Of a DNA stretch of 32,697 nucleotides, positions 1 through 32,697 are shown one piece after another. Each line of letters begins with the position of its first letter. The first letter of the stretch is position 1. The notes beneath the pieces were generated by a model, which ran no database searches, was not told the DNA's origin, and was given only the letters and a program-made list of their open reading frames with translations. A program made the translations under genes and the position numbers. The stretch is from Anaerolineae bacterium (GTDB lineage: Bacteria > Chloroflexota > Anaerolineae > Anaerolineales > Anaerolineaceae), in assembly GCA_021287005.1 (NCBI GenBank), contig JAJTBH010000004.1, forward strand, positions 1 through 32,697, given 5' to 3'.

Positions 1-943
1 ACTGGCGTTGGCCTTGAAAACCGCTCACAATGGCGTTATGCCCCAGGGCTTCTTCGCCGAAACCCAATTCAGCCAGACGCGGGTTGCCCACCATCAGGTC
101 GCGGCCGATCATGGTCATTTTCACCACCGTTTCCCAATCTTTATCCTTTTGGGCGCGGCTGTGCTGGTTGTCGGATGCGTTATAATCACGGCCTTCCTTG
201 CAGTGAGCTTTGGTCCATTCCAGTGCTTTTTTATATTCTTCGGGGTCATAAATACCTTCATCGATACGCCGGGTAAATTCGGTCATATCAATGCTTTCGA
301 CGCGCATGCCCAGATAACTTTCAAAGAAGGGTTGATCCACAATGGAGCCGGCAATGCCCATGGAGGTACCCCCCATGGAGAGGTAAGATTTGCCGCGCAT
401 CAAAGCGACCGCCAGACCGGCACGGGCAAAACGCAATAATTTTTCCTGCACGTCGGCCGGAATAAAGGCGTCGCTGGCTTCTTGCACATCATGCCCGTAA
501 ATTGAAAACGCCGGCAGACCTTTCTGGTTGTGGGCAGCCAGAACTGCCGCCAGGTAAACCGCACCGGGGCGTTCGGTGCCATTAAAACCCCAGACCGCCT
601 TGGGAATCAGGGGGTCCATATCCATCGTTTCGGAGCCATAACACCAGCAAGGAGTAACGGTAATGGAAAGGCCCACACCCTCGCGAGCAAACTTCTCGGC
701 ACACTGTGCTGCTTCGGCGACGCCGCCAATACAGGTGTCTGCAATCACGCACTGCACCGCTGAACCGTCGGGGTAGCGCAAATTGGCAGTTAAAAGATCC
801 ACCGTCATACGCGCCAGTTTCATCGTCTGGTCTTCAAGGCTTTCACGAACGCCGCGACGCCGTCCATCAATTGTCGGGCGGATGCCTATTTTGGGAAAAG
901 ATCCGACCCAGCGATTTTGAGCACCATCATTTGAAGTTTTCAT
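1..943 (-). CDS. fucI: L-fucose isomerase, N-terminal part (runs off the left edge)
   Basis: The enzyme interconverts L-fucose and L-fuculose (family members also take D-arabinose) in the cytoplasm. About 314 N-terminal residues are present and the reading frame is open to the window edge. The translation follows Escherichia coli FucI closely: [13 protein letters not shown] near residue 17, an [13 protein letters not shown] block near 105, [15 protein letters not shown] near 130, and [20 protein letters not shown] near 205. The metal-binding and catalytic Glu/Asp/His residues lie further on, outside the window, so activity cannot be judged here. The ATG at 943 is preceded by a clear AGGAGG. 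The protein has about 10 more N-terminal residues than the E. coli enzyme. It is the last visible gene of the leftward sugar operon, 140 bp behind the RbsD-like gene. The family assignment is very secure; the in vivo substrate is not. Confidence 0.95.
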
Positions 944-1083
944 ACGAGCTCTTCCTCCTTTTAAAACTGATATTTTTATAAATCCAGTTTGACGTTAAGT
1001 AACTTTCCCCGAAACAAAGGCCGTTTGAGGTTTCGTTTCGAGGCAAAGACATCCGACTGGTTACAACCGACTCCGCTCCATTG

Positions 1084-1479
1084 TTATACTCTCCCTGACA
1101 TTAAAACCATATTGGCATACTGGGTGATATCACCGGTTCGAATTAACCCGATGGCCCCCGGTACGCGTTTTTTCATATCCACATGGGCCTCAAAAGTTAC
1201 CGGAATGCCGTGCATGCTGTTCAGGAATTTTTGTTGGACCTCAGGTGAATTTTCATCTCTAAACTCTTGCGCCATAAAGATTTCACAGATGTCAAAATTG
1301 GGACGAATGGCTTCCAGCACCTGCAAAACGGTGGGCACGCCATCCACCAGGGATATATCCACCGTTTCAATCATCGGCCAGTAGGGGAAGCCCCGGTCTG
1401 AAATCACCAATAAATTGGTATGCCGCACGCGCGCCAGCAATGAATTTATTTGCGGGTTAAGAATTCCATTCCGTAACAT
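1084..1479 (-). CDS. RbsD/FucU-family sugar mutarotase (pyranase)
   Basis: This 131-residue protein matches the RbsD/FucU family, which converts between ring forms and anomers of free sugars (ribose, fucose) after import. The RbsD active-site pattern is visible: His20 in RHTN, Asp28 in SDRGFP, a His near 99 followed by MKK, and Tyr121-Ala-Asn123 near the C-terminus. It looks closer to RbsD than to classical FucU, but no ribokinase gene is near and L-fucose isomerase follows directly, so mutarotation of L-fucose or a related sugar is the likelier job (inference). The ATG at 1479 has an AGGAG about 7 bases upstream. It begins 27 bp after the mannose-1-phosphate guanylyltransferase gene and is probably co-transcribed with it. 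Confidence 0.9.
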   Translation of the reverse strand: MLRNGILNPQINSLLARVRHTNLLVISDRGFPYWPMIETVDISLVDGVPTVLQVLEAIRPNFDICEIFMAQEFRDENSPEVQQKFLNSMHGIPVTFEAHVDMKKRVPGAIGLIRTGDITQYANMVLMSGRV

Positions 1480-1506
1480 CTGACATCTCCTCTCTTTTTA
1501 TGGCAA

Positions 1507-2577
1507 TTAGAGTAAATCGCCGCGTTTGTTTTTATTTAACCAATCCACCACCAGTTTCACATCCTGCTCGCGTTCCCTGGGGCAGATTAACAAAGCATCT
1601 TCTGTATCCACAATTACCAGGTTTTCAACCCCAATGGTCGCTACCAGGCGTTTTTCACCGATGATCATGCTGTTCCGGGTGTCAATATCCAGATGAGGCC
1701 CCACCAGAATATTGCCCTTTTCATTTTTCGGCAATAAATCGAGTAAACTGCCCCAACTGCCCACATCACTCCAACCAATTTCCACCGGCAAAACCACCAC
1801 ATCGGCAGCTTGTTCCATAATGCCGTAATCGATGGTCTGTTTGTGCACCGTCGGCCAGATTTCATCAATTACCTGTTGATAAGTTCCGTCTTTCAAAGCG
1901 GCTTCAATTTTGATTAACCGGGTATATAGTTCAGGCATCTGACGTTCAAACTCGGCCAGAATGCGGTCCACCCGCCAGATAAACATCCCGCTGTTCCAGG
2001 AATACAAACCGCTTTCGATCATTTGACGCGCAGTATCGGCATCCGGTTTTTCGGTGAAACGTTCGACATAATAAACCGGCTGGTGATTGACCGTGCCCAG
2101 TTGCTGCCCCTGTTTAATATAACCATAACCGGTTGAAGGATAAGAAGGGGTAATGCCCAGAGTCACCAGGTGCCCGTCAGCCGCCAGGCGGGCGGCCGTA
2201 TCCAGTGTCTGGCGAAATTCGGCTGTTCTTGAAATATAATGGTCGGCAGTCAGGACGGCCATGACAGCCTGCGGATCTTTGTGGCGCAAATGAATAGCTG
2301 CCAGGCCAATGGCCGGAGCTGTGCCGCGCCCTTCCGGTTCGACAATGAAATTAGACACCGGAAGATCGGGCGTTTGTGACTGCAAAATTTCCACATGCTC
2401 ACTGCGGGTGACCACCGTGATCTGCTGCGCTTTAAACAGCGGATCGAGGCGGTCGACAGCCTGTTGGAACATGGTGCGGTCTCCTACCAGTTTAAGCGAT
2501 TGTTTGGGTCGGTGTTGGCGGCTAAGCGGCCATAAACGTGTTCCGCTTCCTCCAGCCATAATCAGGGCGTAATACAT
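1507..2577 (-). CDS. manC: Mannose-1-phosphate guanylyltransferase (GDP-mannose pyrophosphorylase)
   Basis: It makes GDP-mannose from mannose-1-phosphate and GTP, reversibly, in the cytoplasm. The nucleotidyltransferase signature MAGGSGTRLWPLSR is at residues 7-20 and RPKQ (Lys25) follows. Family blocks LTADHYI, GYGYIKQG, ERFTEKPD, YSWNSGMFIW and VEIGWSDVGSW are all present. At 355 residues it is the short, single-domain form without the phosphomannose isomerase domain of long ManC proteins. I chose the ATG at 2577 because GGAGA lies just upstream and the protein then starts directly with the conserved strand MYYALIMAGG; an in-frame ATG at 2610 would overlap the preceding gene. GDP-mannose is the substrate of the epimerase encoded two genes upstream, which fits one pathway. 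Confidence 0.94.
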   Translation of the reverse strand: MYYALIMAGGSGTRLWPLSRQHRPKQSLKLVGDRTMFQQAVDRLDPLFKAQQITVVTRSEHVEILQSQTPDLPVSNFIVEPEGRGTAPAIGLAAIHLRHKDPQAVMAVLTADHYISRTAEFRQTLDTAARLAADGHLVTLGITPSYPSTGYGYIKQGQQLGTVNHQPVYYVERFTEKPDADTARQMIESGLYSWNSGMFIWRVDRILAEFERQMPELYTRLIKIEAALKDGTYQQVIDEIWPTVHKQTIDYGIMEQAADVVVLPVEIGWSDVGSWGSLLDLLPKNEKGNILVGPHLDIDTRNSMIIGEKRLVATIGVENLVIVDTEDALLICPREREQDVKLVVDWLNKNKRGDLL

Positions 2578-2599
2578 ATCTGTCTCCATTTCTTTTGGG

Positions 2600-3445
2600 C
2601 TAAAAGCCACGCAAAACCGTACTTTCTCTGCGCGGCAGGCCGGGTTTGGGTAGGCGTTTTAAAACCTTATATTCAATCTGGTGTCTGGCACAAAATTCAG
2701 ATTTTTCAGGTTTATCGCCATCGTCATTAACAACATAATAATCCGGTCTGATTCGCTCAATTTCCGGTTCGGCATCCATCCAACCCTGCCCCGAAGAAAT
2801 CAACGCTCGTGTTACAAAACGTACCGATTGCACCAGATAGCGGCGTTCATTTTCGGGGAAAAGCGGATGACCCTCGCCTTTTAACAAGCGAAGATTGGCA
2901 TCATGGCCTACCACGACAAACAATTCACCAAAAGCTGATGCTTCTTCAAAAAATCGCACATGCCCTGAATGCATCCAATCATAACAGCCGGTCACAACCA
3001 CACGTTTCTGGCTGCCCTTTTCGGGCAGAGTGTGCGGGTTGTCCAACGGAAAACCGGATAAATCACCGGCCGTCAAAACCCGATACCCATACCCGTTTTG
3101 GGTGCAAAAAGTCTTTTGGGATTCTCTGGCCTGTTCCTCATTAACCACCCAGGTTATGGGAAAAGGAGGTTCCGAGTCAAAATGCGGCAAGCCGGTAGCC
3201 TCATCCAAACGATGGATAAGCGATACATGCTTCACATAACGATTCGATTCCAGAAAATAAACCCGTTCCGCCTCAGAAAATTTTGGTGAAATACCATGAA
3301 CAGATCTTAACAGGTCATCAGACCACAAAAAAACATGCAAACCTCCCAGACGTGATGCCTCGTGTAAAAATCGGATATGCGGTGATCTGACATTATCAAA
3401 ACCACCAGTGATCATTATTTTGGCATTATTCTGAAAAATCGGCAT
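2600..3445 (-). CDS. Tandem cytidylyltransferase-fold nucleotidyltransferase
   Basis: This 281-residue protein holds two copies of the HxGH nucleotidyltransferase fold used by HldE, glycerol-3-phosphate and phosphoethanolamine cytidylyltransferases. The second copy (about residues 148-281) has an intact site: GCYDWMHSGH at 153-162 (His159, His162), the ERRYLV block near 200, and a C-terminal RRESTVLRG that resembles the usual ISTT element. The first copy (about 10-125) has GGFDNVRSPH at 14-23, where Arg20 replaces the first catalytic His, so it is probably inactive or regulatory. It lies 30 bp after the GHMP kinase gene and just before manC. A role in adding a nucleotide to the kinase product is inference; the substrate and the nucleotide (CTP, ATP or GTP) cannot be read from sequence. 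An AGGA lies 7 bases before the ATG. Confidence 0.82.
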   Translation of the reverse strand: MPIFQNNAKIMITGGFDNVRSPHIRFLHEASRLGGLHVFLWSDDLLRSVHGISPKFSEAERVYFLESNRYVKHVSLIHRLDEATGLPHFDSEPPFPITWVVNEEQARESQKTFCTQNGYGYRVLTAGDLSGFPLDNPHTLPEKGSQKRVVVTGCYDWMHSGHVRFFEEASAFGELFVVVGHDANLRLLKGEGHPLFPENERRYLVQSVRFVTRALISSGQGWMDAEPEIERIRPDYYVVNDDGDKPEKSEFCARHQIEYKVLKRLPKPGLPRRESTVLRGF

Positions 3446-3475
3446 TTTTTAATCCTGTCCTTGATATTTTACCCG

Positions 3476-4297
3476 CTATTGGTTAATCCGTACCTTAACT
3501 TTAAATGCACCCGGCACTTCTTCCTGCGAGACCACAAACAAATATCCACCGCCGCAGCCAGAATACATGGCCCCCGCATAATGTGCCTGATAATATCCCA
3601 ATATTTCCAGCAAATCGATGTTAATGGTCGGGTGGCGTACCGTGTTTGGCAGAATCGCCTCCCAACATAACATACACTCATTCATGGAAGCCCCCAGACC
3701 AAAAAGATCCCTGTGCAGGATGGCATCATAACAATCTTTGCCGCTCTGCCCCAGCCGGCGAATCCATTCAACATCCAGATTTTTAATACCCAGCGGGTTA
3801 TATCCATCCGGGCGCTGATTAACCGGCAGGCAGTAAATAACCTCTTCCAACCAACGCGCAATAAATGGATCATTGTTTGACTCAACATGCGCCGGGAAAT
3901 ACCCCCCGTCAAAATCAATGGCATAATCCAAACGATTAATTCCCGGATAGATTAAACCGGCCATATCCTGCGAACCGGAAGGTTCAAGCCTGTTTTTATT
4001 TTCTGAGGCATACAATTCACGCACCAGGTTCGCTGGGTCTCCCTGCGGAAGCCGGCCCTGCCAGTGCTGCATGGCAACCCGCCGCGTGCTGGTGGCCATG
4101 CCACAACGATCCATAAAACGAAAAACAGGCTCCAGAGCGACAACCACCATTGAACCGGGCGAAGTGGGATTAAACCGGGAAATAAAAGGCTGATCAATCC
4201 ACCCGCCCGCCAGCGCCATTCGATAGGGAATGGCACCGGTCACATGGGTGATATCCGGCAGGGTGTTTTTGTCGATAACGAGCCTGGTTTCCATCAT
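3476..4297 (-). CDS. Compact, divergent GHMP-family sugar kinase
   Basis: This 273-residue protein shows GHMP kinase landmarks: an N-terminal IPYRMALAGGWIDQPF (residues 23-38, the RxxLxGxHxD-type sugar site), SGSQDMAGLIYPGINRLDY (107-125, matching the GKQDQYAAAYGG-N segment of heptose-7-phosphate kinase HddA and fucokinases), and a C-terminal GAMYSGCGGGYLFVV (242-256, motif 3). The phosphate-binding motif 2 is poor; the best candidate is CGMATSTRRVA at 65-75, where PxGxGLGSSSA is expected. It is shorter than the usual 320-360 residues. The likely role is phosphorylation of a free hexose or 6-deoxyhexose at C1, feeding the nucleotidyltransferase encoded next. The start has two adjacent ATGs (4297 and 4294), no clear ribosome binding site, and lies only 8 bp after the epimerase stop, so translational coupling is likely. 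It could be an inactive homologue. Confidence 0.75.
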   Translation of the reverse strand: MMETRLVIDKNTLPDITHVTGAIPYRMALAGGWIDQPFISRFNPTSPGSMVVVALEPVFRFMDRCGMATSTRRVAMQHWQGRLPQGDPANLVRELYASENKNRLEPSGSQDMAGLIYPGINRLDYAIDFDGGYFPAHVESNNDPFIARWLEEVIYCLPVNQRPDGYNPLGIKNLDVEWIRRLGQSGKDCYDAILHRDLFGLGASMNECMLCWEAILPNTVRHPTINIDLLEILGYYQAHYAGAMYSGCGGGYLFVVSQEEVPGAFKVKVRINQ

Positions 4298-4305
4298 CAG
4301 ATTTA

Positions 4306-5358
4306 TTAATCAATATCACGAACGGTATGTTTGCCGGCTTTACGATCGGCAAATTGCTGCTCGATCCAACGATAAGTTTTTTCAAGCCCTTCGCGTAAAG
4401 GCGTCGAAGGTTCCCAATCCAACATTTGTTTGATAAAGGTATTATCACTGTTTCGTCCGGCCACCCCGCGCGGGGCATCCAGATCATAAGAGCGGTTAAG
4501 TTTGATGCCGCCGATCGATTCAGCCATGCTCACCAGGTCGTTGATCGAAATCAGTTCGCTGGTGCCCAGGTTGATGGGGGTGGCAATCAAATCATCGCTG
4601 TGCATGATCATATCGATGCCTTTGGTGCAGTCATCAATATACATAAAACTGCGGGTTTGTTTGCCGTCGCCCCAGATTTCAATTTCATGTTTGCCTGATT
4701 CTTTGGCTTCAATCACCTTGCGGCAAATGGCTGCCGGGGCTTTTTCGCGCCCGCCATCCCAGGTGCCGTTGGGGCCATAAACATTGTGAAAACGAGCAAT
4801 GGCCGTTTTTAAACCGCGTTCGGCGGTATATTCCTGGCAGAACATTTCCGACATCAGTTTTTCCCACCCGTACCCTCTTTCGGCCATAGCCGGGTAAGCA
4901 TCCGATTCTTTTAAAGCGCGCACATGGGGGTCTTGCTGCAGGGTAATGTTATAAGCACAGGCTGAAGAAGCGAAGAAATATCGATCCACGCCCGCCTTCC
5001 AGGCCGCGTCAATCAGGTGTGTATTAATCAAAATACTGCGCAGACAGGCCACCCGGTTACGTTCAATAAAACCCATGCCGCCCATATCGGCTGCCAGGTT
5101 ATAAACTTCAACAGCACCTTCAACCGCTTTAATTGCATGTTCTTTTTCACGCAAATCAAGGTTTAAACTTTCAACACCTGAAACCCGAGGATACCAGTGC
5201 GGTAACGGTTTACGATCCAGAGCGCGAATGCGCGTAAAACCCTGATTATGAAAATAACGCACCAGGGAACCGCCAATAAAACCTCCCGCTCCGGCAACTA
5301 CGATTAAATCGTCCTTATTTCGTCCGGGGTAAGTTGCAGCCGTTAATTGTTTTTTCAT
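4306..5358 (-). CDS. GDP-mannose 3,5-epimerase-like SDR protein
   Basis: In plants this NAD-dependent enzyme converts GDP-D-mannose to GDP-L-galactose (and GDP-L-gulose). The 350-residue product has a Rossmann motif GAGGFIGG near residue 23 and long matches to plant GME: NLAADMGGMGFIE, FASSACAYN, GGREKAPAAICRK, EIWGDGKQTRSF and GRNSDNTFI. The residues equivalent to Arabidopsis Cys145, Tyr174, Lys178 and Lys217 are Cys134, Tyr163, Lys167 and Lys206, with identical spacing (29, 4 and 39), so the full catalytic set is kept. I start at the ATG at 5358, which has GGAGG 5 bases upstream; an in-frame TTG at 5370 lies inside that site. It is first in its operon and has an operator-bearing promoter just upstream. 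Assignment is strong; the physiological direction is open. Confidence 0.9.
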   Translation of the reverse strand: MKKQLTAATYPGRNKDDLIVVAGAGGFIGGSLVRYFHNQGFTRIRALDRKPLPHWYPRVSGVESLNLDLREKEHAIKAVEGAVEVYNLAADMGGMGFIERNRVACLRSILINTHLIDAAWKAGVDRYFFASSACAYNITLQQDPHVRALKESDAYPAMAERGYGWEKLMSEMFCQEYTAERGLKTAIARFHNVYGPNGTWDGGREKAPAAICRKVIEAKESGKHEIEIWGDGKQTRSFMYIDDCTKGIDMIMHSDDLIATPINLGTSELISINDLVSMAESIGGIKLNRSYDLDAPRGVAGRNSDNTFIKQMLDWEPSTPLREGLEKTYRWIEQQFADRKAGKHTVRDID

Positions 5359-5401
5359 TTTTGCCTCCAAATCCAGTCTATAGATTTTTTTTGAAATACG
5401 T

Positions 5402-5446
5402 ATGGTAACGTTACCATTTTATCATAAAATCAGACCTTCTTGTTAA
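5402..5446 (-). promoter_or_regulatory. Promoter and LacI-type operator of the epimerase operon
   Basis: A perfect 16-bp palindrome, ATGGTAACGTTACCAT, lies at 5402-5417. On the minus strand TTAACA (5441-5446) and GATAAA (5418-5423) are separated by 17 bp and could be the -35 and -10 boxes; TATGAT at 15-bp spacing is an alternative. The palindrome begins directly after the -10, covering the transcription start, which is a typical repressor position. Its core TGGTAACGTTACCA recurs at the repressor and importer promoters. Confidence 0.8.
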
Positions 5447-5469
5447 CTATATTTTATAGGCTAGATAAA

Positions 5470-6477
5470 TTATGAAACAACTTTGCCACTGGATGAACGT
5501 ACAATGAGTTCCACAGGTAATACAATATTCTGACATTGGTCGTCAGGCGCTTTGTCATTCAGACGTGCTATTAACAAATCCGTCGCTTTTTTACTCATTT
5601 CATAAGCCGGTTGGGTGGCTACCGTGAGGAAAGGGTAGGCGACCAGGCTTTGCGGCAGATCATCAAAACTGACCACGGCTATTTCTTCAGGAACTTTTAA
5701 TCCCATTTCTTGTAAAGCCCATAACGCCCCGATGGCAATCAGGTTATTCGCCGCAAAAATGGCCGTTGGGCGCGGTGTCTGGGCCATGACCCGCCGGGCC
5801 AGTTCATAACCGCTGGCCTGTGTAAACGTGCCATAATAATATAGTTCTTCCGCTTCGGCTCCCGCTTCTTGCATGGCGCGTTTATAACCACTCAGTCGAT
5901 CTTCAGAGGTGGATACATCCACTGAGCCATTTAACAAGGCAATTCGGCGGTGTCCGAGATCGATCAGCAATTTAACCAATTGATACGCCCCGCCCTCCGA
6001 ATCACAGCGCACGACATCCACGAGGTTATTTGAAACCCGCCGGTCCAGCACCACCACGGGAATATCTCGTTCCTGAACATAATCGACCGATTTTGATGTG
6101 CTTTTGGCCGGAACCAGTAAAATACCATCCACCTGTTTTTGTAATAAAAGTTGAATATACTTTTTTTCTTTTTCTTCCGATTCATCCGTGTTGCAGAAGA
6201 TGACATTAAAACCGGCGTCACTGGCCGTATCTTCTACCCCGCGCGCCATAATCGTGAAAAATGGGTTGGTGATATCGGTCAAAACCAGGGCAATGGTATT
6301 GGTGCGTTTTGAGCGCAAACTGCGCGCCAGAACATTGGGCACATAGCCCAGTTCGGCAATCGCTTTATTAACAATCTGACGTGTTTCAGGACTGATATAC
6401 CCGGTATTATTGATTACCCGGGAAACCGTAATGGGTGCAACCCCGGCTCTTTTGGCAACATCATGAATAGTGGTCAC
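5470..6477 (-). CDS. LacI-family transcriptional regulator
   Basis: A 335-residue DNA-binding repressor. The N-terminal helix-turn-helix (residues 2-26, TIHDVAKRAGVAPITVSRVI) and hinge helix (YVPNVLARSLRSK, about 46-58) are canonical, and are followed by a periplasmic-binding-protein-like effector domain with family blocks LVLTDITNPFF, GILLVPA, VVLDRR, IALLNG, AIFAANNLIAIGAL and VVSFDD. The start is a GTG at 6477 with a weak GGA upstream. It sits between the two operons it most likely controls, and operator-like sequences occur at its own promoter and at both target promoters. The effector is probably a sugar imported by the neighbouring transporter or a pathway intermediate; sequence does not say which. 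Confidence 0.95.
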   Translation of the reverse strand: MTTIHDVAKRAGVAPITVSRVINNTGYISPETRQIVNKAIAELGYVPNVLARSLRSKRTNTIALVLTDITNPFFTIMARGVEDTASDAGFNVIFCNTDESEEKEKKYIQLLLQKQVDGILLVPAKSTSKSVDYVQERDIPVVVLDRRVSNNLVDVVRCDSEGGAYQLVKLLIDLGHRRIALLNGSVDVSTSEDRLSGYKRAMQEAGAEAEELYYYGTFTQASGYELARRVMAQTPRPTAIFAANNLIAIGALWALQEMGLKVPEEIAVVSFDDLPQSLVAYPFLTVATQPAYEMSKKATDLLIARLNDKAPDDQCQNIVLPVELIVRSSSGKVVS

Positions 6478-6546
6478 TGTTTATCCATTCTTGTTACAAA
6501 AATTGGTGTGGATAAAGTCCTGCTTTCGTCATTACCACAATAATTG

Positions 6547-6588
6547 TGGTAACGATACCATGTTAGCATTAAAAAAAATCAATGTCAA
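6547..6588 (-). promoter_or_regulatory. Autoregulated promoter and operator of the LacI-family gene
   Basis: On the minus strand TTGACA (6583-6588) and TAACAT (6560-6565) are separated by exactly 17 bp. TGGTATCGTTACCA (6547-6560, minus-strand reading) begins on the last base of the -10 box and covers the start point. It matches the consensus shared with the other two promoters. About 70 bp of leader precede the GTG start. Confidence 0.8.
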
Positions 6589-7004
6589 TAGGCATTTCTT
6601 TATTTTTGGCGTTAAACAGAGCTTTTTAGTACATTTCAACAAAATTCATAACGAATTATTGTTTATTTTTAAAATATAAACAATTAACTAATCCAAATCA
6701 TTATCCCCACCCGGAGGAATAAATTCTCTGATACTGTCCGTTTTTCGCCGAGGCAAAAAGGAATAGAATCATTTCCCGGCGTCAAAAATACTTGCATTAC
6801 GGTTCAATTATCCAAAAAACAAAACGCTTTCCAGCAATTTTTTCCCCATTCCATTCATTTTTCCGTATTTTAATCCTATCAAAATCCATTCATGTTCATT
6901 TTGACGACATCCAACACGATGTTTATTATTGTGGATAATTGTATATTTATTGTTGCATTTTGTTGTTAATAGCATAATTTAGTGTTTAAAAGTTAAATTC
7001 CCTA
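6589..7004. other. AT-rich divergent intergenic spacer with a hairpin
   Basis: No convincing gene is seen in this part of the spacer between the repressor and importer genes. It is AT-rich and contains a 9-bp inverted repeat, ATTGTTTAT (6658-6666) and ATAAACAAT (6676-6684), plus a short GCC/GGC motif flanked by T and A runs near 6742-6760. Neither can be assigned a function. The spacer may keep the two operator-bearing promoters far enough apart for repressor looping (inference). Confidence 0.45.
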
Positions 7005-7060
7005 TTGACTTTCATATTGGAATATGCTAATCTGGTATCGATAACATGATACCGATACCA
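7005..7060 (+). promoter_or_regulatory. Importer promoter with a double LacI-type operator
   Basis: TTGACT (7005-7010) and TAATCT (7028-7033) are separated by 17 bp. From 7033 two adjoining 14-bp operator-like units follow, TGGTATCGATAACA (7033-7046) and TGATACCGATACCA (7047-7060). Their outer arms TGGTATCG and CGATACCA form an 8-bp inverted repeat around the pair. The arrangement covers the start point and suggests binding of two dimers or one wide site. The ATG of the ATPase gene is 55 bp further on. Confidence 0.75.
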
Positions 7061-7115
7061 TTATCCCCCAGACATCAGTAAGATCAAATTATTTTTTCTA
7101 TGCAGAGGACAGTAC

Positions 7116-8660
7116 ATGGATGAAGTATTAGTCTCAATGGAAGGAATTTATAAAACCTTCCCAGGCGTTAATGCGCTAAGCGACTGCAAATTTGAATTAC
7201 GTTCCGGCGAAGTCCATGCTCTGGTTGGCGAAAACGGTGCGGGAAAATCAACCTTGATGAAAGTGTTGGCCGGTGTTTACACCAAGGACGCCGGTACAAT
7301 CCATTACAAAGGCAAGGAAGTTGATATTCCCAACCCGCGCGCCGCCCAACACCTGGGCATCAGCATCATTCACCAGGAACTCAATTTAATGCCGCATCTG
7401 ACGGTTGCCCAGAATATCTTTATCGGCCGTGAAGCCAAAAGCGGTCTAAAATTTATTCTGGACGAAAAATCCATCAACCAGAAAACCCAGGACCTGTTTG
7501 AAATGATGCACCTCAAACTTGATCCGCGTGTTAAAGTGGCCGATTTAACGGTCGCCAAACAACAAATGGTTGAAATTGCCAAAGCGCTTTCATATAACGC
7601 TGAAGTGTTGATTATGGATGAACCCACCGCCGCCTTAACCGAGGCAGAAATTGATGAACTTTTCCGTCTTACGCGAGATTTGCGCAGCCGGGGTGTGGGT
7701 GTCGTGCATATTTCTCACCGTCTGGAAGAGTTAAAACAAATTTCCGACCGCATTACCGTTATGCGGGATGGTCATTATATCAACACCGTATTAACCAAAG
7801 ATGCGCACATAGCCCAGATTGTCACCATGATGGTCGGACGCACCAGTTTTGAATCCTCGCCTGAAGTTCCCGAAACACCTTCCACGGATATTGTGCTTGA
7901 GGTTAAAAACCTGAACCGCGGCAGTTTGATTAAAGATGTCAGTTTCCAGTTAAAACGTGGCGAAATTTTAGGTTTTTCAGGCCTGGTGGGTGCAGGGCGC
8001 ACCGAAGTGGCCCGCGCCATTTTTGGGGCAGATTCGTATGACACAGGTGAAATCTTCATTGAGGGGAAAAAGGTCGTTATTAAAACCCCCTGTGACGCCG
8101 TTAATCACGGCATTGCCTACCTCTCCGAAGATCGCAAACGTTACGGATTGGCCGTCGGCATGTCGGTTGAAAACAACATCATCCTGGCCTCTTTTAATAA
8201 AGTGCGTCACTTTTTCGGCTGGGTGGATGGAAATAAAACACGTTCGATTGCTGAACATTTTGTCAGCGCCCTTTCAATTAAAACGCCCGGTTTGCAACAA
8301 CTGGCTAAAAACCTGTCGGGCGGCAACCAGCAAAAATTGGTCATTGGTAAATGGCTGGCCAGAGACACAAAAGTATTGATCTTTGATGAGCCCACGCGTG
8401 GCATTGATGTTGGCGCAAAAAGTGAAATTTATCGTTTATTAAATGATCTTGCCAGGCAAGGCAAAGCCATCATCATGATCTCTTCGGAACTTCCCGAAAT
8501 ATTACGCATGAGCCATCGTGTTGTGGTGATGTGTGAGGGTCAAATTACGGGGGTATTAAATCATACCGAAGCGACTCAGGAAAGTATTATGAAATACGCC
8601 ACCATGCGCGGTGGCATCGTGAACGATACGGCAGTAACTCCGGCGTATGCCCAAAATTAA
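7116..8660 (+). CDS. CUT2 sugar ABC transporter ATP-binding protein (RbsA/MglA family)
   Basis: This 514-residue cytoplasmic ATPase powers sugar import. It has two fused ABC domains. The first has Walker [10 protein letters not shown] near residue 38, signature [15 protein letters not shown] and Walker [12 protein letters not shown]. The second has the degenerate Walker [10 protein letters not shown] typical of the C-terminal half of RbsA/MglA, followed by [15 protein letters not shown] and [20 protein letters not shown]. Length and layout are standard for the family. AGAGGA precedes the ATG. It is the first gene of the rightward operon, 18 bp ahead of the permease gene. CUT2 systems carry monosaccharides such as ribose, galactose, arabinose or fucose; the neighbours favour L-fucose or another L-galacto sugar, but this is inference. 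Confidence 0.96.
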
Positions 8661-8678
8661 GATAAACGGACGTGTTAA

Positions 8679-9671
8679 ATGATGAAATCTGAAACCACCC
8701 AAAAGAAATCCCTCATTAAATCAGATGCCATGCAGCGCCTGCTGGCATTTGGCGCCCTGATTGTTTTATTCATCGGTTTTTCCATTGCATCACCCAACTT
8801 TTTTAAATTTGAAAACGTGGTCGGCATCTTGATCGCCACATCCGTCAACGGCATTCTGGCCCTGGGTGTGACTTTTGTTATCATCACCAGCGGTATCGAC
8901 CTCTCCATTGGTACGGTCATGACGCTGTCGGCCGTGATGAGCGGTGTATTCATCACTTTCTGGCAGTTACCCGTACCGCTGGGCATTCTAGCCGGTTTGA
9001 TCACCGGCGCTATGGCCGGCCTGGTTAACGGCGTTTTGATTGCCAAGCTTAAAATTCCGCCCTTTATTGCCACCCTGGGTATGTTAAATATTTCAAAAGG
9101 TCTTTCGCTGGTGATTTCAGGATTAAAACCGATTTATTTCAGCGACACCCCGGTTTTTAATCAAATCGCCATGGGTTCCGTTTTGGGCGCAATAATTCCC
9201 GGTTTTGACATTCCCAACGGCGTATTAATTATGTTTGCCGCCGCCATTGTGGCCAGCCTGGTCTTAAGCAAAACCATCCTGGGGCGCTACAATTTTGCAC
9301 TGGGCAGCAACGAAGAAGCCACGCGTCTTTCAGGCGTCAATGTGGATGTGTGGAAAATCGCCATTTATGGTTTATGCGGTTTATACTGCGGCCTGGCCGG
9401 CGTCATCATGGCTTCACGTCTTAATTCGGCACAACCGGCTCTGGGGCAGGGTTATGAACTGGATGCCATCGCCGCGGCCGTCATCGGCGGTACTTCATTA
9501 AGCGGCGGTGAAGGCACCATGCTCGGCACCATCATTGGTGCATTTATCATCAGCACGCTTAACAATGGTCTGCGCATCATGTCGGTTCCGCAGGAATGGC
9601 AGACCGTTGTGACCGGTGCTATCGTTATTCTGGCCGTCTATCTCGATATCATTCGTCGCCGCCAGAAATAA
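8679..9671 (+). CDS. CUT2 sugar ABC transporter permease (RbsC family)
   Basis: A 330-residue inner-membrane protein with about eight to ten hydrophobic segments spread from residue 15 to the C-terminus. Family signatures are ILALGVTFVIITSGIDLSIGT near residue 60, the cytoplasmic loop GRYNFALGSNEEATRLSGVNV near 205 that contacts the ATPase, and AIAAAVIGGTSLSGGEGT near 265. Two ATG codons (8679 and 8682) are possible and the ribosome binding site is weak (ACGGAC), consistent with coupling to the ATPase gene 18 bp upstream. It pairs with that ATPase and the binding protein to form a single importer. Confidence 0.95.
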   Translation: MMKSETTQKKSLIKSDAMQRLLAFGALIVLFIGFSIASPNFFKFENVVGILIATSVNGILALGVTFVIITSGIDLSIGTVMTLSAVMSGVFITFWQLPVPLGILAGLITGAMAGLVNGVLIAKLKIPPFIATLGMLNISKGLSLVISGLKPIYFSDTPVFNQIAMGSVLGAIIPGFDIPNGVLIMFAAAIVASLVLSKTILGRYNFALGSNEEATRLSGVNVDVWKIAIYGLCGLYCGLAGVIMASRLNSAQPALGQGYELDAIAAAVIGGTSLSGGEGTMLGTIIGAFIISTLNNGLRIMSVPQEWQTVVTGAIVILAVYLDIIRRRQK

Positions 9672-9685
9672 TCCATAAGGACTTT

Positions 9686-9701
9686 GCTCTACCAATAGAG
9701 C
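9686..9701 (+). repeat. Small hairpin in the permease to binding-protein spacer
   Basis: GCTCT-ACCAAT-AGAGC can form a 5-bp stem just after the permease stop. No U-run follows, so it is not a standard terminator; it may protect mRNA ends or attenuate. The 199-bp spacer also holds an isolated strong AAGGAGG at 9761-9767 that is not followed by a convincing gene, and a GCCGG/CCGGC stem near 9803-9820. Confidence 0.35.
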
Positions 9702-9870
9702 GTCATAAATAAACATTGGAGAAAATAATTACCGGTAAAAACATAACAGCTTAAGCTGAAAGGAGGTGAGCAGTCGGGAGAAAAATATCAACCCTTTCAA
9801 ACAGCCGGATCAATCACCGGCGACCAAATATGTTTGATGTTCAAATAAAACTACTAAGAGGAGATTTGTT

Positions 9871-10872
9871 ATGAAGATCAATAAGCTGTTTACAACCCTT
9901 TTGGGTGTGTTACTTGTTGTTGCCATGTTAGCAGGTTGTGCGCCTGCCCCTGCCCCGGCCGCTCCGGCTGCCCCCGCCGCCGCCGCACCTGCCGCTGAAG
10001 GAAAAATGTATATTCCGGTCATTTCCAAAGGTTTCCAACACCAATTCTGGCAGGCTGTAAAAGCCGGTTCTGAAAAGGCCGCCAAAGATTTAAATGTTGA
10101 AATCACCTTTGAAGGCCCCGAATCCGAAGCAATGGTCGACAAACAAATGGAAATGTTACAGACCGCCCTGGATAAAAAACCCGCCGCCGTCTGCTTCGCC
10201 GCTGTTGACTCCAAAGCTGCTATTCCTCTGCTTGAAAAAGCCAAAGCTGCCAATATCCCCGTGATCGGTTTTGACTCCGGTGTTGACAGTGATATCCCCG
10301 TAACCACCGCCGCGACCGATAATATCGCCGCCGCCGCTATGGCCGCCGATAAAATGGCCGAATTAGTGGGTGGTGAAGGCAAAGTCGCCGTGATCGCTCA
10401 CGATCAGACCAGCCGCACCGGCATCGACCGCGTAAAAGGCTTTGTTGATCAAATGAAAGCCAAATATCCCAAAATCGAAGTGTTGACCCCGCAGTATGGC
10501 GCTGGCGACCAGTTGAAATCAACCGATATTGCCAAAGCCGTGATCCAGGCCAACCCCGACCTGAAAGGTTATTTCGGCGCCAATGAAGGTTCAATTATCG
10601 GCGTTCTGAATGCCGTCAAAGAATTAAAGATGGAAGGCAAGATTGTTGTGATCGGCTACGATTCCGGCCAACAGCAAATGGATGCCATCCGCGCCGGCAC
10701 CGAAGCCGGAGCCATCACCCAGGATCCCATCGGCATTGGTTACAAATGCGTTGAAGCAGCAGTCAAAGCCGTCAAAGGCGAAAGTCTGCCCAAGACCATT
10801 GATACCGGTTTCCACTGGTACGACAAAACCAACATTGATGACGCTACCATCGCTCCTCTGCTCTACAAATAG
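9871..10872 (+). CDS. CUT2 sugar-binding lipoprotein (RbsB family)
   Basis: A 333-residue periplasmic-binding-protein-fold lipoprotein that captures the sugar outside the membrane and delivers it to the permease. A lipoprotein signal peptide ends in the lipobox MLAGC (Cys23), followed by an Ala/Pro-rich linker (about 24-43). The mature part shows family type-1 blocks: YIPVISKGFQHQFWQAVKAG, KPAAVCFAAVDSKAAIPLLEKAK, IPVIGFDSGVDS, and a C-terminal IVVIGYDSGQQQMDAIRAG. Aromatic residues in GFQHQFW are typical of sugar contacts. A good AGAGGAGA precedes the ATG. The gene is third in the importer operon, after a 199-bp spacer, and a strong terminator follows. Ligand specificity cannot be deduced. 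Confidence 0.95.
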   Translation: MKINKLFTTLLGVLLVVAMLAGCAPAPAPAAPAAPAAAAPAAEGKMYIPVISKGFQHQFWQAVKAGSEKAAKDLNVEITFEGPESEAMVDKQMEMLQTALDKKPAAVCFAAVDSKAAIPLLEKAKAANIPVIGFDSGVDSDIPVTTAATDNIAAAAMAADKMAELVGGEGKVAVIAHDQTSRTGIDRVKGFVDQMKAKYPKIEVLTPQYGAGDQLKSTDIAKAVIQANPDLKGYFGANEGSIIGVLNAVKELKMEGKIVVIGYDSGQQQMDAIRAGTEAGAITQDPIGIGYKCVEAAVKAVKGESLPKTIDTGFHWYDKTNIDDATIAPLLYK

Positions 10873-10900
10873 TTCAAAGATCGTTTAGAAGTAATTCGTA

Positions 10901-10936
10901 AAGAGGCTGCCTGACAGGCAGCCTCTTCTTTATTAT
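10901..10936 (+). terminator. Rho-independent terminator of the importer operon
   Basis: AAGAGGCTGCC (10901-10911) pairs with GGCAGCCTCTT (10917-10927) around a TGACA loop, followed by a T-rich tail (CTTTATTATTTTTT). The hairpin lies 28 bp after the binding-protein stop. The convergent Hpt gene ends nearby, so it separates the two units. Confidence 0.9.
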
Positions 10937-10957
10937 TTTTTAGCATTTATGGTTGAA

Positions 10958-10971
10958 TGGTATCGTTACAT
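10958..10971 (+). promoter_or_regulatory. Operator-like sequence after the importer operon (weak)
   Basis: TGGTATCGTTACAT matches 12 of the 14 positions of the TGGTAWCGWTACCA operator. It lies just beyond the importer terminator and overlaps the stop codon of the Hpt gene, so it is not at a promoter. It may be chance or an auxiliary site for looping. Confidence 0.3.
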
Positions 10972-11328
10972 TCCGGCCCTGATATTTTTCAGGGCGTCCA
11001 TGACCTTTTGATAAACTTCCTCAATGCGTTCGATACGCGCCACAACATCAGCGGCATTTACAATCCCATTTCTGGCAGTCACCTCAAGCTCTCGACAAAT
11101 ATTTGCCAGTTCGCCTGCGCCAAATACGGCACTATTGGCTTTTAAACTGTGCGCGGCGCGCGTTAAATCATCGTTATTGGCGGCTTTTAAGGCAGTTTTC
11201 ATTTCATCAATTTGACGCGGCGAATCGTTAAAATACGTTTCAAGCATCTCATCCAAAAAACTGATATCCCCATTAACCGATTCGAGAAAACGGTTAAAGA
11301 TTTCCATATCAATTAATCCACTGCTCAT
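10966..11328 (-). CDS. Histidine phosphotransfer (Hpt) domain protein
   Basis: A 120-residue, all-helical cytoplasmic protein with the Hpt phosphorylation motif AAHSLKANSAVFGA, His60 being the phosphoacceptor. LDEMLETYFNDSPRQIDEMKTAL upstream of it is the usual preceding helix pair, and it is a stand-alone Hpt with no other domain. An AGGAGG lies 6 bases before the ATG. It starts 57 bp downstream of the hybrid histidine kinase gene on the same strand, and that kinase has two receiver domains but no Hpt domain of its own. A phosphorelay from the receivers to this Hpt and on to an unlinked response regulator is the obvious inference. Confidence 0.93.
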   Translation of the reverse strand: MSSGLIDMEIFNRFLESVNGDISFLDEMLETYFNDSPRQIDEMKTALKAANNDDLTRAAHSLKANSAVFGAGELANICRELEVTARNGIVNAADVVARIERIEEVYQKVMDALKNIRAGM

Positions 11329-11385
11329 AACAAACCTCCTTTTAATATAATCCGTCCGCTGCTGCAGTCTGCCACCTTTAGGTGG

Positions 11386-14028
11386 CTAAATCGCCACGAC
11401 TGTACACTTTTCAAGAGCAACAACCAGCTCTTCAACTCGAATTGGTTTGCTGATGTAATCGTCCATTCCGGCAGCCAGACAGGCCTCACGGTCACCCTGC
11501 ATGGCATTGGCTGTCATGGCAACAATCCGCGGCCGTTTTTCACAATCCCAATGTGCGCAGATGACCCTGGAAGCCTCCAGGCCGTCCATTTCAGGCATCT
11601 GAACATCCATTAAAACCACGTCATAAGGTTGGCGTTCCAAAGCTTGAATCACTTCCTGCCCGTTTGATGCCAGATCGGCGCGGTAGCCCATTTGCGACAA
11701 CAGTCGAAGAGCCAATTTCTGATTAACCGTGTTATCCTCAGCCAGCAGAATCCGCAGGGGATGACGCTCGGCCATTTTGACGCCCTCGGTTACCCGATTT
11801 AATTGTACATGAGATACGCTCGATTGTTGCACTCCAAAAACAGTCATCAATATATCAAACAAAGCGGAAGGTTTCACCGGTTTATTGACCCAATGAACAG
11901 AGTGAATATCTTTGGGCAGACCATCCCGCGGCCCGGTGGATGAAAGGATCAAAATGGGTAATTGTTGATACTGCGGCAGGCTGTGTATACGCCCTGCCAA
12001 TTCCAAACCATCCATTTCCGGCATTTGCATATCCACCAGCGCCAGGTCTATTTCACCGTCTTTTTGCATTCGGGATAAAACGTCAGCAGCGGAAGCAAAT
12101 TCGTCTACCTGCATTCCCCAATTTTTACACTGCAAACTTAAGATACGTCGATTGGCTTCATTATCATCGACAATTAATACTTTTTTGCCTTGCAAATCGG
12201 GCTGTCCGGTTAACTGGTGAGCGCGCGGTTTATCATCGAGCAGGGCTTCTGCCTGAATAGTGAAATAAAATATCGATCCGGGGGTCTGTGGGTCGCTCAT
12301 TTCGTCAATCACCGCCGGGGATTCAACCCACATCTCACCGCCCATCATTTCTACCAGGCGTTTACTGACCGCCAGCCCCAGACCGGTTCCGCCAAATTTG
12401 CGCGACGTTGATGAATCCACCTGGCTGAATGCCTGGAACAGTCGGTTTAAACGTTCTTTGGGAATGCCAATGCCGGTATCACGCACCGAAAAACGCAATA
12501 AATATGAAGCTGCGTCGTTCGCGGTCGACATCGTTTGGGCGGATACGTTAATAATAACTTCGCCTTTTTTGGTAAATTTCACCGCGTTACTGAGCAGGTT
12601 AACCAGAACCTGTCGCAGGCGCGTCACATCGCCCCTCAATAAATTTGGCGTGCCCGTTTCGATATGATAGGCCAGGTCCAAACCCTTTTCAGCAGCGATA
12701 ATTTTCACCAGGTCAAGAGAGTTTTCCACACATTCATTTAAATAAAACGGCTGTGATTCAAGGTCCATCTTGCCGGCCTCGATCTTTGAAAAATCGAGAA
12801 TGTCATTAATAATCGTCAGCAAGGCATCCCCGCTGTTACGAATGGTTTCGGCAAAATCACGCTGATCGGCGGTTAAGGAAGTATCCAACAATAAACCGCT
12901 CATGCCGATAATGGCATTCATCGGTGTGCGTATTTCATGACTCATCATGGCAAGAAAGGCGCTTTTTGCACGGGTGGCTTCCTCGGCAATCTCTTTGGCC
13001 TGCCGGATCTCATCTTCCACGCGTTTTAAATCGGTGATATCGTGCAGGGTCATAAACTGCCCGGTTTTCACGCCGGCCGGGTCAAGCAATGGAGAGGCAA
13101 CCATGTCAAAATAGCGGCGATGTTCACCTTCTTCCAATACAAAGGTGAACTGTGATAACGTATCTCGATTAATAAAAGTGCCCAGCGCCGGCCATTTTTC
13201 AAAAACCTTTTTACCGGGTAAAGCCAAAATATCCTCCGGCAAATTTAACAATCGGCGCGCCGCCGGGTTTGCATCCATCAATCGTTGTTGGGCGTCAAAA
13301 ACCAGCATGGCATCCTGCATGCCTTCGATAATGGCGTCTCGCGCCACCGGCACAATGCTGGACGAAGAAAAACGAATCATGCCCAACGACCAGCAAACCC
13401 CACAAATAACCAGGAAGAGTTCCAAAAAACCAACCGAAGGCGGAACGGGTAAATCTGAAAAAATATCCAGTGAATCACCCAACACCGGCAGGATCGCGCC
13501 CAACAGCATCAGACCGGCCTGCCAGCGGTAAGGTCGCGGCGCACGCACAAACAAAATCACAAACAGAATCAAACCCGCCAGCATATAGGTCGAGTTATAA
13601 ATTATGGCAAAAAGTCCCCAATCCCCCATTTCATCAATGGAAAAATCCCAGATCAGATTGTGAAAAGTGTTGGTGATTGTTAATAATATAGTTACCGCCG
13701 GCAAAAAGGCAATCAACACAACCAGCGGACGCTGCAACCAGCGGCCGCGAATGCTGTATTGCAAAGCCAGCAGCAGCCACAATACCGGAATTACCTGGTA
13801 AAGGGCAAAACCCAATAAACTGATCCCTATTCCCAGTCCGGGTTCTTCATTAATCATGTCAACGACATCCACGATCAAGAGAACTGAGGTGGTGATCATT
13901 AACAAGGATAAAATCTTCACACCGGCCATTTTGCGGTGCAGCCAGGTGTGTACCGCCAGATAAATGGAAACAACCAGGGCAATTGCCAATATAAAAATAT
14001 ATGGTAAGACTTCCTGTTCTATGTTCAT
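11386..14028 (-). CDS. Hybrid sensor histidine kinase (7TM-PAS-HisKA-HATPase-REC-REC)
   Basis: An 880-residue membrane sensor. Residues 8-220 contain about seven hydrophobic segments, resembling the N-terminal 7TM region of some histidine kinases. A PAS domain (about 228-335, ending [15 protein letters not shown]) is followed by HisKA with [13 protein letters not shown] (His364), and an HATPase with N box [14 protein letters not shown] (Asn481), DTGIGIP and [20 protein letters not shown]. The first receiver has DD at 621-622, Asp666 and Lys718; the second has ED at 764-765, Asp808 and Lys861. Both thus keep the phosphorylatable Asp. It is probably co-transcribed with the Hpt gene. No DNA-binding output domain is present, so a separate regulator is needed. 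The signal is unknown. The ribosome binding site is weak (AAAGAG very close to the ATG). Confidence 0.95.
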
Positions 14029-14138
14029 CTCTTTATTGTTATTCCATTTTTAGAAGGGGATTAATCTGGATTTATATTGTTGTTTACGACTTTAGCCACG
14101 GGCTTAAGTAACCCGGGTATGGATACAAGTATATAGGT

Positions 14139-14154
14139 GATAAATTAATTTATC
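14139..14154. repeat. 16-bp perfect AT-rich palindrome
   Basis: GATAAATTAATTTATC is its own reverse complement. It lies in the 133-bp gap between the methyltransferase stop and the sensor-kinase start, 111 bp upstream of the kinase ATG. It could be a regulator site for the kinase gene or chance in AT-rich DNA. Confidence 0.35.
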
Positions 14155-14161
14155 AAGTTTT

Positions 14162-15184
14162 TTATCCCGGATGTCCAATCGCCGCAGCGTTCTTGCGTTT
14201 TATTTTGAGTATGGCAATTTTGGTCGGGTGATTAAATGGGGCCGGGTCAGCCGGGGGAGTCTGATTAATGGTCTCAGGATAGCCGCAGCAATCCGGCGGT
14301 ACATCCATCATTGTGGTCCATTCCATATAACCGTCGCGACATAAATCGTCCAACACGGCTTTATAATCTGCACCACTTAAAAAGAGGGCATTGTTAATGC
14401 TTATCAGGTAACCGTCATGTTTAACCAGCGGGCGAATTTTATTGATTAAACGACCGCTTTCCGTCACCAGGTTCACCCTGCCTTTGTGCGTGCTCGAGAA
14501 AAATGGCGGATCTAAAATAACGCAGTCAAACAATTCTCCGGAGCGTTTCAGCGCAGCCGTGGCACTGAAAAAATCATCAGTCATCAACCGCATTTTTTTT
14601 GTTTCAAAATGGTTCAGGTTACATGAATTTAGCGCCATGCCTAAAAACTTTTTACTCAAATCGACCTGCACCACCCGTGCAGCGCCCCCGGCTAAAGCCG
14701 CCACACCCAGACTGCCGGTATAAGCAAAAGTGTTAAGCACCGACCACCCGGAACACTGTTGTTTAAGCCATTTACGCAGTTCGCGCGTATCCAGGTAAAA
14801 ACTGGCATCCTGATTCATTCTCAGATTAATGGCATACAGGCAGTCATTTTCCGAAATTTCCGTATCCGGATCGCGGCCAAACAGCACCCTGTCCACACCC
14901 GTGCCGGCTGCCCCGCTAACCCGGCTTTTAAATAAAACACTTTCCAACCAGGGTAAAAGCTTAATCGCCCACGCCTGAATATCGTCAATTGGGATATCCA
15001 GTGGTTTTAAATACGAAATCAACAAAGTTCGGGCATAAATATCCAGTGTCAGACCGGGTTGGCCTTCATAAAAACCGTTAAACAGGCGAAAAGCCGCGCG
15101 GTGATCGGCCAATGCCGTCCAGTCGGCGCGCGCCATAAGGGCGGCGTTTAACCGGTTTTCCAATTCGGGCGGCAGATTGTTCAT
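14162..15184 (-). CDS. Class I SAM-dependent methyltransferase, RlmI/RlmK-like
   Basis: A 340-residue cytoplasmic methyltransferase. The N-terminal part (about 30-120) resembles the small domain of RlmI-type rRNA methyltransferases (FRLFNGFYEGQPGLTLDIY). The segment QDASFYLDTRELRKWL at 125-140 corresponds to the family FLDQRDNR element. The SAM site VLNTFAYTGSLGVAALAGGA is at 149-168, an acidic loop VDLS at 174-177, and the catalytic-type motif VILDPPFFS at 222-230. RlmI methylates cytosine in 23S rRNA; the substrate here is unproven, and the usual N-terminal PUA domain seems absent. Its ATG overlaps the stop of the ModF-like ABC gene (ATGA), so the two are translationally coupled. Confidence 0.85.
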   Translation of the reverse strand: MNNLPPELENRLNAALMARADWTALADHRAAFRLFNGFYEGQPGLTLDIYARTLLISYLKPLDIPIDDIQAWAIKLLPWLESVLFKSRVSGAAGTGVDRVLFGRDPDTEISENDCLYAINLRMNQDASFYLDTRELRKWLKQQCSGWSVLNTFAYTGSLGVAALAGGAARVVQVDLSKKFLGMALNSCNLNHFETKKMRLMTDDFFSATAALKRSGELFDCVILDPPFFSSTHKGRVNLVTESGRLINKIRPLVKHDGYLISINNALFLSGADYKAVLDDLCRDGYMEWTTMMDVPPDCCGYPETINQTPPADPAPFNHPTKIAILKIKRKNAAAIGHPG

Positions 15185-16761
15185 GTTCGCGGTCCGTTAT
15201 AAATCGCCTGACCGTGGTCAAGGTTTAACTGGTGTGTGATGGAAGCCGGTATCTCGGAGCGGTAATGGGTCACAAATAACAGGCTGATGGGCGTACGAGC
15301 GCAAATCTGGTCGAGTAAATCAATGATAAAAAAGCGGTATTCGTCGTCCAGCGCCTGACAGGGTTCATCCAGCACCAGCAACTGCGGATTTTTGACCAAC
15401 GCCCTCGCCAGCAAGGTCAGTCGCTGTTGGCCGGTGGATAATGAATAAAACGGGTCTTGTTCGTGGTTTTGCATATTCATGGCTTTTAACCAACGCCGGG
15501 CGATCTCGGTTTGTTCGGTGCTGCATTGATTATAAAGCCCGACCGAATCAAAAAAGCCGGAACAAACCGCTTCAAGACATGAAATGGATTTGCGATAAAA
15601 GATGTGTAATTCGGGTGAAACCACACCGATTTTTTGTTTTATCTCCCAGATACTTTCACCGGAGCCGCGTTTCTGACCGAATAAATAAAAATCATTGGCA
15701 TAGGATTTGGGGTTATCAGCCAGAATTAAACTGAGCAGGGTTGTTTTGCCGGCGCCATTATGCCCCAATAATGCCCACCGTTCGCCCTGTTTTACCGTCC
15801 AGTTAATGTTTTTCAACACCTGCACATTTCCATAGGTAACGCACACATCCCGCATATGGATCAATTCGACGTCACCTTTTAATGCACCTTCGGCATAATC
15901 CGCCGAATATGTTTTGAGCAGAGCATCAAAAACACTCGAACGTTCAAATCTTTTTTGCGGTTTATCTTTTACCAAAAACGAAGCTTTAACCGCTTCATTT
16001 TTTAACACGGTTTCACGGTCGCCGCAGCATAACACCCGGTTATCTTTCACTGCCATCAAATAATTAATGCCGTCCGGAATATCTTCGAGGCGCGAGGTAA
16101 CAAATAAAAGCGGCGGATCGCGCCGGGCGATTAACGCCTGAATACCTGATGCCAGGCGTTCGCGCGATTCCTGATCCAAACCGCTGTAAGGATCATCCAG
16201 GATTAATAACCTGGGCAGGTGCATTAAAAGACGGGCAATAAACACCTTGCGTGATTCACCATGTGAAACATGAATGATTTTTCGATCCAGCAGATAATCA
16301 AGCTTAAACAAATCAATTACTTCTTTGCGTTTTTGCAAATAAGCTTCCTCATCCACTACCATTTTAACCACTTCAAAGGGCGACTGTCGAACAATGTTTT
16401 GCCAGTTCAACAAATCGGAAACGGTAGGAATATCGTCGGCCTCAAAGCTGTGCCAGCGTGCCTGATGGTAAGCCGCGTATTGCTGCAAAAACTGGCTGTG
16501 GGTTTCGGGCGAAAGGATCAATATTTCACGCGCGTTAAGGAAAGGCCGCCCTTCCGGCGCATCCGGATCGTTAAAATCATACCAGATCTGCCCGCCCTGC
16601 AGCGGCAGTTTGCGTGCTATAGCCTTTGCCAGGGTCGATTTCCCCGAACCGGTTTCCCCAATAATCGCCCAGTTTTGATCTTTATCTATCTGCCAGGACG
16701 TATGTTCAAAGGAGTTTTTTTGATTGGCCTGAATGGTAATGTCGTCGAGTCGAATAAACAT
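15181..16761 (-). CDS. modF: ModF-like double ABC ATPase
   Basis: A cytoplasmic protein of 526 residues with two ABC domains and no membrane segment. The first has Walker A GETGSGKST, signature VSHGESRKVFIARLL and Walker B LLILDDPYSGLD; the second has GHNGAGKTT, LSTGQQRLTLLARALV and LLVLDEPCQALD. The segment FYLFGQKRGSGESIWEIKQKIGVVS matches E. coli ModF almost motif for motif. ModF is associated with molybdate transport loci in enterobacteria but its reaction is not settled; no molybdate transporter is near here. I prefer the ATG at 16761, which has AGGTG upstream and starts directly with the first strand; an ATG at 16779 adds six residues. A TATAAT at 16806-16811 (minus strand) may be its -10 box. 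Confidence 0.85.
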   Translation of the reverse strand: MFIRLDDITIQANQKNSFEHTSWQIDKDQNWAIIGETGSGKSTLAKAIARKLPLQGGQIWYDFNDPDAPEGRPFLNAREILILSPETHSQFLQQYAAYHQARWHSFEADDIPTVSDLLNWQNIVRQSPFEVVKMVVDEEAYLQKRKEVIDLFKLDYLLDRKIIHVSHGESRKVFIARLLMHLPRLLILDDPYSGLDQESRERLASGIQALIARRDPPLLFVTSRLEDIPDGINYLMAVKDNRVLCCGDRETVLKNEAVKASFLVKDKPQKRFERSSVFDALLKTYSADYAEGALKGDVELIHMRDVCVTYGNVQVLKNINWTVKQGERWALLGHNGAGKTTLLSLILADNPKSYANDFYLFGQKRGSGESIWEIKQKIGVVSPELHIFYRKSISCLEAVCSGFFDSVGLYNQCSTEQTEIARRWLKAMNMQNHEQDPFYSLSTGQQRLTLLARALVKNPQLLVLDEPCQALDDEYRFFIIDLLDQICARTPISLLFVTHYRSEIPASITHQLNLDHGQAIYNGPRT

Positions 16762-16805
16762 GGAGAACACCTGTTGCATGAAATAATTTTATAATCCAGA
16801 GGGTT

Positions 16806-16811
16806 ATTATA
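16806..16811 (-). promoter_or_regulatory. Possible -10 box of the ModF-like gene
   Basis: TATAAT on the minus strand, about 45 bp upstream of the chosen start. The -35 region is not convincing (T-rich sequence at the right distance). Confidence 0.4.
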
Positions 16812-17004
16812 AGCCAGACCGCTTCAAAAAAATAAATTAATAAATAAAAACAAACCGCTTTAAGCTAATTTAACTTCATTTATCTTATTTGCCGTCATTA
16901 ACTATTATTATTGTGTTAAAATGCGTAAAATTAATGTATATATTTAAATTTTTTATTAATTGTAAGTTATTGGTTAGAAATTAACAATATTACATTTTTC
17001 TAGC
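16812..17004. other. AT-rich divergent spacer without a visible gene
   Basis: Most of the 333-bp gap between the divergently transcribed ModF-like and alpha-mannosidase genes is strongly AT-rich, with long A and T runs. No gene or clear operator is seen, and the TGGTAWCGWTACCA operator of the first regulon does not occur here. Confidence 0.5.
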
Positions 17005-17032
17005 CTGAAAAAGGAATAAAGTCGTTTATAAT
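17005..17032 (+). promoter_or_regulatory. Probable promoter of the alpha-mannosidase gene
   Basis: CTGAAA (17005-17010) and a perfect TATAAT (17027-17032) are separated by 16 bp. The start codon lies about 60 bp downstream. Confidence 0.55.
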
Positions 17033-17094
17033 ATGAAACATAAGCCTGGAACGCTCCCAGGAATTTTTATTTCTGCCCGAGGGTTAACTCATTA

Positions 17095-20019
17095 ATGAAA
17101 ACGATCCACCTTGTTTCCCATACGCACTGGGACCGCGAATGGTATCTCACCTTTCAGCAATTTCGCGTCCGTTTGGTACGTGTTGTGGATCGTTTGTTGG
17201 TATTATTTGAAAAAGATCCCGACTACCGCCATTTTATGTTGGATGGTCAGGCCGTCGTTTTGGAAGATTATTTGCAGGTTCGCCCCGAAAAGACCGAGTT
17301 GATTAAATCACTGGTTCAATCGGGACGACTTGTTATTGGCCCCTGGTATGTTTTAGCCGATGAATTTTTGGTCAGCCCCGAATCCTTGATCCGTAATCTG
17401 ATGGAAGGCCAGCGTATTTGCAACGACTTTGGCGCCGGCATGCCGGTCGGTTATGTTCCCGATTCCTTCGGCCAGATCGGCCAGCTTCCCCAGATTTTAA
17501 ATGGTTTTGGCATTGAAAGCGCCTGTTTCTGGCGCGGCCTGGCCGACGAAAATTGCGAATTGTGGTGGCAATCACCGGATGGCAGCCGCGTATTGGTATC
17601 CTATTTACGTGAAGGATATAACAACGGCGCCAGCCTGCCCACCGACCAACCTGCCGCTTTTACAACCGAGATCAAAAGCCGGGCGCAATTGCTCGAAAAA
17701 GCATGCGCTTCACAGCAAATTTTAATGATGCATGGCACCGATCATGCCGAACCCATGCCGGGCACATCCACCTGTGTGGATTATGCCAATAATAACCAGA
17801 GCGCTTATCAAATTAAACACTCGACCCTGCCGCTTTATATTCAACAAGTTATGGAAGACCTGGGTGAAGAGCCGCGTCTCCCTGTGGTTTATGGGCAGTT
17901 ACGCGCAAGCAAACGCTCACCCGTTTTACCCGGTGTGCTCTCAACCCGCATGTGGATTAAGCAGCGCAACCATCAATGCGAAAACCTGTTGGAACGTTGG
18001 GTCGAACCTTACAGCATTTGGGCGCGTTATGCCAGCCCGCAGGATCCGCTGACAACCAGTTATATGCGCGATCACCAGCAGTTAATTCGTCAGGCGTGGC
18101 GTTTATTAATGTTAAATCATCCGCACGATTCCATTTGCGGCACATCCATCGACCAGGTGCATGAGGAAATGCGTTCCCGATTTGATCAGGCCGAACAGAT
18201 GGGTGAAGAAATCGCGCTTCAAAGCCTGAACATGTTGGCATCAATCGCCAATACCTGTTTTCCATTATCCGACGAAACCTCTTCCCTGCCGGATGCGATT
18301 GTGGTTTACAACCCCACCGGCAGCTTACGCTCTGATCGTGTCCTGGTAGACCTGGATATGCCAGCCAGCATTGGCAACATCCGTGTGGTGGACGAGGATG
18401 GTAATATCATTCCCCACCAGTTCACCGGGTCGGCTCCGCAAGAACTGCTTTTAACCACCCTCAGCCGCAACGATATTAACAGCGCCCTGTCCATGATTAA
18501 AGACGGGCGTATTCTCGGATTGGTGGTTAAAGACCTGAAACTCACACTTGAAGACAATTGTGTTAACGTTGAAGCCGTGATGAGCGATGCGGGTGACCCG
18601 GATTTCGAGTTATTAAACAATGCCCGCAAAAAGCTGGATACCTTTATGGCCAACCAGCTTATCACCACCTTTAAAATTCACGCCGTATCCAGTGCATCCG
18701 GAGCGCTTTTATTTGTGGCCCCCGATGTGCCCGGCTGCGGTTACCGCACCTTCTGGGTGCAGCCCTGTCCACCCGCCAACATACCGGCCGCTTCACTCTC
18801 ACAAATTGACATCCTTTTACAACAGGGACGGTTGTGGTTTGATCAATTTATCGAACAAAATGAGAGAAACTGTTTCATCCGGCGCACATTGGCACAGATC
18901 GATAAACAACAACAAACCTACCAGATTGAAAACGAATTTTTCACACTGACCGCCAATATGAGCGATGGCAGTATTTCTCTCACTGATAAACGCAGCAACA
19001 TGCTTTACAGCGGTTTAAATCGTTTTGTCGATAACGGCGACTGCGGAGACACTTATAACACCTGCCCGCCTTTGTTGGATAAGGTTTATTACGCCGAGTC
19101 ATGCAGCATTAAACGTTTCTCCGGTGTCGTTGAGCAAAGCCTGGAAATTAACCTGACATTAAAAATACCGGCCGGGTTAAGCGTCGACCGTAAGAGTCGC
19201 AGCACTCGTATGGTAACTTTGCCCATCACCACGCGGGTCTCCCTCTGCAGCGGCATTCCGCGGGTTGATATTCACACCACCGTTGAAAATATAACCACCG
19301 ATCATCGCCTGCGTGTTCAATTCCCGGTGCCATTCACCACCACCCAGGCGCATCATGGTTCTGCATTTGAAGTGGTGCAGCAAGCAGTGGGCGCCCAACG
19401 TTTTAACCACACCTGGATTGAACAACCCCGCCCCGAAAGACCTCAGCGTATGTTTTCCACCCTCACCAGCCGCGGCCTGCCGGAAATTGAAGCCTGCCAG
19501 CGCCCCGACTGCCAGGGTGAATTAAGTCTCACCCTGCTGCGCTGCGTCGGCTGGCTTTCACGAGATGATTTTTCAGCCCGCAAAGGGCACGCCGGCCCGG
19601 GCAAAGCCACCCCTCTGGCGCAAATGTTGGGCACCTACCAGTTTGATTATTCCATCATCCCACATGCCGGCGGATGGCAAAATGGTTTTACACAGGCCGA
19701 ATCCTTTGATGTTCCTTTACGCGCCATTCAGAGCACGCAACATAAGGGCCGGGTTTCTTCCTCCGCAAGTATGCTGGATGTGGCCGGTCAATTCAGCCTG
19801 ACCTGCATCAAAGCCGCCAACGACGGCAGCGGAGTCATCGTGCGCGGTTACCGCTGGGGACACAGCGGCAAAATCGCTTTGCGGTGCAACCTGCCGCTGG
19901 ATACCTGTCACCAGGTGCGCCTGGACGAACAAATTATCCAGCCCCTTGAAGCAGGCGCGGATGGTTATTATCATTTGCAGGCGCGTCCGTTTGAAATCAT
20001 TACCCTAAAATTTTCTTAA
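17095..20019 (+). CDS. GH38 alpha-mannosidase
   Basis: A 974-residue glycoside hydrolase that releases alpha-linked mannose. The N-terminal catalytic barrel starts with the zinc motif SHTHWDREW (His11 and Asp13 as ligands), then VPDSFGQIGQLPQIL with Asp123 at the position of the GH38 nucleophile (Asp204 of Drosophila Golgi mannosidase II), and LNHPHDSICGTSIDQVH, where His344 would be the further zinc ligand. The rest is the beta-rich C-terminal half of the family. No signal peptide is present, so it probably acts in the cytoplasm on imported mannosides, like E. coli MngB, to which its length is comparable. A GAGG lies about 12 bases before the ATG. The aldolase gene follows after 12 bp. Specificity beyond mannosides, and whether 6-phospho-sugars are used, is unknown. 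Confidence 0.94.
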   Translation: MKTIHLVSHTHWDREWYLTFQQFRVRLVRVVDRLLVLFEKDPDYRHFMLDGQAVVLEDYLQVRPEKTELIKSLVQSGRLVIGPWYVLADEFLVSPESLIRNLMEGQRICNDFGAGMPVGYVPDSFGQIGQLPQILNGFGIESACFWRGLADENCELWWQSPDGSRVLVSYLREGYNNGASLPTDQPAAFTTEIKSRAQLLEKACASQQILMMHGTDHAEPMPGTSTCVDYANNNQSAYQIKHSTLPLYIQQVMEDLGEEPRLPVVYGQLRASKRSPVLPGVLSTRMWIKQRNHQCENLLERWVEPYSIWARYASPQDPLTTSYMRDHQQLIRQAWRLLMLNHPHDSICGTSIDQVHEEMRSRFDQAEQMGEEIALQSLNMLASIANTCFPLSDETSSLPDAIVVYNPTGSLRSDRVLVDLDMPASIGNIRVVDEDGNIIPHQFTGSAPQELLLTTLSRNDINSALSMIKDGRILGLVVKDLKLTLEDNCVNVEAVMSDAGDPDFELLNNARKKLDTFMANQLITTFKIHAVSSASGALLFVAPDVPGCGYRTFWVQPCPPANIPAASLSQIDILLQQGRLWFDQFIEQNERNCFIRRTLAQIDKQQQTYQIENEFFTLTANMSDGSISLTDKRSNMLYSGLNRFVDNGDCGDTYNTCPPLLDKVYYAESCSIKRFSGVVEQSLEINLTLKIPAGLSVDRKSRSTRMVTLPITTRVSLCSGIPRVDIHTTVENITTDHRLRVQFPVPFTTTQAHHGSAFEVVQQAVGAQRFNHTWIEQPRPERPQRMFSTLTSRGLPEIEACQRPDCQGELSLTLLRCVGWLSRDDFSARKGHAGPGKATPLAQMLGTYQFDYSIIPHAGGWQNGFTQAESFDVPLRAIQSTQHKGRVSSSASMLDVAGQFSLTCIKAANDGSGVIVRGYRWGHSGKIALRCNLPLDTCHQVRLDEQIIQPLEAGADGYYHLQARPFEIITLKFS

Positions 20020-20031
20020 AAGAGGTGCTGC

Positions 20032-20811
20032 ATGCCCGAATATCAGGGACGTATTTTGCGTGAGAAGTTAAAATCAGGCCAACCGGTGCTGGGCGCCTGG
20101 ATATCCTCAACCGACCCGGCCCTGGCGCGCGCCATGATCAATGTCGGTTTTGACATGCTGATTATTGACATGGAACATTCGGCCATCAACCTTGAAACCT
20201 TGCAGCACCATTTAATGCTCTTTCAAAATACGCCCACCTGCCCGCTGGTGCGTGTGCCCTGGCATGAACGCTCGTGGGTAAAATGGGCTCTCGATTGCGG
20301 TGCCGAGGGTGTTTTATTCCCCAATGTTTGCAGCGCCGAAGAAGCCAGTTTTGCCGTGTCACTCTGTAAATATCCCCCCGATGGCATTCGCGGTTATTTT
20401 CCACGCGGAGCCAGCAATTTCTTAAAAGACACAGCCGATTATCTCTCCGATGTTAATCAGCGCATCCAGACCTGGATTCAAATTGAAGACGTTAAAGCTC
20501 TGGAGCATTTGGATGAAATCTTCAGTGTCCCGGGCATTAACGGTGTATTAATTGGCCCGGCCGACCTGTCGCTTTCCATGGGCATTCTGGGACAAAACAA
20601 TCACCCACAGTTTATCGCTGCCTTACAGCAAATTATCGCTGCCGGCAAAAAACACGGCATTCCCATCGGTTATGCCGCCGACGATTCGGGGGCAACCGCC
20701 ATTAAGGTGCTGCGTATGGGATGCCAGGCTGTTACCATGGGTATGGATTGGTGGCTGGCCATGCAGGCAGCCAGCGCCCGGCTTGAAGAAGTTCGGAAAG
20801 GCCTTGGTTAA
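20032..20811 (+). CDS. HpcH/HpaI-family class II aldolase
   Basis: A 259-residue metal-dependent aldolase of the family that includes HpcH/HpaI, GarL and RhmA; these cleave 2-keto-3-deoxy sugar acids or related compounds to pyruvate and an aldehyde. Family blocks: LGAWISSTDP, DMLIIDMEHSAIN (His of the active site), RVPWHERSWVKWALDCGAEGVLFPNV, a metal-binding WIQIEDVKALEHLDEI, and GINGVLIGPADLSLSMG. The length is normal. AGAGGTG precedes the ATG and the gene sits 12 bp after the alpha-mannosidase gene, so they form one operon that ends in a terminator. The natural substrate cannot be told from sequence; a sugar-acid product fits the sugar context (inference). Confidence 0.92.
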   Translation: MPEYQGRILREKLKSGQPVLGAWISSTDPALARAMINVGFDMLIIDMEHSAINLETLQHHLMLFQNTPTCPLVRVPWHERSWVKWALDCGAEGVLFPNVCSAEEASFAVSLCKYPPDGIRGYFPRGASNFLKDTADYLSDVNQRIQTWIQIEDVKALEHLDEIFSVPGINGVLIGPADLSLSMGILGQNNHPQFIAALQQIIAAGKKHGIPIGYAADDSGATAIKVLRMGCQAVTMGMDWWLAMQAASARLEEVRKGLG

Positions 20812-20821
20812 CAAAACACAG

Positions 20822-20857
20822 GGGCTGTTCATTCAAAAGAATGGACAGCCCTTTTTA
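20822..20857 (+). terminator. Rho-independent terminator of the mannosidase-aldolase operon
   Basis: GGGCTGTTCATTC (20822-20834) pairs with GAATGGACAGCCC (20839-20851) around an AAAA loop, with one G-U pair, followed by TTTTTATTG. It lies 10 bp after the aldolase stop. Confidence 0.9.
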
Positions 20858-20876
20858 TTGGTTTTTATATAAAACC

Positions 20877-20912
20877 TTGACAGCTATGGATTTTTATTTA
20901 TAATTATTATAA
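20877..20912 (+). promoter_or_regulatory. Promoter with a perfect PerR box ahead of the Fur-family gene
   Basis: TTGACA (20877-20882) and TATAAT (20899-20904) are separated by 16 bp. TTATAATTATTATAA (20898-20912) matches the Bacillus PerR box consensus TTATAATNATTATAA at every position and overlaps the -10 box. A looser, similar AT-rich repeat follows at about 20921-20940. This predicts autoregulation and control of the downstream iron gene. Confidence 0.88.
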
Positions 20913-20949
20913 TATAAGATTTATTATCATATAATATAATTTATCATTT

Positions 20950-21384
20950 ATGACAACCGCCGATTTTTTAATCTCACAACTCAAACGGGCCGGAATGCGT
21001 ATCACACCGCAGCGTGTTGCCATTTGCACCCTTTTAACTTCAAAAGATGCCCACCCCACGGCCGCCATAATATATGAAGAGATTAAAAAAGTCTATCCCT
21101 CGCTCTCACTGATGACGGTATATAACACGCTCAACAAACTGGTCGAACTGGGTATCATCAATACCCTGGGGCATATCGGCGACGACAACGTGCATTATGA
21201 TGCCCATAACGAACCGCACATCAATCTGGCCTGTATATCCTGTCACAAAATTATCGATATTCCCAGTGAGCATGTCAACCATCTTGAGATGGAAATCTCG
21301 GCATCGCGCGGGTATAAGATTCTGGGATCGCGCATTTTATATTACGGGCTCTGCCCCGATTGTCAAAACCAGATTTCATCGTAA
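20950..21384 (+). CDS. Fur-family regulator, PerR-like
   Basis: A 144-residue metal-dependent repressor. The winged helix (about 10-75, ITPQRVAICTLLTSKDAHPTAAIIYEEI and MTVYNTLNKLVELGII) is followed by the dimerisation and metal domain. The structural zinc site is intact: Cys95, Cys98, Cys135 and Cys138. Mapping to B. subtilis PerR, the regulatory ligands His37, Asp85, His91 and Asp104 correspond to His35, Asp84, His90 and Asp103, but the His93 position is Asn92. The perfect PerR box at its promoter supports a peroxide-sensing role. No ribosome binding site is seen before the ATG. It is probably co-transcribed with the ferritin-like/VIT1 gene 29 bp downstream. Confidence 0.92.
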   Translation: MTTADFLISQLKRAGMRITPQRVAICTLLTSKDAHPTAAIIYEEIKKVYPSLSLMTVYNTLNKLVELGIINTLGHIGDDNVHYDAHNEPHINLACISCHKIIDIPSEHVNHLEMEISASRGYKILGSRILYYGLCPDCQNQISS

Positions 21385-21413
21385 AAAGAAAGTTATTATA
21401 AAGAGGCCCCCTT

Positions 21414-22286
21414 ATGGAAATGACAGTTGCACTACGTCAGCAGATACTGACTGCACAAAAAAATGAAATTACCGAACATAATGTTTACAAAAGAATTGCC
21501 GCCACCCTGCCCGATAAAAACAATGCCCGTATTCTTGAAGAAATCGCCGCAGATGAATTAAGCCATTATCATCGTTGGAAGAGTTACACCAACACCGAAG
21601 TAAGCCCCAACTGGCTGCGCGTCTGGTTTTATAGCATTCTCAGCCGGGTGCTGGGTTTTACATTTGGGATTAAATTAATGGAGCAGGGCGAAGAACTGAC
21701 CCAGATCAGCTATGCCGAGATATCAAAAATCATTCCCGATATCAAAAGCATTGAAGACGACGAAGAAAAACATGAAGAAATGTTAATTGCCATGCTGGAT
21801 GAAGAACGTCTGCATTATGCCGGTTCGGTAGTATTGGGCCTGAACGACGCTCTGGTGGAACTGACCGGTGCCCTGGCCGGTTTAACCCTGGCTCTGCAAA
21901 ACGTTCAGTTAATTGCCCTCTCCGGGCTGATCACCGGCATTGCCGCCTCTCTTTCAATGGCTGCTTCCGAATATCTTTCCACCCGCTCCGAAGAAACCGA
22001 TAAACATCCCGTGCGCGCCGCCGTTTATACCGGCATCGCTTATGTCATTACGGTGGCTTTGTTGATTTCGCCTTATCTCCTGATCAAAAACGAATATATC
22101 TGCCTGGCCATATCGTTAACCACCGCCGTATTAATCATCGCCCTGTTTAATTTTTATATTTCAGTCGCCAAAGGCGAGAATTTTAAACAACGATTTCTCG
22201 AAATGGCCGGCTTAAGCCTGGGGGTTGCCACACTGAGTTTTATTATCGGTTATTTCATCCGTATCTTCCTGGGTGTGGAAATATAA
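21414..22286 (+). CDS. Ferritin-like/VIT1 fusion, membrane iron (manganese) transporter
   Basis: A 290-residue fusion. The N-terminal four-helix ferritin-like domain (about 1-135) has a di-iron ligand pattern: Glu21, Glu48-x-x-His51, Glu90/Glu94 and Glu117-x-x-His120. The C-terminal part is a VIT1/CCC1-type membrane domain with the family's SVVLGLNDALVELTGALAGL (138-157), SLSMAASEYLSTRSEE and three further hydrophobic segments to the end. Similar proteins (MbfA in alphaproteobacteria) export iron and protect against peroxide. The location after a PerR-type regulator and PerR box fits iron or manganese detoxification under oxidative stress. AGAGG lies 10 bases before the ATG. Confidence 0.9.
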   Translation: MEMTVALRQQILTAQKNEITEHNVYKRIAATLPDKNNARILEEIAADELSHYHRWKSYTNTEVSPNWLRVWFYSILSRVLGFTFGIKLMEQGEELTQISYAEISKIIPDIKSIEDDEEKHEEMLIAMLDEERLHYAGSVVLGLNDALVELTGALAGLTLALQNVQLIALSGLITGIAASLSMAASEYLSTRSEETDKHPVRAAVYTGIAYVITVALLISPYLLIKNEYICLAISLTTAVLIIALFNFYISVAKGENFKQRFLEMAGLSLGVATLSFIIGYFIRIFLGVEI

Positions 22287-22324
22287 ACGAAACTCGTTTT
22301 TAAACAAAACTAATAAAATAAAAA

Positions 22325-22361
22325 AATTCCCGAAATCAAACGCTTTCGGGAATTGTTTTTT
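22325..22361. terminator. Bidirectional terminator between the VIT1 and YccF genes
   Basis: AATTCCCGAAA (22325-22335) pairs with TTTCGGGAATT (22344-22354). A T-run follows on the plus strand (GTTTTTTA) and an A-run precedes it (22313-22326), giving a T-run on the minus strand, so it can serve both convergent genes. Confidence 0.85.
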
Positions 22362-22377
22362 ACAATTGCCGATCAAA

Positions 22378-22806
22378 TTAATCGCGGCGCAGTGAAAGTA
22401 CGGCCGGAACGCGGTCAAACATCCAGAATCCCAGCGGCAGGCCGATGATCGAAACACACAGGGCATAGGCCGCCTGCATCCACAAAGCGCTGAACCACCA
22501 GCCGATCAATACAAAATAAATTGCACGCAGCAGAATATTCACCTGCTCAGGTTCCAATTCGCGCCGCGTTACTTCGCCGTCCTGGCGATAAGTATATTTC
22601 ATCTGGTGTTCGGGTTCACGCAGGGCGATCACCTTGGGAATTTTGTTTAACATCGCCACCCCAAAGGGAATGCCGACAATCGTAATCATTAAAAACCAGG
22701 CGATCCCCATCCAGATTTCACCCAGCCAGATACCCACAAAAGCGAACCATAAAAGCTGCACCAGGCAGCCCGGATTATTATTTGTTTTAACCACTCGCGT
22801 TGACAT
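22378..22806 (-). CDS. YccF-domain inner membrane protein
   Basis: A 142-residue membrane protein of the YccF family, whose function is unknown. It contains two copies of the YccF hydrophobic unit: residues about 12-60 (FAFVGIWLGEIWMGIAWFLM, IVGIPFGVAMLNKIPKVIAL) and 90-140 (YFVLIGWWFSALWMQAAYAL, IIGLPLGFWMFDRVPAVLSL), joined by a charged loop. The repeated IG-PxGxxMxxxxPxVxxL pattern is diagnostic. AGGA lies 10 bases before the ATG. It is on the same strand as the ABC operon behind it, 62 bp downstream, but need not belong to it. Confidence 0.9.
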   Translation of the reverse strand: MSTRVVKTNNNPGCLVQLLWFAFVGIWLGEIWMGIAWFLMITIVGIPFGVAMLNKIPKVIALREPEHQMKYTYRQDGEVTRRELEPEQVNILLRAIYFVLIGWWFSALWMQAAYALCVSIIGLPLGFWMFDRVPAVLSLRRD

Positions 22807-22868
22807 AATTAATTATTCCTTTCACCTATATCTACGCAAGCCTCAATAAAAAGTCTCATTTTCGAAAT

Positions 22869-24212
22869 TTATTCATATTTCAGCGCAATTACCGGCACCA
22901 GGCTGGCGGCGCGTAATGCCGGATACAACCCCGAAATCAGGCCGATCAGTGTGGCAAAAACCAGGGCAAAAACAGGCAGCCACAGGGGTGTATAAACAGC
23001 CACGGTGGGCGGAGTGCCGCCGTTTTCGGCAGCCTGAGCCGTTAAAACGCTGATGGCAATCACATCGATCACTGTGCCGCCCAGCCAACCCAACAAAACC
23101 CCCATCAAGCCGCCAATAAACCCGATTCCGGCTGCCTCGCCCAGAAAGATGCTGAGTACATCGCGGTTGGTTGCACCGACCGCCTTCATCAAACCAATTT
23201 CACGGGTTCGTTCCAGAATCGCCATGGTCATGGTGTTGGCAATGCCAATGGCCGCCACCAGCAGGGCAATGGCGCCCACGCCGCCAAACACAATTTGCAT
23301 AACGACAAAAAAGCTGTTAATACCCTGCACAAACTGCTGCGGGGTATAAGCCTGGTATTGCATGTCATTAATCTGCTGAGTAATATCCACGATCTGATCC
23401 GAAGAATCAGTCTTAACCAGCAGGGTATCGTATCCATCGCGATTGCGATTTATGCGTTTGCCCATCATCCATTCGTTTAAGGGTGTCATATCATCCATGC
23501 TGATGATGACCATGCTGTCCGCTTCAGAGCGGTTTTCGGCCAGCAGTCCCGTCACCGTAAAACGCACGGTTTTATTTTCTTGTTGACCATCCTGTGTATA
23601 GCGGGTAATGACAATGCTGATCTGCTGCCCCAATAAATCCGGCGGAGCCGGGGGCTCCTGCCCGGGACGCATTTTGGGATCCATAAAGTTTTTTAACACC
23701 CAACCGCCTACAATCGCCGTACCCCGTTTTAACTCGCTGCTGCCCTTATCCAATTGGTAACTCAAAACCGAAACATCATCCACCGCCATCCCGGTTAACT
23801 GGGCGTAATTCTCCAGGCGGCCATAATGCATCACCGCCGGTCCTCTGAACGATTCGCGCGGAATGATCAACTTGACACCGGGAATGGCTTTGATTTCATC
23901 GATTGCTGCATTGGTCAACAGTTTTTGCTGCGAAGGCTGCGCGGCGGTTTCCCCGCCACCGCCCCCACCCCCACCGCCCGCTCTCATTACCATACCCGAC
24001 CCCATATCATAACGAGGCATGACCATGATCTGGGTTAAGTCGCCAATGCTGCCCAACTGAGTGGAAGCGTTACGCTGCAAACCGTTGCCCAGTGAAACCA
24101 GAATCACCACCGCCGCAGTACCGATCACCACACCCACCGCCGTCAACGCCACGCGTCCCTTGCGCCGCTTCAGGTTTTCAATTACCAGACTGAGTAAATC
24201 TACCAGTTTCAT
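22869..24212 (-). CDS. MacB/FtsX-type ABC transporter permease
   Basis: A 447-residue membrane protein with the MacB layout: one N-terminal membrane helix (about 21-43), a long extracytoplasmic domain (about 45-310), and three C-terminal helices (about 315-340, 365-395, 415-437) with the FtsX-type signature MAILERTREIGLMKAVGATNRDVLSIFLGEA. MacB-type permeases do not move substrate through the membrane as pumps do; they couple ATP hydrolysis to movements outside the membrane. Unusual is a run of nine Gly residues (AGGGGGGGGGE) near residue 80 in the extracytoplasmic domain. It is last in a four-gene operon and starts 16 bp after the secreted-protein gene; its ATPase partner is two genes upstream. 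Confidence 0.93.
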   Translation of the reverse strand: MKLVDLLSLVIENLKRRKGRVALTAVGVVIGTAAVVILVSLGNGLQRNASTQLGSIGDLTQIMVMPRYDMGSGMVMRAGGGGGGGGGETAAQPSQQKLLTNAAIDEIKAIPGVKLIIPRESFRGPAVMHYGRLENYAQLTGMAVDDVSVLSYQLDKGSSELKRGTAIVGGWVLKNFMDPKMRPGQEPPAPPDLLGQQISIVITRYTQDGQQENKTVRFTVTGLLAENRSEADSMVIISMDDMTPLNEWMMGKRINRNRDGYDTLLVKTDSSDQIVDITQQINDMQYQAYTPQQFVQGINSFFVVMQIVFGGVGAIALLVAAIGIANTMTMAILERTREIGLMKAVGATNRDVLSIFLGEAAGIGFIGGLMGVLLGWLGGTVIDVIAISVLTAQAAENGGTPPTVAVYTPLWLPVFALVFATLIGLISGLYPALRAASLVPVIALKYE

Positions 24213-24228
24213 AGGAGACTCGGCAAAA

Positions 24229-26106
24229 CTAACCCTTGCCGCCTCCGCCGATGGTTATGCTTCCACCGCCGCCGCCCCCGCCGCCTGCGGGAATTTTAAT
24301 TTCACCCGGTACGGCTTCCAGCGGAGCGCCATTTTTTAACTCCGGTTGTATCTGAGCACTGTCCAACCCCAAAAAACCTCTGATAAAGCGTAATACCCGG
24401 TCGCCAAAACTTTCTTCAATCTGAATACCCCCCTCCAGGCTGATTGCCCCGCCCGGGCCGCCAGGCTGCAAACCGGCCGGGTCGCCCGACATGGGATTGG
24501 CAGGGGCATCTTCGGCCATAACCTTCAGAGTCTGGGTGATGGTGCGCAGTTGGTTAAAATCATCATTATAGTTAATGGTGATATTAAAGGTGATCGGTCC
24601 GGCTGCATTCGGAATCGCCATTGCATCCAATGGAAAATAACCACCCGCATCAATCGTTCCAACTTGAATCACATTATTGGTCACTTCAGCCTGGTCCGAA
24701 GTTACTTTCATCGAACCCAGAATGGTACTTTTACGTCCCAGGTTGGTCACCTGAATGGGCAATGGGTTGGGCTGGCCAACCACCAACATGCCGGGGTCGC
24801 GGTAAAAAACCACTTCCACCTGCGGCAAAGCATAAACCAGCAGCGTGATCACCTGGTTGTCCACCTGCTGATTGTTTTTGGCATCGCTATAGACAAATGA
24901 AAGTTTTAACGGGTATGCGCCCGGCGCGGTATTAACATTCACAATCAGGCGGGTTTTAACCTTAATCGCCCCGGCGCGCGGAATGTCGCCCAGTACAATC
25001 AGGTTCGAAGTGCCCAACGGTGCAAAATTCGTCAGGTCGCTGTTGCCGCCCGAAGCGCTGCCCGGTTCGGGTGTCGATGAGGTGCTGCCGGTGCTGGCCA
25101 CCCCTCCGCCCACTACCATTGAAACGGCCCGCGCGTCGGCGTTGCCGGTGTTGTGCAGTTCCATTTCCAGTTCAAAACTGGTGCCCGGCTGCAAAGGGTC
25201 CACACTCGAGCTATACGCGGTAACCACCAGTTGCGAACGCGGCGATTGAGTCGGTGTGGAAGTGGACCACGACCCGCTCCCGGCTGTGGTGGCCGTGGCG
25301 GTAGCCGCCTTGGCATTAATGGTCAGGGTAAAACTCTCGGAATAGACTTCACCATTGGCGTCATTGTATGCTACTTTAACCAGCACCGTTCCGGCCGATT
25401 GGCTGCTTAATGTGCTGGCGCCGGTCATCGATTGCCCGATGCGGGTACTGGCCCCGCTCGCCAGCGAGGATAATGTACTGACGCCGCCCGTATCACGCAT
25501 TAAAAACACGTCGCTGCTGAATGTAAACACCAGGTTTAATGCCTGTCCCAAACCGTTATTTTTAAAATTAACATTTAAAGTAAAAGTGTCACCCGATCCA
25601 ATATTTCCGCCCGAATCATACCCGCTGACGATCACCATCGGGCGATTCAGAGCCGCCGGAATGGTGGCTGTGGGCGCCGGCGTCAGAGTGAGTGTGGGCG
25701 TCGCCGGCGGCGGCACGGCGCGCGTGGTTAATGTGGCCGTCACACTGTGCCCGTTGCCGTCGTCAAACACAACCGTAGTGGTTTCGGCGTCACCCAAACC
25801 GGCGTCCGACTTGATCGCCACCGATACCGTCACATTTGCCGACTGGCCGCTGGCAACACTCAACGATCCCGAACTGGCCCAGGCATTCCAGGCGCGCGAA
25901 CCGGCATTCACCGCAACCGCAACAACCTGATCGACACCGGTATTATTGGTAAGGCTCAGGTCATAAGTGACCACGCTGTTGGGTAGATCGGCTTTATCGG
26001 CCGAGGCCGGTGAAACGCTTAAACCGTCATCTGCCCGCCGCAAGGGCACGGCAGCCAGGGTCAGGATGGAAAACAAAGTCATTAAACCTAAAAGTGTTTT
26101 TTTCAT
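24229..26106 (-). CDS. Large secreted NEW3/CARDB-like protein (COG1361 type)
   Basis: A 625-residue exported protein. A hydrophobic signal segment (MKKTLLGLMTLFSILTLAAVP) is followed by a NEW3-like beta-sandwich (about 30-130, with DLSLTNNTG and VTVSVAIKSDAG), a Thr/Pro-rich linker (about 132-150), and two or three CARDB-like beta domains (about 155-265, 290-395, 400-530; repeated FELEMELHNTGNADARAVSM-like strands). The C-terminal part has a possible amphipathic helix (FGDRVLRFIRGFLGL) and ends in a Gly-rich tail with a run of eight Gly. No sortase motif is visible. It lies between the ATPase and permease genes with gaps of 3 and 16 bp, where a MacA adaptor gene might be expected, so I infer that it works with this ABC complex. 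Its ligand is unknown. Confidence 0.85.
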   Translation of the reverse strand: MKKTLLGLMTLFSILTLAAVPLRRADDGLSVSPASADKADLPNSVVTYDLSLTNNTGVDQVVAVAVNAGSRAWNAWASSGSLSVASGQSANVTVSVAIKSDAGLGDAETTTVVFDDGNGHSVTATLTTRAVPPPATPTLTLTPAPTATIPAALNRPMVIVSGYDSGGNIGSGDTFTLNVNFKNNGLGQALNLVFTFSSDVFLMRDTGGVSTLSSLASGASTRIGQSMTGASTLSSQSAGTVLVKVAYNDANGEVYSESFTLTINAKAATATATTAGSGSWSTSTPTQSPRSQLVVTAYSSSVDPLQPGTSFELEMELHNTGNADARAVSMVVGGGVASTGSTSSTPEPGSASGGNSDLTNFAPLGTSNLIVLGDIPRAGAIKVKTRLIVNVNTAPGAYPLKLSFVYSDAKNNQQVDNQVITLLVYALPQVEVVFYRDPGMLVVGQPNPLPIQVTNLGRKSTILGSMKVTSDQAEVTNNVIQVGTIDAGGYFPLDAMAIPNAAGPITFNITINYNDDFNQLRTITQTLKVMAEDAPANPMSGDPAGLQPGGPGGAISLEGGIQIEESFGDRVLRFIRGFLGLDSAQIQPELKNGAPLEAVPGEIKIPAGGGGGGGGSITIGGGGKG

Positions 26107-26109
26107 AAG

Positions 26110-26865
26110 TTAAGCCTTAACCTCATCCGAAGAATTTTCCTGCTCTTCGAGACTTTCTAAAGCACTGTGGTACTGTTCGGCCGTGACCACACTGCCATCC
26201 AGCAGGTAAATCACATGCGTGGCAAACCGTACCATGCGCGGGTCATGCGTCACCACCACCAGGGTGCGCCCGTTATGGTGCAAATCCGAAAGCAAATGCA
26301 TCACACTTAATCCACTGGACGTATCCAGATTGCCGGTGGGTTCATCGGCCAGAATAATGCCGGGGTTATTAACCAACGCGCGCGCCACAGCTACACGCTG
26401 CTGTTGACCCCCGGAAAGTTCGGTCGGTTTATGATGGGCGCGTTTTTCAAGCCCCACCAACTTCAGCAGGTCGAACGCCCGTTTTTGTCGTTCCGCCGCC
26501 GGCACACCCGCAAAACGCATTGGAAAAGCGGCGTTTTCCTGTGCACTCATGCTGGAAATCAAATTAAAGGATTGGAAGATAAAACCCATTGTCTTACGCC
26601 GGTAAATGGCCAGGTCGTTTTCATCCATTTTTTCAATGGCCGTCCCGTTGACCAGAATACTGCCGGAAGTTGGCCGGTCCAGGCCGCCCATTAAATAAAG
26701 CAGGGTGCTTTTTCCCGAACCACTGGGTCCCATAATGACGGTAAACGACCCGGCAGGGATATCCACATCCACCCCGGCCAGGGCCACCACTTTTTGCCTG
26801 CCCATCTGGAATACCTTGCGCAAATTCCGCGTTTGCACAATGGTCGTTGAATTTTGAGATGTCAT
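26110..26865 (-). CDS. LolD/MacB-type ABC transporter ATPase
   Basis: A 251-residue cytoplasmic ATPase. Walker A MGPSGSGKSTLL is near residue 45, the Q-loop GFIFQSFNLISSMSA near 95, signature LSGGQQQRVAVARALV near 145, Walker B IILADEPTGNLD, and the H-loop VVVTHDPRM. These are typical for the ATPases that partner MacB/FtsX-type permeases. The C-terminal tail is acidic (LEEQENSSDEVKA). It starts 4 bp after the Yip1-like gene and ends 3 bp before the secreted-protein gene, so it is a firm member of the four-gene operon. Confidence 0.95.
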   Translation of the reverse strand: MTSQNSTTIVQTRNLRKVFQMGRQKVVALAGVDVDIPAGSFTVIMGPSGSGKSTLLYLMGGLDRPTSGSILVNGTAIEKMDENDLAIYRRKTMGFIFQSFNLISSMSAQENAAFPMRFAGVPAAERQKRAFDLLKLVGLEKRAHHKPTELSGGQQQRVAVARALVNNPGIILADEPTGNLDTSSGLSVMHLLSDLHHNGRTLVVVTHDPRMVRFATHVIYLLDGSVVTAEQYHSALESLEEQENSSDEVKA

Positions 26866-26869
26866 AAGC

Positions 26870-27664
26870 TTAAAAGAAAGGAATCACCCCACCGCTGCCC
26901 GAAAGACCGCTGAGCTGTGCGCCGATTAATGCCGGAATGGAAGCCAGACTCATCATGACCAACAGGCATACCAATGCAGCCGCCCAGGCTTTTTGACGGT
27001 TTAAATGGGAAAAAAGCGGCACGCCTACCAACAACAGGGCCAGCAATCCCAGGCCGTAAACATCCATTTGCGCCAGCAAAGCGTTTAAGTACACACTAAA
27101 ACCCCCATCCGCCGCAACAAACCCGGATAAACCCTGTGCTTGAATCTGACGCTGGCTGACCAGCGTATAAAGCGCCTGAATCGCAAAACGCAAGGCCAGC
27201 GGCAGGCTGCACCAGGCAACCAGGTTTAATGTCATTACATGCGAGTTGCGGCTGCCGCTTAAAGTTAATGCAAAATGCAACAGGCTGCCCAGCAACACCC
27301 ATGAAAGCCACACTCCGCCCAGCGCCAGCACCGCCGGGAATATATATATAAACAGGGGGCCGCGGCTCTGGTCGGCGCTTTGTTCAAAACGGGTGACCTG
27401 CTCCTGCGTATAATATTGCATATTTTCGGCGGAGGGTGCGGCCACCTGCACGGAAGCCGCTCGCGCCGGCCCACTGATTAATACATTTAATAAAACCAGA
27501 AGGCTCAACACCAGCAGCGGGGCCAACCAAACGGCCTTTTCCTGGCGGCTGATTTCTTCCAAAGTGCGCCGTGGGTGCAGCCAGATTGGCAGCATCCATT
27601 CAAAATGCAAAGGCTTATTTGAAACTTCCTCAATAGTATCAATACTATTTTGTTCGTCTGTCAT
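26870..27664 (-). CDS. Yip1-like integral membrane protein
   Basis: A 264-residue protein with a cytoplasmic N-terminus and about five hydrophobic segments (roughly 47-66, 108-135, 148-170, 205-222, 228-255). The opening WLHPRRTLEEISRQEKAVWLAPLLVLSLL is typical of bacterial Yip1-domain proteins, in which an amphipathic helix precedes the first membrane segment. The function of bacterial Yip1 proteins is not established. It is the first gene of the ABC operon, 4 bp ahead of the ATPase gene, so a structural or assembly role in the complex is inferred. The promoter region contains nested inverted repeats. Confidence 0.8.
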   Translation of the reverse strand: MTDEQNSIDTIEEVSNKPLHFEWMLPIWLHPRRTLEEISRQEKAVWLAPLLVLSLLVLLNVLISGPARAASVQVAAPSAENMQYYTQEQVTRFEQSADQSRGPLFIYIFPAVLALGGVWLSWVLLGSLLHFALTLSGSRNSHVMTLNLVAWCSLPLALRFAIQALYTLVSQRQIQAQGLSGFVAADGGFSVYLNALLAQMDVYGLGLLALLLVGVPLFSHLNRQKAWAAALVCLLVMMSLASIPALIGAQLSGLSGSGGVIPFF

Positions 27665-27704
27665 AGATTTATTACCTGAATATTTATTTAGATTAAGTTT
27701 GTGT

Positions 27705-27760
27705 AATTCCCGCTCATTATGGTTATGTTAACCATATTAAAAGTTATTATAACGGGAATT
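27705..27760. repeat. Nested inverted repeats between the ABC operon and the lipoprotein gene
   Basis: Outer repeat: AATTCCCG (27705-27712) and CGGGAATT (27753-27760). Inner repeat: TATGGTTA (27718-27725) and TAACCATA (27729-27736) around TGT. A third small palindrome, GTTAT-T-ATAAC, is at 27743-27753. Such nesting upstream of the Yip1-like gene suggests a regulator site; the only nearby candidate is the MarR-type protein, but this is speculation. Confidence 0.55.
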
Positions 27761-27762
27761 TT

Positions 27763-27849
27763 ATGAAAAAACCGATGTTTTACCGTCGCTCAACCGGCGC
27801 AATGGCTCTGCTTAATAGACGCAAGAACATCATGTTTGGTTCCCCTTAA
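27763..27849 (+). CDS. Possible 28-residue peptide, doubtful
   Basis: A small reading frame beginning MKKPMFYRRSTGAM and ending KNIMFGSP lies in the gap between divergent genes, with GGGA about 6 bases upstream and the nested inverted repeats just before it. It is basic and not hydrophobic enough for a signal or membrane peptide. I do not recognise it, and it may be chance. Confidence 0.2.
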   Translation: MKKPMFYRRSTGAMALLNRRKNIMFGSP

Positions 27850-27917
27850 TCAAAAATGAATAATAAACCATGTATAATTATCAGATAATCAATCTACCGT
27901 TACGCCGGATCGCGCAG

Positions 27918-28706
27918 ATGTTTACTATTTCACAGCATACAATCAAATTTTTTGTGCTTTTTCTCGCCATACTCACCACAAGTCTTGCCTGTTACACAAG
28001 CGATCTTCCCAATAATTTTTTTACAAATGCCACGTCAACGCCTCCGCCCGGGTTAAGAGTCTCTCAGCCTCCGGAAAACCTTCCAGGAAGTTACACCTAC
28101 CAACGTCAATATTCTGACGGACAAACCGAAGAAGGAACTTTAAAGATATCCGAATTTGATAAAGGTTACCGGCTGGAATGGATTAACAACGATTCGATTG
28201 AAAGCGGTCTAGCTTTATTAAAAGATCGTATCCTGGGGGTTGGCATCGGCCAGGGTTGCAGCCTGGCTTATTATATTCAATATGATAACTATATATTTAA
28301 AGGTCTCTGGATGGGAGAAGACGGGCTGATTTCTCAGGAAACCGTCAGTCCTTATTTCGGTCTCGTTCTGGAAAAACAAATCAGCCGGGAATATTACGTT
28401 TCCGGAATTTATGATCACGACCGGAGCAAATATAGCGGTTCATTAGCCGTCAACCGTTTACCATCAGAAGTTTATGATCTTATTCGCGAAGTGGATGATG
28501 TCTACAGGCTTTACGGCCTGGGTCTCGTGAAAGACGATAAACTCATCAGCGTCTATGGTCAGGACAACTGCAAAGTTTTATTTTATGAAATTCAACCGGA
28601 GGGTGCATTGGAAGGGATATTTGCCATGTATGGTGATCTTAAAGACACACCCTTCTATTTTTACAGCACTCGCGAAATTGGTAAAGAAACGGCGCAAAAG
28701 AATTAA
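27918..28706 (+). CDS. Putative lipoprotein with two repeated domains, function unknown
   Basis: I do not recognise a family. With the ATG at 27918 the 262-residue product starts with a hydrophobic segment ending TTSLAC (Cys25), a weak lipobox, followed by a Pro/Thr linker. Two similar units then follow (about 57-145 and 158-252). They share a GSY/SGIY start, a GL-L-KD-I/L stretch, GQGC (111-114) against GQDNC (214-218), an aromatic YYI/FYEI strand, and a KGLWMGEDG against EGIFAMYGD turn, so the protein looks like an internal duplication of a beta-rich fold. An in-frame ATG at 27870 would add 16 residues; I prefer the later start because it leaves a normal signal-peptide n-region. No clear ribosome binding site is seen for either. 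Confidence 0.7.
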   Translation: MFTISQHTIKFFVLFLAILTTSLACYTSDLPNNFFTNATSTPPPGLRVSQPPENLPGSYTYQRQYSDGQTEEGTLKISEFDKGYRLEWINNDSIESGLALLKDRILGVGIGQGCSLAYYIQYDNYIFKGLWMGEDGLISQETVSPYFGLVLEKQISREYYVSGIYDHDRSKYSGSLAVNRLPSEVYDLIREVDDVYRLYGLGLVKDDKLISVYGQDNCKVLFYEIQPEGALEGIFAMYGDLKDTPFYFYSTREIGKETAQKN

Positions 28707-28712
28707 AAAAAT

Positions 28713-28787
28713 TTTAAATACGGCATTTTCAATGCTATAATCTAAAAGCACCCGTTAAACCGTGCATAACTGCCCGTTTTAGATTAT
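28713..28787 (+). promoter_or_regulatory. MarR gene promoter with an 11-bp inverted repeat
   Basis: A TATAAT at 28736-28741 follows TTTAAA (28713-28718) at 17 bp. The inverted repeat ATAATCTAAAA (28737-28747) and TTTTAGATTAT (28777-28787) overlaps the -10 box and ends 12 bp before the ATG. Autoregulation by the MarR protein is the natural reading; a long-range mRNA hairpin is the alternative. Confidence 0.6.
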
Positions 28788-28799
28788 CATTCTTTTATC

Positions 28800-29285
28800 A
28801 TGAACGACTCAACCAACATACCCCAATTAAGTCAATCGGAAATTGCCGAAATCTTGATGCGCTGGACCTCTGCCTTTATGCAGCACTCCATGCAAGACTT
28901 TTTATCTTATGCCCGTTCGGCTAATCTCTCCATGGCACAGATCAATGTTTTAATCTGGTTATATTACCATGGCGAAATTGAAGTCATGGGTCTTGAGAAG
29001 GTCATGCAGGTCTCCCGCCCCGCCGCCAGTCAGATGGTGGAGCGCCTTGTACAGCAGAACCTGGTGATTCGCAAAGAGTCACCCTATGACCGGCGTGCCC
29101 GGCTGGTACAGCTTTCGGAATATGGCCGCGAACTGGTTAACAATTCCATTTCACTGCGTCAGAAATGGTTAAATGAATTGATTGACACATTCAGTGATCA
29201 GGAAAAACAAACCATCGCTTATGTGTTTAACCTGATCAACCAGCGCGCCAACAGTCTGGAAGCAGATCCGCTTTTTAAAGATTAA
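28800..29285 (+). CDS. MarR-family transcriptional regulator
   Basis: A 161-residue winged-helix regulator. The recognition region VMQVSRPAASQMVERLVQQNLVIRKE (about 74-99) and the wing YDRRARLVQLSEYGREL (101-117) are typical, with flanking helices for dimerisation. MarR proteins usually respond to small aromatic or toxic compounds and repress nearby transporters or enzymes. The inverted repeat over its promoter suggests self-control; the ABC operon and the lipoprotein gene upstream are possible further targets. The ATG has no visible ribosome binding site, like that of the Fur-family gene. Confidence 0.92.
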   Translation: MNDSTNIPQLSQSEIAEILMRWTSAFMQHSMQDFLSYARSANLSMAQINVLIWLYYHGEIEVMGLEKVMQVSRPAASQMVERLVQQNLVIRKESPYDRRARLVQLSEYGRELVNNSISLRQKWLNELIDTFSDQEKQTIAYVFNLINQRANSLEADPLFKD

Positions 29286-29343
29286 GGCTTACCAACAACA
29301 TCAATACACACCGGTATGCATTATTAATAACACCGTGATAAAT

Positions 29344-29383
29344 GTGTTGTTTTATGGTGCTATTTGTTTTTATTTAACAACAC
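29344..29383 (+). repeat. Inverted repeat after the MarR gene, possible weak terminator
   Basis: GTGTTGTT (29344-29351) and AACAACAC (29376-29383) can pair around a 24-base, T-rich loop. No clean T-run follows, so termination is uncertain. Confidence 0.3.
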
Positions 29384-29427
29384 CATTTAACAAAAATCCT
29401 TCCTAAATAACATTCAAAATTAATACC

Positions 29428-29456
29428 TTGACGGAACTCTGATTCTTTGATATTTT
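29428..29456 (+). promoter_or_regulatory. Probable promoter of the lysyl-tRNA synthetase gene
   Basis: TTGACG (29428-29433) and TATTTT (29451-29456) are separated by 17 bp, about 60 bp ahead of the start codon. Confidence 0.5.
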
Positions 29457-29514
29457 AGTTCCTTATCCCCTTCTGCGAGTCTTGTCAAAAGAAGGAAAGT
29501 CAGGAGATATAACT

Positions 29515-31173
29515 GTGGCAACAAATATCTGGATTGAACAAACCGCCGATATGGTGGAAAAAGAGGTCGTTCGACGCAACCAGCAGCGCAGCACACCCAT
29601 CAGCAAAATCGTGTGCGCTTCCGGCATCAGTCCTTCAGGCCCCATTCACCTTGGCAACTTACGTGAAGCCATCACCGTTCACCTCGTCAGCGAAGAGTTG
29701 AAGGCGCGCGGCTGGCAAACGGAACATATTCACTCTTGGGATGACTTTGACCGTCTGCGCAAAGTGCCCGCCAACATTCCGGCCAACATCGGCTTTGAAG
29801 AACATGTCGGCAAACCATTGGCTGAAATTCCCGATCCGTGGGGTGAATATCCCTCTTATGGCAGTCGTTTTAAGGATGAATTTGAAAAGTCCATGAACGA
29901 ACTGGGCATAAAGCCGCGTTATATCTCACAATCCGTGGCTTACCGCCGCGGCGACTACACCAAAGATATCATCCACGCCATCAGCAAACGCCTTGAAATT
30001 TTTGATATTCTGGCCGAATATCAAACACTCGATCGTTTCGAAAAATCACAGGAAGAACGCCGCGAAGAATATTACCCGGTGCGTGTTTACTGCGAAGCCT
30101 GCAATAAAGACAACACCACCATTCACGGTTATGAACCCGCCAGCGCTACCATTACCTATAGCTGCACCTGTGGTCACAAAGGCAGTTTCAGCCTGTACGA
30201 AAAAGTGCCCTGCAAGCTGGTCTGGAAAGCCGATTGGCCCATGCGCTGGAATTATGAACAGGTGGTTTTTGAACCCGCCGGTGAAGATCATGCCGCGCCC
30301 GGTTCCAGCTACACGGTCGGCAAAAAGATCGTAGCCGATATTTTCGGTTATATCGCACCGGTTTTCATCGGTTATGCTTTTGTCGGCATGGGCGGGCGTT
30401 CAAAAATTTCAAGTTCCGCCGGCACCACCGCCACCCCGCGCGCCGCGCTGGATATTCTCGAGCCGCCCATGGTGCGCTGGTTATACATCCGCCGCGATGC
30501 CGGGCAAAAATTTAACATCGATTTCGGGCAGGAAGTGCTGCGCCTTTATGACGAATGGGATTCTTTCTGCGCCCGCGTTAACGCCGGCAAAGCCAATGAT
30601 ATCGATCGAAAAATTTACAACATGAGCGTCAACACCTCGCTCGGTGACATTTACCGCTCGCAAACCCCGGTTTCTTTCCGCCTGCTTTCCTCGGCCGCCG
30701 ATTTAACTCAGGGCAACAAAGAACAGATCATGCGCATCGCCGCCGACCAGCTTAAACAGGAGAACACCCCCGACCTGCAAACCAAAGTGGAACCGCGCCT
30801 TTCCTGCGCCATTCGTTGGGCCACGCAGTATGTACCCGATGACGAACGCACTTTCATCCGCCCCGAATTTGCCGCCGACGTTTACGCCGGTCTGAGCGAA
30901 CAGGACCGCCAGGGGGTGCAATTGCTGGTGGAAAAACTCGAATCCAACTGGAATCTCGACGATTTGACCCACCTGGTTTATGGCATTCCCAAGACCCTGC
31001 TGGGCCTGCCGCAGGAAGCCCAACCCACCGAAGAGCTTAAACAAGCCCAACGCGCTTTCTTCATCGCCGTTTATTCGTTGGTCTGCAACAGCGAAACCGG
31101 CCCGCGCCTGCCCACCCTCTTCCTTTCTCTGGGACTGGAGCGGGTCAAGAGCCTGTTGCAACCGGCCGCCTGA
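29515..31173 (+). CDS. lysS: Class I lysyl-tRNA synthetase
   Basis: This 552-residue enzyme charges tRNA-Lys. It is of the class I (archaeal/spirochaete-type) form: the HIGH-like motif is SGPIHLGN (41-48), a KMSKS-like GRSKISSS is at 294-301, and family blocks HIHSWDDFDRLRKVP, RRGDYTKDI and EPAGEDHAAPGSSYTVG are present. A Cys cluster (Cys193-x-x-Cys196, Cys217-x-Cys219) lies in the insertion between the catalytic halves. I start at GTG 29515, which has AGGAG 8 bases upstream; an in-frame TTG at 29482 would add 11 residues but lies ahead of that site. The amidotransferase gene follows after 45 bp. Class I LysRS is patchily distributed in bacteria, so the gene is of evolutionary interest. Confidence 0.95.
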   Translation: MATNIWIEQTADMVEKEVVRRNQQRSTPISKIVCASGISPSGPIHLGNLREAITVHLVSEELKARGWQTEHIHSWDDFDRLRKVPANIPANIGFEEHVGKPLAEIPDPWGEYPSYGSRFKDEFEKSMNELGIKPRYISQSVAYRRGDYTKDIIHAISKRLEIFDILAEYQTLDRFEKSQEERREEYYPVRVYCEACNKDNTTIHGYEPASATITYSCTCGHKGSFSLYEKVPCKLVWKADWPMRWNYEQVVFEPAGEDHAAPGSSYTVGKKIVADIFGYIAPVFIGYAFVGMGGRSKISSSAGTTATPRAALDILEPPMVRWLYIRRDAGQKFNIDFGQEVLRLYDEWDSFCARVNAGKANDIDRKIYNMSVNTSLGDIYRSQTPVSFRLLSSAADLTQGNKEQIMRIAADQLKQENTPDLQTKVEPRLSCAIRWATQYVPDDERTFIRPEFAADVYAGLSEQDRQGVQLLVEKLESNWNLDDLTHLVYGIPKTLLGLPQEAQPTEELKQAQRAFFIAVYSLVCNSETGPRLPTLFLSLGLERVKSLLQPAA

Positions 31174-31218
31174 GCTTTATCAATCGGAGTTTTCGGGTAA
31201 AACACAATCGAGGCTGAC

Positions 31219-31947
31219 ATGACAAAACCCATCCTGATTATGAAAACTGGCAGCAGTTTGCCGGACCTGGTCGCCCGCCGCGGTGATTTTGAAGATTGGA
31301 TCATCAACGGCAGCGGTCAGCCGCCTTCGCGTTTTATGGTTGTCGATGTTGAAAAAAGCCAATCTCTGCCGGCTGTTACCGAGGTTGAAGCCGTAATCAT
31401 TACCGGATCGCATGCCATGGTCACCGACCACGAAGCCTGGTCCGAAAAAGCTGCGCAGTGGCTGGCCGAGGCCGTTCGCTGTAACCTGCCGGTGCTGGGC
31501 ATTTGTTATGGGCACCAACTGCTGGCTTACGCCCTGGGCGGTGAAGTGGCTTATAACCCCAACGGGCGCGAATATGGCAGCACGGAAATCAGGTTGTCTC
31601 ACAAGGCACGCGCCGACCGGTTGTTTAAGGTCATTACGCCCCACCCCACCGGGTTTGTCAGTCACGCACAGACCGTTTTGCGTCTGCCCGAACACGCCGT
31701 TCACCTGGCTTTCAGCGAAAAGGACACTAACCAGGCCTTTTGTTTTAACCATACCGCCTGGGGTGTTCAGTTTCACCCCGAATTTGACGCCGACATCACC
31801 CGCAGTTACATCGAGAGTTCACGAGAGGCGTTAAAAAATGAAGGGGGCGACCCCGACCTTTTGCTGGCCGGCTGTCAGGATACCCCGCTTGGAGCGCAAG
31901 TACTGCACCGTTTTATCGAAATTATCGGCCATCCGGACGCCCTCTAA
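31219..31947 (+). CDS. Class I glutamine amidotransferase-like protein
   Basis: A 242-residue GATase1-fold protein with an intact catalytic triad: Cys96 in VLGICYGHQLLAYALGG, and His186 with Glu188 in WGVQFHPEFD. It is a stand-alone type, close to the GMP-synthase-like amidotransferases such as E. coli YfeJ, and carries no synthetase domain. These proteins hydrolyse glutamine or gamma-glutamyl compounds; the acceptor is unknown. It starts 45 bp after the lysS gene, probably in the same transcript, and is followed by a terminator. A functional tie to LysRS is not evident. Confidence 0.9.
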   Translation: MTKPILIMKTGSSLPDLVARRGDFEDWIINGSGQPPSRFMVVDVEKSQSLPAVTEVEAVIITGSHAMVTDHEAWSEKAAQWLAEAVRCNLPVLGICYGHQLLAYALGGEVAYNPNGREYGSTEIRLSHKARADRLFKVITPHPTGFVSHAQTVLRLPEHAVHLAFSEKDTNQAFCFNHTAWGVQFHPEFDADITRSYIESSREALKNEGGDPDLLLAGCQDTPLGAQVLHRFIEIIGHPDAL

Positions 31948-31969
31948 AATTAAACATTTTTATTAAATC

Positions 31970-32010
31970 ACAACCGGGATGTCGTAATACTGGCATCCCG
32001 GTTGTATTTT
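31970..32010. terminator. Terminator between convergent genes
   Basis: ACAACCGGGATG (31970-31981) pairs with CATCCCGGTTGT (31994-32005), giving a 12-bp stem with a 12-base loop, followed by ATTTTAAGATTTT. It ends the lysS-amidotransferase unit and may also serve the convergent epimerase gene. Confidence 0.85.
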
Positions 32011-32025
32011 AAGATTTTAATTATC

Positions 32026-32697
32026 TCAGGCCGGCCAGGCGCTTGCATAAGCCGCCAGAATCCGCTCACAGGTCCGGTTAAATGTCTCATTAATAATCTG
32101 GTTGGCCTTATCCGAAAAATACCAGGTCATCACTTCCCGCACACCCACCGAAAAGGGTATGCTGGCGGCAAAATCGGGCACCAGTCGTTTGATCTTGCTG
32201 TTATCAAATACCATGCTCACGCTTTTATCACCCCACAAACCGGCGCCCCATTCGGGGTCATAAACGCCGATCAAATCTGAAGGCACGTGCACCATTTGGG
32301 GTTCCACCCCGGCGGCACGTCCCACCAGTTCATAAATCTGGTTCCAGTTTAACCACTCATCCGATGTGATGTGCACCGCTTCGCCGATCGCGCGTGAATT
32401 TCCCAACAGGCCGACAAATCCCCTGGCAAAGTCGAGGTGGTGCGTTAAAGTCCATAACGATGTTCCGTCGCCATGTACGATTACTTTTTTTCCTCTTAAC
32501 ATGCGATCCACAGTCGTCCAACCGCCGCTGACGGGCAGTTTGGTGCAATCATAGGTATGCGACGGGCGCACAATGGTGATGGGGAATTTTTCCTCGCGGT
32601 AGGCGCGTACCAGGCGATCTTCACAGGCAATTTTATCGCGTGAATACTGCCAGTAAGGGTTATCCAGCAGGGTCGACTCACTCACCGGCAGCGAAGC
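32026..32697 (-). CDS. NAD-dependent epimerase/dehydratase (extended SDR), C-terminal part
   Basis: The frame is open to the right edge, so about 224 C-terminal residues are seen and the NAD-binding Rossmann half is missing. The catalytic YxxxK is present as YSRDK near the start of the visible part. It is followed by the substrate-domain blocks FPITIVRPSHTYD, VIVHGDGTSLWTLTHHLDFARGFVGLLG and GEAVHITSDEWLNWNQIYELV, common in SDR epimerases and in the related CSP41-like proteins. A GTG at 32685 is in frame but is internal, since upstream codons continue to the edge. The substrate is probably a nucleotide sugar or related compound, but this is not shown. It ends in a terminator shared with the amidotransferase gene. 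Confidence 0.85.
   Translation of the reverse strand, partial: ASLPVSESTLLDNPYWQYSRDKIACEDRLVRAYREEKFPITIVRPSHTYDCTKLPVSGGWTTVDRMLRGKKVIVHGDGTSLWTLTHHLDFARGFVGLLGNSRAIGEAVHITSDEWLNWNQIYELVGRAAGVEPQMVHVPSDLIGVYDPEWGAGLWGDKSVSMVFDNSKIKRLVPDFAASIPFSVGVREVMTWYFSDKANQIINETFNRTCERILAAYASAWPA

Follow-up and report, generated by a model that had tools for sequence, protein, structure and literature searches.

Two transporters from Bacillus subtilis, YtrEF and YknYZ, have been classed among the type VII exporters of the MacB fold (PMC11466899). The YknWXYZ system consists of the Yip1 protein YknW, the membrane-fusion adaptor protein (MFP) YknX, the ATPase YknY, and the MacB-type permease YknZ, of which YknW is thought to act on the assembly of adaptor and transporter (PMC4887032; PMC4338810), and it protects against SdpC (PMC4887032). 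The Ytr system of the same organism has been linked to the lipid II cycle and to wall thickness: inhibitors of the lipid II cycle induce ytr, which stimulates wall synthesis and, when overexpressed, thickens the wall (PMC12772383; PMC8060467). A YtrE2F2 complex has been observed, and a role of Ytr in antibiotic survival has not been confirmed (PMC12772383; PMC8060467). The deletion of ytrF alone produces no clear phenotype, and the function of Ytr is unsettled (PMC12772383).

The window, by which we mean the whole analyzed stretch of 32,697 nucleotides, comes from an Anaerolineae genome of 4.15 Mb that is 87% complete. It carries four packed genes, all on the minus strand, and each of them was found as an open reading frame where the original prediction had placed it, with gaps of 4, 3, and 16 bp according to the reading frames. 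The first gene (26870-27664) encodes a polytopic membrane protein of 264 residues belonging to the Yip1 family (Pfam Yip1, 50.3 bits, cut-off 28.6), a YknW-like subunit that scores 25.7 bits with the NCBIfam model YknW_fam, below its equivalog cut-off of 110 bits. The second (26110-26865) encodes a 251-residue ABC ATPase of the MacB/LolD/FtsE/YtrE class (ABC_tran, 118.9 bits), in which an intact Walker A motif (GPSGSGKST), signature (LSGGQQQR), Walker B motif (IILADEPT), and H-loop can be read directly, and of which the best PDB matches are MJ0796, Spr0694, MacB, LolD, and YtrE. The third (24229-26106) encodes a protein of 625 residues, which had been labeled NEW3/CARDB; the CARDB part of the label is borne out by Pfam (34.1 bits, cut-off 22.7), whereas the NEW3 match remains below the cut-off (15.0 versus 24.4). 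The fourth (22869-24212) encodes a permease of 447 residues matching both MacB_PCD (68.5 bits) and FtsX (76.4 bits).

As for the surroundings, a divergent gene (27870-28706, plus strand) encodes a protein of 278 residues that matches no Pfam family and resembles a lipoprotein at its N-terminus (lipobox-like LAC), and is followed by the gene of a MarR regulator (28800-29285). On the other side of the operon, the genes at 20950-22286 (plus strand) encode a FUR-family regulator and then a protein combining a rubrerythrin-like N-terminus with a VIT1 membrane domain, which look like genes for iron handling.

A YtrF-like permease in a conserved operon

Positions 1-442 of the permease profile aligned with positions 1-435 of the YtrF chain (9o9x), so that the homology spans the entire protein with its extracellular domain (E 5.6e-58); MacB followed behind (2e-39). 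The structural model likewise found its best match in YtrF (Z 24.6, r.m.s.d. 6.5, 404 aligned residues), on a par with S. pneumoniae Spr0695 (Z 24.3), and YtrF is thus the nearest solved relative. The term MacB-type permease in the original prediction agrees with the MacB_PCD/FtsX fold, but by profile the protein is nearer to YtrF than to MacB. The extracellular domain in the model (about residues 54-295, 23328-24053) includes a Gly-rich loop that is disordered (residues 71-93) and matches the YknZ domain 5f9q (Z 13.3) as well as the periplasmic domains of MacB. The operon shows the features of a type VII transporter, with an FtsX-type permease that has four transmembrane (TM) helices and a large extracellular domain, and with an ATPase of the LolD/MacB class.

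Homologues of the CARDB protein were found in 48 of the 249 genomes in a search of the class. The exact order Yip1-ATPase-CARDB-permease occurs in 30 CARDB loci of Anaerolineae, and nine further loci cut by contig ends are consistent with it. The order is ambiguous in two (L043 and L059), and dispersed or rearranged in three (L050, L051, and L054), all from genus g50. The gene order is thus conserved, and the CARDB gene adjoins the transporter in nearly all genomes possessing it, both as expected from the original prediction. Because the order is kept in these 30 loci despite CARDB proteins with identities down to about 22-30% to that of the window, the four-gene packing is not a matter of chance. 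Genus g50 represents a natural break-up of the operon with all parts retained: the Yip1 and ATPase pair, the CARDB gene, and the permease gene lie at separate sites in G077 (L050/L149) and G121 (L051/L148), and in G077 they are found at about 178, 208, and 216 kb, respectively, on one contig. Within the phylum, a search with the CARDB profile returned no full-length relative outside Anaerolineae, only N-terminal or generic domain matches.

Extra neighbors of the operon are local only, a PIG-L-like deacetylase in nine loci and a PilZ-like protein in five, and we therefore rejected a conserved extra neighbor as a clue to the substrate. The PIG-L/LmbE-like gene, a label read from the protein N-terminus rather than from a profile, is located upstream of Yip1 on the same strand in L032, L035, L036, L040, L155-L157, L160, and L171, all from one order, and is absent from the window. 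It possibly indicates a link to glycans.

The core set ATPase-CARDB-permease recurs in Actinomycetota and many Clostridia, and hence in at least three bacterial phyla. Relatives in named genomes were sought with the permease alignment, the CARDB alignment being too divergent, and the 80 closest permeases include representatives of Chloroflexota, one of which is the isolate Ornatilinea apprima (L186), of Actinomycetota, of Acetobacterium, and of many other Bacillota. In this sample, which was selected for its resemblance to CARDB-type permeases and is not random, a CARDB gene lies immediately upstream in 64 cases, an MFP gene in four, and neither in six, while six loci are cut. Two of the six with neither (L184 and L191) have a CARDB gene close by; orphan permeases with no neighboring CARDB gene are those of L177, L199, and L200. 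Of the 342 genomes in the class to which Acetobacterium belongs, 92 contain a CARDB match, and a minority of these matches are weak or N-terminal only. Acetobacterium-like operons show the order GntR-ATPase-membrane protein-ATPase-CARDB-permease-Yip1, where the GntR and YtrB/C-like labels were assigned from sequence and position instead of a profile scan, and thereby follow the layout of the ytr operon, extended by two subunits.

The CARDB subunit also seems to have permeases of a second kind as partners. In three loci of Clostridia (L235:3412-7423, L236, and L237), a TM-anchored CARDB protein is followed by an ABC ATPase, to which a FtsX-type permease of another family with about 780 residues is added in L235 and L236; a two-component system is located upstream in L235 and L237. 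A literature search that covered few subscription papers found no report linking CARDB to an ABC permease operon.

The CARDB protein and the adaptor slot

At its N-terminus, the CARDB protein begins with a sequence that reads by eye like a signal peptide, MKKTLLGLMTLFSILTLAAVP (residues 1-27, 26026-26106), and that contains a predicted helix at residues 2-18 in the model, suggesting that the protein is secreted. The model consists of four Ig-like blocks, and its structural matches are generic Ig folds such as those of transglutaminase and alpha-2-macroglobulin; Ig folds are common and uninformative on function. Homologues range from about 280 to 1050 residues. The profile of the Chloroflexota proteins matches that of Bacillota over 513 columns (E 7e-52), and that of the short proteins from Actinomycetota and Clostridia over the last 263 columns, including the C-terminal motif (E 1e-39). 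The shortest forms (about 280-315 residues) are reduced to the final pair of Ig-like domains plus the C-terminal anchor, whereas longer members have extra Ig domains added N-terminally. The last two Ig-like domains of the window protein (residues 291-535, 24502-25236), the part aligned with the proteins of about 300 residues and retained in the shortest relatives, show a mean pairwise identity of 0.35-0.37. We infer that this C-terminal Ig pair is the transporter-proximal core and that the remaining Ig domains provide a reach of variable length. Past the C-terminal motif, only some relatives have a Gly-rich tail (occupancy 0.20), which in the window protein covers residues 586-625 (24232-24351) and is predicted to be disordered (pLDDT <50). 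The poly-Gly tail in the CARDB protein and the poly-Gly loop in the permease (23934-24002) of this species are not kept in distant relatives.

The CARDB protein had been predicted to take the place of the adaptor, and this position is supported by comparison within the class. Anaerolineae loci with a Yip1 gene and no CARDB gene have the order Yip1, a protein of 460-490 residues, ATPase, and permease, with an MFP (HlyD_D23, HlyD_3, and lipoyl) in the second position, as in the canonical order of YknWXYZ. Between CARDB operons and MFP operons, the Yip1 proteins are homologous (profile E 3e-43), but the CARDB and MFP profiles are unrelated (probability 1.5%). CARDB and MFP genes were never found together in one operon among the loci examined. 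Because of this mutual exclusion and the MFP counterparts in the same class, the CARDB protein can be assigned from sequence comparison to the adaptor slot, which it occupies without being an MFP. A hidden or degenerate MFP was rejected as an explanation, given the null profile comparison and the generic Ig matches of the model; the lack of an MFP fold among these matches is in itself not proof. The claim that no described system has this composition had to be abandoned in its general form, as the combination of Yip1 with a MacB-type ABC transporter is that of YknWXYZ (PMC4887032; PMC4338810), and the novelty must be narrowed to the CARDB subunit.

In the permease tree, the CARDB-type permeases form a clade apart from the Yip1-MFP permeases of Anaerolineae, which served as the comparison (branch 1.9-2.5, support 100/100). 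The separate clades argue against a simple recent swap of the adaptor in one operon. Four Bacillota permeases associated with an MFP and no Yip1 fall inside the CARDB-type clade, their exact position being modestly supported.

The C-terminal motif and its relation to Yip1

The most conserved stretch of the CARDB proteins in Chloroflexota is the motif RFLRGLLGLGS, with pairwise identities of 0.60-0.69 compared with 0.24-0.39 elsewhere. In the window protein, it lies in the RVLRFIRGFLGLDS region (residues 570-583, 24358-24399), overlapping a predicted helix at residues 567-578; it reads VLRFIRGFLGLDS and ends at residue 583 before the Gly-rich tail, whereas many Chloroflexota members have it at the very C-terminus. 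The motif is amphipathic (moment 0.4-0.67), and the residues G580 and S583 are invariant across 26 sequences. A strict search of 150 class genomes retrieved five places, all of them CARDB C-termini, and we therefore rejected a general sorting signal of the class.

Two types of anchor were found among the homologues. CARDB proteins in Yip1-bearing operons of Actinomycetota and Clostridia have similar ends, such as FFKALLGLGG, FLRVVFGIGA, and FIKGIFGLS. Those of Yip1-less Bacillota have a C-terminal TM helix followed by a basic-then-acidic cytosolic tail. Outside Chloroflexota, all 10 of 10 Yip1-bearing operons encode the motif and no C-terminal TM helix, and about 54 Yip1-less operons encode a C-terminal TM helix, which in some of them escaped the hydropathy threshold and was assigned by eye. 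Most, but not all, carriers of the TM type lack Yip1 genome-wide. A strict requirement of the motif for Yip1 was rejected because of two exceptions in Clostridia (L241 and L242), in which the CARDB protein has an amphipathic C-terminus and no TM anchor, and neither the operon nor the genome contains Yip1. These two cases could help to separate lipid binding from docking to Yip1. In the permease tree, carriers of Yip1 and the motif fall into three clades and those of the TM type into a single one, so that the association amounts to about one coincident transition. Accordingly, the data suggest but do not prove a connection between the motif and Yip1.

Possible functions and comparison with described systems

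We consider it probable that the products of the four genes form one complex, in which a YtrEF/MacB (type VII) core together with Yip1 and an extracellular CARDB Ig-string would act on the cell envelope by mechanotransmission. Such a complex would comprise an ATPase dimer, a permease dimer, Yip1, and the CARDB chain in place of the membrane-fusion adaptor. Binding and hydrolysis of ATP would close and open the ATPase dimer and move the extracellular domains of the permease, which in turn would move the membrane-proximal Ig pair of the CARDB protein. The amphipathic C-terminal helix may hold the CARDB protein to the membrane, to the complex, or to both, with Yip1 as its likely helper or docking site, and the C-terminal TM helix would take over the anchoring in Yip1-less Bacillota. 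The extra N-terminal Ig domains would reach outwards. Anaerolineae are generally regarded as single-membrane bacteria. The target would most likely lie in the cell envelope, be it the wall, lipid-linked precursors, or surface polymers, and would less likely be a drug. The original idea of a mechanotransmission machine or one acting on glycans is plausible by analogy, considering the fold class and the relationship to YtrEF. More tentatively, the operon could belong to a widespread, undescribed branch of type VII transporters that uses an Ig-string for an adaptor, in which Yip1 clamps the C-terminal helix, motion is transmitted to the envelope of single-membrane bacteria, and the loss of Yip1 coincided with the gain of the TM helix.

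Another possibility, which we regard as doubtful, is an FtsEX-like regulator with the CARDB protein as an arm comparable to EnvC or CwlO, activating hydrolases of the wall or of surface polymers or binding glycans. The common fold class and the FtsX matches are in line with such a regulator, an extracellular Ig chain of variable length suits a reach into the wall, and a hypothesis likening YtrF to FtsX in this sense has been reported (PMC12772383). However, we found no constant hydrolase gene in the surroundings of the operons and no coiled coil in the CARDB model, and the autolysin idea for B. subtilis YtrF is without clear support (PMC12772383). It is also unlikely that the complex exports antimicrobial peptides or other membrane-active toxins in the manner of YknWXYZ, in which case the CARDB protein would replace YknX in guiding or releasing the substrate and Yip1 would tune the assembly. 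The Yip1 subunit and the kind of ABC core are those of the system protective against SdpC (PMC4887032), and MFP and CARDB versions coexist both in the class and in the wider permease clade, yet the CARDB-type permeases are separated from the Yip1-MFP permeases of the class and nearer to YtrF, no MFP fold was seen among the structural matches, and there is no known way for an Ig string to form the tube of an MFP. We regard it as very improbable that the CARDB protein is itself the cargo that the transporter moves or releases, or that it is a surface protein sharing only the transcript with the transporter. It is secreted-like and variable in length, and LolCDE-class machines do handle proteins, but it lies between ATPase and permease in three phyla, its mutual exclusion with the MFP points to a shared role, and the TM anchor with a cytosolic tail in Bacillota suits a subunit, not a cargo.

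If the envelope-directed complex that we favor exists, the adaptor of MacB-type transporters would be exchangeable, and the plan of Yip1 plus ABC transporter would work with either a tube-forming MFP or an Ig chain, turning "pump or mechanical device" into a testable question. The poorly understood Yip1/YknW proteins would gain a candidate role in docking an amphipathic helix, and the YtrF branch, the function of which is debated, would be joined by numerous relatives that carry an additional subunit. Relatives exist in organisms that can be grown, e.g., Ornatilinea apprima, and in the genus Acetobacterium.

Compared with described systems, the operon represents a known kind of ABC machine with a different adaptor, a variant that is real, conserved, and apparently undescribed but not categorically new. 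It resembles YtrEF in the full-length homology of the permease with YtrF and in an ATPase of the YtrE class, and GntR and another ABC pair are encoded upstream in several of the clostridial relatives. Ytr has no described CARDB or Yip1 subunit (PMC12772383; PMC8060467). Equivalents of GntR, YtrB, and YtrC/D are missing from the window operon, which makes the Ytr analogy indirect. MacAB-TolC shares the type VII fold of the permease, but ATPase and permease are encoded here by two open reading frames instead of one fused protein, the window operon has no MacA-like MFP, and MacB is more distant in sequence than YtrF. FtsEX shares the FtsX-type transmembrane fold and an ABC core that drives extracellular partners mechanically; it differs in the weak sequence match, in lacking the much larger MacB-type extracellular domain found here, and in having a coiled-coil hydrolase activator as the partner instead of an Ig-string. 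With YknWXYZ, the operon has in common the Yip1 subunit, a separate ATPase, and a MacB-fold permease, whereas the gene order is Yip1-ATPase-CARDB-permease instead of Yip1-MFP-ATPase-permease and an unrelated CARDB Ig-string stands where YknWXYZ has the MFP YknX.
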